A stretch of 64,000 nucleotides of DNA from Oleiharenicola lentus. Lineage in GTDB: Bacteria > Verrucomicrobiota > Verrucomicrobiia > Opitutales > Opitutaceae. Positions within the stretch are counted from its first letter, which is position 1, and each line of letters starts with the position of its first letter. Position numbers and translations under genes: made by a program. Below are positions 1 through 64,000 of the stretch, piece by piece. The stretch is taken from assembly GCF_004118375.1 (NCBI RefSeq), contig NZ_SDHX01000001.1, positions 1,553,693 to 1,617,692 of the forward strand, read 5' to 3'. A model generated the notes under the pieces. It did no database searches, had not been told where the DNA came from, and was given only the letters and a program-made list of their open reading frames with translations.

Positions 1-966
1 GCCGTGCTTTCGCTCCGGGCCGTCATCAACGACGCCCTGCTCGGAGTGCGCACGCAGTTCTACACGGTGCTGCTCAATCGCGAGCGCATCAAGGTGCAGG
101 AACAAAACATCGAGCTCCTTCAACGCCAGCTCCAGGACGTGAAGAACCGCTACGAGGCAGGCACGGTCTCCAACTTCGAGGTCCTCCGCGCCGAGGTCGC
201 CCTGGCCAACGCCCAGCCCGCCCTGATCATCGCGCGCAACGACTACCGTATCGCCATCGAGGAGCTGCGCCAAGCCATGGGTTATGTGGCGGCCAGCGAC
301 AACAACGTGACCAAGGTACCGGACTTCCTCGGCACGTTGGACTTCAATCCGAGCAGCTTTGAGCTGCGGTCGGCTCTCGTCACCGCCCGCGAGCAGCGCC
401 CTGACCTGAAGCGCCTTGCCAAGCTGACCGACGCTTCCGAGCAGAATGTCACCGCCAGCCGCGCCGGCCGCCTGCCGAACGTCTCGGCCTTCGGGTCCTA
501 CGACTGGCGCCAGGCGCCGCTCGCGAGCAACCGCTCGTCTCTCGACGGCTGGACCGTTGGCGTGCAGTCGAGCTGGGATATCTTTGACGGTCGGTCCACC
601 GCCGGCCGGGTGGCTCAGGCCCGGTCGATCTTGGAACAAAACCGCCTGGCCCTGGCGGAGGCCCAGCTGGGCGTCGAGGTCGAGGTCCGCCGGGCCATCT
701 CGTCGCTTCAGGAATCAACCGAGCTGGCCGAGGCCTCCAAGAAGGTGGTCGAACAGGCCGAGGAAGCCGTTCGTTTGGCCAATGCCCGCTACTCCGCCGG
801 CACTGCCACCCAGCTCGATGTGCTGACCTCGCAGGTCGATCTCACGACCGCCCGGCTCAACCAGCTCCAAGCCTACTATCGTTACAACATCGCCGTCGCG
901 TCCGTCCGCAACGCCATGGGCTTGTCCGACGAGTCTCTTCCCGCCGGCGAGCTCAAGTATCCCTGA
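1..966 (+). CDS. TolC-family outer membrane efflux protein (5' truncated by window edge)
   Basis: TolC-type proteins form trimeric outer-membrane channels that work with an inner-membrane pump and an adaptor to export drugs or proteins. The frame is open at the first base, so the signal peptide and first part lie outside the window; 321 codons are visible against roughly 450-500 in the family. Two structural half-repeats typical of the family can be seen: RYEAGTVSNFEVLRAEVALA near visible residue 50 and RYSAGTATQLDVLTSQVDL near residue 263, each starting a long helical hairpin strand rich in Ala, Gln, Glu and Arg. A strong terminator follows the stop codon, so it is probably the last gene of an efflux operon whose pump genes lie upstream. 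The family call is secure; the substrate is unknown. Confidence 0.9.
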   Translation, partial: AVLSLRAVINDALLGVRTQFYTVLLNRERIKVQEQNIELLQRQLQDVKNRYEAGTVSNFEVLRAEVALANAQPALIIARNDYRIAIEELRQAMGYVAASDNNVTKVPDFLGTLDFNPSSFELRSALVTAREQRPDLKRLAKLTDASEQNVTASRAGRLPNVSAFGSYDWRQAPLASNRSSLDGWTVGVQSSWDIFDGRSTAGRVAQARSILEQNRLALAEAQLGVEVEVRRAISSLQESTELAEASKKVVEQAEEAVRLANARYSAGTATQLDVLTSQVDLTTARLNQLQAYYRYNIAVASVRNAMGLSDESLPAGELKYP

Positions 967-986
967 CCCGCTTTGCCGCGCGAACC

Positions 987-1011
987 GGGCCGCCTCCGGG
1001 CGGCCCTTTTT
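987..1011 (+). terminator. Rho-independent terminator after the TolC-family gene
   Basis: A perfect 8-bp G+C stem (GGGCCGCC and GGCGGCCC) with a TCCG tetraloop is followed at once by five T. It lies 20 bases after the TolC stop codon and before the AsmA-like gene, so it should separate the two transcription units. Confidence 0.9.
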
Positions 1012-1062
1012 CTTCGCGCCTCGGGCAACTTTGGCCACGCTCAAGTGTCGTAAGCGCATCGC

Positions 1063-4000
1063 ATGAAGCCTGTTCGAGTTCTGCTGGTTTTGTCAGGAGT
1101 GGTGCTGGGGTTCTCCGCCTTGGCAGTGGGGTTGGCGCTGACCCCTGCGGTCCAGCGTTGGGCCGTGTTGCGCGCCTTGCAGGACCGGCCGGAACTCAAG
1201 GTGGAGCTCGCCACGGTTTCGGCCGGATTTTCCGGCGCCACGGTCACCGGCTTCAAGGCGGTGCACCAAGGCTTGCCCGTCCGCTTCGAGCGACTGGAGG
1301 CGGACTTTTCACCGTTGGCCTACCTCTTGGGCGGGCACCTGCGCATCAGCCGGCTCACGGTCACGGGTCTGGAGGTGGATGCCAGCGGTGTTTCCCGGAC
1401 CAAGGCTGAGGCCGCCGCCGCTGGCGCGCCCGCGGCTGCGCCGGGTCTGTTGGCCCGGGTGCAGCTGCCCTTTGATCTCACGCTGGGCGATATCCGGGTT
1501 GAGGGACGCGCCTTGCTCCCGGCCGACCCTGGGCAGGCGCCTGTGGAAGCGACCTACACGATCACCGGCGGCAAGTTCTCCGCCGGACAGGAAGGCCAGC
1601 TGCAGCTCGATGCGCGGCTGCGTCACCCTTCGGCCAAGGCCGGCGTCAATTCGCTGCAGGCCCAGGCCGCGCTGCGCGCCACGCTCACCCCGCAGCGGCG
1701 TTTTACGAAGGTCGGCCTGACGACCCTCGTGGACGCCGAGGGCCCCGCGCTCACGGGCACCAGCCAGCTCAAGGTCGGCGCCGAGGTTTACCAATCCTCC
1801 ACCGGTGAAAACTACGAGGTGACGGTGAGCACGCTGCTCCAGGGGCAGGCGGAAAACGCGCTGATCGTCCGCGCCCTGTTGCCGGCGGGCACGCAGCGCT
1901 ACGAAGGGGAGTGGGCGCTCAAGGCCCGCACCGCCCAGCTGGAGCCATTCGCGTTGGGCAGCAAGTTGCCCGATTTCGACGCCACGGGTGACGGTCGTTT
2001 TGCGTTCGACGCCTCGAGCTTTAACTTTGGCCTGGAAGGCGAGTTGCAGGGCCGCGTAAGCCAGCTGGAAATTTTGGACCCGGCTTGGCGCGCCTTCGGC
2101 AACTTGAAGGTCGCGGCCGATTTCGACGTCAGCCAGCAGGGCGGGGTGGTGGAGGTCAGGCGTTTCAAGGCTTCGCTGTCCGGTCAGCAGCCCGTTCTGC
2201 AAATTCACAACACGGCGTCGCTGCGCTTCAATCTGGCCAATCGGGAACTGCTCACCAACGGCGCGGGCACCGATGCGCTCCTCAGCCTCAACCTGCAGGG
2301 ACTCCCTCTCGCCTGGGTGCGCACCTTTGTCCGTCCGGTGGACATCTCCGGCGGGGTGGTGACGGGCAAGCTGGACCTGCTGCGTTCCACGGCCGGGGCG
2401 ACCGAGTCCACCTTGCGCGGCGAACTGCGCGTCAATGAAATCACCGTGGTCCGTGACGGCCGCGCTTGGCTGGACAAGGCGGCGCTGGAAACCCGCATCG
2501 AATCCACCCTGACGGCCGGGAACGTCAACGTGCCGCGGCTGGAACTGGCCCTGCGCACGCCAACAGGGGACGAATTTGCCTTCACCGGTCGCGTGTCCGT
2601 CTTGGCCGGCGCGGATGCTCCTGTCGCCATCGGCGGCAATTTCAGCCTGCAGACGCCCAAGCTGCTTGAAACCTGGCTCCCCGGTGCACCGGTCTCGGCG
2701 AAGGGCGAGATCGGCCTGAGCTTGCGCGGCAATCTGGCCGAGGTGCAGCCCGGCCGGATCGAGGTCCGCCAAGGCCCTGGTCGTGCCCTCCTCGACGCGA
2801 CGATTGCCCAGTCGTTCAAGCTGGATCTGACCACCCATGCGCTGCAACCGCAGGAACCGGCTCGCCCGGTCGCGCGCCTGCTCGTCGGGCGGTTGCCCCT
2901 GGCGGCGTTCGGACTGACCCAACCCGGGGCGGTTCTCGGCGGCGCGGTGCAACAAGGCGACTTTGAGATCGGCGTCAGCGAGGGCCGGATCGTTGCTCGT
3001 CCGCTCGCACCGTTCCGCGTGACGGAAATTTCCCTGACGCAAAACCGTCAGACCATGCTGACCGCGCTCGCGCTCGACGCGCAGCCGGTGGTGGAATATC
3101 TTGGCCCGGGCAATCTGGCGGTGCGCTCGGGTGAGACTGTCATCCGGGGCGCGCAAGGCCCGCTGGTGACGCTGAAAACCGAGGTGGTGCAGTCCCCGGG
3201 CCGCGACACCCAGGCGATGGCGACTTTCAACCTCGAGGTTCCGGCCCTGGTGGCGCAACCGTTGTTCGCCGGCGCCCAGGCGGTGAATGCCGGCCGGGCC
3301 AGCGGCGAGGTCCGCGCCGCCCTGGGTTCGCACAGCCAGATCGAGGCGCGCGTCACCTTGAACGGTCTCACCCTTGCCGATAGCGGACAAATTCTGCCGG
3401 TTGCCAACCTGGGCTTTCGGGGCGAAGTCCATGAAAACGGCGCGGTCGCGATCCAGGCCCCGCTGCTGCTCGACAATGCCGGCCGCCGCTCCGACCTGAA
3501 TTTCGCCCTGGAACTCTCGCCGCTCGGCCGCGGCTATTCCGTGGACGGACGGGTCACCGGCCAGCAGGTCGAGTTGGAAGACCTGCTCGGGGTGCTGGCG
3601 GTGTTTTCCTCCGTGGCGGCGCCCGACTCCGGCGACAAACCGGCGCTGAACGGCACGATCCCCCCGGATACCGTCGCGGCGTGGTCTCGCTTCAGCGGAC
3701 GCCTCGCACTCGACGTGAAGGCCGTCACCCGCGGCCAGGATTGGGCAATGACCGGTCTGACCGGTGATGTCGCCATCGAGCCCACGTTGCTGAACCTCCA
3801 GAAGCTCGAGGCCGCCTTCAGCGAAAAGAGCCGTCTGACGGCGAAGATGGAGCTGCGGTTCACCGGCGGTCCCATGCCCTACCGGTTGAACGGCGACTAC
3901 GCGCTGAACGAATTCGACGCCGGCAAACTTTTCCGCGCGCTCGAAGCCACGAAGGCCCCCACGGTGGAAGGACTGTTTGATGTGACCGGCCGATTTGCGG

Positions 4001-4608
4001 GGAGCGGCGAAAACCCTTCCCGGGCCCTCGACCGGGTGCAGGGCGAGTTCCGCTTCACGAGCCGGCAGGGCATTTTCCGCGGCCTGCAGCGCTCCGCCGG
4101 CAAACTTTCGATGAGCTCGAAGGCGGTGGAGTTTGGCGCTTCCGTGCTGGGCTCGATCCTCGGTTCCGACAAGGCCGTGAAAACCGCCGAGAAAGTCGCC
4201 GGGCAGGCCTACTTCGTCGACCAGCTCGCGCAGAGCATCGGCGAGTTCAACTACGACCTGCTCAGCGTGAAACTCTCGCGCGACGAGCTGCTCAACATGA
4301 ATCTCGAGGACATCAGCCTGGTCTCGCCGGAGATCCGGCTCAACGGCCGGGGCAGCGTGAGCTACGTGACCGGTCAGCCCCTGTTGGAGCAGCCGCTGAG
4401 CGCTTCGCTCAGCATCGCCACCCGCGGCAAGGTCGAGCAGCTCTTCGACAAGCTCCGGCTGCTTGATTCGACCAAGGACGAACTCGGCTACAGCCGGAGC
4501 AAGGAGACCGTCAGCATCGGCGGCAGCCTCGCGAAGCCGGATGCGAGTGCCTTTTTCACGCGCATGGCCACGTCGAAGATCGCCGATTTTCTCGACATGG
4601 AAAACTGA
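1063..4608 (+). CDS. AsmA-like large envelope protein
   Basis: A 1181-residue protein with one N-terminal membrane anchor (about residues 5-28, LLVLSGVVLGFSALAVGLAL) and a long, beta-rich, repetitive periplasmic part. The N-terminus (anchor, a short conserved block around residues 40-70, then 'LRISRLTVTGLEVD') and the C-terminal part (about residues 960-1181, with alternating NGRGSVSY and SIGGSLAKPDAS strands) match the AsmA/TamB/DUF3971 style. Family members are thought to be bridge-like proteins moving phospholipid between the membranes or aiding outer-membrane assembly; that role is inferred from the family. The ATG is chosen because the anchor follows directly. It stands alone after a terminator, and an unrelated aldo/keto reductase follows. 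The membership is likely, the subfamily uncertain. Confidence 0.75.
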   Translation: MKPVRVLLVLSGVVLGFSALAVGLALTPAVQRWAVLRALQDRPELKVELATVSAGFSGATVTGFKAVHQGLPVRFERLEADFSPLAYLLGGHLRISRLTVTGLEVDASGVSRTKAEAAAAGAPAAAPGLLARVQLPFDLTLGDIRVEGRALLPADPGQAPVEATYTITGGKFSAGQEGQLQLDARLRHPSAKAGVNSLQAQAALRATLTPQRRFTKVGLTTLVDAEGPALTGTSQLKVGAEVYQSSTGENYEVTVSTLLQGQAENALIVRALLPAGTQRYEGEWALKARTAQLEPFALGSKLPDFDATGDGRFAFDASSFNFGLEGELQGRVSQLEILDPAWRAFGNLKVAADFDVSQQGGVVEVRRFKASLSGQQPVLQIHNTASLRFNLANRELLTNGAGTDALLSLNLQGLPLAWVRTFVRPVDISGGVVTGKLDLLRSTAGATESTLRGELRVNEITVVRDGRAWLDKAALETRIESTLTAGNVNVPRLELALRTPTGDEFAFTGRVSVLAGADAPVAIGGNFSLQTPKLLETWLPGAPVSAKGEIGLSLRGNLAEVQPGRIEVRQGPGRALLDATIAQSFKLDLTTHALQPQEPARPVARLLVGRLPLAAFGLTQPGAVLGGAVQQGDFEIGVSEGRIVARPLAPFRVTEISLTQNRQTMLTALALDAQPVVEYLGPGNLAVRSGETVIRGAQGPLVTLKTEVVQSPGRDTQAMATFNLEVPALVAQPLFAGAQAVNAGRASGEVRAALGSHSQIEARVTLNGLTLADSGQILPVANLGFRGEVHENGAVAIQAPLLLDNAGRRSDLNFALELSPLGRGYSVDGRVTGQQVELEDLLGVLAVFSSVAAPDSGDKPALNGTIPPDTVAAWSRFSGRLALDVKAVTRGQDWAMTGLTGDVAIEPTLLNLQKLEAAFSEKSRLTAKMELRFTGGPMPYRLNGDYALNEFDAGKLFRALEATKAPTVEGLFDVTGRFAGSGENPSRALDRVQGEFRFTSRQGIFRGLQRSAGKLSMSSKAVEFGASVLGSILGSDKAVKTAEKVAGQAYFVDQLAQSIGEFNYDLLSVKLSRDELLNMNLEDISLVSPEIRLNGRGSVSYVTGQPLLEQPLSASLSIATRGKVEQLFDKLRLLDSTKDELGYSRSKETVSIGGSLAKPDASAFFTRMATSKIADFLDMEN

Positions 4609-4667
4609 GTCCGCTGTTAGAGCGGTTTCGTCTTTGCGAAGAGGGAGCGGTGGGCAAGTGTGCCGGC

Positions 4668-5657
4668 ATGAACACACGCATATTCGGCAAGACGGGCAGG
4701 GTGGTGGGGGAGGTTGGTCTCGGCTGCTGGCAAATCGGTGGCAACTGGGGTGAGGTGTCCGACGACACCGCCCTGGCCGTCCTCCGCACGGCCTACGAGC
4801 AGGGCACGACCTTTTTCGACACCGCCGACGTCTACGGTGGCGGCCGCAGCGAGACGCTCATCGGGAAATTTCTGAAGGAAACCAAGGCGCGCGACCGGCT
4901 GTTCATCGCCACCAAGCTCGGTCGCCGTGGCGATCCGGGCTGGCCGGCGAACTTCTCGCGCGAGGTCATCCGGAAACACACGGAGGATTCGCTGAAGAAT
5001 CTGGGAATCGATGCGCTCGACCTGACCCAGTTCCATTGCATCCCGCCCGAGGTGCTCAGGCGCGGCGAGGTCTTCGGCTGGCTTGAGGAGCTGAAGCGCG
5101 AGGGCAAGATCAAGGCTTATGGTGCCAGCGTCGAAGCGATGGACGAGGCGCTGTGGTGCTGCGCCCAGCCGGGCTGTGCCTCGCTCCAGATTATCTTCAG
5201 CATCTTCCGGCAGAAACCGATTCATGCGCTCTTCGACACGGCCCGGGCCAATGGCGTCGCGCTCATCGTGCGTCTGCCGCTCGCCAGCGGCCTGCTCAGC
5301 GGCCGCATGACGAAGGCCACGACGTTCCCGGCCGACGACCACCGCAACTTCAACCGCGATGGCGCGGCATTCAACGTCGGCGAAACTTTCGCCGGTCTGC
5401 CCTTTGCGAAGGGCGTCGAGCTGGCCGACGCGCTCAAGGCACAGGTGCCCGCCGGCCTGACCCTGGCGGAGATGGCACTGCGCTGGTGCCTCGATTTCGA
5501 GGCGGTAAGTGTGATCATCCCGGGCGCGAAAAATCCCGAACAGGCCCGCGCCAACGTCCGCGCCAGCACCCTCGCGCCGCTCGGCGCCACCAAGCACGTC
5601 CAACTCGCCGCCTTCTACGAGCGTCACGTCGCGGCCCAGATCCGGGGTCCCTACTGA
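4668..5657 (+). CDS. Aldo/keto reductase
   Basis: NAD(P)H-dependent oxidoreductase of the aldo/keto reductase superfamily, cytosolic, 329 residues with a single TIM-barrel domain. The catalytic tetrad is visible: Asp51 and Tyr56 in FDTADVYGGGRSE, Lys83 in FIATKLG and His123 in LTQFHC. The C-terminal cofactor-binding stretch SVIIPGAKNPEQARAN near residue 285 is typical. An in-frame GTG lies 18 bases upstream, but the ATG is preferred because the protein then starts at the conserved MNTRIFGKTG barrel strand. It lies 59 bases after the AsmA-like gene and before a repeat element, with no functional link visible to either neighbour. Substrate unknown. Confidence 0.9.
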   Translation: MNTRIFGKTGRVVGEVGLGCWQIGGNWGEVSDDTALAVLRTAYEQGTTFFDTADVYGGGRSETLIGKFLKETKARDRLFIATKLGRRGDPGWPANFSREVIRKHTEDSLKNLGIDALDLTQFHCIPPEVLRRGEVFGWLEELKREGKIKAYGASVEAMDEALWCCAQPGCASLQIIFSIFRQKPIHALFDTARANGVALIVRLPLASGLLSGRMTKATTFPADDHRNFNRDGAAFNVGETFAGLPFAKGVELADALKAQVPAGLTLAEMALRWCLDFEAVSVIIPGAKNPEQARANVRASTLAPLGATKHVQLAAFYERHVAAQIRGPY

Positions 5658-5663
5658 GGGAGG

Positions 5664-5762
5664 TAACAAGTGACAGGTGCCAAGTATCAAGAGGCTGTGC
5701 TTCCCGGTCTTGTCACTTGATCCTTGGACCTTGATACTTTCGGCGGAAGCTTGCCTCCGCCG
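5664..5762. repeat. Inverted intergenic repeat, CAAGT family, plus a GC hairpin
   Basis: The left arm (5665-5693) is made of CAAGTGACA / CCAAGTATCA words, and the right arm (5709-5740) carries the same words in reverse complement. Between them lies a GTGCTTC core. The element ends in a separate 7-bp hairpin, CGGCGGA ... TCCGCCG, at 5741-5762. A second copy of the CAAGT family lies at 44109-44187. It fills the gap between the aldo/keto reductase and potC. Confidence 0.7.
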
Positions 5763-5797
5763 TGACTTGGCATGATAAGCGCTGCCAGCTTTTTGCG

Positions 5798-6604
5798 ATG
5801 CCCGCATCCCGTCCGCTCATTCCCTCCGGTCTGACCCTCCTCAATTGGTTCCTGCGTGGTTGGACGACGCTCGTGTTCGTGTTTCTCTACGTGCCGATCG
5901 CCGTGTTGGTGGTGTTTTCGTTCAATTCGTCGCGTCTGAACATCGTCTGGGAGAGCTTCACCTTCTCCTGGTATGAGCGGCTCGCGAGCAACACGCCGCT
6001 CATCCGCGCGGCGAAGAACAGCCTGATCATTGCCACGGCCACGACGATCCTGTCGGTCGTCATCGGCACGGCCGGCGCCTGGCTGCTGCACCGCTACCGC
6101 TTCCGGTTCTCCCGGGCGATCCAGACGCTCGTGGCCATCCCGATGGTCATGCCCGAGATCCTGCTCGGCATCAGCCTGCTCATCATGTTTGTGACCATCG
6201 GGCTGAACCTCGGCTTCGCCTCGGTCATCATCGGGCATGTGACTTTCAGCTTTCCGTTCGTGCTCGTGGCCGTGCAGGCGCGTTTGCAGGGCCTCGATTC
6301 CTCGCTGGAGGAGGCGGCCCTCGATCTCGGGGCGACGCCGCTCAAGGCCTTCTGGCTGGTCATCGTGCCCAGCCTGCGTCCGGCGATCATCGCGGGCGGA
6401 CTCATGGCCTTTACGCTTTCGATGGACGAGCTGATCGTCACCGTCTTTGTGAAGTCCGCCGCCTCGGCCACGCTGCCGGTGAAGGTCTTCGACATGGCCC
6501 GCGTCGGTCTCAATCCCATGCTCAACGCGCTCTCGGCCATCTTCATCGTCGCCACGGTCGCCTTTGTGCTCTTTTCGGAATACCTCAAGAAACTCAGCCG
6601 CTGA
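5798..6604 (+). CDS. potC: Spermidine/putrescine ABC transporter permease PotC
   Basis: Inner-membrane permease subunit of a polyamine importer, 268 residues with about six membrane segments. The EAA loop that docks on the ATPase is EEAALDLGATPLKAFWLVI near residue 170. An in-frame GTG 36 bases upstream would overlap a repeat hairpin, so the ATG giving MPASRPLIPSG is preferred. It is the first gene of a potC-potD-potB-potA cluster, whereas the Escherichia coli order is potA-B-C-D. The solute-binding gene follows after 25 bases. The family call is firm; whether spermidine or putrescine is preferred cannot be read from the sequence. Confidence 0.9.
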   Translation: MPASRPLIPSGLTLLNWFLRGWTTLVFVFLYVPIAVLVVFSFNSSRLNIVWESFTFSWYERLASNTPLIRAAKNSLIIATATTILSVVIGTAGAWLLHRYRFRFSRAIQTLVAIPMVMPEILLGISLLIMFVTIGLNLGFASVIIGHVTFSFPFVLVAVQARLQGLDSSLEEAALDLGATPLKAFWLVIVPSLRPAIIAGGLMAFTLSMDELIVTVFVKSAASATLPVKVFDMARVGLNPMLNALSAIFIVATVAFVLFSEYLKKLSR

Positions 6605-6629
6605 ACCCTCAACCCATCCCCCCACATCC

Positions 6630-7652
6630 ATGAAATCGCTCAAGCAGCTCCTTCTCGCGCTCGCCGTCCTCACCGGCTCGCTCGGCCTGAATGCGGCCGA
6701 ACTCAACCTCTTCGGCTGGTCCGAATATGTCCCGCAGGACGTGCTCGACGGCTTCACCAAGGAGACCGGCATCAAGGTCAACTTCGAGACCTATGCCTCC
6801 AACGAGGAGCTGCTCTCCAAGCTCGTGGCCGGCGGCGGCAACTACGACCTCATCCAGCCCTCCGAATACGCCGCGGAGCTGATGATCCGCCGCAAGATGC
6901 TTGCGCCCCTCAACAAGGCGAAGATTCCCAACCTCAAGAACGTCGCGCCCGAATTCAAGGGCCTCGCGCACGATCCCAAGGACGAGTTCACCGTGCCCTA
7001 CATGTCCGGCACCGTCGGCATCGTGGTGAACACCGAAAAGGTCAAGGACCCCATTCGCGGCTACAAGGACGTGTTTCAGCCCAAGTTCAAGGATCGGCTC
7101 GTCGTGCTCGACGACAACCGCGAGATCGTGACCTGGGCCCTCTACACCGCCGGCCTGCCCGCCAACGAGATCAACTCGGCCAGCCTCGCCAAGGTCCGTC
7201 CCATCATCGCCCAGTGGGTCAAGCTCGTGAAGGTCTTCGACTCCGGCAGCCCGAAGACCGCCCTGATCAACGGTGACGTGGACATCGGCATCGTCTGGAG
7301 CGGCGAGGCCGCGCTCCTGTGGAATGAGGACAAGAAGTTCAAATACGTGCTGCCCGCGGAGGGCGCGCACCGTTTCATTGACATCTTCTGCATCCCGGCC
7401 GACGCCCCGCACAAGGACGCCGCCCACGCCTTCATCAACTACATCCTCCGCCCTGAGGTCTCAAAGATCATCTCCCGCGACTTCCCCTACACGAATCCCA
7501 ACATTGAGGCGCGCAAGCTCCTCTCGCCCGAGGAACTCGCCAACCCGGCCAGCTACCCGGCCGGCCCGGCCAAGCTCGAGACCTTCCGCGACATCGGCAA
7601 GGCCGCGGCCGAAATCGACGAGCTGATGACCGACATCAAGAGCGCGCAGTGA
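6630..7652 (+). CDS. potD: Polyamine-binding periplasmic protein PotD
   Basis: Extracytoplasmic solute-binding protein that delivers spermidine or putrescine to the PotBC permease. It has 340 residues: a signal peptide (MKSLKQLLLALAVLTGSLGL, cleavage near NAA-ELNLF) and then the mature start ELNLFGWSEYVP, which is characteristic of PotD/PotF. Family landmarks include YDLIQPSEY, VPYMSGTVGI and the C-terminal FPYTNPN. The start is fixed by the signal peptide; the longer upstream frame would bury it. It lies between the two permease genes and is followed by a double-hairpin repeat that could stabilise or partly terminate the transcript after this highly expressed component (inference). Confidence 0.92.
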   Translation: MKSLKQLLLALAVLTGSLGLNAAELNLFGWSEYVPQDVLDGFTKETGIKVNFETYASNEELLSKLVAGGGNYDLIQPSEYAAELMIRRKMLAPLNKAKIPNLKNVAPEFKGLAHDPKDEFTVPYMSGTVGIVVNTEKVKDPIRGYKDVFQPKFKDRLVVLDDNREIVTWALYTAGLPANEINSASLAKVRPIIAQWVKLVKVFDSGSPKTALINGDVDIGIVWSGEAALLWNEDKKFKYVLPAEGAHRFIDIFCIPADAPHKDAAHAFINYILRPEVSKIISRDFPYTNPNIEARKLLSPEELANPASYPAGPAKLETFRDIGKAAAEIDELMTDIKSAQ

Positions 7653-7665
7653 AGAGCTTGGCCCT

Positions 7666-7726
7666 TGTAGTGGCGGCCTATGACCGCCGGTTTGCATACG
7701 GACGGCGGTCATAGACTGCCGCTACA
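7666..7726. repeat. Double-hairpin (BIME-like) repeat between potD and potB
   Basis: Two 24-base arms (7666-7689 and 7703-7726) are inverted copies with three differences, two of which still pair as G-T. Each arm begins with TGTAG on its own outer end and folds into its own hairpin (GGCGG stem with loop CCTATGA on the left; loop TCATAGA on the right). The spacer is 13 bases. Single TGTAG-plus-hairpin relatives lie at 17971-17995 and 19931-19956. Confidence 0.85.
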
Positions 7727-7732
7727 GCCACC

Positions 7733-8614
7733 ATGCACCCCGGCACCGCCCCCGCCATCGCAATCTCCGACCACACCCGCCCTGGGTGGAAGGCGTGGGC
7801 GTTGCTCGCTCCGATGGTGCTGTGGCTGGTCCTGTTCGTCGTCGTGCCGGGACTGATCCTGCTGGTTTACAGCTTCTGCGAGCGCGACGAAATCGGCGGG
7901 GTGGTGTTCACGTTCACCTGGGAAAACTACGAACGCGTTTTCGACCCGGTCTATCTGCGCATCTTTGGCCGTTCGGTTTGGTATGCTGCGCTGACCACTG
8001 CCATTTGCGCGGTCGTGGGCTACCCGGTGGCCTACTACATCGCCCGCGTGCCGGAGTCGCTGCGCAACCGGCTCCTGCTGCTCGTGATGGTGCCGTTCTG
8101 GACCAGCTTCCTCATCCGCACCTTCGCGTGGATCACCATCCTCAAGCAGGAGGGGCTGCTCAACAGTCTCGTGAAGGCGATGGGCGCGAGCATCGGGCCG
8201 TTCGATCTGCTCTACACGCCGACCGCCGTCGTCATCGGCCTCGTCTATGCCTACCTGCCGTTCATGATCCTGCCGATCTACGGCAGTGCCGAGAAGCTCG
8301 ACAACTCGCTCATCGAGGCCGCCTACGACCTCGGGGCCAGTCCGGTGCGCGCGTTCTCCTCGGTGATCGTGCCGCTCACCATGCCGGGCATCGCGGCGGG
8401 CACGCTGCTGGTGTTCGTGCCGGCCATCGGCATGTTTGCGATCACCGACTTGATGGGTGGGGCCAAGGTGCCCATGATCGGCAACGTGATCCAGAACCAG
8501 TTCCTGCTCGCCCGCAACTGGCCCTTCGGGGCCGCGCTCGGCGTCGTTTTCATGCTCATGTTCATCGTCACCTACGTGATTCTCCAACGCCGCGGAACGC
8601 CGAAGGAAGCCTGA
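7733..8614 (+). CDS. potB: Spermidine/putrescine ABC transporter permease PotB
   Basis: Second inner-membrane permease of the polyamine importer, 293 residues. Six membrane segments can be read, starting with WALLAPMVLWLVLFVVVPGL. The EAA loop EAAYDLGASPVRAFSSVIV is near residue 195. It pairs with PotC to form the channel and contacts PotA. The ATG lies only six bases after the double-hairpin repeat, so a hairpin may sit over the ribosome-binding region in the polycistronic RNA. It is followed by a long repeat element and then potA. Confidence 0.92.
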   Translation: MHPGTAPAIAISDHTRPGWKAWALLAPMVLWLVLFVVVPGLILLVYSFCERDEIGGVVFTFTWENYERVFDPVYLRIFGRSVWYAALTTAICAVVGYPVAYYIARVPESLRNRLLLLVMVPFWTSFLIRTFAWITILKQEGLLNSLVKAMGASIGPFDLLYTPTAVVIGLVYAYLPFMILPIYGSAEKLDNSLIEAAYDLGASPVRAFSSVIVPLTMPGIAAGTLLVFVPAIGMFAITDLMGGAKVPMIGNVIQNQFLLARNWPFGAALGVVFMLMFIVTYVILQRRGTPKEA

Positions 8615-8615
8615 T

Positions 8616-8766
8616 GAGGTGAAACCTGACCATGAATGCGAAACCTGAGGAGGTGAGGATGTGAAACCTGAGGATTGGATCCGAGGATTTGGAATCCTCA
8701 CTCCCTCACCCCCTCAAATCCTCACCCCCTGATTTCACCCCCCCCCCCTCCGGCCCTCACCCCCTC
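8616..8766. repeat. Inverted repeat (GAAACCTGA and GAGGATTTGAGG families) with an 11-C tract
   Basis: GAAACCTGA occurs at 8621, 8640 and 8663. It is followed by a larger inverted block in which GAGGATTTGGA-like words on the left meet TCCTCACTCCCTCACC and AAATCCTCACCCCC on the right. The run of eleven C at 8738-8748 ends 19 bases before the potA start. Related GAAACCTGA arrays lie at 9866-9967, 10979-11069 and inside purL. Confidence 0.75.
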
Positions 8767-8767
8767 A

Positions 8768-9859
<1,092 letters not shown>

Positions 9860-9865
9860 GGGAGT

Positions 9866-9967
9866 GGAAAACCTGAAACTTGAAACCTGAGACCTGAAGC
9901 TCGGAACGAAGCATACTCTGTCTGGCTATTTCAGGTTTCCGGTCTCAAGTTTCCGGTCTCGTTTCCT
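9866..9967. repeat. Inverted repeat, GAAACCTGA family
   Basis: The left arm (9867-9899) has ACCTGAAACTTGAAACCTGA-type words. The right arm (9929-9967) has the reverse complements TCAGGTTTCC, AAGTTTCC and CGGTCTC. The centre contains GAACGAAGCAT, resembling GAATGAAGCACGCAT in the element at 10979-11069. It fills the gap between potA and the ATPase gene. Confidence 0.75.
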
Positions 9968-9973
9968 CGCCCC

Positions 9974-10975
9974 ATGATCGCCGCCGTCCAGTTCCGGAAC
10001 TTCAAGGCCCTGCGGTCCACGGGCGTGAAACTTGCGCCGTTCAACCTCGTGCTCGGACCCAACGGCAGCGGCAAGACCAGCCTCATCCAGGCGCTGCTGC
10101 GGTTGCGCTCGCTGGCGGCGCTGCCCCCGGCCGCGGAGCCGCCCGCCGCGAACGGCGGACCCCGCATCGATTTCGCGTTCGCGGCGCCTTATCAGGACAT
10201 CGGCGTGTCGCTGGGTTGTAATCCCGACGAGATGGTCTGCAATGTTCTCTCCGTGAGCCACCCGCCTGGTCCGGCCGGCGCGGCGCATTGGGAGGATTTG
10301 CGCACCAAAATCCGCTCCATCCGTGCCTATCTGTTCGACCACTACGCCATGGCGGTGCCGGCGAAATTGTCCGACAGCGCTGAGCTGGCCTCGAACGGCG
10401 GCAACCTTGCCGTGGTCCTGGCCACATGGCGGGAAAAACAGCCCGAGGCGTTCGCCGCGCTGCAGGCGGAGTTTCTCCGGCTGATGCCGGAGTTCGGTGC
10501 GCTGGAGGTCCGAACCGGTCCCGGCGGTACCGTCGAGCTGGGCACGCGGCTCAAGACGAACGGCCACAATTTCATCACCGCCGACAACCTCTCCCAGGGC
10601 ACGCTCTACCTGCTCGCGCTGCTGGTGCTGGCCTTCACTCCTGCGCCCCCCGCCGTGGTTTGCATTGAAGAGGCTGACCGCGGCATGCATCCGCGCTCGC
10701 TGCGCGAGGTGCGCGACACGCTTTATCGGCTCAGCTACCCGCAGGATCTCGGCATGACGCGCACGCCGGTGCAGGTGATCACGACCACGCATTCGCCCTA
10801 CCTGCTCGACCAGTTCCGCGAGCAGCCGCAGGAGGTCATCCTCGCCAGCAAACAGGGCCAGGCGGCTACCTTTGAGCGGTTGTCCGACCGGGCCGACATC
10901 CTGGAATTGATGAAGGAAGCGCACCTCGGCGACCTCTGGTATACCGGCATCCTCGGCGGCGTGCCGGGAGAGTGA
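9974..10975 (+). CDS. OLD/RecF-like AAA ATPase, likely partner of the following TOPRIM-like protein
   Basis: A 333-residue ATPase of the AAA_21/OLD-like group. Visible motifs: Walker A GPNGSGKTS (residues 28-36), ABC-type signature NLSQGT (205-210), Walker B VVCIEEAD (228-235) with the catalytic glutamate, and the H-loop TTTHSP (270-275). The N-terminal IAAVQFRNFKAL strand is typical of RecF/SMC-like ATPases. There is no long coiled coil and no fused TOPRIM domain. The next gene encodes a TOPRIM-like protein, so the two together would give the ATPase plus nuclease combination of OLD, Gabija and PARIS-type defence systems (inference). Repeat elements flank both genes. No housekeeping family fits better. 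The ATPase call is firm; the role is unproven. Confidence 0.85.
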   Translation: MIAAVQFRNFKALRSTGVKLAPFNLVLGPNGSGKTSLIQALLRLRSLAALPPAAEPPAANGGPRIDFAFAAPYQDIGVSLGCNPDEMVCNVLSVSHPPGPAGAAHWEDLRTKIRSIRAYLFDHYAMAVPAKLSDSAELASNGGNLAVVLATWREKQPEAFAALQAEFLRLMPEFGALEVRTGPGGTVELGTRLKTNGHNFITADNLSQGTLYLLALLVLAFTPAPPAVVCIEEADRGMHPRSLREVRDTLYRLSYPQDLGMTRTPVQVITTTHSPYLLDQFREQPQEVILASKQGQAATFERLSDRADILELMKEAHLGDLWYTGILGGVPGE

Positions 10976-10978
10976 GAG

Positions 10979-11069
10979 GGTTGAAACCTGAGGATGTGAA
11001 ACCTGAAACCTGAAGAATGAAGCACGCATATCCTCACACCTTCATACCCTCACCTCCTCCGATCCTCCG
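10979..11069. repeat. Inverted repeat, GAAACCTGA / TGAGGATG family
   Basis: The left part carries TTGAAACCTGAGGATGTG and GAAACCTGAAACCTGA. The right part carries TATCCTCACACCTTCA, TACCCTCACCTCC and ATCCTCC, the complements of the GAGGATG words. The core is GAATGAAGCACGCAT. It separates the ATPase gene from the TOPRIM-like gene. Confidence 0.7.
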
Positions 11070-11084
11070 GTGTCTGCGCCTTCC

Positions 11085-11723
11085 ATGAAGCTCGCCATCC
11101 TCAGCGAATCCCCGGCCGACGAGGCCGCCCTGCACGTGCTGGTGGGCTACGTGCTGGGCCGGCCGTTCACGACGGTGCAGGCGTCGCTGCGGGCGCGGGG
11201 CTGGCCGTCGGTCGAGCAGGTGCTGCCGCCGATCGTGCGGCATCTTCATTTCAACACCGATGCCGACGGCCTCGTGGTCGTGGTGGATTCCGATGACTCG
11301 GTGGTGCACACGCCGGAACACGAGGCGCCCGGCTATCACCATGCGTTTTGCCGGATCTGCCGGCTGCGCGCGGTCTTCCGGCGGGCCACGAAAAACCTGC
11401 CGCCCGCCCGCGGACGCGAGCGCGTCTTGCGCGCCGTCGGCCTGTGCGTGCCGGCCATTGAGGCCTGGCTGCTCTGTGGCCACGACACCTCCGTAACCGA
11501 ACAGGCCTGGCTCGACGGTCAGGCCACCGGCCAGCTGCCCTACACTCGGCGCGAGCTAAAATGGCGCGTCTATGGCACGGAGCGTCCGTCGCTCCAGCAC
11601 GAGACGCAGCGGGCCGTGGAAGAGGTGTCTCGCCACCGCGGCGATGTGCGCCGGCTCGAGAACGATTTTCCCCACGGCTTCGGCGCGCTGGCCCGCGACC
11701 TGCGGGGGTGGCCGGTCACCTGA
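11085..11723 (+). CDS. TOPRIM-like (DUF4276/RloB-type) putative nuclease
   Basis: A 212-residue protein without a named family in plain sight, but with the hallmarks of a small TOPRIM domain. The first strand ends in a conserved acidic residue (KLAILSESPADEA, Glu8), the third strand carries the metal-binding pair in LVVVVDSDD (Asp68, Asp70), and a later block VPAIEAWLLCG (122-132) resembles the IEAWLL motif of RloB/DUF4276/DUF4435 proteins. TOPRIM domains bind Mg2+ and cut or ligate nucleic acid. The ATG is chosen; an in-frame GTG lies 15 bases upstream. It follows the ATPase on the same strand across a repeat. Together they are a candidate two-component nuclease module. The fold is inferred from motifs only. 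Confidence 0.65.
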   Translation: MKLAILSESPADEAALHVLVGYVLGRPFTTVQASLRARGWPSVEQVLPPIVRHLHFNTDADGLVVVVDSDDSVVHTPEHEAPGYHHAFCRICRLRAVFRRATKNLPPARGRERVLRAVGLCVPAIEAWLLCGHDTSVTEQAWLDGQATGQLPYTRRELKWRVYGTERPSLQHETQRAVEEVSRHRGDVRRLENDFPHGFGALARDLRGWPVT

Positions 11724-11739
11724 GGGAGTTTTTCTGCTG

Positions 11740-12867
11740 TTACACTTCAACTGGCGGAGAGGACGTCCGGATCGGTGAGGCGGTGTTTTGCAGCACCCGG
11801 GTTGCGATGGCGCGGGCGGCATTGGGTCGCGCCAGACGCTGCAGATTGTCGTGCCAGCGTTGCCAGACGGCTCCATTGTCCGCAAAGGCTCGCTGGAGCG
11901 TTGCCACGATTTCCTTCGGGGTGGTGGCCAGGGCGCCGGCCTCGTGGCGGCGAAGCAGCTCGTAGTTGCCCTCCTCCTGGCCCGGTACGATCTGGCTGAT
12001 GAGCATCGGGCAGAGCGCGTTGATGGATTCCTGCGTCGTGGCCCCGCCTGCCTTGCTGATGACCGCATGGTGCGTCATCAGCAGGTCGGGAATGCGGTTG
12101 GTCCAGCCCAGCACCTCCGCCTTGGCCGGGCCCTTTGCGGCCAACGCCTGCAATTCACGCCGGAAGGCCTCGTCTCTCCCGGCCGTGATGGTGAGGCTCC
12201 AATACGGTTGCTTCAGCAGTTCCCTCACGATCGCCCGGGCCGGACCGCGGGCCGTGTTGATCATGAAAAGAATCCGCCGCGGAGCCATTGGCGGCAGGAG
12301 GTGCGGCGGGCGGTCGGCGAAGGGCAGGGCCACGGGGAATCCGCTGACATGTACCTTGTCCGCCGGCACGCCGCGCTCGCGCAGGAAGGCCGCGGAATCC
12401 GCGTCGGTGACAAACCAGCCGGCCGCGGGCGCCCGATACCAGAGCGAGTTGATCGTGATCGCGTCGGTGATGACCGTGTGGTGCGGGCAAAACTCCAGCC
12501 CGTCGGCGCGCAGGCGGTTCAGCAACCAGGCATAGACGGGGTAGGTGGAGACAATCGCGGTCGGTTGCCTGGTGCGGATGAATTCCGCGAGCAGGCGGCG
12601 GTGACTGGCCAGGGTGCGGAACAAAGCCGGGGCGCGGGGCGAGCGATCCAGCCACCGATAGAGGCTGCTCCAGATTCCTGGCGCGGTGTTGATGAGCTTC
12701 AGGTAGCCGCGGCGGCTGACCTCATTGAGCCGCGGGGCACGCAGGGCGAACAGATCGACGAGTTCGGCTGAGACGTCGGGATACTCGTTGAATGCGGCCT
12801 GCAGGGCGCGTGCGGCACTGTTGTGTCCCTCCCCGTAGCCGGCGGTGAGGATGAGCACGCGCTTCAT
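11740..12867 (-). CDS. Processive diacylglycerol glycosyltransferase-like protein (MGDG synthase / UgtP family)
   Basis: A 375-residue membrane-associated glycosyltransferase. The N-terminus MKRVLILTAGYGEGHNSAAR carries the GxGEGH acceptor-side motif of the MGDG_synth domain. The C-terminal GT28-like domain contains VISKAGGATTQESI, the UDP-sugar-binding loop seen in MurG and UgtP. The family adds glucose or galactose from UDP-sugar to diacylglycerol to make membrane glycolipids. An upstream in-frame extension of 18 codons runs into repeat DNA and would displace the conserved N-terminus, so the ATG at MKRVLIL is used. An LpxH-like and a GT4 gene lie upstream on the same strand, which supports a glycolipid or envelope lipid role. 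Confidence 0.8.
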   Translation of the reverse strand: MKRVLILTAGYGEGHNSAARALQAAFNEYPDVSAELVDLFALRAPRLNEVSRRGYLKLINTAPGIWSSLYRWLDRSPRAPALFRTLASHRRLLAEFIRTRQPTAIVSTYPVYAWLLNRLRADGLEFCPHHTVITDAITINSLWYRAPAAGWFVTDADSAAFLRERGVPADKVHVSGFPVALPFADRPPHLLPPMAPRRILFMINTARGPARAIVRELLKQPYWSLTITAGRDEAFRRELQALAAKGPAKAEVLGWTNRIPDLLMTHHAVISKAGGATTQESINALCPMLISQIVPGQEEGNYELLRRHEAGALATTPKEIVATLQRAFADNGAVWQRWHDNLQRLARPNAARAIATRVLQNTASPIRTSSPPVEV

Positions 12868-12892
12868 GGGCAACGAGCTTCGCCCGAAATCC

Positions 12893-13020
12893 CCAAAGCC
12901 AGGTTCCAAACGCCAAACCAATCACAATCTAACGAGGAGGTCGCATTGCGGATAGGGGATTTCCCGATTTCGAGCATGGAATTTATTTGGAGTTTGGCCC
13001 TTTGGCGTTTGGAGTTTTTG
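12893..13020. repeat. Inverted repeat, CCAAACGCCAAA family
   Basis: CCAAAGCCAGG and CCAAACGCCAAACC on the left pair with TTTGGAGTTTGGCCC and TTTGGCGTTTGGAG on the right. The region is visibly poorer in G+C than the flanking genes. It fills the gap between the two minus-strand envelope genes. Only one copy is seen in this window. Confidence 0.65.
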
Positions 13021-13024
13021 TCCA

Positions 13025-13873
13025 TTAGCGGACCGCCGCGAGGATCGCGGCTTGCGCGGTGCCCGGGAAGGGGAGCGCCTCGTCCGCCGCATCCTCGGCC
13101 GGCAGTTCCTTCGCCATGGGGAACTGCTGCACGAAGTCCTTGAACGTGATCAGCTCGAAGCGGCCGTCGTGGTGCTCGACGATGGCGGTGAGCGATTCCA
13201 CCCAGTCGCCGGAGTTCAGATAGTGGATGCCGCCGATCATCTTGTCGGCGGCGGTGTGGATGTGGCCGCAGATCACGCCCGTGCAGCCCCGCTCGCGGGC
13301 GAGGGCGGCGACCTGCTCCTCAAACTTGCCCACGAAACTCACGGCCTGCTTCACGCGCGCCTTGATGGCGGCGCTGAGCGAGAAGTAGTCCTTGCCGCGG
13401 AGGCGGCGGAACCAGTTGTAGGTGCGGTTGAGCCGCAGGAGCAGCGCGTAGCCCATGTCGCCGAGGTGCGCGAGGAACACCATGTTCTTTACCACGCCGT
13501 CGAACACATCGCCGTGCAGCACGAGGTAGCGCCCTGAGGCGGACTCTAGGATGTGGTCCTCTACGAGGCTGAGCCGGTCGAACTGCATGGGCAGCAACCG
13601 GGCGAGAAAATCATCGTGGTTGCCGCGCAGATAGACGACCTCGGTGTCCTTCTTTTGCACGAGGGTAAGCACGCGGCGGATGAAGCGGGTGTGGGCCTTG
13701 GTCCAGCGGCCGTCGCGGCGCAGCCGCCAGCCGTCGATGATGTCGCCGTTGAGGAGCAGGCGCTCGCAGCGCACGTGCTTGAGAAAGTGCGTGACCTCGT
13801 CGGCCTTGGCGTGCGGCGTTCCGAGATGCACGTCGGAGAGGATGACGGAGCGGACGTTGAGGGTCGGTTTCAT
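13025..13873 (-). CDS. LpxH-like UDP-2,3-diacylglucosamine diphosphatase / metallophosphoesterase
   Basis: A 282-residue calcineurin-like metallophosphoesterase. The dimetal motifs are in order: SDVHLG (Asp14, His16), NGDIIDGW, RGNHDD, LHGD and GHIHTA. LpxH cleaves UDP-2,3-diacylglucosamine to lipid X, the fourth step of lipid A synthesis, at the inner face of the inner membrane. The protein is longer than Escherichia coli LpxH (about 240), with an acidic C-terminal tail, so a related phosphatase role is possible. The start overlaps the stop of the upstream GT4 gene by four bases (ATGA), which indicates translational coupling. The next downstream gene, after the repeat, is the MGDG-synthase-like enzyme. 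Confidence 0.8.
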   Translation of the reverse strand: MKPTLNVRSVILSDVHLGTPHAKADEVTHFLKHVRCERLLLNGDIIDGWRLRRDGRWTKAHTRFIRRVLTLVQKKDTEVVYLRGNHDDFLARLLPMQFDRLSLVEDHILESASGRYLVLHGDVFDGVVKNMVFLAHLGDMGYALLLRLNRTYNWFRRLRGKDYFSLSAAIKARVKQAVSFVGKFEEQVAALARERGCTGVICGHIHTAADKMIGGIHYLNSGDWVESLTAIVEHHDGRFELITFKDFVQQFPMAKELPAEDAADEALPFPGTAQAAILAAVR

Positions 13874-15075
13874 GGTGTGGCAGAAGGCTGAGAGCTGAGC
13901 GCTGAGAGCTGGGTGCCGGATGCGCGGGTGCGATCGAACTCATTCGCCGCTTCCTGCAGGTCGGCGAGGAAGCGGTCCACGATGGCGTCCCAAGTGAGCC
14001 CGCGAGCCGTCAGCGCGCCCTGCGTGGCGAGGCGTTCGCGCAACGTCGGTTCGCGCGCGAGCCGCACGGCGTTGGCGATAAAGGCCGCCTCGTCGCCCAC
14101 GGGGGCGGTCAGGCCATTCTCACCGTGACGGATGAACTCGTGCGCGGCGGCGTAGTCGAAGGCCGAAACGGCCAGCCCGCTGCCCAGTGCCTCGGTCACG
14201 ACGTTGCCGAAGGTCTCGGTGATGCTCGTGTGCAAGTAGATGTCACCCGAGGCGTAGTGCCGCGCGAGGTTGGTCCCCGTGTAGAAGCCGGTGAACATCA
14301 CGTCGGGCCGCTGCCGCTGGTAAGCGGAGAGCAGCGGGCCGTCACCGACGAGCACTAGCCGGGCCCGCGGCTGGACCGCCTTGATGGCGTCGAAAGCGCG
14401 GAAGAGCAGGGGATAGTTCTTTTCCGCGGCGATGCGGCCGACGTGCAGGACGACCGGATCTTCGGGTCCGACGCCCCACGAGGCACGGAGAGAGCCGTCG
14501 CGCCGCCCGGGGTTGAACAACGTGGAATCAACGCCGCGGGACAGCAGGCGGAGATTCTGGTAACCCTCGGTTTCCAGTCGCGCCAGCAGGTCGCGGGTCG
14601 GCGCGAAGGTGCGGAGAGTGCGATTGTGGACGTGGCGCAGCCAGGCGGCAACGATCGGCTTCATCCAGCCGATGCGGTAGTCCCGGGTGTATTGGTCGAA
14701 GTTGGTGTGAAAACTCGACGTAACCGGGATACCGAGCTGCCGCGCCATCGTAATGGCCGAGGCACCGAGCGGCCCTTCGGTGGCAACATGGACGAGGTCG
14801 GGTCGGTTGAGGGTCCACAACTGCCGCAGCCGGCGGCCCGCCGGCAGGCCGAGGCGAAGCTGGGGATAACCGGGGATCGGCACCCCGGGCAGGCGGACCT
14901 GCCGGCAGGCGAGGCGTTGCGTGACGCTGAAGCGGGGCGATTCGTGGCGCTGCCTTGGCCGGATGATCGTGAGCCGGTGACCGCGCGCGGCGAGTCCATC
15001 CACGAGACGGCCGAGTGTCATGGCGACGCCGTTGATTTCGGGAGCGTAGGTTTCGGTTACGAGGACAATGTTCAA
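13870..15075 (-). CDS. GT4 family glycosyltransferase (MgtA/SQDG-like)
   Basis: A 401-residue GT-B glycosyltransferase. The N-terminus NIVLVTETYAPEINGVA is the pattern of mannosyl-, glucuronosyl- and sulfoquinovosyl-diacylglycerol transferases. The C-terminal nucleotide-sugar half holds HVGRIAAEKNYPLLFRAF and ETFGNVVTEALGSGLAV (the E-x7-E motif). The start codon is TTG, because the conserved first strand begins at once and no other start fits. The last dozen codons (LSALSSQPSATP) are encoded by a GAGAGCTGAGCGCT repeat that occurs intergenically in other contexts, so the C-terminus has probably been replaced or extended by the repeat. It is coupled to the LpxH-like gene. Confidence 0.85.
   Translation of the reverse strand: MNIVLVTETYAPEINGVAMTLGRLVDGLAARGHRLTIIRPRQRHESPRFSVTQRLACRQVRLPGVPIPGYPQLRLGLPAGRRLRQLWTLNRPDLVHVATEGPLGASAITMARQLGIPVTSSFHTNFDQYTRDYRIGWMKPIVAAWLRHVHNRTLRTFAPTRDLLARLETEGYQNLRLLSRGVDSTLFNPGRRDGSLRASWGVGPEDPVVLHVGRIAAEKNYPLLFRAFDAIKAVQPRARLVLVGDGPLLSAYQRQRPDVMFTGFYTGTNLARHYASGDIYLHTSITETFGNVVTEALGSGLAVSAFDYAAAHEFIRHGENGLTAPVGDEAAFIANAVRLAREPTLRERLATQGALTARGLTWDAIVDRFLADLQEAANEFDRTRASGTQLSALSSQPSATP
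13883..13913. repeat. GAGAGCTGAGCGCT repeat inside the 3' end of the GT4 gene
   Basis: About three imperfect units of AGCTGAG (GGCTGAGAGCTGAGCGCTGA and onward) lie within the coding sequence ten bases before the stop codon. On the minus strand they read as LSALSSQ. No opposing arm is present. Confidence 0.6.
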
Positions 15076-15265
15076 AGGTGGGTGCCCAAACGGCGGCGAC
15101 CGGCCGGCCGGCGAGCCTCGGCATCATGGGTTTGCCCGGTGGAGAACCGGTGTCGGCTGGGTGACGATCCGGTTAAACGCGCCGTAAAAAATCCCGGGAG
15201 GGAAAATGGCCAATTAGTTATTGCCGCGCCCGCTCGGAAGTTTCTAACGTCCCCCTTTTAGACTG

Positions 15266-17896
15266 ATGCAATCCCACGGCCCCAAGCGCATCTACACTCC
15301 GCAATCGCTGGATTTCTGGTTTGGGCGCATGGAAGTGGAGTGGGAGGAGCAGTTTGACGCAGGCCACGTCGAGCGTGGCCACGCGATGTATCGGGACAGC
15401 GAGATCCGCGAGGTCGAGCTGGGCGCCAAGGACGCGATCATCCACCGCCGCGTGGACAAGAAGGAGGAATATGCCGTCATCGAGTGGGACGGTGACACGA
15501 TCAAGGTCCGCTCCTCCTCGACTGACGAAACCCTGGCCAATGCCATCGCCGTGGCGGGTTTGCACGAGATCGAGGAGTTGCTGGTGGACGAGATGCCTTC
15601 GCTCCTGCCGGGCGTTCCGCCCAAGGTAAAGGGAGTCAACGGCCAGAACGGCCATGCGACGGCCAACGGTGCGAACGGTCACGCGGCCGCCAACGGCAAC
15701 GGCGGCGCCAAGGTTGATCCCAACCAGCCTGCGCGCGACCTGCTGCTGAGTTTCACGGCCAACGCCGACGGCCTCGTCTTCCTGGCCTACTGGAAGAACG
15801 GCAAGAATCGCATTCCGGCCCTCGGCAACACCACGCACCACCCCAGCGCCACGGAGAGGGCCAAGCTCATCGCGCTGGCCACCTACGCGCGCAAGGCCCA
15901 CTTCCGCTACAACCAGACAACCCACGCCTACGCACTCGACGCGCTGGCCGACATCCCGGGATTTCTGCGTGACCTGCTGCCGCACTGGAAAAAGCAGTTC
16001 GCCATCGAGATCGACGCCAAGGTCGAGAGCATCAAGCAGGGCGCCCGCACCATCGAGATCGAGGCCGTCGCCGACAAGCGCGCCGGCAGCAGCGGCGGCC
16101 TGAACCTGCGCTGGATTTTCCGCGCCGGCGAAAAACTTCTCACCGACGAGCAGGCCGCCGCCCTCCTCAAGCACGGCCGCACTCCCATGCTTCTGCCCGA
16201 CCTCGGCATCGTCACGATGGCGCCCGAGAAGTGGGAGGGCTACCAGCAGTGGAAGCGCAGTCTCGAGGAGGCACAGTCCGGCGGCGAGGTGCCGCCCTAC
16301 CTGATTTTCTCCCTCTTCAACGACCAGCGCATCAAGGTCACGCTCGGGCCCGAGATCGAGGCATGGCGGCAAAAGGTGCTGACCGCGCCCTCAGCGCCGC
16401 CCGAGCTGCCCGATTACCTGCGCAATTACCAGCGTCGCGGCGTCGAATGGATGCATCACCTGTGCGAGACCGGCTGCCACGGCTTGCTGGCCGACGAGAT
16501 GGGCCTGGGCAAAACCGCCCAGGTCATCGCCCTGCTCCGCGCCCGGCCCATGGGCCGGCACCGGCACATTGTCGTCTGCCCGGCGAGCGTGGTGCCGGTG
16601 TGGCGCGAGGAGATCGCCCGCTTTTTCCCGGGGGCCAGCGTCGAGATCCTGAAGTCGGGCCACGACTTCAAGCACCACAAGTCCTACTGCATCTGGCTCG
16701 CCAGCTACACCCAGCTGCGCAAACACCGCGCGCTGCTCGACACGACCGACTTTGGCTACGCCATCCTCGACGAGGGCCAGTTCATCAAGAACCCCGATGC
16801 CAAGGTCACGCAGTCCTGCTTCGCCCTGCGCGCCGAACACCGGCTGGTCATGACCGGCACGCCGCTGGAGAACCGGCAGCTCGATCTTTGGTCCATCTTC
16901 CGTTACCTGTTGCCCGGCCTGCTCGGGTCGCGCTCAGCCTTTGAGGCGGCGCTCATCCAGGACCGCGACGGCACGATGCGCCGGCTGCGCCAGCAGGTCG
17001 CCCCATTCATCCTGCGCCGCACCAAGACCGAGGTGGCGACCGAGCTGCCGCCCAAGGTCGAGATGGATCTGCTCTGCCCGCTCACCGAGGTGCAGCGGGC
17101 CGAGTATGCCCGCATCTGCACCGAGGGCCTGGCCCGGCTGGGCGAGGACATCGGTCTCGCGCTGCGCGAGAAATCTTTCGGCTTCCTCGCGTTGCTCACG
17201 CGCCTGCGCCAGGTCTGCTGCGATCCGGACCTGCTGCCGTGGCTCCACTCACCACTCTCCGACAGCGGCAAGCTCCAGCTGCTCGTTGAAAAGCTTCAGG
17301 AAGTCGTCGGCAGCGGCCACAAGGTCGTCATCTTCTCGCAGTTCGTGACCCTGCTGGACCGCGTGCGCGAGGCGCTGCAGTTGCATTATCCGGAGCTGGC
17401 GCGCTACGAGATCACGGGCATGACCGTGGACCGGCAGAAGCCGGTGAAGGATTTTCAGTCCGCGACCGGCGCCGCCGCCATGCTGGTGAGCCTCAAGGCC
17501 GCCGGCACGGGCATCACGCTGCACGCGGCGGACTACGTGTTCCTGCTCGATCCGTGGTGGAACCCCGCGGTGGAGGACCAGGCGATCGACCGCGTGCATC
17601 GCATCGGCCAGACCAACACCGTGTTTGTCTATCGCATGGTGACCGCCGGCACGATCGAGGAGCGCATCCAGGCCCTGAAGTCCGAGAAGCGCCAGCTCTT
17701 CAACCAGGTCGTGGGCGGACACAGCGGCGATTTCGAGTGGACCAAGCACTTCAAGTCGCTGCACAGCCTCATCGAGCTCAGCGCCTCCGTGGCGACCGAG
17801 AACGAGACCTATGGCCCCGCCGCGCCGGCAGTCGCGGCCGAGCCCGCCTCCGCGCCTGCGACCCCTGCGGCAACGCCCACCGGCCCGCAGGCTTGA
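15266..17896 (+). CDS. SNF2-family DEAD/DEAH ATPase with degenerate SWIM-like N-terminus
   Basis: An 876-residue Swi2/Snf2 DNA-dependent ATPase. Walker A is DEMGLGKTAQ near residue 410, and the DExx box reads ILDEGQ near 502, with Gly where DEAQ or DEAH is usual. The HelicC half ends in DPWWNPAVEDQAIDRVHRIG (motifs V-VI). The N-terminal 110 residues (ERGHAMYRDSEIREVELGA, then a strand and VRSSSTDETLANAIAVAGLH) align in layout with the SWIM zinc domain of bacterial SNF2 proteins, but the CxC and CxH ligands are gone. A linker near residues 125-150 is made of NG/NGH repeats, and the tail is Pro/Ala-rich. Such proteins remodel nucleoprotein or displace RNA polymerase; the specific role here is unknown. 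No nuclease or methylase gene is adjacent. Confidence 0.88.
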   Translation: MQSHGPKRIYTPQSLDFWFGRMEVEWEEQFDAGHVERGHAMYRDSEIREVELGAKDAIIHRRVDKKEEYAVIEWDGDTIKVRSSSTDETLANAIAVAGLHEIEELLVDEMPSLLPGVPPKVKGVNGQNGHATANGANGHAAANGNGGAKVDPNQPARDLLLSFTANADGLVFLAYWKNGKNRIPALGNTTHHPSATERAKLIALATYARKAHFRYNQTTHAYALDALADIPGFLRDLLPHWKKQFAIEIDAKVESIKQGARTIEIEAVADKRAGSSGGLNLRWIFRAGEKLLTDEQAAALLKHGRTPMLLPDLGIVTMAPEKWEGYQQWKRSLEEAQSGGEVPPYLIFSLFNDQRIKVTLGPEIEAWRQKVLTAPSAPPELPDYLRNYQRRGVEWMHHLCETGCHGLLADEMGLGKTAQVIALLRARPMGRHRHIVVCPASVVPVWREEIARFFPGASVEILKSGHDFKHHKSYCIWLASYTQLRKHRALLDTTDFGYAILDEGQFIKNPDAKVTQSCFALRAEHRLVMTGTPLENRQLDLWSIFRYLLPGLLGSRSAFEAALIQDRDGTMRRLRQQVAPFILRRTKTEVATELPPKVEMDLLCPLTEVQRAEYARICTEGLARLGEDIGLALREKSFGFLALLTRLRQVCCDPDLLPWLHSPLSDSGKLQLLVEKLQEVVGSGHKVVIFSQFVTLLDRVREALQLHYPELARYEITGMTVDRQKPVKDFQSATGAAAMLVSLKAAGTGITLHAADYVFLLDPWWNPAVEDQAIDRVHRIGQTNTVFVYRMVTAGTIEERIQALKSEKRQLFNQVVGGHSGDFEWTKHFKSLHSLIELSASVATENETYGPAAPAVAAEPASAPATPAATPTGPQA

Positions 17897-17970
17897 GCGC
17901 AGGAAGCGGGCTATCAGTCCCGCGGCTGCATCACTTGGAGGGGCGCGGCTTGCGGCGACCTAATGTGCGA

Positions 17971-17995
17971 GGTCGGCCCAAGGACCGACTCTACA
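17971..17995. repeat. Single hairpin with CTACA end (TGTAG family)
   Basis: A GTCGG / CCGAC stem with an eight-base loop is followed on the + strand by T and then CTACA, i.e. TGTAG on the other strand. It has the same layout as the arms at 7666-7726 and 19931-19956, with a different stem sequence. It lies between the SNF2 and CLC genes. Confidence 0.5.
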
Positions 17996-18045
17996 CATGG
18001 GGCTCGCTGTTTGCTTCCGCTCCGTCACGGCACGGGAACAAACCC

Positions 18046-18073
18046 TTGCAGGCGCTGCCTCCGCCCGTAGGGT
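18046..18073 (+). promoter_or_regulatory. Putative sigma-70-type promoter for the CLC gene, short or absent leader
   Basis: The -35-like TTGCAG and -10-like TAGGGT are separated by 16 bases. The -10 ends nine bases before the GTG start, so the transcript would begin at or close to the start codon (leaderless). Similar TAGNNT boxes stand just before other starts in this window. Confidence 0.45.
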
Positions 18074-18082
18074 TTTGACCGC

Positions 18083-19876
18083 GTGAAGGAAGTCGTGCCG
18101 CAAATCTACCGCCGGTTGCTGCGTCTCTTGCGCTGGCGGTTGTGGATTGTCGAGAAGCTGCGGCCTTCGCCCTGGCAGGAGACGCTGGCGTTTGCGGCGG
18201 TGGCGGGGGTGCTCGGGGCATTGGCGGCCCTGCTGTTCCGGCATGGCATCGAGCTCGTGCATTACGTGCTCACCGGCACGGGCAGCGGCATGGTGGACTC
18301 CTTTCGAGAGTTGGAATGGTGGCAGCGACTGGCGGTGCCGACGGTGGGCGGTTGCGCGGCCGGCCTCGTGCTGCTGTTCGGCAAACGCCTGCACAAGGGA
18401 CAGAGCTCCACCGACTACATGGAGGCCATCCTCATCGGCAGCGGCGAAATCCCGGTGCGGGCCAGCCTCGTGAAAAGCACGGCGGCGATGTTTTCGATCG
18501 GGTCGGGCGGTTCGATCGGCCGCGAGGGTCCGATGGTTCAGCTGGCGGCCGTGGCGGCCTCGCTGCTCGGCCGGTGGCGGAAGCTGTCGGCGCCGCAGGT
18601 GCGCCTGCTCGTCGCCTGCGGCGGCGCCTCGGGCATCGCGTCGGCCTACAACGCGCCCATCGCGGGATCGTTTTTCGTGGCCGAGATCATCCTCGGCACC
18701 ATTGCCATGGAAAGCCTGGGGCCGCTGGCGGTTTCGGCCGTGGCGGCGACGCTCACCGTGCGCACGCTGTCCGACGCCCACACGCTCTACACGGTGCCCG
18801 CCTTCACGCTGAATTCGCTCTGGGAGATCGGCCCTTTCCTCGTGCTGGGCGTGCTGGCGGGCCTGCTGGCCCCGTGGTTCCTGCGCTCGCTGCGCTGGGC
18901 GGAGCGCCTGTTCACCGCCACCAACCTGCCGGTGCCGCTGCGCCTGGCGCTGGGCGGTCTTGTCGTGGGCTGTCTCGCCGTGTGGGTGCCCGAAGTCTGC
19001 GGCAACGGCTACAGCGTCGTGCTCGCCATCCTGAATGGTGAGCTCTTCTGGCAGGCGCTGATCTTGGTCTTCGTCTGCAAATGGGTCGCGACCGCGGCCT
19101 CATTCGGTTCCGGTGCGCCGGGAGGCGTCTTCACGCCGACGCTCTTCGTGGGCGCGGCGCTGGGGTATCTCTTCGGCCAGGGCGTGCATGCAGTCTGGCC
19201 GGCCGGGGCCGTCGATCCGCGGGCCTTTGCACTGGTCGGCATGGGGGCGCTCCTCGCCGCGGCCAGCCACGCGCCGGTCATGGCGATCATCATGCTGTTC
19301 GAGATGACGCTGAGCTACGACATCATCATGCCGCTCATGCTCTGCAGTGTCGTCGCCTACTATACCGCGCGCGGCATTGAGGACAACTCGCTCTACAGCG
19401 AGGCCCTGAAGAAAAAGGCCGCCGAGGCTCCGCTGCCGACCGTGCTGCCCGGCACCGTCGCCGACCTCCAGCGCCGCACGGTAGCCGTGCAGCTTACCGA
19501 CCACTTCGAGGACATCGCGCGCCGCTTTCTTGAGACCCGCTACGAGGAGATTTATGTGACCACCCCCGAGGGCAAATACGCGGGCGTCATCTCGCTGCAC
19601 GATATCAAGCCGCATCTCCACGACGAGACCGTGGCGACGCTCGTCATCGCCGAGGATCTGCGGCGCGACGACTCGCCGACGGTGACGCCCGAGGCCACGC
19701 TCGGTGACGCGCTGCGGTTGTTTGCCCAGCATTCCGGACAGACCCTGCCCGTGGTGGATGAACTGACCGGGCACCTGACGGGAACCTTGGTGAAGAACGA
19801 CTTGTTGCTCGCGCTTTTGGAAGGGAAGGGCGCCGTGAAACGCGGCGGGACCCTGCCACCCTGGCGGGTGGGGTGA
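18083..19876 (+). CDS. CLC-type chloride channel/transporter with CBS domains (ClcB-like)
   Basis: A 597-residue integral membrane protein with the CLC core (about residues 30-430) followed by two CBS domains (about 455-585). Filter segments are STDYMEAI (as in ClcB, in place of the GSGIP of ClcA), SIGREGPMVQ with the gating glutamate, GSGAPGGVFTPTLFVGA and ASAYNAPIAGSFFVAEI. The last segment carries Glu then Ile where CLC-ec1 has Glu202-Glu203, so the intracellular proton glutamate is missing and Cl- movement may be channel-like (inference). The start is GTG, placed nine bases after a promoter-like box. CBS domains usually bind adenine nucleotides. No operon partner. Confidence 0.9.
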   Translation: MKEVVPQIYRRLLRLLRWRLWIVEKLRPSPWQETLAFAAVAGVLGALAALLFRHGIELVHYVLTGTGSGMVDSFRELEWWQRLAVPTVGGCAAGLVLLFGKRLHKGQSSTDYMEAILIGSGEIPVRASLVKSTAAMFSIGSGGSIGREGPMVQLAAVAASLLGRWRKLSAPQVRLLVACGGASGIASAYNAPIAGSFFVAEIILGTIAMESLGPLAVSAVAATLTVRTLSDAHTLYTVPAFTLNSLWEIGPFLVLGVLAGLLAPWFLRSLRWAERLFTATNLPVPLRLALGGLVVGCLAVWVPEVCGNGYSVVLAILNGELFWQALILVFVCKWVATAASFGSGAPGGVFTPTLFVGAALGYLFGQGVHAVWPAGAVDPRAFALVGMGALLAAASHAPVMAIIMLFEMTLSYDIIMPLMLCSVVAYYTARGIEDNSLYSEALKKKAAEAPLPTVLPGTVADLQRRTVAVQLTDHFEDIARRFLETRYEEIYVTTPEGKYAGVISLHDIKPHLHDETVATLVIAEDLRRDDSPTVTPEATLGDALRLFAQHSGQTLPVVDELTGHLTGTLVKNDLLLALLEGKGAVKRGGTLPPWRVG

Positions 19877-19893
19877 GCAGGCGGAAAATGCAG

Positions 19894-19956
19894 GGGTGCG
19901 CCTTGTGCGCGCCCGCTCGGGCGTAATGCAGGGCGCGGTCGAGCCGCGCCCCTACA
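19894..19956. repeat. Double-hairpin repeat (TGTAG family) upstream of the phosphate regulon
   Basis: Hairpin 1 at 19894-19914 has stem GGGTGCGC / GCGCGCCC and loop CTTGT. Hairpin 2 at 19931-19951 has a perfect 8-bp stem GGGCGCGG / CCGCGCCC and loop TCGAG, followed by CTACA. The two are near-inverted copies, as in other BIME-like elements of this window. Confidence 0.7.
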
Positions 19957-19997
19957 CTTCAGGCGAAGCAGGCTAAACCCCCGCTAGTTTCCCCCTT

Positions 19998-20041
19998 CGT
20001 CACACGGGCGTCACGAAACCGTAACATGAGCCCCCTAGGAT
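19998..20041 (+). promoter_or_regulatory. Pho-box-like triple direct repeat and -10 element
   Basis: Three heptamers, CGTCACA (19998), CGTCACG (20009) and CGTAACA (20020), are spaced exactly 11 bp apart with 4-bp linkers. This is the geometry of PhoB boxes (two or more TGTCA-type heptamers on one DNA face). A -10-like TAGGAT at 20036 lies nine bases after the last heptamer, as in PhoB-activated promoters, where the box replaces the -35. It stands before the porin-pstS genes, which suits phosphate-starvation control. Confidence 0.75.
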
Positions 20042-20102
20042 GCGCCTGCGATTCGGCAACCTGCCGGGCGCACTGTTCACCCAAGCATCCATCCATCCGA
20101 TC

Positions 20103-21446
20103 ATGTTCAACCTTAAATCCAAAGTGACCGCCGTGCTGGCCGCCCTGATGTGCGCCGGCTCCGCCCTCGCCCAAGACAGCGGCCCGCTCATCGAGCTGCT
20201 CATCCGCAAGGGTGTCCTCAACGACCAGGAGGCCGAAGAGCTTCGCGCCGAGCTCGTGAAGGACTTCGCGGCCAACACCGCTGCGGGCAAGCTGAACCTT
20301 TCCTCCACGCTCTCCGAGTTCCGCATCGCCGGCGACCTGCGCGTCCGTTACGAGAGCCGCGGCGGCGAACTGACCAACGGTGACGACCAGAAGCGCGACC
20401 GTTTCCGTTACCGCGTCCGCACCGCCCTGACCGGCAAGGTGCTGCAGAACTGGGGCTGGGGCGTCCGCCTGGAATCCGGTGGCGGCAGCCGTTCGACCAA
20501 CGTCACGCTCGCCGACGACGGCGGTCCTTACGCCAAGACCAACGACGGCCTCTACATCGGCCAGATCTACGCGACCTGGGCGCCGACCCCGGAGTGGACC
20601 TTCACCGCCGGCCGCATGGCCAACCCGCTCGTGACCACCGCGATGGTCTGGGACGGTGACATCAACCCCGAGGGCCTCGCCGAGCAGTTCCGCACCCGCC
20701 GCGGCAACAACGAGTTCTTTGTCACGCTCGCGCAGTTCGTCTATGGCACCTCGGGCAACCAGGACCCCTTCGCGGCCATCACGTCCGCCAACATCGCCGG
20801 CACCGAGGACCTCTTCCTCACCGCCTGGCAGGGCGGCTACAAGCGCTACCTCTACGGCCCGACGAACTTCTTCCAGATCGCCCCGGTTCTCTACTACTAC
20901 GCCGGCGCCGACCAGCGCGCCAACATCGCGGCCTTCAACGGCGCCATGTCCGCCACCAACGCCGCCCCGGTCAACAACCTGTCGGTCCTCGAGATCCCGT
21001 TCGAATACAACTGGGTCGCCGCCAACGGCGTGCCGCTCCGCGCCTTCGCCGATTTCGCCATCAACCTCGATGCCGATGCCCGCGCCCGCAAGTTCGGCCG
21101 CACCGACCTGGACGGCGAGGACAAGGCCTTCCACCTCGGCCTCCAATACGGCAAGGCGTCGCTCCCCGGCGAGTGGGACGCCCGCGTCATCTACCAGTCG
21201 GTCGGCTCCTTTGCGCTCGATGCCAACCTGGTCGATTCCGACCTCTTCGACAGTCGCACCAACATGGAAGGCTTCATCGTCGGCGCCAACTACGCCCTCG
21301 GTGCCGCCACCCAGCTCAGCCTCACCTACGCCAACGCCGAGCGTAAGAACAACAGTGTGATCGCCTCCGGTTCCGGCGACATCGGTGCCAACAACGCCCT
21401 CGCCGACTACTGGCTCCTGCAGGTCGATCTGAACGTTAAATTCTAA
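20103..21446 (+). CDS. Putative phosphate-regulated outer membrane porin
   Basis: A 447-residue exported beta-barrel protein. The signal peptide is MFNLKSKVTAVLAALMCAG with cleavage after ALA (AQDSG). A short periplasmic helix (LIELLIRKGVLNDQEAEELR) is followed by about sixteen alternating aromatic strands, ending in WLLQVDLNVKF with the C-terminal Phe expected for BAM-assembled proteins. This layout (SLH/helix-like N-terminus plus barrel) matches the verrucomicrobial 'putative porin' group and is analogous to OprP/OprO. An upstream in-frame ATG 63 bases earlier lies in the promoter region and is rejected. It is followed after 20 bases by pstS, so it is probably the phosphate-inducible outer-membrane pore of the uptake system (inference from context). 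Confidence 0.8.
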   Translation: MFNLKSKVTAVLAALMCAGSALAQDSGPLIELLIRKGVLNDQEAEELRAELVKDFAANTAAGKLNLSSTLSEFRIAGDLRVRYESRGGELTNGDDQKRDRFRYRVRTALTGKVLQNWGWGVRLESGGGSRSTNVTLADDGGPYAKTNDGLYIGQIYATWAPTPEWTFTAGRMANPLVTTAMVWDGDINPEGLAEQFRTRRGNNEFFVTLAQFVYGTSGNQDPFAAITSANIAGTEDLFLTAWQGGYKRYLYGPTNFFQIAPVLYYYAGADQRANIAAFNGAMSATNAAPVNNLSVLEIPFEYNWVAANGVPLRAFADFAINLDADARARKFGRTDLDGEDKAFHLGLQYGKASLPGEWDARVIYQSVGSFALDANLVDSDLFDSRTNMEGFIVGANYALGAATQLSLTYANAERKNNSVIASGSGDIGANNALADYWLLQVDLNVKF

Positions 21447-21466
21447 ACTTACCACCTCTCCCAACC

Positions 21467-22300
21467 ATGAAAAAGACCGTCCTCTTCCTCGCCGCCGCGC
21501 TGCTCGCCGCCGGTTCCGCTTCCGCCCAGAAGCTCGTCATCAAGGGCTCCGACACCCTCGGCGCCAAGATGGTGCCGCAGGCCGCCGAGGCCTTCCGCGC
21601 CAAGAATCCGGGCGTCGTGTTCGAGATTGCCGCCGAAGGTTCCACCACCGGCATCGCCGCCATCACCGACAGCACGGCCGATATCGGCATGTCCTCGCGC
21701 CGCGCCCGTCCGACCGAGATGTCCGCCGCGCAGGCCAAGGGCGTTTCGATGAAGCCGATCATCGTCTCCTACGACGGCATGGCCGTCATCGTGAACGAGA
21801 ACAACCCGGTCACGAAGCTCACGCTCCGCCAGGTCGAGCAGATCTTCGCCGGCGACGTAAACGACTGGAGTGCCGTGGGTGGCAACGCCGGCCCATTCTC
21901 CATCTACACGCGCAATACCTCCTCCGGCACCTATCAGGACTGGAAGGACCTCGCCATGAAGAAGCGCGACTACGCCAGCTCCTCGCAGAAGATGGCCGGC
22001 AACGAGCAGATCGCCGCCGAGGTGGGCAAGAACCCCAACGGCATCGGCTACGTCGGCGTCGCCTACGTCAACGCCCCCGGCGTCAAGGTGGTTCCGATCG
22101 TGAACAAGGACGGTAATCTGGTCACTCCGACCGCCGCCAACGTCCACGCCAAGACCTATCCCTATGCCCGCCCGAACTTCTTCTACACCAACGGCGAGCC
22201 CCACGGTCTCGCGGCCCAGTTCATCGAGTATCTGCTGAGCGCGGAAGGCCAGGCCATTGTCGAGAAGTCCGGTTTCATCCCGGTTCCGGTTAAGTCCTGA
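21467..22300 (+). CDS. pstS: Phosphate ABC transporter substrate-binding protein PstS
   Basis: Periplasmic phosphate-binding protein, 277 residues, the short PstS type. Signal peptide MKKTVLFLAAALLAAGSASA, then KLVIKGSDTLG, the first phosphate-contacting loop. Further ligand segments are AEGSTTGIAAI, ADIGMSSRRA and RNTSSGTYQDW. It is co-transcribed with the porin from the Pho-box promoter, and its transcript appears to end at a strong hairpin 27 bases downstream. pstC follows under its own Pho-box-like element. High PstS expression relative to the permease would explain that split (inference). Confidence 0.92.
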   Translation: MKKTVLFLAAALLAAGSASAQKLVIKGSDTLGAKMVPQAAEAFRAKNPGVVFEIAAEGSTTGIAAITDSTADIGMSSRRARPTEMSAAQAKGVSMKPIIVSYDGMAVIVNENNPVTKLTLRQVEQIFAGDVNDWSAVGGNAGPFSIYTRNTSSGTYQDWKDLAMKKRDYASSSQKMAGNEQIAAEVGKNPNGIGYVGVAYVNAPGVKVVPIVNKDGNLVTPTAANVHAKTYPYARPNFFYTNGEPHGLAAQFIEYLLSAEGQAIVEKSGFIPVPVKS

Positions 22301-22326
22301 TTCGCACCGGTTCCAACCCTCCCCCC

Positions 22327-22366
22327 GCCGCCCGCGAGTCCTGTCAGGAGCGCGGGCGGCGCTTTT
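22327..22366 (+). terminator. Terminator after pstS
   Basis: A 10-bp perfect stem (GCCGCCCGCG at 22327 and CGCGGGCGGC at 22351) has an inner TCCTG/CAGGA extension and is followed by GCTTTTGT. It ends exactly where the next Pho-box-like heptamer begins. Confidence 0.75.
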
Positions 22367-22383
22367 GTAACACAACCGTAACC
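22366..22383 (+). promoter_or_regulatory. Second Pho-box-like repeat, before pstC
   Basis: Two heptamers, TGTAACA (22366) and CGTAACC (22377), are 11 bp apart and related to CGTAACA in the porin promoter. They begin in the T-tract of the pstS terminator and lie 55 bases before pstC. No good -10 is visible, so the strength is uncertain. Confidence 0.55.
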
Positions 22384-22437
22384 TGCGCCCATTGACCGGC
22401 CCCCCGGCCCGGTCCGAGCCTTGGCGCGTCACCCGGT

Positions 22438-24087
22438 ATGTCCGATCCGACTCTTCAAACGCCCGCCGCCCGCCCGACCACCCGCGAAGCGCTTTTGCGC
22501 CGGCGCCGGAGCTGGTTCTTCGGCCTCAGCGGCGAGCAGGCGGCCAAGTTGCTCTTCCAGGGCAACGCCACCATCTCGATCATCGTGCTCGCGCTGATCA
22601 CGTTCACGATCTTCAGCGACGCGGTGGGCTTCATCCCGCAGAACCGCGAGAACCTCGAGACCTACCGCCGCGCCGGCTTGGAGCTGGTGGACATGTTGCG
22701 CGGCCAGGTGCAGAGCCACAGCGCGCTCTCACGCTACCTGAGCAGCGCCCGCCAGGAGGAGCTCGCCCGTCTCACCGGTCCCGGGGGCATCGCCCTCCCC
22801 GAGGCCAACGCCCGGCTCGAGGCCTTCGACGCCTACGCCGACCGCTACGCCAATTCCATCGGCGACCACGAGACGATCCTCGGCGAGATGACCGACATGG
22901 TTTCCTCGCTCAAGGAGCGCCACGCCGTGGCCGCCGACCTGCGAGCGGCCCGGCAGAATCTCATTGATGGCATGCGCACCGCGCCGGCCGAGCGCGCCGC
23001 CACGCTCAAGGCCGAAGCCGACGCGATGGAAATTGAAACCATCGACTTTGCCGCCGAGATCAAGCCGTTGCTCGCCATGCGCCCGGCGGTCGCCGAGGCC
23101 AACGTCCGGCTGGTCCAGTCCCTCAAGGAACTGAGCGGGGCGGTGCCTGCGGCGGAAGCCCCGGCCCTGCGGCGCAAGCTGGAGCGCTTCAAGGATCTGA
23201 ACGTTCGCTACATTGCCGAGATCTCCGACACGGAGAAACGGATCATGGCCTGGGACCAGACCAAGCCGGTCGGCATCCTCGAATCGCTCAGCGCCTTCGC
23301 CTTCGGCCGCAAATGGGTGACCGCCAGCTTCTGGCAGGACTGGTATGGCATCATCCCGCTCTTCGCCGGTTCGCTGCTCATCGCGCTGCTGGCCCTCGTG
23401 ATCGCCATTCCGCTCGGCGTCGCCGCGGCCATCTACGTCAATCAGGTCGCCACCGCGGGCGAGCAAAAGTTCATCAAGCCGACCATCGAGTTCATCGCCG
23501 CCATCCCCAGCGTGGTCCTCGGTTTCTTCGGCATCGCCGTCCTGGGTCAGACGTTGCGCCAGGTCTCGCAGTCCCCGTGGCTCGACTGGGTGCCGGGCTT
23601 TCCGATGCTGGAGCGCCTCAATTCCGCCACGGCCGCCTGCCTGCTCGCCCTGATGGCGGTGCCCACCATTTTCTCGCTGGCCGAGGACGCGATCAACAAC
23701 GTGCCGCGCTCCTTCAAGGAGGCCTCGCTGGCGCTCGGGGCCACGCGCCTCCAGACCATCATCCGCATCGTCATCCCCGCCGCGCTCTCCGGCATCATGG
23801 CCGCCATCCTCCTCGGTTTCGGCCGCGTGATCGGCGAGACGATGGTCGTGCTGCTCTGCGCCGGCAATCGGATCGAGATTCCCGACTTCAGCGCCGGTTT
23901 CGGTGCGGTCTTCCAGCCCGTGCACACCATGACCGGCATCATCGCGCAGGAAATGGGCGAGGTCGTGCGCCACAGCATCCACTACCGCGCGCTCTTCATG
24001 GTCGGCGTCGTGCTCTTCCTCATTTCCATGCTCATCAACTGGCTCGCGCAGAAAATCGTGCGCCGCTACCGCATCTCCATCGGCTGA
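22438..24087 (+). CDS. pstC: Phosphate ABC transporter permease PstC, with long periplasmic insertion
   Basis: Inner-membrane permease of the high-affinity phosphate importer. At 549 residues it is far longer than the usual ~300-330. The first membrane segment (about 38-60, ATISIIVLALITFTIFSDAV) is followed by roughly 230 residues of charged, Ala/Glu/Arg-rich helix (about 65-290), and only then by the five-segment MetI core (303-540). The EAA loop EASLALGATRLQTIIRIVI is near residue 432. The insertion lies between the first and second segments, so it should be periplasmic, where it could meet PstS or the porin (inference). pstA follows after three bases. Confidence 0.9.
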   Translation: MSDPTLQTPAARPTTREALLRRRRSWFFGLSGEQAAKLLFQGNATISIIVLALITFTIFSDAVGFIPQNRENLETYRRAGLELVDMLRGQVQSHSALSRYLSSARQEELARLTGPGGIALPEANARLEAFDAYADRYANSIGDHETILGEMTDMVSSLKERHAVAADLRAARQNLIDGMRTAPAERAATLKAEADAMEIETIDFAAEIKPLLAMRPAVAEANVRLVQSLKELSGAVPAAEAPALRRKLERFKDLNVRYIAEISDTEKRIMAWDQTKPVGILESLSAFAFGRKWVTASFWQDWYGIIPLFAGSLLIALLALVIAIPLGVAAAIYVNQVATAGEQKFIKPTIEFIAAIPSVVLGFFGIAVLGQTLRQVSQSPWLDWVPGFPMLERLNSATAACLLALMAVPTIFSLAEDAINNVPRSFKEASLALGATRLQTIIRIVIPAALSGIMAAILLGFGRVIGETMVVLLCAGNRIEIPDFSAGFGAVFQPVHTMTGIIAQEMGEVVRHSIHYRALFMVGVVLFLISMLINWLAQKIVRRYRISIG

Positions 24088-24090
24088 CCC

Positions 24091-25133
24091 ATGAGCGCCT
24101 CCGACGCCAAGATTTATGCGAAGTCCTCTCCCGCCAAGCGCGTCGAGCAGGGCGTGTTCTGGCTCCTCCGCCTCAGCACCTACTTCGTGCTGGCCTGCGC
24201 CGTGTTCATCTTCCTCGACATCGGCCTGAAGGGCGGGGCGGTGATTTTCCAGACCAAGGCCCCCTTCATCAACGTGCCCTTTCTCACCCAGGCGCCCGAG
24301 ACGCTCAATGTCTTCGAGCTGGACGGGAAAAAGACGACGATGGGGGACCGCGAGTTCCGCGCGTTCAAGGAACTGCCGGGCAACGCGGAGCGGCTCAAGG
24401 GCGTGCGGATCGAGACTTTCGTCTATTCCTCGGGTGGCATTTTCCCCAACATCGTGGGCACGATCCTGCTGGTCGTCGGCTCCATCGTCATTGCGCTGGT
24501 GCTCGGCATCATCAGCGCCATCTACCTGAGCGAGTACGCGAGTGACGGTCCGTTCATCCGTTTCCTGCGCCTGTCCATCGTCAACCTCGCGGGCGTGCCC
24601 TCCATCGTCTATGGTCTGTTTGGCTTCGGCATGTTTGTCATCGCGCTGAACATGGGCGTTTCGCTCCTCGCGGGCTGGCTGACCCTCGCGTTCATGGTGC
24701 TGCCGATCATCATCACCGCCTCGGAGGAGGCGCTGAAGGCCGTGCCCAAGGGCTACCGCGAGGGCTCGCTCGCCCTCGGGGCCACCAAGCTGCAGACGAT
24801 CCTCACCAACGTCCTGCCCTACGCCCTGCCGGGCATCCTCACCTCCTCGGTGCTCTCCATCGCGCGTGTGGCGGGCGAGACTGCGCCCATCATGTTCACC
24901 GCCGCCTTCGTGGTCCGCGACGAGCTGCCCTGGCAGGTGCAGAAGGCGACCGACTTTTTCTTCCAGGGTGTCATGGCGCTGCCCTACCACATCTATGTGG
25001 TGGCCTCCAAGATTCCCCAAAACGAATACACGCACGGCGTCCAATACGGCACGGCGTTCGTGTTCCTGTTCACCGTGGCCGCCATCGCGATGACTTCCAT
25101 CGTGCTGCGCGTCCGTTTGCGCAAAAAATACAA

Positions 25134-25140
<7 letters not shown>
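24091..25140 (+). CDS. pstA: Phosphate ABC transporter permease PstA
   Basis: Second phosphate permease, 349 residues. The first membrane segment is at about 30-48 ([18 protein letters not shown]). About 75 extra periplasmic residues follow ([20 protein letters not shown] onward), then the MetI core starting near [17 protein letters not shown]. The EAA loop [19 protein letters not shown] is near residue 225. Like PstC it carries an enlarged first periplasmic loop. Its stop codon overlaps the pstB start region, so the genes are translationally coupled. Confidence 0.92.
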
Positions 25141-26006
<866 letters not shown>

Positions 26007-26019
26007 CCGATCAACGCAG

Positions 26020-26119
26020 TTAACCACTAAACCACACCAATGAGCACTAATGCTGAACTGACTTTTTTGTCCGTCCTTTTGGCCGGATTAGTGAGAAATT
26101 AGTGGTCATTAGTGGTTAA
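26020..26119. repeat. Inverted repeat, TTAACCACTAAT family
   Basis: The left arm (26020-26051) starts TTAACCACTAA and ends GAGCACTAAT. The right arm (26087-26119) carries ATTAGTGAG, ATTAGTGG and ATTAGTGGTTAA. The element is much lower in G+C than the flanking genes. It separates pstB from phoU and ends 11 bases before the phoU start. Confidence 0.75.
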
Positions 26120-26130
26120 AAATCTTTCCC

Positions 26131-26829
26131 ATGAAACGCTTCTTCGACGCCGAGCTGGAAAACTTCCGCGGCAACCTGCTCCAGATGGGCGAGCGCTCCA
26201 TTGAGCAGACCCGTCTGGCCATGCGCGCGCTCACCGAGTCTGACATTACCCTGGCCGACAAGGTCATCGCCGCCGACGACGAGATCGACAAGCTGGAGGT
26301 GAAGATCGACGAGGAGGCCATCCGCTACATGACGCTCCGCGGTCCCGTCGCCTCCGAGCTGCGTCTCGTCGTCGTGGGCATGAAGGCCTCGCACGATCTG
26401 GAGCGGGTGGGGGACGAGGCCACGAGCATCGCCCGCCGGGCCCGCAAGCTCGCCATCGAGCCCCGCATCGAGCTTTACGCCGACCTCCCGCGCATGACCA
26501 ACATCGCGCTGGAGATGCTCCGCTCCGCCCTCGACTGCTTCGTGCAGGAGGACGAGCAGAAGGCCCTGGCCGTGATCCGGCGCGACTCCGAGGTGGATAA
26601 CCTCAACCGCCTGGTCTATCGCCGCCTCACCAGCTACATGCTGGAAAAGCCCGACACGATCGCCCGCGCGCTGGAGCTGATGTTCATTTCCAAGTCCGTC
26701 GAGCGCATCGCCGACCATGCGACCAACATCGCCGAGGAAATGGTCTTCCTCGCCGGCGGCCAGGACATTCGCCACAGCCACCTGGCCAAGGGCGAAACCC
26801 CCATCCTCGACACGAACCCGCCGATGTGA
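26131..26829 (+). CDS. phoU: Phosphate signalling protein PhoU
   Basis: Cytosolic metal-binding regulator that links PstB activity to the PhoR-PhoB kinase system and represses it when phosphate is ample. At 232 residues it is the usual length. It has two three-helix PhoU repeats, with the conserved motifs ELRLVVVGMKASHDLERVGDE trimmed to its core DLERVGDEA in the first and SVERIADHATNIAEE in the second. Its place at the end of the pst cluster is standard. No phoB/phoR pair is adjacent; the only kinase-regulator pair of this window lies at 39-41.6 kb. Confidence 0.92.
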   Translation: MKRFFDAELENFRGNLLQMGERSIEQTRLAMRALTESDITLADKVIAADDEIDKLEVKIDEEAIRYMTLRGPVASELRLVVVGMKASHDLERVGDEATSIARRARKLAIEPRIELYADLPRMTNIALEMLRSALDCFVQEDEQKALAVIRRDSEVDNLNRLVYRRLTSYMLEKPDTIARALELMFISKSVERIADHATNIAEEMVFLAGGQDIRHSHLAKGETPILDTNPPM

Positions 26830-26889
26830 GGATGGCGGCGGCGGGGCCGGCGCCTGGTGCAGCCGGTCGCTCCACCGCCAAGTTTCGCC

Positions 26890-28413
26890 TCAGACGGCGG
26901 CGGGGGCGGGCGGGGTGGGCGCGGCGGGTTTGGCCGGCTTGCCGTAGCCGAGCAGGCCGCGGGTTTTGATGACCTCGGCGACCTTGGCGGGGACGAGCTT
27001 CTCCCAGGAGGCGTCGTTGTGCTTGATGCGCTGGAGCACGTCGCGGGAGAAGATGGTGAGGTAGTCCTCGTTGTAGCCCGTGATGCAGTCGATGTAGTGG
27101 TTCTCGAGCAGGTGGGCGTAGAGGTTGCGCAGGTGGTCGCTCACGTTGAGGTTGCGCGCGGTGATCAGCACCTTGCCGGCAAAGGCGTGCGCGACATGCG
27201 TTTGGCCGCCCTCGGCCGGATGGCCGGTCTTGAGGTAGCTGTCGTAGGCCTGCTGCTGCATCGGATAGATGTAGAGCTTCACGGCGTGGCGGAACATGCG
27301 GCCCATGGATTCGAGGATGCCGCCCTCGAGGTTCTCGTAATACTTCTCGTTGAAGATCTCGAGGAGGTTGTTGATGCCCATGGCGACGCCGATCATCTCC
27401 TTCGTGTAGCGGCGGAAGTAGGAGACGAGGCGGTAGAACTCGGAGTAGTTCGAGATGAGCACCGTGAACCCGATGTGGCCGAGCATGTCCACGCGCGAGA
27501 GGAAGTCCTGCTCGTCGAGCGAGCCCTCGGCGAGGAGGTTGTTCATCGTGATCTCCATGAGCACGACGATGTCCTTGCCCTTCACGAGGGGCTCCTGGAG
27601 GAACTGCGCGGTGGCGCAGTTGAGCATGTCCACGTTGACGTGGGTGACCGGGCGGAAACTGCCGCGCTCGACGAGCACGGGACGGTTGTAGATGACCTCG
27701 GAGGGCTGGAGCACGTCGCCGTTGGGCGCAAACATCACGGCGTTGGTCAGCCCGTGCTTCACGAGGTGCAGCGAAAGGATGCGGTTGTCGATGTGCGCGA
27801 AGGCCGGGCCGCTGAAGCGCAGCATGTCCACCTCGACGCGGTCGGTGCCGAGGTTGTCCACCAGCGACTGGATGAACTTCTCGGGGTTGTCGCGGTGGTA
27901 GAACGCGCCGTAGATGAGGTTGGTGCCGACGATGCCGAGAGCCTCCTGCTGGAGGACGTTTTTCCGGTCGAGGGTGCGGACGTGGATGAGGATGTCGCTG
28001 GGGTCCTCGAGGGGCTTGGTCTGGAAACGGATGCCGAGCCACCCGTGGCCGCTGGTCTGGCCGCTCTTGGCACTCGCGGTGGCAACGGTGTCGGCATAGA
28101 CGAAGAAGCAGGTGCGCTCGCCGCGTTTCTCGTGGAGACGTTCCTTGAGCAGGTTGTATTCATGGCCGAGCATGGTCACGAGGCGCTCGCGGGAGACGTA
28201 GCGCGGGGCCTTGCCATAGATGGCGTCGCTGAACGTCATGTCGTAGGCCGACATGGTCTTGGCGATGGAGCCCGAGGCGCTGCCCGCCTGGAAGAATACG
28301 CGGGCGACCTCCTGACCGGCGCCGATCTCGGCAATGGTGCCGTAGTGGGTGCCATCAAGGTTGATGGTCAGCGCCTTGCGGTTCGTGGTCAGGAATTCCT
28401 GTTTTTCGCTCAT
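26890..28413 (-). CDS. Conserved protein of uncertain function (often labelled TonB-dependent receptor or NaMN adenylyltransferase)
   Basis: A 507-residue soluble protein starting KQEFLTTNRKALTINLD. From memory, close relatives occur in Bacteroidetes, cyanobacteria and other phyla and carry conflicting database names. The sequence shows no signal peptide, TonB box or beta barrel, which argues against a receptor. It also lacks a clear adenylyltransferase (H/T)xGH motif near the N-terminus. Highly conserved-looking blocks include YGTIAEIGAGQEVARVFFQA, SAYDMTFSDAIYG, VLMEITMNNLLAEG and EILESMGRMF-like ILESMGRMFRHAVKLYIYPM. The tail is Pro/Ala-rich. It stands alone, convergent with phoU and divergent from sppA. 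A real and conserved gene; function open. Confidence 0.7.
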   Translation of the reverse strand: MSEKQEFLTTNRKALTINLDGTHYGTIAEIGAGQEVARVFFQAGSASGSIAKTMSAYDMTFSDAIYGKAPRYVSRERLVTMLGHEYNLLKERLHEKRGERTCFFVYADTVATASAKSGQTSGHGWLGIRFQTKPLEDPSDILIHVRTLDRKNVLQQEALGIVGTNLIYGAFYHRDNPEKFIQSLVDNLGTDRVEVDMLRFSGPAFAHIDNRILSLHLVKHGLTNAVMFAPNGDVLQPSEVIYNRPVLVERGSFRPVTHVNVDMLNCATAQFLQEPLVKGKDIVVLMEITMNNLLAEGSLDEQDFLSRVDMLGHIGFTVLISNYSEFYRLVSYFRRYTKEMIGVAMGINNLLEIFNEKYYENLEGGILESMGRMFRHAVKLYIYPMQQQAYDSYLKTGHPAEGGQTHVAHAFAGKVLITARNLNVSDHLRNLYAHLLENHYIDCITGYNEDYLTIFSRDVLQRIKHNDASWEKLVPAKVAEVIKTRGLLGYGKPAKPAAPTPPAPAAV

Positions 28414-28469
28414 AAGCGTGGCGGGTTGCGGGAAGACTATATCGGCACAATCGGATGTCTAGCCGCGTT

Positions 28470-28559
28470 AAATCGCCGGCGGATTTGGCCGATAAGTAAC
28501 ACAACCGCTTATCGCGGTGAGACTCCGCCCGTCCACATGACGGTCCGCGGGGCTTTTTT
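28470..28559 (+). promoter_or_regulatory. Structured leader or small RNA candidate with terminator-like end, upstream of sppA
   Basis: Three hairpins follow one another: AAATC/GATTT (28470-28486), CGATAAG/CTTATCG with an 11-base loop (28490-28514), and CCGC-CCGTC/GACGG-GCGG (28525-28550). The last is followed by GGC and six T (28554-28559). A + strand terminator here has no upstream gene to serve, since the neighbour is on the minus strand. It is either an attenuator for sppA or the end of a small transcript. Confidence 0.4.
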
Positions 28560-28596
28560 CGCTGGCGGGGAGGGGGGCGCGGTCTAGCTTCGCGGC

Positions 28597-30441
28597 ATGA
28601 AGAATTTCTTCACGTCGTTTTTCGCCACGATCAGTGCGCTGCTGGTGTTTCTGATCGGTGGCGTCATCCTCGCTTTCGTGATGCTCGGGGTGTTGATTGC
28701 CCTCGGGCAGAAGAAACCGGTGGCGGTGGAAGAGGGGTCCTACCTCGTGTTCGACCTCTCGGCCACCATCATGGACACGCCCGACCAGGCCGAGGGCATG
28801 GAGGAGTTTCTCGAGGCGTTGGGCGGTGACAGCCGCAGCCGGCTCCAGCTGCGCCAGGTGACGCGCGCGATCGAGGCGGCGGCCCACGACAAGGCCATCA
28901 AGGGGCTGTTTCTCACGGGTTCGGTGCAGGGTGGCGGTTACGGCTCGGGCTTTGCCGCGCTCAAGGAAGTGCGCGAGACCGTGGCCGCCTTCAAGGCCTC
29001 TGGCAAACCCGTCAAGGCCTACCTGAACATGGCCCGCACGCGCGACCTCTACCTCGCCTCTCTGGCGGACGATCTCGCCCTCGATCCCTACGGCGTGGTG
29101 TTCATGCCCGGGCTCGCCTCGCAACCGATGTTTTTCACGGGCGCCTTTGAGAAGTTTGGCATCGGCGTGCAGGTCACGCGCGTGGGTAAATACAAGAGCG
29201 GCATCGAGCCCTACACGCGCAAGGACATGAGCCCGGAAAACCGGGAGCAGATCCAGAAGCTGATCGACGACCTGTGGAAGGATCTGACCGTCGCCGTGCA
29301 GGGCGCGCGCAAGCTCCCGGAAGGCGCACTGCAAAAGGTCGTGGACGAAAAGGGCATGATCCGGGCCGACGTGGCCAAGCAGGCCGGCCTGGTGGACCGC
29401 ATCGCCTACCTCGACGAAGTCCTCGATGAACTGAAGGCCGACACCGGCCGCAAGGGCTCCTCGCGGCCTTTCAAGCAGATCAACCTCAAGGAATACGCGC
29501 GGCTCGTCAGCGCCAGCGGCCTGACGGCCCGGCGCGCGGGCGAGGGGAAGACGGAAACCTCGTCGGACAAGGGTCGCATCGCCATCGTTTACACCGAGGG
29601 CGAGATCGTGGACGGCCACGGCAACGAGGAGGGTTATGTCTATGGGGCCAAGACCGCGCGGCTCCTCCGTCAGATCCGTCAGGATGACGCCGTGAAAGCG
29701 GTCGTGCTGCGCGTGAACAGCCCCGGCGGCAGCGTGACCGGCTCGGAGGCCATCGCGCGCGAGGTTCGTCTGCTGCAGGAGAAGAAACCCGTCGTGGTCT
29801 CGATGGGCGCCTACGCCGCCTCGGGCGGCTACTGGATTTCCGCACCCGCGAGCCGCATCTTTGCCGAGCCGACCACGGTCACCGGCTCGATCGGTGTCTA
29901 CGGCGTGTTGCTCAATTTCCAGGGCCTGCTGAACGACAAGCTGGGCCTGACCTTCGACACGGTGAAAACCGGACGCTACGCCGATGCCCTCACGATCACG
30001 CGGCCCAAGACCCCCGAGGAGATGGCCATCATCCAGGACTCCGTGGACTGGGTCTATGATCAGTTCATCACCAAGGTCACCGAGGAACGCAAACTCGAGC
30101 GCAAGACGGTCGAGGAGATCGCACAAGGCCGCGTGTGGTCGGGCAGCGAGGCGCTGAAGCTCGGCCTCGTGGACGAGCTGGGCGGACTGGCGGCCGCGGT
30201 GAAACACGCCGCTGCCGAGGCCAAGCTGGGCGACGGTTTCCGGGTCTCCGAGTATCCGCGGCCGAAGCAATTCGCCGAGGCGCTCACCGAGGCGATCGAG
30301 GGGCGGCACCGCGAAAAGGCGCTGGGCGGGCCGGCGGGCGTGCTCATGGGCGAGGCGCTCGCGGAACTGCAAGCGCTCGGCAAGTTCAACGATCCGCAGG
30401 GCGTGTATGCCCGGTTGCCTTTTGACCTGCGCCTACAATAG
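28597..30441 (+). CDS. sppA: Signal peptide peptidase SppA, 67K type
   Basis: Membrane-anchored serine/lysine protease that degrades cleaved signal peptides in the inner membrane. At 614 residues it is the long form, with two tandem protease-like domains. One N-terminal membrane segment (about 10-35). The catalytic lysine is Lys200 in GKYKSGIEPY in the first domain and the nucleophile Ser409 in AASGGYW in the second, the split active site known from Escherichia coli. NSPGGSVTGSEAI is the usual second-domain motif. The TAGCTT box six bases before the ATG may be a -10 element giving a leaderless message. sufT follows after nine bases. Confidence 0.92.
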   Translation: MKNFFTSFFATISALLVFLIGGVILAFVMLGVLIALGQKKPVAVEEGSYLVFDLSATIMDTPDQAEGMEEFLEALGGDSRSRLQLRQVTRAIEAAAHDKAIKGLFLTGSVQGGGYGSGFAALKEVRETVAAFKASGKPVKAYLNMARTRDLYLASLADDLALDPYGVVFMPGLASQPMFFTGAFEKFGIGVQVTRVGKYKSGIEPYTRKDMSPENREQIQKLIDDLWKDLTVAVQGARKLPEGALQKVVDEKGMIRADVAKQAGLVDRIAYLDEVLDELKADTGRKGSSRPFKQINLKEYARLVSASGLTARRAGEGKTETSSDKGRIAIVYTEGEIVDGHGNEEGYVYGAKTARLLRQIRQDDAVKAVVLRVNSPGGSVTGSEAIAREVRLLQEKKPVVVSMGAYAASGGYWISAPASRIFAEPTTVTGSIGVYGVLLNFQGLLNDKLGLTFDTVKTGRYADALTITRPKTPEEMAIIQDSVDWVYDQFITKVTEERKLERKTVEEIAQGRVWSGSEALKLGLVDELGGLAAAVKHAAAEAKLGDGFRVSEYPRPKQFAEALTEAIEGRHREKALGGPAGVLMGEALAELQALGKFNDPQGVYARLPFDLRLQ

Positions 30442-30450
30442 CGTGACCGC

Positions 30451-30987
30451 ATGAATCAGGAATTCGTGCTGAGCCAGAACTGTCCCGCCACCGTCATCCC
30501 CGCCGGCGACAAGGTGCGCCTGTCCGCCGGCACCAAGGTTTTCATCACCCAGTCGCTGGGCGGCAACGTCACGGTGCGCACCGACCAGGGACTGTTCCAG
30601 ATCGCGAAGGAGAACGCGGGGCTCATCGAGGGCTACACCGTGAAGGAGGAGGCGACCGCCCTCGTGGGCGGAGCGTTCAGCGAGGAGGCGGTCTGGAGCG
30701 CGATGAAGACCTGCTTCGACCCCGAGATCCCCGTGAACATCGTGGACCTCGGGCTCGTCTATGATCTCTCCATCGAGAAAACGCCGGCCGGCGGCCACAG
30801 TGTCGAGGTGAAGATGACCCTCACGGCGCCGGGTTGCGGCATGGGCCCGGTGATCGCCGAGGACGCCCGTTCAAAAATCGCGCGGCTGCCGACGGTCGAG
30901 TCCGCCAAGGTCCACATTGTCTGGGACCCGCAGTGGACCCCGCAGATGATCTCCGAGACCGGCCGCAAGGTGCTGGGGATCGAGTGA
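30451..30987 (+). CDS. sufT: Putative Fe-S cluster assembly protein SufT
   Basis: A 178-residue cytosolic protein. The C-terminal MIP18/DUF59 domain (about 75-178) shows DPEIPVNIVDLGLVYDL and LTAPGCGMGPVIAEDA, the latter with the conserved cysteine. The N-terminal 70 residues form the small beta domain that distinguishes SufT from PaaD. SufT helps mature Fe-S proteins under high demand; that role is known for the family. No other suf gene is present here. It lies directly after sppA, which suggests a shared transcript. Confidence 0.88.
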   Translation: MNQEFVLSQNCPATVIPAGDKVRLSAGTKVFITQSLGGNVTVRTDQGLFQIAKENAGLIEGYTVKEEATALVGGAFSEEAVWSAMKTCFDPEIPVNIVDLGLVYDLSIEKTPAGGHSVEVKMTLTAPGCGMGPVIAEDARSKIARLPTVESAKVHIVWDPQWTPQMISETGRKVLGIE

Positions 30988-31035
30988 GGTGTCGGTCAGG
31001 TTGCAGCCGGCTGGCTGCGCTTTGCGGCTGGGGGA

Positions 31036-31065
31036 AACAAAAAGCCGCGCCCGGGGGCGCGGCTT
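31036..31065 (-). terminator. Terminator for the superoxide dismutase gene
   Basis: A perfect 10-bp stem, AAGCCGCGCC / GGCGCGGCTT, has a 4-base loop. Read on the minus strand it is followed by TTTTTGTTT. It lies 48 bases after the sod stop and also faces the end of sufT, so it may act weakly in both directions. Confidence 0.85.
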
Positions 31066-31113
31066 GAGGAGAGGGAACTACGGCTTGGTTTGGGTCCGGG
31101 CTGACGCGGTGCG

Positions 31114-31743
<630 letters not shown>

Positions 31744-31792
31744 GATATTCGTGGGTTGAAGTTGTCCTAAGCTGCACGCGGCGCGGGTGGCG

Positions 31793-32326
31793 TCAACTGC
31801 CGGGCGTGTCTTCCGCGCGCTTCGCCTTGAAATACGCCTGCAGCAGTTCGAGGCAGGGCTGCTCCAGCACGCCGCGGGTGAGTTCAAGGTGGTGGTTGAC
31901 CTGCGGCAGGGCGTTGAGGTCGGTGGCGCCGCCGAGGCACCCCATCTTGGGGTCGGAGACGGCGAAGACCACGCGCTTGACCCGCGACATCAGCGTGGCG
32001 CCGGAGCACATCGGGCAGGGCTCCTTGGTCACGTAGAGCGTGGCGTCGTTGAGCCGCCAGTCGCCGATGGCCTTGGCGGCTTGGCCGAGGGCGAGGATTT
32101 CGGCGTGGGCGGTTGGGTCGCGGGTGCTGTCGCGCTGGTTGTGGGCGGAGGCTATGACCTCGCCGCCGAGTTCGATCACGGCACCGATGGGCACTTCGTC
32201 CTGCCGCCAGGCGTCGATCGCCTGATTGTAAGCCAGCCACATGTAAAATTCATCGTCCCGCTTCAATTGGGACGGGAAGACTTTCTCAAAAGGGCAGGGC
32301 GGGGCGTTGCGGGTGGGTTGGACCAT
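31793..32326 (-). CDS. tadA: tRNA adenosine deaminase TadA-like
   Basis: Zinc-dependent deaminase of the CDA fold, 177 residues, that would convert A34 to inosine in the tRNA-Arg anticodon. Zinc ligands and catalytic residues are HAE (His74, Glu76) and PCPMCSGA (Cys104, Cys107). The preceding DEVPIGAVI strand is typical. The N-terminus has about 25 extra residues, and the C-terminal half ([20 protein letters not shown]) is of the TadA rather than the cytidine-deaminase type. A guanine deaminase-like function is a less likely alternative. It diverges from infA. Confidence 0.8.
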
Positions 32327-32352
32327 GCGGTTAGGTTCCGTAAACGAGAGCC

Positions 32353-32384
32353 TTGACTTAGGTGCCGGGGTGCGGTGTTACAAT
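32353..32384 (+). promoter_or_regulatory. Putative promoter of infA
   Basis: The TACAAT -10 (32379) matches the consensus at five of six positions. The only good -35, TTGACT (32353), is 20 bases away, longer than usual. It lies 50 bases before the infA start. Confidence 0.45.
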
Positions 32385-32433
32385 GGCTTTTTATTCATCT
32401 GCATGCAGCGAACCACTGTTTCCCATCTCCACC

Positions 32434-32706
32434 ATGTCTGACGGCAAATCGATCGAAGTTGAAGGCAAGATTATCGCCGTCCTTCCGGGAACCATGTTTC
32501 GCGTGCAACTGGACAACAGCCACATCGTGCTGGCCCATATTTCCGGCAAGCTCCGCAAGCACTTCATCAAGATCGCCGCGGGCGACCGGGTGAAGATGGA
32601 GATGAGCCCCTACGACCTCGACAAGGCCCGCATCACCTTCCGTCTGCGCGACGTGAACGCCGCGCCGCCGCCCCCGCCCGGGGCGCGCCGGAACAACCGT
32701 CGCTGA
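32434..32706 (+). CDS. infA: Translation initiation factor IF-1
   Basis: A 90-residue S1/OB-fold protein that occupies the ribosomal A site during initiation. It aligns over its whole core: [54 protein letters not shown]. The last 18 residues are an unusual Pro/Arg tail ([14 protein letters not shown]) beyond the normal ~72-residue length. The ATG at MSDGKS is chosen over an upstream one, because the longer form adds only non-conserved residues encoded in the promoter region. xerD follows after 21 bases. Confidence 0.93.
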
Positions 32707-32727
32707 GTCCAGCCGGCGGCCGCGCGC

Positions 32728-33693
32728 ATGAAGAAGCCGCCGGCAGCTCCGCAAGCCAGGCCGGCCCCCATGCCGCCGGCCCCCGAGGCGTTTGCGGACG
32801 GTATCGACGACTTTCTCGCCTACATCGAGCTGGAGAAAGGTCTGTCGCGCAACACGGCCAAATCCTACGAAAACGACCTGCGTCAGGCCGCCCACCGGCT
32901 CAAGGCGCTTGGCGCCGCCAACTGGCTGAAGGTCACGGCCAAACATCTCGCCGGCTGGCTGCACTGGCTGAGCGACGAGGAGTTCAGCGAATCCAGCCAG
33001 GCGCGCAAGCTGGCCGCCGTGCGCATGCTGTTCCGGCACCTCGTGCGCCAGGGGCGGCGCGAGGATGATCCGGCCGCGCTGCTGAGCGGGCCGAAGTTCC
33101 GCCGCAAGCTTCCGCAGACGCTCTCGCCCGGTGAGATGGACCGCCTGCTGGCCGCTCCGGTCGGTGGTGACGCCTACGCCGTGCGTGACCGCGCGATGCT
33201 CGAACTGTTTTACTCCAGCGGTCTCCGCATCTCGGAACTCTGCGGTCTCACGCTCCAGCAAGTGGATTTGGAAAACGGTTTCGTGCGCGTCTTCGGCAAG
33301 GGCTCCAAGGAGCGCGTCGTGCCGCTTGGAGCCAAGGCGCGCGATGCCGTGCAGGCCTATCTTGGATCAGCCCGGCCAAAGCTCGTGAAGGGCCGCACCG
33401 GCAGTGAGCTGTTCCTGAGCGAGCGGGGCAAGGCCATCTCGCGGAAGACACTTTGGGTGATCGTCAAGAATTCCGCCAGGCGTGCCGGCTTGGAGAAACC
33501 GGTGAAGCCGCACCTGCTGCGCCACTCGTTCGCCACGCACCTGCTCGGGGGCGGCGCCGATCTGCGCGCCATCCAGGAGATGCTCGGTCACGCCAGCATC
33601 GGCACCACGCAAATCTACACGGCGGTCGAGTCGTCCCGCCTGCTCGACCAGCACGCGAAGTTCCACCCGCGGAACAAGCGAGGCGGGAAGTAG
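32728..33693 (+). CDS. xerD: Site-specific tyrosine recombinase XerD-type
   Basis: Recombinase that resolves chromosome dimers at dif, 321 residues. The N-terminal SAM-like core-binding domain covers about 25-110 (DDFLAYIELEKGLSRNTAKS) and the catalytic domain about 130-300. The active-site set is complete: Arg167 in SGLRISE, Lys191 in GKGSKER, His262 and Arg265 in HLLRHSFATHLL, His288 in LGHASIGTTQ, and Tyr297 in IYT. A Pro/Ala-rich extension of 20 residues precedes the core. There is no sign of an integron or phage. XerC is not excluded. Confidence 0.88.
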   Translation: MKKPPAAPQARPAPMPPAPEAFADGIDDFLAYIELEKGLSRNTAKSYENDLRQAAHRLKALGAANWLKVTAKHLAGWLHWLSDEEFSESSQARKLAAVRMLFRHLVRQGRREDDPAALLSGPKFRRKLPQTLSPGEMDRLLAAPVGGDAYAVRDRAMLELFYSSGLRISELCGLTLQQVDLENGFVRVFGKGSKERVVPLGAKARDAVQAYLGSARPKLVKGRTGSELFLSERGKAISRKTLWVIVKNSARRAGLEKPVKPHLLRHSFATHLLGGGADLRAIQEMLGHASIGTTQIYTAVESSRLLDQHAKFHPRNKRGGK

Positions 33694-33712
33694 GGGGCGA
33701 GCTGGCTTCGAC

Positions 33713-33782
33713 GTGGGCGGCCAGCTTGCTGGCGCCACGATCACTTCAAGATGTTCGTGGCGTGAGCAAGCTCACCGCCCAC
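33713..33782. repeat. Double-hairpin (BIME-like) repeat with compensatory changes
   Basis: Arms of 28 bases (33713-33740 and 33755-33782) are inverted copies with four differences. All four fall in an inner palindrome that stays intact in both arms: CCAGC-TT-GCTGG on the left, TGAGC-TT-GCTCA on the right. The outer GTGGGCGG and GCCACGA are identical. It lies between convergent xerD and the dienelactone-hydrolase-like gene. Confidence 0.85.
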
Positions 33783-33791
33783 AACGGTGTC

Positions 33792-34679
33792 TCACCCGAG
33801 CTTCGCCTTGAAGAACGCCAGCGTGCGCTCCCACGAGAGCTCGGCCGCCGTCTTGTCGTAGCGCGGAGTCGTGTCGTTGTGGAAGCCGTGATTCACGCCG
33901 GGATAGGTATGGGCCTCGTAGGAAACGCCGGCCGCCTTGAGGGCTGCTTCGTAGTCGGGCCAGCTGGCGTTCACCCGCGTGTCCAGCTCGGCGAAGTGGA
34001 GCATGATCGCCGCCTTGATTTTCGGCACCTCCGTGAGCGTGGGCGCGCCGCCGTAGTAAGGCACCGCCGCCTTCAGTTCGGGCAGACGGCAGGCGAGGGT
34101 GTTGGACATCCAGCCGCCGAAACAGAAGCCGACCACGCCGAGCGATCCGTTGCAGGCCGGGTGGGCCTGGAGGAATTTCGCGCCGGCCACGAAGTCCTCG
34201 GTGATCTTGTTGCGGTCAAGTTTGGCCTGCAGGGCGCGGCCTTCGTCGTCGTTGCCCGGGTAGCCGCCGACCGGATAAAGCGCGTCGGGCCCGAACGCCA
34301 CGAAGCCCGCCACCGCGAGCCGGCGCACGACATCCTCGATGTAGGGATTGAGGCCGCGGTTCTCATGCACCACGAGCACGCCGGGCAGGCGGCCGAGGCC
34401 GCCGGAGGGCTTGGCGAAGAGACCACGCATCTCGCCGCTGCCGTCGGGTGAGGGATATTTGAGATACTCGGTGCTGATGCGCAGGTCATCGGTCGGCACC
34501 TGCGCGGCGAAAACGTATTTCGGGCTCAGCATCTCCAGCAGCGCGGCCGCGGTCAGGCCGCCGACGGCGAACTTGGCGGCACGTTCCATGAAGACGCGCC
34601 GGTCAATCTGGCCGTGGACGTAGTAGTCGTAGAGGTCGAGGAGTTCCTGGCTGAATTGGGAGGCAGGCGGGCGTTGCAT
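33792..34679 (-). CDS. Tat-exported dienelactone hydrolase-like protein
   Basis: A 295-residue alpha/beta hydrolase of the dienelactone hydrolase family. A leading helix (FSQELLDLYDYYVHGQIDRR) is followed by a twin-arginine type signal, RRVFMERAAKF, at 27-37 and a hydrophobic stretch GGLTAAALLEML. The nucleophile is Cys near residue 186 in GFCFGGW, with Asp in AELDTRVN and His in VNHGFHN. The family opens lactone or carboxy-ester bonds; the substrate is unknown. The N-terminal helix plus Tat signal is a known layout for secreted members. An upstream in-frame extension lies opposite the SDR gene and is rejected. It diverges from the SDR gene across a 105-base gap. Confidence 0.82.
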   Translation of the reverse strand: MQRPPASQFSQELLDLYDYYVHGQIDRRVFMERAAKFAVGGLTAAALLEMLSPKYVFAAQVPTDDLRISTEYLKYPSPDGSGEMRGLFAKPSGGLGRLPGVLVVHENRGLNPYIEDVVRRLAVAGFVAFGPDALYPVGGYPGNDDEGRALQAKLDRNKITEDFVAGAKFLQAHPACNGSLGVVGFCFGGWMSNTLACRLPELKAAVPYYGGAPTLTEVPKIKAAIMLHFAELDTRVNASWPDYEAALKAAGVSYEAHTYPGVNHGFHNDTTPRYDKTAAELSWERTLAFFKAKLG

Positions 34680-34784
34680 GGGGTGGGCGGGGATGCGCTG
34701 AAGATGCACCGGCCGGGACGAAGCGCAACCGGCGGCCGGATGAAAACAATTGTTCCCCGTGCCAGGCTCGTGCTGAATGCCGGC

Positions 34785-35573
34785 ATGAGCGACATGGCAA
34801 AACTGGCGGTGGTGACGGGAGCGAGCCGGGGGATCGGCCGCGAGATCGCGGTCACGCTGGCGAAGGACGGCTGGGACGTTGCTTTCAGCCACGTCGCCCC
34901 GGACGCCGAGGCGGACGAAACCGCGGGGCTGATCCGCGCGACGGGTCGCCGTGCGCTCGCGATCCGCTGCGACGTGGGGCTGAAGGCCGAGGTTGGGAAA
35001 TTCTACGAGGTCGTGACGCAACATTTCGGCACAGTGCCGGGTCTGCTGGTGAACAACGCCGGTATCCAGACCTGGTCGCCGCTGCTGGAACTGAAGGAGG
35101 AGGACTGGGACCGGGTCATCCGCACGAATCTGAAAGGCTGTTTCCTGAACACGCAGCGCGCCGCCCAGCTCATGGTCGAGCGCGGTCTCCGCGGGGTGAT
35201 CATCAATCTCGGTTCCGCCTGCAACTGGATGGCTTTCCCGCGGCTGGTGGACTACACGGCGTCGAAAGGCGGCATCGAGCAGTTCACGAAGGTGGCCGCG
35301 CTCGAACTCGGGCCGCACGGCATCAGGGTCAACTGCGTGGCGCCGGGTGCCATCGAGCACGAACGCACCAAGCAGGAAGCGCCGCAATACGCGCAAAACT
35401 GGGCGCGCATCACCCCGCTGCGCCGCGTGGGCACGACGGACGATGTCGCCCGGGCGGTGCGGTTCCTCGCCGGCCCGGATGCCGCATTTGTCACCGGCCA
35501 GACCCTGTTCGTGGACGGCGGCGCCTTCTCCGTGCCAAACTGGCCGCAGGAATACAATCGGGACCAGGGCTGA
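34785..35573 (+). CDS. Short-chain dehydrogenase/reductase
   Basis: Cytosolic NAD(P)-dependent oxidoreductase of the classical SDR family, 262 residues. The cofactor-binding motif TGASRGIG is at about 13-20, then NNAG near 90, and the active site has Ser in NLGSACN and Tyr-x3-Lys in YTASKGG. The C-terminus is FVTGQTLFVDGGAF. Names such as glucose 1-dehydrogenase or 3-oxoacyl-ACP reductase would fit equally, and the substrate cannot be read. Starts at MSDMAKL or, three codons later, MAKL are both possible. The next two genes, on the opposite strand, suggest a sugar-oxidation neighbourhood. Confidence 0.9.
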   Translation: MSDMAKLAVVTGASRGIGREIAVTLAKDGWDVAFSHVAPDAEADETAGLIRATGRRALAIRCDVGLKAEVGKFYEVVTQHFGTVPGLLVNNAGIQTWSPLLELKEEDWDRVIRTNLKGCFLNTQRAAQLMVERGLRGVIINLGSACNWMAFPRLVDYTASKGGIEQFTKVAALELGPHGIRVNCVAPGAIEHERTKQEAPQYAQNWARITPLRRVGTTDDVARAVRFLAGPDAAFVTGQTLFVDGGAFSVPNWPQEYNRDQG

Positions 35574-35591
35574 CTCCGAGGGGAGGCGCTT

Positions 35592-36539
35592 TCAAAACTG
35601 CCGGGCGATGGCTTCGACGGCCGCGTGCAGGTCGGCGGGCAGCGGGCCGCGGAAAAAGGCGGCGAGATTTTGGTCCACTTCGACGGGCTGGCAGGCGCCG
35701 GCGAGCACGATGCTCAGGCGCTCGTCGGCGGCGACGAAGCGGAGGGCCAGTTCGGCCGCAGGCAGGCCGCAGTCCTGCTGGAGTTTCTTCAACGCGGCGA
35801 GCTGCGCGTCGGAGCGCGGGCCGAGGTAGCTGCCTTCGGTGGCCCAGCCCGTGGGCAGGGAATGGATGAAGGTGAACAAGCCGGCGACAACCACGGCCAG
35901 CCCCTTGGCGGCGGCGACCGGCAGGATGTGCTCGCGGGCCGTGACATTGAGCGGCGTGTAGTTGTAGGCGACGAGCACGGCGTCGAGTCCGTCCACCTCA
36001 CGGATCACGCGGCCGAGATGGCGGGCGTGGTTGCCCGTGACGCCGATGTGGCGGCACAGCCCGCGGGCCTTGGCTTCGCGCAGGAACTGGATTACCGGGG
36101 CGTTGGCGAAATCGAAACTGCCCTCGGGGTCGAAGAGCCGGCGGAAGCCGACCTCGGTGCGGTCGCTCCACCAGTTGTCCCAGTCGGCCTCATGCACCTG
36201 CAGCAGATCCACGCGGTCGCGGCGCAGGAGGCGGAGGTTCTCGCGGAGCTGCACGTGCATCGCCTCGATGGAGCGGAAGTGCCGCGCTTCGCGGAAATAG
36301 CCGATTTTCGTCGCGACAAAAGCGCGGGCGGAGCCGAGCACCTCGCCGAGAATGGCTTGGGACGCCCCGTCCCGATACATCACCGAGGTGTCGAAATACC
36401 GCAGGCCGGCCGCACGGGCCCGGCGCACCGTTTCGATCGAACGCTCGAAGCCGGCGAAGTTGGCAAACCCGGCGCCGAAGCCGAGGACCGGGAGGAGCTC
36501 GCCGGTTGAACCGAAGGGACGCTGGGGCAGGGTGATCAT
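35592..36539 (-). CDS. Aldo/keto reductase, probable aldose (D-threo-aldose/L-fucose type) dehydrogenase
   Basis: A 315-residue aldo/keto reductase unlike the one at 4.7 kb. Tetrad residues: Asp50 and Tyr55 in RYFDTSVMY, Lys78 in VATKIGYF, His116 in LLQVHEADW. The N-terminus LPQRPFGSTGELLPVLGFGA resembles sugar dehydrogenases that oxidise L-fucose or D-arabinose to lactones. The gene just upstream, six bases away on the same strand, encodes a lactonase of the fucono-/rhamnono-lactonase group, which supports an aldose-to-lactone-to-acid route (inference). Downstream dehydratase and aldolase genes of such pathways are absent here. Confidence 0.8.
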   Translation of the reverse strand: MITLPQRPFGSTGELLPVLGFGAGFANFAGFERSIETVRRARAAGLRYFDTSVMYRDGASQAILGEVLGSARAFVATKIGYFREARHFRSIEAMHVQLRENLRLLRRDRVDLLQVHEADWDNWWSDRTEVGFRRLFDPEGSFDFANAPVIQFLREAKARGLCRHIGVTGNHARHLGRVIREVDGLDAVLVAYNYTPLNVTAREHILPVAAAKGLAVVVAGLFTFIHSLPTGWATEGSYLGPRSDAQLAALKKLQQDCGLPAAELALRFVAADERLSIVLAGACQPVEVDQNLAAFFRGPLPADLHAAVEAIARQF

Positions 36540-36545
36540 CGTGGG

Positions 36546-37379
36546 TCAGATCCGGTAGATGCGGGCGGCATTGCCCCCGAAAATGGCCGCCTGATCGGCC
36601 GCAGGCAAATGGGCGGTAAAGCCCCGGGCCAGCTGCAGCCAGCGCACGTAGCCGCAGGCGAGCTTGGCGACCGGCCAGTCGCCGCCGAAGAGCAGGCGCG
36701 CGGGGCCGAAGCACTCGATGAGGTGCGTCACGTAGGGCCGTAGTTGGTCGGGTTTCCAGTGCAGGTGGTCGGCCTCGGTGACCAGGCCAGAGAGTTTGCA
36801 GACGAGGTTGGGGAACCCGGCGAGCGTGCGGATGTGCTCGCGCCACGGGTCGAGCAGGCCGGTGCGAATGCCGGGTTTGCCGCCGTGGTCGAGGATGAAG
36901 CTGACGTCGGGGCACTGGCGCACCAGCTCGATGACGGCGGGTAGCTGCGGGTGCTTGCAGCAAAGGTCGAAACTCAGGCCCGCGGCGGCCAGCTGGCGCA
37001 CACCACCGATAAATTCCGGCCGGGCACAGTAGTCCGTGGCTTCGTGCTCAAAATGATGTCTAACGCCGCGCACAAGCGGGTGACGGCGCAGTTCGGCGAG
37101 AGCGCTCACGGTCTGCGCGCCGACATTGATGGCGATCCTGGCCACGATGGCCCGGATGCGCGGTTCGCGGGCAGCGAGTTGATCCACCCATTTCACTTCC
37201 TCCAACCAGGGAGCGCCGCACTCGACGAAGACGATCTTGTCCGGGAGATCGGGGCCGGCTTCGCGGTGGATCGATTCCGGGGTGTGAGGGTGGGCGATCG
37301 AAGGCACTTCATGCAGCCAGGTGTAAGGACGGAGCGCGGTCTGGTCCCAGAAATGCATGTGGGCGTCGGTGTAGGGCAT
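36546..37379 (-). CDS. Amidohydrolase 2 family sugar lactonase (COG3618 type)
   Basis: A 277-residue TIM-barrel metal hydrolase. The metal ligands open the protein, YTDAHMHFWD (His7, His9), with further conserved blocks GVRHHFEHE, FILDHGGKP and LLFGGDWPV (the last Asp is the catalytic acid). Relatives hydrolyse L-fucono-, L-rhamnono- or galactarolactones. The ATG at MPYTDAHMHF is used; a GTG seven codons upstream adds nothing conserved. It is the first gene of a two-gene operon with the aldose dehydrogenase-like enzyme. A Tat-exported lactone/ester hydrolase lies nearby. Confidence 0.85.
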   Translation of the reverse strand: MPYTDAHMHFWDQTALRPYTWLHEVPSIAHPHTPESIHREAGPDLPDKIVFVECGAPWLEEVKWVDQLAAREPRIRAIVARIAINVGAQTVSALAELRRHPLVRGVRHHFEHEATDYCARPEFIGGVRQLAAAGLSFDLCCKHPQLPAVIELVRQCPDVSFILDHGGKPGIRTGLLDPWREHIRTLAGFPNLVCKLSGLVTEADHLHWKPDQLRPYVTHLIECFGPARLLFGGDWPVAKLACGYVRWLQLARGFTAHLPAADQAAIFGGNAARIYRI

Positions 37380-37454
37380 GGGGGCGGGGCAGGGCGTCAC
37401 CGTGTTCGGGCCGGTCCGCCGGTCAAACGTCGCGCCCGGCTTCCATTAGAGCGC

Positions 37455-37494
37455 CTGACAATTCCCTGACAAACCTCTGACCGCCGGGTGACAA
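37455..37494 (+). promoter_or_regulatory. Four 11-bp-phased direct repeats upstream of the VWA-kinase-regulator operon
   Basis: Heptamers CTGACAA (37455), CTGACAA (37466), CTGACCG (37477) and GTGACAA (37488) recur every 11 bp with 4-bp linkers. This is the spacing of tandem OmpR/PhoB-type regulator sites. The operon encodes just such a regulator, so autoregulation is likely. The heptamer differs from those of the phosphate operon (CGTAACA type). Confidence 0.75.
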
Positions 37495-37539
37495 CCTGCG
37501 GGGCGGTTTGTGGTTCAATGGCGGAGTCAAACGACTCCC

Positions 37540-38880
37540 ATGAAAACGTTCATCCCGCATCTTCTCTTCGCGGTCGCGCTCACCGGCGCGACTTTGCTTT
37601 CCGCCAAGCAGGCCGCCCAGCCCGTCCGTGTCACCGTGGATCTCGACCGCACCGTCCTGCCGGCCAACGAGGCCAACCGCTCCGTGGTCAAGATCGGCCT
37701 CGACTGCCTGCGTCCGCCCGGGCGTGAGGCCCGCCCGCCGGTCAATCTCGCCCTGGTGATTGACCGCTCGGGCTCGATGAGCGGCGACAAGATCGACCGC
37801 GCCCGCGAAGCGGCGCTCGAACTCGTCAGCCGCCTCGGCCCCGACGACATCGTGTCGCTCATTGCCTACGACTCCGGCGTCGAGACGCTCGTGCCGGCGC
37901 AGCGCGTGCGCGAGGCCCGCGAGCTGGAATCGGCCATCCGCGGTCTCGAGGCGCGCGGCAACACTGCGTTGCACGGCGGAGTCGTCCGCGCCGCGGCCGA
38001 GGTTCGCCGCCATCTCGGCGAGGGCCGGCATGTGCCGCGCATCATTCTGCTCTCCGACGGCCAGGCCAACGTCGACCCCAGCTCGCCCGATGAACTCGGC
38101 CGGCTCGGCGCCTCGCTCGTGAAGGAGGGCATCTCGGTCACCACGATCGGCCTGGGCCTCGGTTTCAACGAGGACCTCATGACGCGCCTCGCCGAGCGCA
38201 GCGACGGCAACACCTACTTTGTCGAGAACAGCGACGATCTGCCGCGCATCTTCGCCGCCGAGCTCGGGGACGTGCTCAACGTCGTCGCGCGCCGCGTGGT
38301 CATCGAGATCAACTTCCCGGCGGGCGTGCGTCCGCTGCATTTTGTCGGCCGCGACGGTTCTATTCGCGGACAGAAGGCCGAGCTGACGCTCAACCAGCTC
38401 TACGGCGGCCAGCAGAAGTTCGCTCTCGTCGAGGTCGAGATCGAGGCTTCGTCCGCCGGGGCCGAGCGCGAGATCGCGCAGGCGAGTGTCCGCTATGAGG
38501 ACGCCGTGAACCAGCGACCTGCGACCGCCACGGCCGCGAGCCGGGTGAAGTTCAGCGGCGACGCCAAGGTGGTCGTCGCGTCGGCCAATCATCAGGTGCA
38601 GACCGATTACGCCGCGAACGTGATGGCGCTGGCGAAGGACAAGGCGGTCGAGCTGGTCGATGCCGGCCGTCGCGACGAGGCGGCCAAGGTGCTGCGGCAG
38701 CAGGCCGCCGAATTGCAGGCCGTCGGCGAGACCTACAGCAACCGCGCGGTCTCCAGTCTGGCCGCCACCGCGGCGCCCGAGGCGGATCGCGTTGCCCGCG
38801 AGGGCCTGAGCAACGCCGAGCGCAAGACCTACCGCAACGACGCCGCCAGCACCCGCAACCAGCAGGCGACGAAGCCGTGA
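37540..38880 (+). CDS. Exported von Willebrand factor type A domain protein
   Basis: A 446-residue secreted or periplasmic protein. Signal peptide MKTFIPHLLFAVALTGATLL, then a vault-like N-terminal strand region, then a VWA domain (about 68-240) with an intact MIDAS, DRSGSMS at 75-81, plus NTALHGG and LLSDGQAN. The C-terminal 200 residues are a beta sandwich followed by Ala/Glu/Arg-rich helix. VWA domains bind protein partners through a metal ion. The first gene of an apparent operon with a sensor kinase and regulator, so it may be the envelope partner or the main output of that system (inference). The ATG is set by the signal peptide. Confidence 0.85.
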   Translation: MKTFIPHLLFAVALTGATLLSAKQAAQPVRVTVDLDRTVLPANEANRSVVKIGLDCLRPPGREARPPVNLALVIDRSGSMSGDKIDRAREAALELVSRLGPDDIVSLIAYDSGVETLVPAQRVREARELESAIRGLEARGNTALHGGVVRAAAEVRRHLGEGRHVPRIILLSDGQANVDPSSPDELGRLGASLVKEGISVTTIGLGLGFNEDLMTRLAERSDGNTYFVENSDDLPRIFAAELGDVLNVVARRVVIEINFPAGVRPLHFVGRDGSIRGQKAELTLNQLYGGQQKFALVEVEIEASSAGAEREIAQASVRYEDAVNQRPATATAASRVKFSGDAKVVVASANHQVQTDYAANVMALAKDKAVELVDAGRRDEAAKVLRQQAAELQAVGETYSNRAVSSLAATAAPEADRVAREGLSNAERKTYRNDAASTRNQQATKP

Positions 38881-39004
38881 TATGACTTCGTGAGCAGCCC
38901 GCTTGCGGTCGCTGTGTGAAGGCGCGCGCAGGCGCGCTGACCCACAAACGGACACTGCTTTTCGTTGCTTTCCAAACCTCGCAAAGCGCCTAGCCTCCGT
39001 CCCC

Positions 39005-40873
39005 GTGTCACCCGTCACCCGCCGCATCGTTGCCTACTGGCTGCTCCTGCTTGTGGCCACGCTGGTCGCGGGCGGGGGAGGCATGCTGCTGCTGAAGCGC
39101 GAGGAGGCACGGCTGGCCGAGCAGCGGGCCGACACCACGGCCGCGCGCCGGGCCGCCCTGGTGGCGCGCGCCGGGTTGGTGGCCGAGAATGTCGAGCTGA
39201 TCGTCGGCGACATGCAGGCGGGTCTGCTCGAAACGCTGGCGACGTTCCCCGCCGACGGCCTCAACGAAACACTCGCCGACTGGCAGCGCGCAAATCCGCT
39301 CGTGCGCACGGCGTTTCGCACGCTCCCCGACGGAACCATTCTGCATCCGGCCCGGACCGCCGCCGACGAGGAGGCGCAAGGTTTCCGCCGGCGCTTTGGT
39401 TTGATCCTGTCGGAGAGCGCTCCCTGGCTCGCCAAGGACGCGCCCGTCAAGGCCAAGGCATTCGCTGAATCGGAACTGGCCACGCAGTCGAATGAGGCGG
39501 ATTTCGCCCGCCAGCAGGTGTTTTCCAACCGGGAGCGCACCCAGAGCGCGCGGCGAGACGCCCGCGAGACGTCCAAGATCAGCAACTACTCCCGCCCGGC
39601 GGAGACCCAGCTGTATGCCGACGCCGGACCGCAAGCCGCGGCTGCGCCGTCGGTATCCTCACTCTCGGCGGACAAGAAACTCGCCGAAGGCAAACGCACG
39701 AAGGCTTTGCTCGACGACGCACTCCTCGCCAAGGCCGTGGCAGAGCCCGCCGCTCCAGGCCGCAGCGGCTGGGCCACGGGAAATGCCGCCGGGCGTCCCT
39801 ACCTGCTCGGCTGGGTAGAAATGCCCGCGGCGGGAGAGTTTCGCGGCGTCGAGGTGGAACTGGCTGCCCTGATCGCCCGGCTGGCCGGCGGTCTGCCGGC
39901 CGTGACCGGGACGGGCGAAGGCTATTTGCTCCGCGATGAGCGCGGCCGGGTGATGCATCAGGCTGGGCGCGTGCCGGCGGATGGTGGCGAACCGGTGGTC
40001 CGGCTGCCCGTGGCGGAGGGCGCACTCCCGGGCTGGGAAGTGGCCGCTTTCCTGGAGTCGCCGCCCGATGAGTCGGCAGACGGGGGCAGCGGCTTTTTCC
40101 TCTTTGGCAGCCTGCTGGCGGCTACGCTGGGCGTGGCGATTCTCGCGGGCGGGTCGCTGCTGCTGTGGCAGGCGCGGCGCAGCGAGGCCGAGGCCGCGCA
40201 GAAAACTTCGTTCGTCGCCAACGTTTCGCACGAGTTTAAGACTCCGCTCACCACGATCCGCCTCTATGCCGAGTTGCTCGAGCAGGGGCGCGTGGCCGGT
40301 GAGGACAAGCGGACTGATTACCTGCGCACCATCGGACGCGAGACGCAGCGCCTCGCGCGGCTCGTCGGCAACGCCCTCGAGTTCAGCCGGCTGGAGCAGG
40401 GCAAAAAGAAATTTGAGCGGGTCTCGCTCGACGCGGCGGCCGCGTTGGGCCGTCTGCTCGACACACACGTGCCGCGCCTGGCCGAGGCCGGTTTGCGGGT
40501 GGAGCGCAAACTGCCAGGCGGATCGGTGATGCTCACCACGGACGCCGACGCGCTGGAGCAGATCGTGCTCAACCTGCTCGACAACGCCGCCAAATACGCC
40601 GCGAGCGGCGGCGAGGTGACGGTTGAGCTGTTGCCGGGGGCCGGCCACGGCGCGCGGGTCCGGGTGCTCGACCGCGGTCCGGGTGTGCCGGCCGACCATC
40701 GCGAACGCATCTTCGAAAAATTTCACCGCGTGGACGACGCCCTCACGGCGGAGCAAACGGGCACCGGCCTGGGCCTGAGCATCGCCCGCCAGCTTGCCCG
40801 CGGGCTGGGCGGCGACCTGCACTGCGAGCCGCGCGAGGGCGGCGGGGCGGCGTTCATTCTCGATCTCCCATGA
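39005..40873 (+). CDS. Membrane sensor histidine kinase
   Basis: A 622-residue two-component kinase. Membrane segments at about 8-29 and 363-388 enclose a large extracytoplasmic domain of some 330 residues with no family I recognise; its middle (about 170-260) is polar and low in hydrophobics. The H-box NVSHEFKTPLTTIRLYAELL carries phospho-acceptor His409, followed by N-box LLDNAAKYA, G1 RVLDRGPGVP and G2 GTGLGLSIARQLARGLGG. The GTG start is chosen because the first membrane segment follows; the frame is open upstream, but that stretch has no conserved content. Its stop overlaps the regulator start (ATGA). Confidence 0.88.
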   Translation: MSPVTRRIVAYWLLLLVATLVAGGGGMLLLKREEARLAEQRADTTAARRAALVARAGLVAENVELIVGDMQAGLLETLATFPADGLNETLADWQRANPLVRTAFRTLPDGTILHPARTAADEEAQGFRRRFGLILSESAPWLAKDAPVKAKAFAESELATQSNEADFARQQVFSNRERTQSARRDARETSKISNYSRPAETQLYADAGPQAAAAPSVSSLSADKKLAEGKRTKALLDDALLAKAVAEPAAPGRSGWATGNAAGRPYLLGWVEMPAAGEFRGVEVELAALIARLAGGLPAVTGTGEGYLLRDERGRVMHQAGRVPADGGEPVVRLPVAEGALPGWEVAAFLESPPDESADGGSGFFLFGSLLAATLGVAILAGGSLLLWQARRSEAEAAQKTSFVANVSHEFKTPLTTIRLYAELLEQGRVAGEDKRTDYLRTIGRETQRLARLVGNALEFSRLEQGKKKFERVSLDAAAALGRLLDTHVPRLAEAGLRVERKLPGGSVMLTTDADALEQIVLNLLDNAAKYAASGGEVTVELLPGAGHGARVRVLDRGPGVPADHRERIFEKFHRVDDALTAEQTGTGLGLSIARQLARGLGGDLHCEPREGGGAAFILDLP

Positions 40874-41571
40874 AAGCCCGCCTCCTCATCGCTGAAGACG
40901 ACGCCAACATCCGCCTCGGCCTCGTGGCCACGTTGGAAAGCGACGGTTACCACGTAACCGCCGCCGGCGACGGTGCGCAGGCGCTCAAACTCTATCCGCA
41001 GGGGAAGTTCGACCTGGTGATCCTCGACGTGATGATGCCGCGCCAGAGTGGTTACGACGTGTGCCGCGAACTGCGAAAGCAGGGCGCGACGGTGCCGATC
41101 CTCTTTCTCACGGCCAAGGGCGAGGAAGTGGACAAGGTCGTGGGCCTCAAACTCGGCGCCGACGACTACGTGCTAAAGCCCTTCGGCGTGCATGAGCTGC
41201 TGGCGCGGGTGGAGGCCCTGTTGCGCCGGGCCCGGCAAAGCGCAGTGCCGGCCGCGGGCGCGGAGCTGCCGCCTGTATTCCGGCTGGGCGCGGCCGAGAT
41301 TGATCGACGCAAGTTCACCGCCACCCTGGGCGGACGCAGTGCCGACCTCACCGCCCGCGAGCTGAAACTCGCGGAGGCGCTCGCCGCCCATCCGGGCGAG
41401 GTCCTGACGCGGGACATGCTGCTAAACTCGGTTTGGGGCGTGGATTACTTTGGCACCACCCGGACGCTGGACCAGCACATCGCCCAGCTCCGCAAGAAGA
41501 TCGAGAAGACCCCGGACGAGCCGAAGACCATCGTGACCGTGCATGGGGTGGGGTATCGCTACGACGCCTAG
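40870..41571 (+). CDS. OmpR/PhoB-family response regulator
   Basis: A 233-residue DNA-binding regulator: receiver domain (1-118) with acidic pocket EDD (9-11), phospho-acceptor Asp53 in LVILDVMMP and Lys103 in VLKPF, then a winged-helix domain (about 140-233) with the recognition part TTRTLDQHIAQLRKKIE and the ending TVHGVGYRYDA. It is coupled to the kinase gene by a 4-base overlap. Its family binds tandem heptamers at 11-bp spacing, exactly what stands upstream of this operon. It could also serve the phosphate boxes at 20 and 22 kb, but those heptamers differ. Confidence 0.93.
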   Translation: MKARLLIAEDDANIRLGLVATLESDGYHVTAAGDGAQALKLYPQGKFDLVILDVMMPRQSGYDVCRELRKQGATVPILFLTAKGEEVDKVVGLKLGADDYVLKPFGVHELLARVEALLRRARQSAVPAAGAELPPVFRLGAAEIDRRKFTATLGGRSADLTARELKLAEALAAHPGEVLTRDMLLNSVWGVDYFGTTRTLDQHIAQLRKKIEKTPDEPKTIVTVHGVGYRYDA

Positions 41572-41642
41572 GCGCTCCGCGCGCAGCGCAGTCCTCGCCA
41601 AAAAATCTGTAACCGGAGGCGGTTTGCGCGGGTTAAGTCTCC

Positions 41643-44093
41643 GTGCACTCCCTGTTGTCCCTGGCCGATCTTCGACAAATACTCCGCCGGCTCGCGCGCG
41701 AGCGCGGCTTTACGCTGACTGTTTTGCTCACGCTGGCGCTATGTATTGGCGCCAATGTCGCTATTTACGCCGTGGTGGACGCGGTGCTGGTGCGCGCCCT
41801 CCCGTATCCCGAGCCCGGGCGGTTGGTGACCACGGTGAACGCTTACCCGGGGGCCGGTGTGGAGCGGGCCGGGGCCTCGTTGCCAAACTACTACGACCGC
41901 CGGGAACAGATCAAGGCCTTCGCCTCGACCTCGGTTTGGCAGGGCGGCAACGCCATCATCGGTGGAGCCGGGTCGCCGCAGCGCGTGGATCGCGATCGCG
42001 TGTCGCCGGAGTTTTTCGCGACCCTCGGCGTGCCGCTGGCGATGGGACGGACGTTTACCGAGGAGGAAATGTTCTACAAGGACAGCTCCCGGGCCATCCT
42101 GACGGACGAGTTCTGGCGCCAGCAGTTCAACGCCGACCCGGAGGTGCTCGGCAAGACCTTCATCGTGGATTCGCTGCCGGTGACGGTTGTCGGCGTGTTA
42201 CCGCCCGGATTCCGTTATTTTACCAGCAAGGCGCGCTTCTTCGTGCCGCTCGCGTCCGATCCGAAGGACCGCCTGCCCGATCGCCGGCATTCGAACAACA
42301 TGCAGCTGATCGCCCGACTGGCACCCGGAGCCAGCCTCGCGGTGGCGCAGGAGCAGGTCAACGCGTTGAACGCCCAGCAGGTGGAGGACGATCCCTTCTC
42401 CAGCCTGCTCAAGGGGGCGAAATTCCGCACGGATGTGTTCGGTCTGCACGCCGACACGGTGCGAGACATCAAGCCCGTGCTGCTGCTCCTGCAGGGTGGC
42501 GTGTTTTTCCTGCTGCTCATCGGCGGCGTTAATCTCGTGAACCTGCTGCTCATCCGCGCCAGCGGTCGCACCAAGGAACTTGCGGTGCGCCAGGCGCTCG
42601 GCGCCGGAGCCGGGCATGTGGCGGGCGAGGTCGCCATGGAAACCGTGCTGCTCGCCCTCGGTGGCGGCCTGCTCGGCCTGGCCGTGGGGGCGGCCGGCAT
42701 CCAGTTGCTGGCGGTTCTTGGCACGGATTACCTGCCGGTCGGCTCGGCGATCGTCTTCGACGCCCGGCTCGCCCTGATCTCGCTCGGTGCCTCGGCGCTG
42801 GTGGGACTGCTGCTTTCCCTGCCGATCATCTGGTTCAGCCTGCATGCGCGGCTGGCTTCGGTGCTCCAGACCGAGTCGCGCGGCGGCACCACCAGCCGCG
42901 CGGCGCAGCGGGTGCGTCACGGTTTCATCGTCGCCCAAGTCGCGCTGGCCTTCGTGCTGCTCAGCGGCGCCGGGCTGCTGGGGCTCAGCCTGCGCAAGGT
43001 CATGAGCACTTCGCCCGGATTCCGTCCCGAACAGGTGCTCACCGGCAACATCGCCCTGCCGTGGAAGGGTTATCCCGAAAACGAGCAGCGCCTCGCCTTC
43101 ATGGAGCGTCTGCTCACCGAACTGCGGGCCCAGCCCGGAGTGGTGGCGGTCGGCCTGACCGCGGGGCTGCCCATGGGCGGCAACATCAACAACAGCGCCA
43201 CCACCATCGAGGGTCAGGACCCGGCGCCCGGCGAATCGGTCCGCGCCCACTACATGGCCCCTTCCGCGGGAGAATACTGGCAGGCCATGGGCATTCCGCT
43301 GATCGAGGGCCGGTTCCTCGAGGATGCGGACAATCATCGCGACCTGCGCGTTTGCCTCGTGGACCAGGATTTTGCCCGGCGCTATTGGCCGGGCTCGAGC
43401 CCGCTGGGCCGGCGTCTGTCCGCCAATCCCAAGTTTGATGAGAAGGAGGCCTTCACGATCGTCGGCGTCGTGGGCAACGTGAAGCAACGCGAGCTGGCCG
43501 AGACCAATGCCCAGGGCGCGATCTACTTTCCGATGAAGGGGAATTACACGCCCAACGGTTTCTCCGTCGTGCTGCGCACCGCCATGGAGCCGACCGCCTT
43601 GGCGCCGATGCTCCAGAAGGTCGTGCTGAAACTGGATCCGGAGCTGCCGGTGGATGAACTGAAGCCGATGCAGGCGTGGATTGACGAGAGCATGGTTGCC
43701 CGGCGCTCGCCGGCCCTGCTCGCGATCATCTTTGCGGCGGTGGCGCTCGTGCTCGCCGCGGTCGGCACCTATGGCGTGCTGGCCTACGCCGTGAACCAGC
43801 GTCGGCGCGAGATCGGTGTGCGCATGGCACTCGGGGCCCAACCCGGCCAAGTGTTGGCCCAGTTCCTCGGTCTCGGGGCCAGACTGCTGGCCGCCGGCGT
43901 TGTGCTCGGGGCGCTAGGCGCCTGGGGTGCCGGCAAGGCCATGCAGAAACTGCTTTTCGGTGTGGGAGCGGTGCATCCCGGCGTGCTCGTGGCCACTGCG
44001 GCGGTCATGATGATGGTGGTGCTGCTGGCCACCTTCCTGCCGTCGCGCCGCGCCTCGCGCGTGTCGCCGATCGAGGCGCTGCGGGATGATTGA
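41643..44093 (+). CDS. ADOP-type (MacB/FtsX-like) permease
   Basis: An 816-residue permease of the 'acidobacterial duplicated orphan permease' type: a MacB-like periplasmic core domain (about 25-240), a first FtsX block (about 275-395), a second periplasmic domain (about 430-650) and a second FtsX block (about 685-810). Landmarks are [20 protein letters not shown], SVVAYxVL-like [20 protein letters not shown] and the ending [17 protein letters not shown]. The fused double permease needs a separate MacB-type ATPase, and none is adjacent. The start is GTG. It follows the kinase-regulator pair by 71 bases and may be its target (inference). Confidence 0.85.
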
Positions 44094-44108
44094 GGCCGCG
44101 CCAGCGGC

Positions 44109-44187
44109 CAAGTAGCAAGTAACAAGGATCAAGACGGAGCGTGGAGTCCGGGGCTTCTTGTTACCTGATACTTGGAATTTGTCACTT
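44109..44187. repeat. Inverted repeat, CAAGT family (second copy)
   Basis: The left arm is CAAGTAGCAAGTAACAAGG-like. The right arm has TTCTTGTTACCTGATACTTGG and then TTTGTCACTT as complements. It uses the same words as the element at 5664. It lies between the convergent ADOP permease and nitroreductase genes. Confidence 0.7.
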
Positions 44188-44203
44188 AGCCGGCTTGTCG
44201 GGG

Positions 44204-44854
44204 CTACACGTGGACAACGACTTCCTCGCGTGGGAAGCGGACCTTGGGCGCGGTTGCGTATTTGTCGCCGGCTTTCCGGTAGCCGAGGGCGGCGATGACC
44301 GAGGCAGTCAGGCCGCGGACCTTGAGGCCGAGGATGTCGTCGTAGCGATGACGCTCAAAGCCCTCCATCGGCGCGGCGTCGATGCCGAGCAGAGCGGCGC
44401 TGGTGACGAGATTGCCGAGGGCGATGTAGGTCTGGTTAGTCGCCCAGTTGCGACGGGCGGTTTCGTCCATGCCCTGCACGACAGAACGCATGGCCATGGT
44501 GCGCAGGCCGTCGAGCGATTCAACCGGCACGCCGCGGATCTTCGCAGCCTGTCGGATGTGGGCGTCCACGTCGGCCTCCGAGTAGTTGGCCTTGGTGGCG
44601 AAGACGACGAGGTGCGAGGCGTCAACGACCTGCGGTTGGCCGTAAGAGGCGAGCAGGAGCTGGGCGCGCACTTCCGGGTCGTCCACCACGAGGAACGCCC
44701 AGGGCTGGAGGCCGATGCTGGAAGGCGTGAGGACAAGCGCCTCTTCGAGCGCGGCCCAGTCTTGGGCGGAGATTTTCTTGGTGGGATCGAACTGCTTGGT
44801 GGCGTAGCGCCAGTTGAGCTGCTCGATGAGTTGGGAGCGGTTGATGGTGTTCAT
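44204..44854 (-). CDS. NAD(P)H-dependent nitroreductase family protein
   Basis: A 216-residue flavin enzyme of the NfsB type. The N-terminus LIEQLNWRYATKQFDPTKKI holds the FMN-phosphate-binding Arg-Tyr-Ala-x-Lys segment. SSIGLQPWAFLVV is the usual flavin-contacting loop, and the C-terminus has ALGYRKAGDKYATAPKVRF. It would reduce quinones or nitro compounds using NAD(P)H as a homodimer. It is oriented with the alpha/beta hydrolase gene upstream, 25 bases away, and both lie opposite the LysR gene, so all may form one regulated unit. Confidence 0.9.
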   Translation of the reverse strand: MNTINRSQLIEQLNWRYATKQFDPTKKISAQDWAALEEALVLTPSSIGLQPWAFLVVDDPEVRAQLLLASYGQPQVVDASHLVVFATKANYSEADVDAHIRQAAKIRGVPVESLDGLRTMAMRSVVQGMDETARRNWATNQTYIALGNLVTSAALLGIDAAPMEGFERHRYDDILGLKVRGLTASVIAALGYRKAGDKYATAPKVRFPREEVVVHV

Positions 44855-44879
44855 GAATGAGGAAGGCAGGACAGTGGTT

Positions 44880-45713
44880 TCAGGCGGCCCGGAGCAGAGC
44901 GGCGGGGGTTGCGTGGCTGAGCGCCCAATCGAGCGCGTAGGCGGCGACTTCCTCCCAGCCGGCCTCGCCGATGATGAAATGGCTGCGGCCGGCGAACTCC
45001 TGGTATTCCGTCACCGCGGACGAGTGGCGGTATTTCCGGAAATTCTTCCGGTTAAGGGACGCGGGCATGATCACGTCGTTCTCGCCGCCGATGAAGAGGA
45101 GCGGAGCGCGGTTGGAGTTGCGGAAGTCGATCGCCGCGAGCGAGCCGGGCGTGAAGTTGGATAGGGCGGCGTCGAAGATGGCCTTGCCGGGCGCCGGGAT
45201 GGCGTAGCGGGCGTAGGCGGCACGGGCCTCGGTCTCGCTCAGGCTGTTGGCGAAGACCCTCCACCAGCGGGCGAAAGGGAACAGGTAAGTGCCCTGCACG
45301 TTGAACGGGTTGGCCAGCGCCGGAGTCAGTGCCTCGTAGGTCGAGAAGGGCAGAAGCTTGATGCCCTTGGCCGAAACCGAGTCGATGGCGACGCCGGCGG
45401 CTCCGAGGCCGCGGTCGATCAGGATCTGGGTGATGAGGCCGCCATAGGAGTGGCCCACGATGATGGGCTTTTCGGGCAGAGCCTCGATGATTTTGGTGTA
45501 GTGGGCGACGACCTGCTCAAGACCGGTGCCGTTGAAGCTGGAGGCGTCGCGCTGCATGTCCTCGACCTCGCCCTTGAGGCCGGGCCAGGCCGGGGCAAGG
45601 ACGCGGTAACCGCGGGCTTCGTAGTAGCCCTGGAATTTCTCCCAGGAGCGGGGCGTCACCCACAGGCCGTGAATGAGGACGATGGTTTTGGAGGAAGGGA
45701 GCGTGGAGTTCAT
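44880..45713 (-). CDS. Alpha/beta hydrolase
   Basis: A 277-residue single-domain alpha/beta hydrolase. Oxyanion-side motif LIHGLWVTPRSW near the N-terminus, nucleophile elbow GHSYGG (Ser near residue 98), acid in GGENDVIMP and His in AGRSHFIIGE. There is no signal peptide. The fold is secure; the substrate may be an ester, epoxide or peroxide (haloperoxidase-like). The ATG at MNSTLPSSK is used, since the upstream frame has no conserved content and runs opposite the LysR gene. It is probably co-transcribed with the downstream nitroreductase and divergently regulated by the LysR protein. Confidence 0.87.
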   Translation of the reverse strand: MNSTLPSSKTIVLIHGLWVTPRSWEKFQGYYEARGYRVLAPAWPGLKGEVEDMQRDASSFNGTGLEQVVAHYTKIIEALPEKPIIVGHSYGGLITQILIDRGLGAAGVAIDSVSAKGIKLLPFSTYEALTPALANPFNVQGTYLFPFARWWRVFANSLSETEARAAYARYAIPAPGKAIFDAALSNFTPGSLAAIDFRNSNRAPLLFIGGENDVIMPASLNRKNFRKYRHSSAVTEYQEFAGRSHFIIGEAGWEEVAAYALDWALSHATPAALLRAA

Positions 45714-45750
45714 GGAGTGAGACGTTGGAAATGGTGGTTGGACGGAAGAA

Positions 45751-45876
45751 TCAGCGGGAAAGGGTGTCGCGGTCGTCGGACTCGACGGGGATGGCCTGGC
45801 GGTTTTCGTCGGCGGGCGTGTCGTCCAAGACCAGGAGAAAGGTGAGGGCGGCGAGGGTGAGGGTGGCGGCGAGCAT
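45751..45876 (-). CDS. Possible 41-residue membrane peptide with acidic tail
   Basis: An open frame begins MLAATLTLAALTFLLVLDDT and ends ESDDRDTLSR. A hydrophobic helix of about 16 residues is followed by a charged, acidic tail. It lies in the LysR to hydrolase gap, on the hydrolase strand, 37 bases before that gene. The layout is like that of the 57-residue peptide at 48.5 kb. No clear ribosome-binding site is visible, so it may be chance. Confidence 0.4.
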   Translation of the reverse strand: MLAATLTLAALTFLLVLDDTPADENRQAIPVESDDRDTLSR

Positions 45877-45998
45877 CGGAGGGTTTCGGTTGAGTGGTTC
45901 GTTGTCGGAGTGACGTGAGAATATCCGAAAGCTGCCGAACTGCCCAATGCCGTGTTTTTGGCCTCGCTCATACTTTTGGTAATACCCAGCGTCGGCGC

Positions 45999-46913
45999 AT
46001 GGAACTGCGTCACCTGCGCTACTTCGCCGCCGTCGCGGCGCACGGGAGCTTCAGCCGGGCGGCCCACAACCTGCACCTGACGCAGCCGGCGCTGAGCCGG
46101 CAGGTGAAGGATCTGGAGGACGAGCTCGGCGTGCCGCTGTTTGTGCGCGGGACGAACGCCGTCACGTTGACCGAGGCGGGGGAGATCTTCTACGAGGAGG
46201 CGCGCGATCTGCTCGCCCGTGCGGATCAGGCCATCCAGCGCGTGCGCGGCGAGGCGAAGAGCGAGGTGTTGCGCGTAGGCTACGGGCCGTCGCTGACGGC
46301 GGGCATCATGCCCAAGGCCCTCGAACGCTTCCAGGCGGCGGTGCCGCGCGTGCGCATCGAACTGGAGGACCTGGCGCCAAAGGAGATCGCCGACAAGGTC
46401 GCGGCCGGCCTGCTCGACCTCGTGATCGCTCCGGCCAGCATCACGACGATGATTCGCGGTTTCCAGTGGTCGGAGATCCGCCGGATGTCGCTGGTGCTCG
46501 TCGTGGGCAAGGATCACCCGCTGGCGAAACTGACCAAGGTGCCGCCGAAGCGGCTCAAAGGCGTGCCGCTGCACGGTCTCGGGCGGGTGAATTTCCCCGA
46601 TTACGTCAGCTGGATGCGGGCGGTGCTCAAGCCGTTTGGCGTCACGCCCGACTTCACGGTGCTGGTCAACGACGGCGTGACGACCATGTTTGCCGGACTC
46701 GAGGCGAGCAATGGTGCGACGATCCTGACCGACGGCGTGGCGGGGGTGCTGCCGCGATCGCTCGAGATGCGGCCGTTTTCGCCCGCATTGCCCGACGTGG
46801 TGATCATGGCCGGGTTGCCGGCCGACCGGCCCAATGCCCACGCGGAGACCTTCACCCGTTTGCTGCGGGAAGAGGCGGAACGGATCAAGGGTCGCGCCAA
46901 GTCCATCGTGTGA
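45999..46913 (+). CDS. LysR-family transcriptional regulator
   Basis: A 304-residue regulator. The N-terminal winged helix MELRHLRYFAAVAAHGSFSR continues with LHLTQPALSRQVKDLEDELG, the standard LysR DNA-binding signature. A linker helix and a substrate-binding effector domain (about 90-295) follow. LysR proteins usually control the divergent gene, here the small peptide plus alpha/beta hydrolase plus nitroreductase. An in-frame extension upstream has no conserved content, so the ATG at MELRHL is taken. The inducer is unknown. The GH5 gene starts 48 bases downstream on the same strand. Confidence 0.92.
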   Translation: MELRHLRYFAAVAAHGSFSRAAHNLHLTQPALSRQVKDLEDELGVPLFVRGTNAVTLTEAGEIFYEEARDLLARADQAIQRVRGEAKSEVLRVGYGPSLTAGIMPKALERFQAAVPRVRIELEDLAPKEIADKVAAGLLDLVIAPASITTMIRGFQWSEIRRMSLVLVVGKDHPLAKLTKVPPKRLKGVPLHGLGRVNFPDYVSWMRAVLKPFGVTPDFTVLVNDGVTTMFAGLEASNGATILTDGVAGVLPRSLEMRPFSPALPDVVIMAGLPADRPNAHAETFTRLLREEAERIKGRAKSIV

Positions 46914-46960
46914 CGGCGCGGACGGTTGCGCCGCTGACGAATCGCGCCACCGTGGCGGAC

Positions 46961-48016
46961 ATGAGGCCCCGACATACCCCTTGGCTAATGGTTTGGCTGC
47001 TCTGCCTTGCACCGCAGGCCGGTGCCCAAACCGCCCCCGCATCCTTCAGTGCCCCGCCCGCCGGGGCCAAGGCGACCGTCACGCTCCCGGTGATCGCGGT
47101 CAAAGGCAACCGCTTCGTCAACCCGCAGGGGGAGACGGTTGTGTTTCGCGGTCTCGCGACGTCAGACCCGGCTGAGTTGGTGAAAAAGGGACAGTGGGGA
47201 CGGCGCTATTTCGAAGAGGCGAAGAAGTGGAACGCCAACGTCGTGCGGATTCCCGTGCATCCGGCGGACTGGCGCCGGGTAGGGGAGGCGGAATACCTGA
47301 AGCTGCTCGACGAGGCCGTGCAGTGGTCCGGCGAACTCGGCCTTTATGTGATCATCGACTGGCATACCATCGGCAACCTGCTCACCGGCGTCTATCATAC
47401 GCCACGCTATCTCACGTCGCGCGACGAGACGTTCCGCTTTTGGTATGCCATTGCCGAGCGCTACAAAAACAACCCGACGGTCGCGATGTATGAGCTCTAC
47501 AACGAGCCCACCAACCGCGACGGCCACATGGGCCCCCTGCCGTGGGCCGATTACCGGCGCTTCATCGAGGACCTCACCTCCATGATCCAGTCCATCAACC
47601 CGCGCGCCATCGTGCTCGTGGCGGGTTTCAACTGGGGCTACGACCTCTCGCAGGTCCGCTACGATCCGGTCCGGGCTGCCAACGTGGCCTACGTGACGCA
47701 TCCCTACCCGCAGAAGCGACGCGAAAACTGGGAGGCCAACTGGCAGCGCGATTGGGGCGACGTGGCCGCCCGGTACCCGATCGTGGCCACGGAATTCGGG
47801 TTCATGCAGGCAGGCGATCGCGGCGCCCATGTGCCCGTGATTGGCGACGAGACCTATGGCGAGGCGATCATCACCTTCTTTGAGAAGCGTGGCATTTCCT
47901 GGACGCCCTGGGTTTTTGATGTCGAGTGGACCCCCAATTTGCTCGAGGACTGGAATTATACGCCCACGCGGCAGGGGCGATTCTTTCGCGCCAAAATGCA
48001 GGAGTTGAACAAGTGA
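46961..48016 (+). CDS. Secreted glycoside hydrolase family 5 (cellulase-like)
   Basis: A 351-residue exported endoglycosidase. Signal peptide (about 1-23, LMVWLLCLAPQAGA), a short linker, then a GH5 TIM barrel beginning VIAVKGNRFVNPQGETVVFR. The acid/base is Glu182 in YELYNEPTN and the nucleophile Glu278 in VATEFGFM; HPYPQKR and WTPWVFDVEW are further active-site strands. GH5 members cut beta-1,4 glucans or mannans; the exact substrate is unknown. A longer upstream frame overlaps the LysR gene and is rejected. No carbohydrate-binding module is attached. It fits a polysaccharide-degrading lifestyle. Confidence 0.9.
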   Translation: MRPRHTPWLMVWLLCLAPQAGAQTAPASFSAPPAGAKATVTLPVIAVKGNRFVNPQGETVVFRGLATSDPAELVKKGQWGRRYFEEAKKWNANVVRIPVHPADWRRVGEAEYLKLLDEAVQWSGELGLYVIIDWHTIGNLLTGVYHTPRYLTSRDETFRFWYAIAERYKNNPTVAMYELYNEPTNRDGHMGPLPWADYRRFIEDLTSMIQSINPRAIVLVAGFNWGYDLSQVRYDPVRAANVAYVTHPYPQKRRENWEANWQRDWGDVAARYPIVATEFGFMQAGDRGAHVPVIGDETYGEAIITFFEKRGISWTPWVFDVEWTPNLLEDWNYTPTRQGRFFRAKMQELNK

Positions 48017-48106
48017 AAGGGAGCTGGGCCGCGGTCGGGGGAAATTTTTCGTTTAGGACGGGAAAGCTGATCCCGGTTGGCCTGATTTAGGCTTCAAGGT
48101 GGTTTC

Positions 48107-48340
48107 ATGGAGCCGACGATCACCCCTGATGTCCCGACGACCTCGAAGCCCATTTGCATCGGTCTGACCTGCTGGCGTTGGCAGAAAACCAAAACCCAGG
48201 CGATCATCAGTCTCGGCCAGAAGCTCGGGGTGAAGGTACAATTAACGGAGCGGATCGAGGGATTGCGGCGACACATTGAAGCCCAGGTGACCGGCCAAAA
48301 CACCGACCGTTTTATCGGCGAGTTTGTGCGGCACTGCTGA
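48107..48340 (+). CDS. Small hypothetical protein
   Basis: A 77-residue frame, MEPTITPDVPTTSKPICIGL onward, with a basic amphipathic C-terminal half (LGVKVQLTERIEGLRRHIEA). An AAGGTGG sequence four bases before the ATG is a good ribosome-binding site. No signal peptide, membrane segment or known domain is visible. It stands between the GH5 gene and a low-G+C stretch. I do not recognise it; it may be a lineage-specific gene or a remnant. Confidence 0.4.
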   Translation: MEPTITPDVPTTSKPICIGLTCWRWQKTKTQAIISLGQKLGVKVQLTERIEGLRRHIEAQVTGQNTDRFIGEFVRHC

Positions 48341-48418
48341 ACCGGATAGGACTTTTGGGGGTGACGAATCTGTTAATCTCTCATGACACAATGAGGGAAA
48401 TTTCTGCCGGCAAGCCGT

Positions 48419-48452
48419 TTGCATCAGCAAAATAATGGTTTATTAATATAAA
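48419..48452 (+). promoter_or_regulatory. A+T-rich promoter candidate before the small membrane protein
   Basis: TTGCAT (48419) could be a -35, with TATTAA or TTAATA 16-18 bases later as the -10. The stretch 48425-48455 is the most A+T-rich in the window. It ends about 30 bases before the peptide start. Confidence 0.4.
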
Positions 48453-48482
48453 CAACAGGCATTTACGTGCTTCGTGGCATTT

Positions 48483-48656
48483 ATGGAACTGCAAATGCAA
48501 CAAGTGGGGCAGTCACCCCACCTCATGCTCACTCTTTGCCTAGTTGCCCTTGGTCTTTCGATGACCGTCTTTGCCTTCACTTTCCGTGATGCCGAGGATG
48601 GTTATCAGGATGAAGGTGGCTTTCACGACGGCTCCAAAGGCGACGTCGAGCTCTGA
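48483..48656 (+). CDS. Small single-pass membrane protein with acidic tail
   Basis: 57 residues: a short polar head (MELQMQQVGQSPH), one hydrophobic helix (LMLTLCLVALGLSMTVFAFT) and an acidic, Gly-rich tail (RDAEDGYQDEGGFHDGSKGD). A GTG nine bases upstream is an alternative start. It lies behind an A+T-rich promoter-like stretch. No family is recognised. The size and layout suit a small membrane-bound modulator, and it resembles the 41-residue peptide at 45.8 kb in design but not in sequence. Confidence 0.5.
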   Translation: MELQMQQVGQSPHLMLTLCLVALGLSMTVFAFTFRDAEDGYQDEGGFHDGSKGDVEL

Positions 48657-48751
48657 GCCGAGTTTGCCGGCGGAAATCCGCTGATGTGTTGGCCTCAGCG
48701 GCTTGGGTTGGGGGGCGTTGACTCGCTATTCGTCGCCGCTATCGAAAGGGC

Positions 48752-50467
48752 ATGGTTTTTCAAAAGCGTTTGGTGGGTGGCATCATCTGGTCAGTGTTGA
48801 GCGCGTTGGTTTTGACGGGTTGTCAAACGCCACCCAAGACAGCCGAAAAGCCACCGCGAACCGCTTCCGAGGATTCGGGAGCGCCACCGGCTCCCGAGCA
48901 GACGGCTTACGACCTTCGTCACGTCGACTTGGCGCTGCAGATTTTCCCGGACAAGAAGGCCATCGCTGGTCATGCCACCATCACCGCCGTGGTGAAGGCT
49001 CCGCTCGACTGGCTGGTGTTGGACCTTGATCCGAGGCTCACGGTGAGTGGGGTGCGGCTGGCGGCAGGAGAGTCGGTGCCGCAGGTTGCGCGTTTTGAGC
49101 GTCGCGGTCCGCGGCTTTGGATCGCGCTCGGCATCACTCAACCGGTGGGCACGACGCTGAAGGCCACGGTCGCGTATGCCGGCGCACCCCGAGCCGCCGT
49201 GCGCGCGCCATGGGACGGTGGCTTCAGCTGGGACCGGACCAAGGACGGCCAGCCGTGGATCGCCACTTCCTGCCAGGGCGAGGGCGCCGATCTTTGGTGG
49301 CCCTGCAAGGACCATCCCTCCGACAAACCCGACTCCTTCACGCTGCGCATCCGGGTGCCCCAGCCGCTGGTCGTGGCCACCAACGGCCGCCTGGTCGAGG
49401 TCCTGCCGCACGACGACGGCACTCGCACCTATCACTGGCACACGGACTATCCGATCAACAACTACGGTGTGGCGCTCAACATCGCGCCCTACGACACCGT
49501 GACCGGCACCTACACCAGCGTCACCGGCGAGCAGGTTCCGATGACCTACTGGGTATTGCCGGAGAACAAGGCCGCCGGGGAAAAGATTTTCCCGGAGTTC
49601 ATGGAGCATTTGAATTTCTACGAGCGTACCCTCGGACCCTATCCCTTTCGCGGCGAAAAATACGGCGTCGCCGAGACCCCGCACCTCGGCATGGAACACC
49701 AGTCCATCATCGCCTACGGCAACAAATACAAGGGCGGTGCCCACGGCTATGACTGGTTGCACCACCACGAGCTTGGCCACGAGTGGTGGGCCAACCTCGT
49801 GTCGGTCGCCGACTGGCGCGACTTTTGGATCCACGAGGGCCTCTGCACCTACATGCAGGCGCTCTACGCCGAGGAGCGCGAAGGTGCGATGGCCTACCAC
49901 CACGCGATGTATGACAACCGCCGCCGCATCAAGAATGAGAATCCCGTCGTGCCGCCCGACACCGCCTCAATGCAACAGATGGACGACAAGCTCGGCAACG
50001 AGGTCTATTTCAAGGGCTCGTGGATCGTCCACATGCTGCGTTATCAGATTGGAGCCGGCCAGACGCGCGAGGTGCTGCGCCGCTTTGCCTATCCGCCGGA
50101 ACTCGGCGACCGGCCGAAGGACGGCCGCGCCGGACGCATCGTCAACTCCGACGATTTCGTCCGGACCGCCAACGCCGTCGCCGGGCGCGATCTCAGCTGG
50201 TTCTTCAATTTCTACCTCTACCAGCCCAAGCTGCCGAAACTCCTTTCCTCCATCGAAGGCGACAAGCTCGTGCTGAAATGGGAGGTGCCCGAAAATTATC
50301 CTTTCCCGATGCCCGTCGAGGTGGAGGTGGACGGACGCCTTGAGCGCATCGAAATGCCCGGCGGTCGGGCCGAGCTTGACGCCGCTCGTTATAGCCGGGC
50401 CAAGCTCGATCCCAATCTCTGGATCCTGAAGGAAACGCGGATGATGTCGGTTCAGCCGCCGCACTGA
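48752..50467 (+). CDS. M1-family metallopeptidase, lipoprotein
   Basis: A 571-residue zinc aminopeptidase-like protein. The lipobox VLTGC (Cys24) marks a lipid-anchored exported form, followed by a Pro-rich spacer. The M1 N-terminal beta domain spans about 50-250. The zinc site is exact: His339-Glu340-Leu-Gly-His343 in HHELGHEWW and Glu362 in HEGLCTYM, eighteen residues after the second His. GMEHQS stands in place of the GAMEN exopeptidase motif, as in several bacterial members. It lacks the long C-terminal helical domain of PepN. Likely role: trimming peptides at the cell envelope. Confidence 0.9.
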   Translation: MVFQKRLVGGIIWSVLSALVLTGCQTPPKTAEKPPRTASEDSGAPPAPEQTAYDLRHVDLALQIFPDKKAIAGHATITAVVKAPLDWLVLDLDPRLTVSGVRLAAGESVPQVARFERRGPRLWIALGITQPVGTTLKATVAYAGAPRAAVRAPWDGGFSWDRTKDGQPWIATSCQGEGADLWWPCKDHPSDKPDSFTLRIRVPQPLVVATNGRLVEVLPHDDGTRTYHWHTDYPINNYGVALNIAPYDTVTGTYTSVTGEQVPMTYWVLPENKAAGEKIFPEFMEHLNFYERTLGPYPFRGEKYGVAETPHLGMEHQSIIAYGNKYKGGAHGYDWLHHHELGHEWWANLVSVADWRDFWIHEGLCTYMQALYAEEREGAMAYHHAMYDNRRRIKNENPVVPPDTASMQQMDDKLGNEVYFKGSWIVHMLRYQIGAGQTREVLRRFAYPPELGDRPKDGRAGRIVNSDDFVRTANAVAGRDLSWFFNFYLYQPKLPKLLSSIEGDKLVLKWEVPENYPFPMPVEVEVDGRLERIEMPGGRAELDAARYSRAKLDPNLWILKETRMMSVQPPH

Positions 50468-50470
50468 GGC

Positions 50471-51901
50471 TCAGACTTTCTGCTCCTTCCACTTGCCGCG
50501 CCGGAACAGCACGGCGCTCCAGACCGTGAGCGCGGTGAACGACACCGGCACGGCGATATAGACGCCCAGCGGGCCGAGTCCGGCCGGTCCCGACAGCAGC
50601 CACGCCAGCGGCACCTGGCCGAGCCAGAGGCAGAAGAAGTTGAGCCGCGTCGGCGTCCAGGTGTCGCCCGAGCCGTTGAAGGTTGCCTCCAGGCACATGC
50701 CCGCCGCGTAGAGCGGGAAGGCCAGGCTGATGATCCAGAGTGCGCGCACGGCTTCAGGGAACACCTCAGGGTCGCTGGTGAACAGCCCGACGATGAGCCG
50801 TGAGCACACGATGAACACCAGCCCGACGGCGCCGAGGAACATGACATTGTAGCGCACGGCGATGCGGATGGATTCCTCGGCGCGCTCCGGGCTTTTGGCA
50901 CCCAAGTTCTGCCCCACGAGCGTCGCGCCGGCGTTGGCCAGGCCCCAGGCCGGCATCAGGGCGAAGATGACCACGCGAATCGCGATGGTGTAGCCGGCCA
51001 GCACGGGACTGCCGAAGACGGCCAGGATCTTGAACAGGCCGACCCAGCTGGTGGTAGCAATGAGCAGCTGGGCAATGCCGTTGCCCGAGGTTTTCAGGAT
51101 CGTGACCAGCGATTCACGGTGCGGCAGGAAGTCGGCCAAATGGATGCGCACGCGTCCGGCCCGCGTCGTGAGGTGCCAGACCTGATAGAGCACGCCGACG
51201 CCGCGCCCGATGTTCGTGGCCACGGCGGCGCCCGCGACGCCCATCTCCGGAAACGGTCCCCAGCCGAAGATGAAGCACGGATCGAGAATGATGTTCAGGG
51301 CGTTGGCCAGCCAGAGCGTGCGCATGGCGATAACCGCGTCACCCGCGCCGCGGAAGACGGCGTTGATCAGGAAAATCAGGAAGACCGTGGCGTTGCCGCC
51401 GAACATGATACGGGCATAGCCGGTGCCGAGACCGACGACTTCAGGGCTGGCGCCCATCAGACGCAGGATGTCGTCGGCGAACCAGCCCATGACGACACCC
51501 ATGCCCGCGGCGATGCTGGCTCCCAGCACGATGATCTGTCCGGCGGCCTGCGCGGCGAGGGTAGGGTTGTTCTCGCCGATGCGCCGGGCGACAATGGCCG
51601 TGGCGGCGAAAGAGATGCCGATGGCCACGGCGTAAATCAGCGACATGACCGACTCGGTCAGTCCGACTACGGCGACGGCCTCGCTGCCAAGGCGCGAAAC
51701 CCAGAACACGTCCACGACGGCGAACAGCGACTCCATGGACATTTCCAACACCATGGGCACGGCGAGGAGCAGCACCGCGCGATTGAGCGGCAGAGTGGTG
51801 AAGTCGCTGTGCGTGCCTTTGATGGCCTGCCAGACGCTCCGCCAAAACGTGGTCGGAGCGCCGGCCTCGGGCGCGGCGGGTGGGGGCGTGGGTTCGGTCA
51901 T
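50471..51901 (-). CDS. MATE-family multidrug/cation antiporter
   Basis: A 476-residue inner-membrane transporter with twelve membrane segments in two repeats. The first starts NRAVLLLAVPMVLEMSMESL and the second near GIAQLLIATTSWVGLFKILA. The SRLGSEAVAVVGLTESV loop and the VFRGAGDAVIAMRT segment are typical of the NorM/DinF-like superfamily. It exports drugs or metabolites against Na+ or H+. The N-terminal 40 residues are Pro/Ala-rich and cytosolic. It is convergent with the M1 peptidase gene, with only three bases between the stops. Confidence 0.92.
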   Translation of the reverse strand: MTEPTPPPAAPEAGAPTTFWRSVWQAIKGTHSDFTTLPLNRAVLLLAVPMVLEMSMESLFAVVDVFWVSRLGSEAVAVVGLTESVMSLIYAVAIGISFAATAIVARRIGENNPTLAAQAAGQIIVLGASIAAGMGVVMGWFADDILRLMGASPEVVGLGTGYARIMFGGNATVFLIFLINAVFRGAGDAVIAMRTLWLANALNIILDPCFIFGWGPFPEMGVAGAAVATNIGRGVGVLYQVWHLTTRAGRVRIHLADFLPHRESLVTILKTSGNGIAQLLIATTSWVGLFKILAVFGSPVLAGYTIAIRVVIFALMPAWGLANAGATLVGQNLGAKSPERAEESIRIAVRYNVMFLGAVGLVFIVCSRLIVGLFTSDPEVFPEAVRALWIISLAFPLYAAGMCLEATFNGSGDTWTPTRLNFFCLWLGQVPLAWLLSGPAGLGPLGVYIAVPVSFTALTVWSAVLFRRGKWKEQKV

Positions 51902-52042
51902 GGAGCGTGGAGAGTCCGATTATAGGGCCGGCGACTGACAGCGTGCTGTCAGCAAGGTTTCACGCCAGCCAACATCTTCCCTACGGATGGGCGGCCGCGG
52001 GGCGGACAACCGGGCAAAAGACGGACGCCTCCAGGCGCGGAC

Positions 52043-52420
52043 TCAGGCGGGCTTCAGCGGCAGCACGGCCTGCACCGCTTCGAGCAGCCTGGCTTCGGAG
52101 AAGGGCTTCAGCAGGGTGCCCGCAACGCCCAATTCGGCGATCCGGCCGGCGACGGTGTGGTCGGCCGGCGAAGTCAGCATGATCACCGGGATGGCGGCCA
52201 ACTCGGGCTTGGACTTGAGCATTTCCAGCATTTCAAGGCCGTTCATGATCGGCATGCTCACATCGAGCAGGATGAGGTCGGGCAGCGCCTTCTCCATCGC
52301 GAAGAGCGCATTGTAGCCGTTGCTGGCTTCGGCCGTCTGGCAGGCGAACGGCCGCAGCGCTTTTTCAGCGAGCAGCCGCACGGCTTTGGCATCATCAACG
52401 GTAAGTATGGTGGGGCGCAC
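52043..52420 (-). CDS. Single-domain response regulator (CheY-like receiver)
   Basis: A 125-residue lone receiver domain: acidic pocket DD (9-10) in LTVDDAKAVR, phospho-acceptor Asp53 in LILLDVSMP, Thr in MLTSPADH and Lys105 in LLKPF. There is no output domain, so it acts by protein contact, as CheY or Spo0F do. No kinase gene is adjacent, so its partner must be encoded elsewhere. The VRLLAEKAL helix following the pocket is typical of chemotaxis-like receivers. Confidence 0.92.
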   Translation of the reverse strand: MRPTILTVDDAKAVRLLAEKALRPFACQTAEASNGYNALFAMEKALPDLILLDVSMPIMNGLEMLEMLKSKPELAAIPVIMLTSPADHTVAGRIAELGVAGTLLKPFSEARLLEAVQAVLPLKPA

Positions 52421-52488
52421 CCGGTCAAGGGATGCGGTTTTGCCCCGTGGTTAAACACAAATCTGGCCGGGCGGGCCGGACGAGCGGG

Positions 52489-52698
52489 TCAGGCCTTGGC
52501 CGGGCTGCCAAGCAGGCGGGCGGGCAGGAACAGCAGGGCCTTGATGAAGGCGAAGAGCGCACCCACGCACAGGCCGGCCAGCCGGAAGGGCAGGGCAAGC
52601 AGCCACAGCAGCGGGGCCAAAACCAATGCAAGCAGCGCCAGCGGCCAGCAGAGCACGAGCAGCACGCACCAGACAAAGAAGACGCCGATGACTTTCAT
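52489..52698 (-). CDS. Small hydrophobic membrane protein
   Basis: 69 residues, almost all hydrophobic: MKVIGVFFVWCVLLVLCWPL, then LALLALVLAPLLWLLALPF, and a third weak segment near the end, suggesting two to three membrane passes. It has a proper basic C-terminus but no known motif. It lies between the receiver gene and the SHOCT protein gene on the same strand. I do not recognise a family; it is probably a real inner-membrane protein because the composition is kept over the whole frame. Confidence 0.6.
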   Translation of the reverse strand: MKVIGVFFVWCVLLVLCWPLALLALVLAPLLWLLALPFRLAGLCVGALFAFIKALLFLPARLLGSPAKA

Positions 52699-52750
52699 GC
52701 CTTAATAACCCGGCCGGCCGGGAAAAGTTGCAGGCCGGCTGCGGCGGATT

Positions 52751-53224
52751 TCAGAAGCGGTTCAGCAGTTTCTGCTTCAACGCATCGAATTCGGCGTCGG
52801 TCAGCAGGCCCTGCTTGCGCAGGGCGTCCAGCTTGGTGAGTTCGGCACCCAACTCGTCCGTGGTCATGGGCTTGGGTGGGACAGGGGCCGCGGTTGGGCC
52901 TGGTGTCAGTTCCGCATCGCCGGGCGCCAGGGCCTTGAAACGGAGGGTGACCTGGGCGAATTCGCCGACGAGATATTGGTTTTTGTCCTCCTGGACCGAG
53001 ACCACCTTCATGGTCTTGCCGTCCTTGGCGCAGAAGTCCGTTGCGGCCTTCAGGGCCTGTTCCTTCAACTTGTCCGTGTTGCGGGTGAACTTATGGGTCG
53101 CCTTGACGGATACTTTGAAGACGCCGTCCTCTGCCGCGGTGACAGGTAACACGTTTGCCGCCCACGCCGCATTTGAGACCAGCAGCACGATCATGACCAA
53201 CAGCCGGGCGGGGCGCATGTTCAT
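52751..53224 (-). CDS. Exported protein with C-terminal SHOCT domain
   Basis: 157 residues. A signal peptide (LLVMIVLLVSNAAWAA) leads into an ~80-residue alpha/beta domain with FKVSVKATHKFTRNTDKLKE and a single Cys in DFCAKDGK. A Pro-rich linker follows, and then the SHOCT helix pair LDALRKQGLLTDAEFDALKQ. SHOCT is a short oligomerisation module. The first domain looks like the small periplasmic repeats of uncharacterised lipoproteins. The start could be the second Met (MRPARLL). It lies upstream of the small membrane protein. Function unknown. Confidence 0.7.
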   Translation of the reverse strand: MNMRPARLLVMIVLLVSNAAWAANVLPVTAAEDGVFKVSVKATHKFTRNTDKLKEQALKAATDFCAKDGKTMKVVSVQEDKNQYLVGEFAQVTLRFKALAPGDAELTPGPTAAPVPPKPMTTDELGAELTKLDALRKQGLLTDAEFDALKQKLLNRF

Positions 53225-53274
53225 GGTCCCATGGTTCCGCTAACCGCCTCTCCGGTCAAGTCCGGCAGGTGCGG

Positions 53275-56200
53275 TCAACCCACCCAACTCCGGGCGTTGT
53301 AGAACAGCTGCATCCAGGGGCTGTCCTCGCTCCAGTCCTTTGGCGACCAGCTCATGCAGGCGCTGCGGAAGACGCGCTCGGGGTGGGGCATCATGATCGT
53401 GACGCGGCCGGAAGGGGTCGTGAGCGCGGTCATGCCGAAGGGCGAACTGTTCGGGTTCAGCGGATAGACCTCCGTCGGCTGGTGGTGATTGTCCACAAAC
53501 CGGGCGGCAACGAGGCCGGAGGCGCTGAAGGCGGCGGCCGCGGCGGTGTCGGGGAACTCGGCGTAACCCTCGCCGTGGGCGACGGCGATCGGGATGACGG
53601 AGCCTTCCATGCCGCGGAACAGGACGCTCGGGCTCTTCTCGATCTTCAGGGAAACGAACCGGCCCTCGTAGCGCTCGGACTTGTTCTGCACGAAACGAGG
53701 CCAGTGCTCCGCGCCGGGGATAATCGTCTTGAGGTTGCTGACCATCTGGCAGCCGTTGCATACGCCGAGGGCAAAGGCGTCCTCGCGGGCGAAGAAGGCG
53801 GCAAACTCGGAGCGGGCGCGGTCGTTGAAGAGCGCGCTCTTGGCCCAGCCTTCGCCGGCGCCGAGCACGTCGCCGTAGCTGAAACCGCCGCAGGCCGCGA
53901 GGCCGCGGAAGTCCTTGAGCGAGACGCGGCCGGCGAGGATGTCCGTCATGTGGACATCCACCGCGCGGAAGCCGGCGCGGGTGAAGGCCGCGGCCATCTC
54001 GACCTCGCCGTTCACGCCCTGCTCGCGAAGGATCGCAACCTTGGGCGGAGAAACCTGAGACCTGAGACCTGAAACCTGAGTGGCGGCGGCCTTGATATCG
54101 AAAGTGACAACCGGACGGATGCCGGGATTCTTCGGGTCGAGTCGGACCTGGTGTTCCTGCTCGGCGTGCGCGGGGTTGTCGCGCAAGGTGGCGATGCGAC
54201 GCGTGACGTCGGACCAGATGGCGCGGAGGGCGAAGAGGTTTTCCTCGACGAGCACCTCGCCATTCTGGGTGACGCGGAACGAGTGGTCGGGGTTGAGCGT
54301 GCCGAGCCGCGAAACACATGCTTTCAGGCCGTGCGAGCGGAAGGCGAGCAGCACGTCGTCGAGGTCCGACTCGCGGACTTGCACGACGGCGCCGAGTTCC
54401 TCGTTGAAGAGGGCGGCGAACGGCTCGTGCAGGTGTGGAATCTCGAGGCTCACCCCGGTGTGGCCGGCGAAGGCCATCTCGACGGCGGTGGCGAGCAGGC
54501 CGCCGTCGGAGCGGTCGTGGTAGGCGAGGAGCTTTTGTTCGCGGCCGAGCTGCTGGATGACGTTCCAGAAATTCTTCAGGTCTGTCGCGCTGTCCACGTC
54601 AGGCGTGGCTTCGCCCATCTGCGAGACGACCTGGGCGAGGATCGAACCGCCGAGACGGTTCTTTCCGCGGCCAAGGTCGATGAGCAGGAGGACGGTCTCG
54701 TCGAGCTGCTGCAGCTGCGGCGTGAGCGTGAGCCGGATGTCGGTGACGGGCGAGAACGCGGAGACAATGAGCGAAATCGGGGCGGTGATGCGTTTCTGCT
54801 GCTCACCGTCCTTCCAGACGGTGCTCATGCTCATCGAGTCCTTGCCGACGGGGATCGTGATGCCAAGGGCGGGGCAGAGTTCCATACCGACGGCCTGCAC
54901 GGCGGCGTAGAGGTCGGCGGCGTCACCGGGGACCGCGGGCGCGGCCATCCAGTTGGCGCTCAGGTTGACCTTGCCGAGGTCGCCGATCTGGGCGGCGGCG
55001 AGATTGGTGAGCGCCTCGCCGACGGCGAGGCGGGCCGAGGCGGCGGCGTTGTTGACGGCGACGGGCGTACGTTCGCCCATGGCCATGGCCTCGCCGGTGT
55101 AAACGTCGAAGGTCGCGGCGGTGACCGCGCAGTCGGCGACGGGCACCTGCCAGGGACCGACCATCTGGTCGCGCGCGATCAGGCCGCCGAGCGTGCGGTC
55201 GCCGATGGAGATGAGGAAGGTCTTGTCGGCGACGGCCGGGTGCGAGAGCACGCGGCGGACGGCTTCCTTAAGGGTCAGATCGCGGAGATCGAGCGGCTGC
55301 TGCGGACGCGGGAGGGAGGATTCCTTCCGATGCATGCGCGGCGGTTTACCGAGCAGGACCTCGAGCGGCAGGTCGATGGGCGTGTTCTTGAAATGCGGAT
55401 CTTCGACGACGAGTTTCTTTTCTTCGGTCGCCTCGCCGACGATGGCGTAGGGCGCGCGCTCGCGGGCGCAGAGAGCCTTGAAGGTCTCGATGCGGTCGGC
55501 CGGGATGGCGAGGACGTAGCGCTCCTGCGACTCGTTGCACCAGAGTTCGAGCGGGGACATGCCCGGCTCGTCGTTGGGGAGCTTGCGCAGGTCGAATTTG
55601 CCGCCGCGGCCACCGTCGTTGACGAGCTCCGGCAGGGCGTTCGACACGCCGCCGGCACCGACGTCGTGGATAAAGGCGATGGGGTTGTCGGCGCCGAGCG
55701 CCCAGCAACGGTCGATGACCTCCTGGCAGCGGCGTTCCATTTCGGCGTTGTCACGCTGCACGCTGGCGAAGTCGAGGTCCTCACTGCCGTGACCGCTGGC
55801 CATGGAGCTGGCTGCGCCGCCGCCGAGGCCGATGAGCATGGCGGGGCCACCAAGCACGACGAGTTTGTCGCCCGGGTTGATCGCGCCTTTCTGGACATGG
55901 TCGCCGCGGATGTTGCCGAGGCCGCCGGCGAGCATGATGGGCTTGTGGTAGCCGCGGAGTTCAGAGCCGTTGGCGCCCGGGACCTGCTGCTCGAAGGTGC
56001 GGAAATAGCCGTTGATGGCGGGCCGGCCAAACTCGTTGTTGAACGCGGCGCCGCCGAGCGGGCCCTCGATCATGATGTCGAGCGCGGAGACGATGCGGCC
56101 GGGTTTGCCGAAGTCTTTTTCCCACGGCTGGATCGCGCCGGGAATGCGCAGGTTTGAAACGGAGAATCCAACAAGGCCGGCCTTGGGCTTGCCGCCGCGG

Positions 56201-57192
56201 CCGGTCGCGCCTTCGTCACGGATCTCGCCGCCGGAGCCGGTGGCGGCGCCGGGGAAGGGCGAGATCGCAGTCGGGTGGTTGTGCGTCTCGACCTTGCAGA
56301 GGATGTGGATGTCCTCCTGTGACGAAACGTAGTCGTTGGTGCGCGGATCGGCGTAGAAGCGTCCGCCTTTTGAGCCCACCAGCACGGCGGCGTTGTCCTT
56401 GTAGGCGGACAGGATGCCGTCGCGGTGCAGCTGGTAGGTGTTCTTGATCATCTGGAACAGCGACTTGTCCTTGGCGGAGCCGTCGATATCCCAGGTGGCG
56501 TTGAAGATCTTGTGGCGGCAGTGCTCGGAGTTGGCCTGCGCGAACATCATCAGCTCGATGTCGTGTGGATCGCGGCCGAGTTTGGTGAAGGCGGCGACCA
56601 GGTAGTCGATCTCGTCCTCGGCGAGCGCGAGGCCGAGGTCCTTGTTGGCCGCGACCAGCGCGGCGCGTCCGCCGGCGAGTACGGGCACGCTGGTCATCGG
56701 CTGCGGTTCCTTGTGCCGGAAGAGCGCGGCACAGGCCGGCAGGTCGCCGAAGACCACCTGCGTCATGCGGTCGTAGATTTTCGACTGGAGCTTCTTCAGC
56801 TCCGCGGCGGACAGCGGGGAAAACGGAAAGCGCGACCCCGGCGGATCAATGTCGAAGGTGTAGGCGACGACGCGCTCGATGCGCCGGACGGCGGTGAGGC
56901 CGCAAAGGTGGGCGATGTCGGTGGCTTTGGAGGACCACGGCGAGATGGTGCCGGGCCGTGGGGCCACGATCTGCTCCATGCCCTCCAGTTTCACGGTCGC
57001 GCGGGTGGGGCCGTAGGTCAGGAGTTTTTCCAGCACCGCTTGCTGCGCGGCGCTTAGTTCGCCGTCCACCTCGGCCACATGCACAAAGTCGGCATTGACG
57101 GCCTTCACGGAGAGGCCCGCGGCGACGAGGTCCGCCAAGAGTTTTTGGAGCCGGAAGGAGGAGAGGGCAGGTGAGCCGCGAAGGATCAGCAT
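53275..57192 (-). CDS. purL: Phosphoribosylformylglycinamidine synthase (fused PurL)
   Basis: Fourth step of purine synthesis: FGAR + glutamine + ATP to FGAM. At 1305 residues it is the large one-chain form of Proteobacteria and eukaryotes, not the PurQ-PurL-PurS complex. Domains in order: PurS-like N-terminal (about 1-150), linker, tandem PurM-like synthetase halves (about 200-1030), then a class I glutaminase (about 1045-1305). The glutaminase has its nucleophile Cys in LGVCNGCQM and His-x-Glu in [10 protein letters not shown]. Visible synthetase motifs are [20 protein letters not shown] (20) and [16 protein letters not shown]. The interdomain linker near residue 1040 is encoded by an intergenic-type repeat. 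It diverges from purF-purM. Confidence 0.95.
54050..54080. repeat. GAAACCTGA-family repeat embedded in purL
   Basis: GAAACCTGA is followed by two GACCTGA-type units and AACCTGAG, the same words as the intergenic elements at 8616, 9866 and 10979. On the coding strand it reads [10 protein letters not shown], in the linker between the synthetase and glutaminase domains. It keeps the frame. Confidence 0.75.
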
Positions 57193-57224
57193 GGTCTTAA
57201 AGCGCGATGTTCACAAACGGCCCC

Positions 57225-57230
57225 GGCGCG
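57225..57230 (-). promoter_or_regulatory. Putative -35 element of purL
   Basis: Read on the minus strand this is TTGACG, with a GAACAT box 16 bases downstream as a weak -10, and the purL ATG 17 bases beyond it. The same TTGACG hexamer stands on the + strand before purF. Confidence 0.35.
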
Positions 57231-57250
57231 TCAAGCGGGGTAACGGGCAT

Positions 57251-57272
57251 ACCCGCACAGCCGCGGGTTTTT
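57251..57272 (+). terminator. Terminator-like hairpin in the purL-purF intergenic region
   Basis: ACCCGC / GCGGGT pair around a 6-base loop, followed directly by TTTTT on the + strand. No + strand gene ends here, and it lies 178 bases before purF. It could stop transcription running out from opposite purL, or act as an attenuator if a promoter lies upstream of it. Confidence 0.5.
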
Positions 57273-57325
57273 GCAGGGTTCTCGGCAGTTTCCGAGTCAC
57301 TTCCGCGGGCAAACCGAGAAAGCCG

Positions 57326-57355
57326 TTGACGAGTGCCGGGCTCTGGGCTGATAGA
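57326..57355 (+). promoter_or_regulatory. Putative promoter of purF-purM
   Basis: TTGACG (57326) is a good -35. A weak GATAGA follows 18 bases later (57350). The purF start lies about 95 bases downstream, leaving a leader. The prediction rests mainly on the -35. Confidence 0.35.
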
Positions 57356-57449
57356 AGGTCTTTAATGCCGTGACGCGCAGAACCGACCACTCCAGTTCCC
57401 TCTCAATACCGGCCGGGTGCAGTGTAACCAGCGACAGGAGGGAGCGGGC

Positions 57450-59363
57450 ATGAGCGAGTTCATCTCCCACGAATGCGGCGTGGCGCTGGTGCGGCTGAAA
57501 AAGCCGCTGGCCTACTACCAGGAGAAATACGGCACCCCGCTCTGGGGCTTCAACCAGCTCTTCCTGCTCATGGAGAAGCAGCACAACCGCGGCCAGGACG
57601 GCGCCGGCGTGGCCTGCGTGAAGTTCGACGTCCCGGCCGGCGAGCCCTACATGTTCCGCGAGCGCAACGTCGAGACCAACCCCCTCGACAAGATTTTCCA
57701 GTCGCTGCTCGCCCGCTACAACCAGCTCGTCGCCGAGGGCGCCGTGCTGCCGGAGTTTCCCGAAACCGCGCGCAAGAAGTTCGATTTCTGCGGCGAGCTC
57801 TACCTCGGCCACCTGCGTTACGGCACTTCGGGCGGCTACAACCTGAGTTCCTGTCATCCGTTTTTCCGCCGCAGCTCCTGGCCGACCCGCAACGTGATGC
57901 TCGCGGGCAACTTCAACCTGACCAACACGCACGAGCTGAACGACAGCCTCATCGCGATCGGCCAGCACCCGATCTTCGCCACCGACACGCAGGCCATCCT
58001 CGAGCGCATCGGGTTCTGCCTCGACGACGAGCACGAGCGCCTGTTCCGCGAGCTCCGCACGCAGGGATTGCCCGGCGACGAGATTTCCCGCCGCATCAAC
58101 GCCGAGCTCGACCCGGCCCGCGTGCTGCGCGAGGCCTCGGCGAACTGGGACGGTGGTTACGCGCTGGTTGGCGCGCTGGGCAACGGCGACGGTTTCGTTT
58201 TCCGCGACCCGTCCGGCATCCGGCCCTGCCACTGGTTTGAGAACGACGAGGTCGTGGCCTTCGCCTCCGAGCGTGCGCCGCTTTGCACGGTGTTCGATCT
58301 CGAGGCGGCGGACGTGCGCGAGGTCGAGCCCGGCTGCGCCGTGATCATGAAGAAGGCCGGCAGCGTTACCGTGGAGCGCATCAAGGCGGCCCTGCCCAAG
58401 ACGCAGTGCACCTTCGAGCGCATCTATTTTTCGCGCGGCAACGACGCCGACATCTACCGCGAGCGCAAGGCCCTCGGCGCCGGCCTCGCCGACAAGATCT
58501 GGAAGTCCATCGGCGGCGACCTGGAGAATTCCGTCTTCAGCTTCATCCCCAACACCGCCGAGGTGGCCTACTTTGGCCTGATGAGCGAGCTGCGCTTCCG
58601 CCGCCGGGCCGAGGTGAAGCAGACCCTGCTCGACGCGGCGAAGGCCGGCCGGATCACCGAGGCGCTGATCGACGACCTGATTCTCTACAATTGGCCGCGC
58701 GGCGAGAAGATCGTCAGCAAGGACGTGAAGCTGCGCACCTTCATCAGCCAGGAGAAGTCGCGCAACAATCTGGCTTCGCTCGTTTACGACGTCACCTACG
58801 GCATCGTCCAGCCGAAGGACCACCTTGTGTGCGTGGACGACTCGATCGTGCGCGGCACAACGCTGCGCCGGTCCATCCTGCGCATCCTGAAGCGGCTCAA
58901 TCCGAAGAAGATCATCATCGCCTCCACCGCGCCGCAGATCCGCTACCCCGACTGCTACGGCATCGACATGTCCGAGATCGGCAAGTTCATCGCCTTCGAG
59001 GCCGCCGTGTCACTGCTCAAGGAGCGCGGGCAGGGTGCGCTCATCGAGGAGGTTTACCGCCTCTGTCGCGAGGAGCTGAAGAATCCCGGCAAGTCGCCGG
59101 TGAACCAGGTGAAGAAAATCTACGAGCCCTTTGCCGACGAGGAGCTTTCCCGCCGGATCACCGAGCTGGTGTCGCCCAAGCCGAACGGCTGGAAGGGCGA
59201 GATCGAGATCATCTTCCAGTCCGTCGAGGCGCTGCACCGCGCGCTGCCGAACCACAGCGGCGACTGGTATTTCACCGGCAACTACCCGACCCCCGGCGGC
59301 TACCGCGTCGTGAACCAGGCTTTCGTGAACTACTTTGAAAAGGCCGAGGGCCGCTCCTACTGA
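57450..59363 (+). CDS. purF: Amidophosphoribosyltransferase
   Basis: First committed step of purine synthesis: PRPP + glutamine to phosphoribosylamine. 637 residues, the long form also seen in Bacteroidetes. The N-terminal Ntn glutaminase has Cys9 as nucleophile in HECGVALVRL, behind an eight-residue propeptide (MSEFISHE) that must be cleaved off. The phosphoribosyltransferase part carries the PRPP loop VCVDDSIVRGTTLRRS near residue 465. The ATG is supported by an AGGAGGGAG site 5-6 bases upstream; the longer frame adds 11 non-conserved residues. purM overlaps its stop by one base (TGATG), so the two are coupled. purL lies divergently upstream. Confidence 0.93.
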   Translation: MSEFISHECGVALVRLKKPLAYYQEKYGTPLWGFNQLFLLMEKQHNRGQDGAGVACVKFDVPAGEPYMFRERNVETNPLDKIFQSLLARYNQLVAEGAVLPEFPETARKKFDFCGELYLGHLRYGTSGGYNLSSCHPFFRRSSWPTRNVMLAGNFNLTNTHELNDSLIAIGQHPIFATDTQAILERIGFCLDDEHERLFRELRTQGLPGDEISRRINAELDPARVLREASANWDGGYALVGALGNGDGFVFRDPSGIRPCHWFENDEVVAFASERAPLCTVFDLEAADVREVEPGCAVIMKKAGSVTVERIKAALPKTQCTFERIYFSRGNDADIYRERKALGAGLADKIWKSIGGDLENSVFSFIPNTAEVAYFGLMSELRFRRRAEVKQTLLDAAKAGRITEALIDDLILYNWPRGEKIVSKDVKLRTFISQEKSRNNLASLVYDVTYGIVQPKDHLVCVDDSIVRGTTLRRSILRILKRLNPKKIIIASTAPQIRYPDCYGIDMSEIGKFIAFEAAVSLLKERGQGALIEEVYRLCREELKNPGKSPVNQVKKIYEPFADEELSRRITELVSPKPNGWKGEIEIIFQSVEALHRALPNHSGDWYFTGNYPTPGGYRVVNQAFVNYFEKAEGRSY

Positions 59364-60469
59364 TGTCCCTTTCCTACGAATCCTCCGGCGTCCGTTACGA
59401 CCAGCTCGACGCGTTCAAACGCGCCTGCCAGCAGGCCGCCCGCGGCACCAGCAACGAACTCGCCGCGCACGGTTACGCCGAACCCGCCACGACCCGCGGC
59501 GAGAGCGCCTACCTCATCGAAGCCGGCGACCATTTCCTGGCGCACGTTGAGGAGGGTCTCGGCACCAAGAACCTCGTGGCCGACGTGGTCTATGCGCAGA
59601 CCGGGAAGAATTTCTACCGCGAGATCGCCATCGACACGGTTGCGACGATCGTGAACGACCTGATCACCTGCGGCGCGCGCCCGATCTCGGTCGCCATGCA
59701 CGCGGCGGTGGGCGCTTCCGAGTGGTTCACGGACGCCAAGCGCATGCAGGCGCTCGTGGACGGCTGGGCCGAAGGGTGCCACCGCGCCGGCGCGGTGTGG
59801 GGCGGGGGCGAGACGCCCACGCTCAAGGGCATCGTCCATCCCGACGCCATCGTGCTCGCCGGCTCGGCCATCGGCAGAATCGCGCCGAAGTCGCAGCGCA
59901 TCACCGGCGAGGTGAAGGACGGCGATGCGATCATCTTCCTCGCTTCGACCGGCGTGCAGACCAACGGCCTCAGCCTTTGCCGCCTCATCGCGGAGAAACT
60001 CCCCGCCGGTTACCAAACACCGATTGGGCACGGTGACGCCCGCACCTACGGCGAAGCGTTGCTCGCGGCGTCGGCCATCTACGTGGACTTCGTGGTGAAG
60101 TGCCAGCAGGCCGGCGTGAAGCTCAACTACGTCTCGCACGTCACCGGTCACGGCTGGCGCAAGCTGATGCGGCTGGAGGAGCCGTTCGTTTACGAGATCA
60201 CCGAGCCGCGGCCGATCCCGGCGCTGTTCAAATTCCTCATGGAGGCCGGCCCGATCGACCTGCGCGAGGCTTACGCGACCTTCAACATGGGCGTGGGTTT
60301 CGCGGCTTATGTTTCCCCCGCGGCCGTCGAGGCCACGCTCGCCGCGGCCAAGGCCGCCGGGCACGATGCTTGGGTCGCCGGAAAGGTTCGCAAGGACGGC
60401 AGCCGCAAGGCGGTCGTCATCCCGTCGCTTGGCCTCGACTACTCGGGCGAGACGTTGCAGGTGCGCTGA
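59363..60469 (+). CDS. purM: Phosphoribosylformylglycinamidine cyclo-ligase (AIR synthase)
   Basis: Fifth step of purine synthesis: FGAM + ATP to AIR, directly after PurL. 368 residues against about 345 in Escherichia coli. The family layout is present: SYESSGVRYDQLDAFKRA, a GTKN segment (EEGLGTKNLVADVV), an ND-x-x-x-CGARPI strand (VNDLITCGARPISV), GGGETPTL and VQTNGLSLCRLI. The N-terminal consensus YxxAGVDI is altered to YESSGVRY, so it is a divergent PurM. The start overlaps the purF stop. The grouping with purF and purL supports the role. Confidence 0.82.
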   Translation: MSLSYESSGVRYDQLDAFKRACQQAARGTSNELAAHGYAEPATTRGESAYLIEAGDHFLAHVEEGLGTKNLVADVVYAQTGKNFYREIAIDTVATIVNDLITCGARPISVAMHAAVGASEWFTDAKRMQALVDGWAEGCHRAGAVWGGGETPTLKGIVHPDAIVLAGSAIGRIAPKSQRITGEVKDGDAIIFLASTGVQTNGLSLCRLIAEKLPAGYQTPIGHGDARTYGEALLAASAIYVDFVVKCQQAGVKLNYVSHVTGHGWRKLMRLEEPFVYEITEPRPIPALFKFLMEAGPIDLREAYATFNMGVGFAAYVSPAAVEATLAAAKAAGHDAWVAGKVRKDGSRKAVVIPSLGLDYSGETLQVR

Positions 60470-60609
60470 TAATCGTCTGGTCCAAAGCATCTTCGGGAAT
60501 ATTCCCCCATCGTTAGAACTTGGAGCCCCGGCTGATCGGCCAGTGTGAACTGTGGCGCAAAGCATCTGTTTGGGATTGGCTGCCAGACTCCTGCGTCCAA
60601 ACTGGCCGC

Positions 60610-63600
60610 ATGTCTCGCTGGATTCGCCTCCTCGCTGCGCTGCTGTTGATTGCCGTCGGTGGTTCGTTGCGCGCACAAATTATCCTGGTCAATGGCACCA
60701 CCTACACCGGCCAGTCGCTCAACGACAGCATCCAGCTCAACGCGAGCACCACGGCGACCTTCACCGGCGGCACGACCTTCACCGGCCCCAACGCGACCTT
60801 TGGCAACAGTGCGGGGCTTTATTGGCAACAGGGCGGCTCATTGACCGGCAAGACCTTCTCTCTCGGCAGCAGTGCCTACGTTTATGTGCAGGGTACGGGC
60901 AACAGCCTGACGCTCAATTCCACGACGCTGACCACGGGCAACGGTGCTTATTTCTACCTGACCGGGGCGAATACAGCCCTGACGCTGGACGCCAGCACGA
61001 CCATGACCGGCGGCATCTCGCTCTACAGCGATGGCAACACCGGCACGGCCATCACAAACCAGGGCACGCTGACACACAACGTTGGCAGTGGTTCGATCTA
61101 TGCGGCGAACTTCACTAACTCCGGCACGATCTCGGCGACGGGCGGCACCTACCTTTATCTGGGTTACCCGAGTGCCAGCTACAATTCCACGAACACCGGA
61201 ACGGTGACTTCAAACGGTTCCGGCACTTATGTCTATCTGCGCGGCAACTTCGACAACAACGGGACGTTGACCGCGCAGAACAGCGGCAACCTGCTGTTCG
61301 ACGGCAACAACACGACGGCCAACCTCGGCAACGTCGTCCTCGCCAGCGGAGGGCACGCCCTGCTCAACGGCACGATCGACAACACTTCGGCTACCCTGAC
61401 GGCCCCGACGGGCGGCGCCTACGAGCTTTACGGCGGCACGATCACCGGTGGCACCATCGCCAGCGGAGCGCTCAGCTTCACCGGTTCGGGCGGTTATCTT
61501 AGCGGTGCCACGCTCAACGGCGACTTGACCGTGGGCAACAGCGCCTATGTGCGGTTGACCAACAACGCGAGTTTCACGGGCACGAACGTGAGTCTGGGCA
61601 ACAGCGCGGGTCTCTACTGGCAGCAGAGTGGCACCTTGACGAATCACACGTTTTCCCTCGGCAACAGCGGTTACGTTTATGTGCAGGGTACGGGCAACAG
61701 CCTGACGCTCAACTCCTCGACGCTGACCACGGGCAACGGATCTTACTTTTATCTGAGCGGGGCGAACACCAGCCTGACGCTGGGAACTGGCACGACGATG
61801 ACGGGCGGCATTTCGCTCTACAGTGATGGCAGTGCCGGCACGGCCATCACGAATCAGGGCACGCTGACGCACAACCTTGGCAGCGGTTCGATCTACGCGG
61901 CCAATTTCACCAACGCCGGCACGATTACGGCGACCGGTGGAGCCTACCTTTACCTCGGATACCCGAGTGCCGGATACAACACGACGAACACCGGATCGGT
62001 GATCGCGGATGGCTCCGGCACTTACGTCTATCTGCGCGGCAACTTCGACAACAACGGGACGCTGACGGCGCAGAACAGCGGCAACCTGCTGTTCGACGGC
62101 AGCAACACGTCGGCCAACCTGGGCAACGTCACCCTCACGGGCGGCGGCCGAGCCTTGCTCAATGGCACGATCGACAACACCTCGGCCACGCTGACGGCAC
62201 CGACAGGCGGCGCTTACGAGCTTTACGGCGGCACGATCTCGGGCGGCACGATTGCCAGCGGCGCGCTCTCGTTCACCAGTTCGGGTGGTTACCTCAGCGG
62301 CACCACGCTCAACGGCAATTTGACCGTGGGCAACAGCGCCTATGTGCGCTTCACCAACAACGCGAGTTTCACGGGCACGATTGTCAATTTGGGCAACAGC
62401 GCGGGTCTCTACTGGCAGCAGAGTGGCACGTTGGCGAACCACACGTTTTCCCTCGGCAATAGCGGTTACGTTTATGTGCAGGGGACGGGCAACAGCCTGA
62501 CGCTAAACTCCTCGACCCTGACCACGGGCAACGGTGCCTATTTCTATCTGAGCGGGGCGAATACCGCCCTCACGTTGGACATCACTACGGCGATGACGGG
62601 CGGCATCTCGCTCTACAGTGATGGCAGTGCCGGCACGGCCATCACGAACCAGGGCACGCTGACGCACAACCTAGGCAGCGGCTCGATCTACGCGGCGAAC
62701 TTCACGAACGCCGGCACGATTACGGCGACGGGTGCCAGTTACCTTTACCTGGGTTACCCGAGTGCCGGATACAATACGACGAACACGGGATCGGTGATCG
62801 CGGATGGCTCCGGCACTTACGTCTACCTGCGCGGCAACTTCGACAACAACGGGACGCTGACGGCGCAGAACAGCGGCAACCTGCTGTTCGACGGCAGCAA
62901 CACGTCGGCCAACCTGGGCAACGTCACCCTCACGGGCGGCGGCCGAGCCTTGCTCAATGGCACGATCGACAACACCTCGGCCACGCTGACGGCACCGACA
63001 GGCGGCGCCTACGAGCTCTACGGCGGCACGATCACCGGTGGCACCATCGCCAGCGGGGCGCTTGGCTTCACCAGCTCGGGCGGTTACCTCAGCGGGGCAA
63101 GTGTCACCGGGGATCTCAATCTGTCCACCGTGAGCAGCTACGTGCGTTTCACCAACGCTGCGAACTTCACGGGCGCCAATGCCACGTTTGCCAACAGCGC
63201 GGGCCTCTACTGGCAGCAGGTGGGCACGCTGACGGGCAAAAGCATCACGCTGGGCAACGGCGCCTACCTCTACGTGAGCGGGGCCAACAATGCGCTGACC
63301 TTGGACAGTGCGACGACGGTGACGGGGGATGTGAGCATCTATTCGGATGGCAGCGCGAACACGGCGATCACCAATCAGGGCACCCTGACGCACAATGTCG
63401 GGTCCGGCCAGATCTACGCCAGCAACTTCACCAACGCGGGCACGATCACCGCGTCAGCGGGCACCTATCTTTATCTGGGTTATCCGAGTGCCGGCTACAA
63501 CTCGACGAACACGGGCGCGGTGACCGCGGACGGTTCGGGTACCTTTGTTTATCTGCGGGGCAACTTTGACAACAACGGCACGCTGACCGCTCAGAACAGC

Positions 63601-64000
63601 GGCAACCTGCTGTGGGATGGTGACAACACGACGGCCAACCTTGGCAACGTGACGATCAGCGGCGGCGGCCGGGCGTTGCTCAACGGCACCATAAACAACA
63701 CCTCGGCTACGCTGACGGCCCCGACGGGCGGCGCCTACGAACTTTACGGCGGCACGATTACGGGTGGCACCATCGCCAGCGGGGCGCTTGGCTTCACCAG
63801 CTCGGGCGGTTACCTCAGCGGGGCAAGTGTCACGGGGGATCTCAATCTGTCCACCGTGAGCAGCTACGTGCGTTTCACCAACGCTGCGAACTTCACGGGC
63901 GCCAATGCCACGTTTGCCAACAGCGCGGGCCTCTACTGGCAGCAGGTGGGCACGCTGACGGGCAAAAGCATCACGCTGGGCAACGGCGCCTACCTCTACG
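60610..64000 (+). CDS. Giant exported repeat protein, adhesin/autotransporter-like (3' end outside window)
   Basis: The frame stays open from the ATG to the last base, 1130 codons, and continues beyond. Signal peptide MSRWIRLLAALLLIAVGGSL with cleavage near RAQ. The rest is Gly/Thr/Asn/Ser-rich with short alternating strands (GTITGGTIASGAL, YVYVQGTGNSLTLNS, YLYLGYPSAGYN), as in right-handed beta-helix passengers. It is built of tandem units of about 265 residues (Trp codons at 60823, 61618, 62413, 63211 and 63937); the fourth lacks 24 residues. It contains no visible Cys. It is likely a surface or outer-membrane-anchored adhesin; the anchor (autotransporter barrel or PEP-CTERM) is not visible. 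A long distance separates it from any secretion gene. Confidence 0.8.
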   Translation, partial: MSRWIRLLAALLLIAVGGSLRAQIILVNGTTYTGQSLNDSIQLNASTTATFTGGTTFTGPNATFGNSAGLYWQQGGSLTGKTFSLGSSAYVYVQGTGNSLTLNSTTLTTGNGAYFYLTGANTALTLDASTTMTGGISLYSDGNTGTAITNQGTLTHNVGSGSIYAANFTNSGTISATGGTYLYLGYPSASYNSTNTGTVTSNGSGTYVYLRGNFDNNGTLTAQNSGNLLFDGNNTTANLGNVVLASGGHALLNGTIDNTSATLTAPTGGAYELYGGTITGGTIASGALSFTGSGGYLSGATLNGDLTVGNSAYVRLTNNASFTGTNVSLGNSAGLYWQQSGTLTNHTFSLGNSGYVYVQGTGNSLTLNSSTLTTGNGSYFYLSGANTSLTLGTGTTMTGGISLYSDGSAGTAITNQGTLTHNLGSGSIYAANFTNAGTITATGGAYLYLGYPSAGYNTTNTGSVIADGSGTYVYLRGNFDNNGTLTAQNSGNLLFDGSNTSANLGNVTLTGGGRALLNGTIDNTSATLTAPTGGAYELYGGTISGGTIASGALSFTSSGGYLSGTTLNGNLTVGNSAYVRFTNNASFTGTIVNLGNSAGLYWQQSGTLANHTFSLGNSGYVYVQGTGNSLTLNSSTLTTGNGAYFYLSGANTALTLDITTAMTGGISLYSDGSAGTAITNQGTLTHNLGSGSIYAANFTNAGTITATGASYLYLGYPSAGYNTTNTGSVIADGSGTYVYLRGNFDNNGTLTAQNSGNLLFDGSNTSANLGNVTLTGGGRALLNGTIDNTSATLTAPTGGAYELYGGTITGGTIASGALGFTSSGGYLSGASVTGDLNLSTVSSYVRFTNAANFTGANATFANSAGLYWQQVGTLTGKSITLGNGAYLYVSGANNALTLDSATTVTGDVSIYSDGSANTAITNQGTLTHNVGSGQIYASNFTNAGTITASAGTYLYLGYPSAGYNSTNTGAVTADGSGTFVYLRGNFDNNGTLTAQNSGNLLWDGDNTTANLGNVTISGGGRALLNGTINNTSATLTAPTGGAYELYGGTITGGTIASGALGFTSSGGYLSGASVTGDLNLSTVSSYVRFTNAANFTGANATFANSAGLYWQQVGTLTGKSITLGNGAYLY
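60730..64000 (+). repeat. Tandem ~795-bp coding repeats
   Basis: Four units and the start of a fifth recur with periods of 795, 795, 798 and 726 bp. Units 2 and 3 share a stretch near 62020-62210 / 62815-63005 that is almost identical. Units 4 and 5 differ by one base over about 237 bp (63037 onward and 63763 onward). Such identity points to recent duplication or gene conversion. Confidence 0.9.

Follow-up and report, generated by a model that had tools for sequence, protein, structure and literature searches.

An OLD/PARIS-type ATPase and a putative DUF4276-like, TOPRIM-patterned partner recur as a gene pair across the Opitutaceae

Introduction

Pairs of an ATPase and a TOPRIM protein are usually read as defence, and such suspected antiviral systems tend to be patchy in occurrence. 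Does such a pair in the chromosome of Oleiharenicola lentus act against phage, or does it serve the cell itself? The window analysed here, a stretch of 64,000 nucleotides of this chromosome, contains two neighbouring genes, here called A and B, which a sequence-only reading had put forward as a candidate anti-phage system composed of an OLD/RecF-like ATPase and a separate, small TOPRIM-like protein, flanked and separated by inverted repeats. Since the pair occurs in single copy, at a syntenic locus and for the most part consistently within genera, it provides a clean test between a machine that serves the cell and immunity that is inherited like household genes.

Results

Gene A encodes an OLD/PARIS-type ABC ATPase

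Gene A and its motifs are located in the window as follows.

9974..10975, + strand: gene A, ABC/AAA_21 (OLD, HEC-01A-like) ATPase, ATG at 9974, stop at 10975, 333 aa
10055..10081, + strand: Walker A, GPNGSGKTS, residues 28-36, read from the sequence
10589..10600, + strand: ABC signature, LSQG, residues 206-209; S207, Q208 and G209 kept in 47-49 of 49
10655..10678, + strand: Walker B, VVCIEEAD, residues 228-235; C230, E232 and E233 kept in 46-49 of 49
10784..10795, + strand: H-loop, TTHS, residues 271-274, kept in 46-48 of 49
10925..10966, + strand: C-terminal LGDLWYTGILGGVP, residues 318-331, common to ATPases of DUF4276 pairs

The Walker A, signature, Walker B and H-loop motifs that had been ascribed to an OLD/RecF-like ATPase are all present, and comparison of 49 distinct A sequences, the window's own among them, showed that the core residues G28, P29, G31-S36, S207-G209, C230, E232, E233 and T271-S274 are conserved in at least 46. 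The protein matches Pfam AAA_21 (E 2.5e-25) and, of the 124 PADLOC families that it matches at E <= 1, HEC-01A is the best model (E 2.4e-37), with PDC-M07A, AriA (E 8.1e-25) and mad3 next behind. Profile comparison with the PDB gave OLD (6p74) as the best match (E 2.8e-10). Foldseek analysis of the AlphaFold2 model of A (pLDDT 93) identified chains of the retron-Eco7/Ec78 complex as the best matches (E 4e-12 on) as well as Rad50 (3.4e-11), with TM values of 0.46-0.59 on the query. A is an OLD/PARIS-type ABC ATPase.

Outside the family, 17 A-like matches were found in 14 genomes at E <= 1e-12, among 80 genomes of the phylum that belong to other families. Going by their coordinates, 14 of the 17 have a DUF4276 match no more than about 115 nt away; the remaining three are in genomes G203, G237 and G213. 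Alignment of A with seven ATPases of DUF4276 pairs using hhalign extends over the full length (E 4.4e-35) and includes the C-terminal LG(D/E)LW...GG.P. The closest relatives of A that we found outside the family are therefore ATPases paired with DUF4276 proteins, the kind represented in PADLOC by HEC-01A.

Gene B encodes a probable DUF4276-like, TOPRIM-patterned protein

The features of gene B are as follows.

11085..11723, + strand: gene B, putative DUF4276-like, TOPRIM-patterned protein, ATG at 11085, stop at 11723, 212 aa; so far found only in the window's family
11106..11123, + strand: motif 1, E8-SPAD-E13; E8, D12 and E13 kept in 52 of 52
11286..11297, + strand: motif 2, D68-S-D70-D71; all three Asp kept in 52 of 52
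11307..11360, + strand: H75, H79, H86, C89 and C92, possible zinc site in the insert between strands 3 and 4; kept in 52 of 52
11457..11474, + strand: motif 3, IEAWLL, residues 125-130; E126, W128 and L130 kept in 52 of 52

The open frame begins upstream of the ATG, at GTG 11070 (217 aa). Residue counts are over 52 distinct B sequences, including the window's own, and they bear out the 212-residue second protein that had been described with Glu8, Asp68-x-Asp70 and IEAWLL, since these residues are near-invariant; in the 59-row alignment A3, D71 is nearly but not fully invariant. B does not reach the cut-off of any Pfam, NCBIfam or PADLOC model. The sole Pfam match for the window's copy is DUF7828 (E 0.1), which falls under its cut-off, and none of the PADLOC families, including HEC-01B (DUF4276) and AriB, matches at E <= 1. 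DUF4276 (PF14103) is absent from the Pfam matches of 25 A1 members at E <= 10, a search whose filters drop most matches above 0.1, and a PF14103 search of the window's genome gave no match.

The TOPRIM pattern places a Glu after strand 1 and a DxD after strand 3. The acidic metal motif of TOPRIM proteins is discussed in PMC10568477. In the AlphaFold2 model of B (pLDDT 88.5, pTM 0.86) the elements run strand-helix-(short strand)-helix-strand, followed by an inserted His/Cys segment and then strand-helix. E8 stands just past strand 1 (residues 2-6) and is followed by a helix, D68-x-D70-D71 ends strand 3 (residues 62-68), and strand 4 (residues 116-122) is followed by EAWLL. Sequence and model together thus place the Glu and the DxD of B where the TOPRIM pattern has them, in support of the proposal that the ATPase has a separate, small TOPRIM-like partner. 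Foldseek searches of the PDB and BFVD with the B model returned no match at E <= 0.001, the best being unrelated Rossmann-like folds (TM about 0.25) and a Tupanvirus protein (2.8e-3), and PDB sequence searches with B or DUF4276 returned a nuclear receptor (E 0.75) as the sole match. Because Foldseek gave no significant match, the TOPRIM fold of B is a prediction drawn from element order and residue positions.

To relate B to DUF4276 we relied on profile alignment. hhalign of B against L219, a Pfam-positive DUF4276 protein whose adjoining ATPase is one of the A-like matches described above, gave a probability of 70 (E 4e-5) over 113 colinear columns, in which the three motif blocks follow one another in the same order; a motif similar to IEAWLL is present in DUF4276 relatives. 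BLASTP of the same two proteins reached only E 0.006 over 30 residues. When B was ranked against 240 targets, comprising 18 DUF4276 proteins and 222 controls (gene calls from the loci together with the 18 DUF4276 proteins reversed), ranks 1-4 were all DUF4276 (scores 37.8, 28.2, 26.5 and 25.8), the best control reaching 24.9; the second-ranked target matches over 16 columns only, and the scores of 14 of the 18 DUF4276 targets fall within the control range. Alignments of B with the main DUF4276 alignment and with L220 were not significant, and those with L205 and A6 were weak (probability 12 and 14, respectively). On these sequence comparisons B is probably a remote DUF4276-like protein, and its identity as a DUF4276-like TOPRIM protein is supported but not proven. 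Its nuclease activity is predicted, as is the binding of zinc by the His/Cys cluster.

A and B are almost always found together

Among 100 family genomes, one of which is the window's own, A and B were both present in 68 and both absent from 31, and a B fragment occurred alone in one (G047), with thresholds of E <= 1e-20 for A and E <= 1e-3 for B. The possibility, raised with the original proposal, that homologues of the two genes would rarely co-occur is not what the genomes reveal: across the family the two genes recur as a pair, far beyond chance. The genome collection gave 159 relatives, the best 80 of which make up the named loci, and A adjoins B in 78 of these 80. Most often the two genes meet in a 4-nt ATGA overlap (39 of the 75 loci examined), suggesting that they are translationally coupled.

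In one assembly A and B are split between different contigs and both are intact. Here B (L118, 5054-5683) adjoins genes that by eye resemble those for ATP synthase, and the intact A (G456:C118; L245, 2929-3945) has no B within the 9 kb read there. In the genome of L088, B is present and a family-level A was not found. Both L118 and L088 come from metagenome assemblies and could therefore reflect mis-binning.

The locus is conserved and the repeats around it are incidental

Downstream of the pair, a lipid gene encoding a PlsC + AMP-ligase protein is present in 86 of 100 loci and in 71 of the 80 named loci; counts are also given over the latter because at least four of the 20 loci L061-L080 duplicate named loci. 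An MFS part was found in one of two members scanned. Among 88 gene calls, 73 start within 1.4 kb of the B start and the farthest starts 6.5 kb away, and in three loci (L078, L151 and L153) the gene is called on the other strand. In the window's genome the lipid gene lies about 1 Mb from the pair (G000:C1:2539033-2541171), indicating that the gene order is broken just after B (after 11723). Upstream of the pair in the window are genes named by eye as a spermidine/putrescine-type transporter, an aldo-keto reductase-like protein and an AsmA/DUF748-like protein, and this order matches that of part of the relatives, transporter genes being present in 22 to 25 of 100 loci. Judged from the sequence clusters at the loci and from PADLOC scans of ten window proteins, the pair does not appear to keep company with defence genes.

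Two further genes were noted in passing. Positions 15266-17893 of the window encode a SNF2 helicase-like protein that matches the PADLOC DpdE and ZorD models, probably owing to its generic helicase domain. What appears to be a separate pair lies at L244 (590-2772, genome G455), where another OLD-like ATPase precedes a small TOPRIM-like protein with the stretches LLADGPSDAAL and, further on, HRDAE.

Two repeat features accompany the genes in the window.

9867..9961, no strand: inverted repeat upstream of A, arms 9871-9898 and 9930-9957, intergenic, incidental
about 10981..11020, no strand: repeat block between A and B, incidental

Together with a block at 54049-54079 these form the scattered window repeats, which have the form TGAAACCTGAAACCTGA. 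At up to 3 mismatches the window holds 12 matches, three of them at 54049-54079 and none between B and 54049, 42 kb further on. The inverted repeats that had been said to flank and separate the genes thus do lie upstream of A and between A and B, but not close downstream of B. The repeat 17-mer has five exact sites in the genome, two of which overlap, and only 15 of 247 sequences (the window, other loci of its genome, G071 loci and L081) contain a stricter version of the pattern. In relatives the gap between A and B holds different palindromes or other sequences, or there is no gap. We rejected the repeats as a component of the system, because they are scattered in the genome and relatives have other gap sequences or none.

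In the genomes searched, the pair is confined to one family and is mostly consistent within genera

A was found in 59 of 82 high-quality genomes of the family and B likewise in 59 of 82, compared with 78 of 82 for the household yardstick PurL. In the phylum 28 of 387 genomes gave a match, all 28 belonging to the window's family; this search scored up to seven first-look candidates per genome and could therefore miss very remote relatives of B. The titles of the best 80 relatives are Opitutaceae, Opitutae/Opitutia, Verrucomicrobia/Verrucomicrobiota or member genera, with one plain 'bacterium', and judged from these named relatives the family that carries the pair is the Opitutaceae. No match was found in plasmid, phage and viral contig collections. 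Of the 30 genera with more than one genome, 25 are uniform for presence (mean 12.6 and maximum 23 in 5000 shuffles) and the other five are mixed; in the window's own genus, one of six genomes seen (G430, 99% complete) is without B.

Both genes are under purifying selection. Compared with L081, A has a dN/dS of 0.063/0.523 and B one of 0.042/0.481, and over four pairs the ratios are 0.12-0.36 for A and 0.09-0.19 for B. Distances among 57 named loci correlate between A and B (0.48), A and the lipid gene (0.59) and B and the lipid gene (0.475), values that none of 500 shuffles reached.

Comparison with PurL was carried out on 33 genomes, leaving out G065 because its A is in two pieces. The Mantel correlation is 0.586 for A versus PurL (reached by none of 1000 shuffles), 0.165 for B versus PurL (reached by 89 of 1000) and, in this set, 0.162 for A versus B (reached by 81 of 1000). 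Identity to the window's copy likewise follows PurL identity for A (0.74, n=24), the value for B being 0.15 (n=25, not significant). Eight genera are represented in the trees by at least two genomes; six of them form clades in the A tree and six in the B tree, against five in the PurL tree, the count for B including g3, where two identical sequences are grouped in the tree with no support value. The genomes G006 and G081, of one genus, stand together in the A and B trees and apart in the PurL tree, and the A tree splits the window's genus. Since B distances do not track those of PurL, transfer within the family may have occurred. Vertical descent is likely rather than proven, and its predominance in the inheritance of the pair is supported but not proven.

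Discussion

A lineage-fixed pair and how it might work

The distribution of the pair is not that of mobile defence. It is single-copy and mostly genus-consistent, its household locus is conserved, it is under purifying selection and it was not found in the plasmid, phage and viral collections. The initial anti-phage proposal was in this respect half right, in that the parts resemble those of such systems without the behaviour of a mobile one, and the claim is weakened, not refuted. The best reading is a lineage-fixed, ATPase-gated nuclease pair of the known ATPase + DUF4276 kind. We put at roughly 60% the probability that the two proteins make up an ATP-gated nuclease module of this kind, with two components, that is a fixed chromosomal resident in Opitutaceae, where it may serve a household purpose or provide inherited immunity.

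In such a module A, as an OLD/Rad50-like ABC ATPase, would be expected to dimerise on ATP, and would hold, load or position B, a predicted small TOPRIM-type two-metal nuclease with E8, D68 and D70. A change in the nucleotide state of A, or a bound trigger, might then release or activate B; such a trigger could come from a phage or from the normal life of the cell. Gating of B by A is proposed by analogy with PARIS/OLD proteins, which in PMC12409363 and PMC10568477 provide a model for a nuclease held by an ATPase and released. The split assembly (L118/G456) suggests that the pair could persist in Opitutaceae when its genes are separated.

Alternative explanations

The pair could instead be an ordinary HEC-01-type anti-phage system that is merely old in the family, with A sensing infection and B cleaving phage or host nucleic acid. 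The order of models closest to A, with HEC-01A ahead of PDC-M07A, AriA and mad3, and the place of B where DUF4276 would stand are in keeping with this explanation, which we regard as a serious contender at somewhat less than even odds, given that the pair has neither a patchy nor a mobile pattern, that its household locus is conserved and that no plasmid, phage or viral copies were found. HEC-01 is itself only a candidate defence system. Searches of the literature library on DUF4276 and on HEC-01 with PADLOC returned no paper, and a further one gave a paper on nano-silver and one on Vibrio cholerae, the latter naming only HEC-05 and HEC-06. B could also have another Rossmann-like fold, bind metal or zinc and act as a regulator of A, with no TOPRIM nuclease role. 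The missing Foldseek match to TOPRIM would fit this, as would the H75/H79/H86/C89/C92 cluster, which was not seen in the DUF4276 sequences that were aligned; the element order, the positions of E8 and DxD and the motif-level similarity to DUF4276 proteins speak for TOPRIM and make such a regulator unlikely.

RecF and RecR are an ABC ATPase and a TOPRIM/zinc protein, and this superficial parallel of parts could suggest that A and B substitute for them in recombination. Since recR (216.3 bits) and recF (281.5 bits) are present in the genome, each with a score above cut-off, we rejected this replacement, which retains hardly any credibility. Nor do A and B appear to be unrelated household genes that are neighbours by accident. 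B lacks an adjoining A in two of the 80 named loci, as chance neighbours might, but presence and absence agree in 99 of 100 genomes, the 4-nt overlap is frequent and DUF4276 systems have the same pairing pattern, so that accident is very improbable.

Comparison with known systems

The fixed ATPase-gated pair that we favour is closest to HEC-01 (PADLOC: AAA ATPase HEC-01A + DUF4276 HEC-01B). HEC-01A is the best model for A, and B stands where HEC-01B would, with motif blocks in common with some DUF4276 proteins; in contrast, B matches no PADLOC model at E <= 1, and the A-B locus is not patchy but fixed in one family. An arrangement of this kind is not without precedent, as ATPase + DUF4276 pairs are already in PADLOC as HEC-01. 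The present analysis extends this kind to a branch of B missed by the Pfam, NCBIfam and PADLOC models used, and pipelines built on these models will likely call B hypothetical. Gabija GajA, class 1 OLD and PtuA (Septu, retron) are related to A through their ATPases, but GajA and OLD have the TOPRIM fused to the ATPase and PtuA, unlike A, has an HNH partner.

PARIS AriA/AriB (class 4 OLD) also has its ATPase and Toprim as separate genes, as PMC10568477 describes, and the AriA model matches A. However, A is nearer to HEC-01A than to AriA, B has no match to AriB, and AriB cleaves tRNA (PMC12409363), whereas the nuclease activity of B is predicted from sequence and model.

Cran1 (class 5 OLD, Sulfolobales) provides a parallel in distribution. 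According to PMC12796447, it is an OLD-type ATPase/TOPRIM protein that is vertically inherited in one order and acts in the cell cycle, not in antiviral defence. It differs in being a single fused archaeal protein whose putative operon partner is a membrane protein, and its tree follows the species tree, unlike the weak correlation of B with PurL. Tentatively, and with more doubt than confidence, the pair might be an OLD-like ATPase and a TOPRIM-type nuclease that the Opitutaceae drew from the defence repertoire and domesticated for a near-core function outside immunity, such as the maintenance of DNA or chromosomes. It would then be the bacterial counterpart, in two separate genes, of the archaeal Cran1, and B would represent a new branch of DUF4276-like nucleases that carries zinc. 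With a vertically inherited OLD-type protein serving as a cell-cycle factor in Cran1, the distribution of the A-B pair is worth testing.
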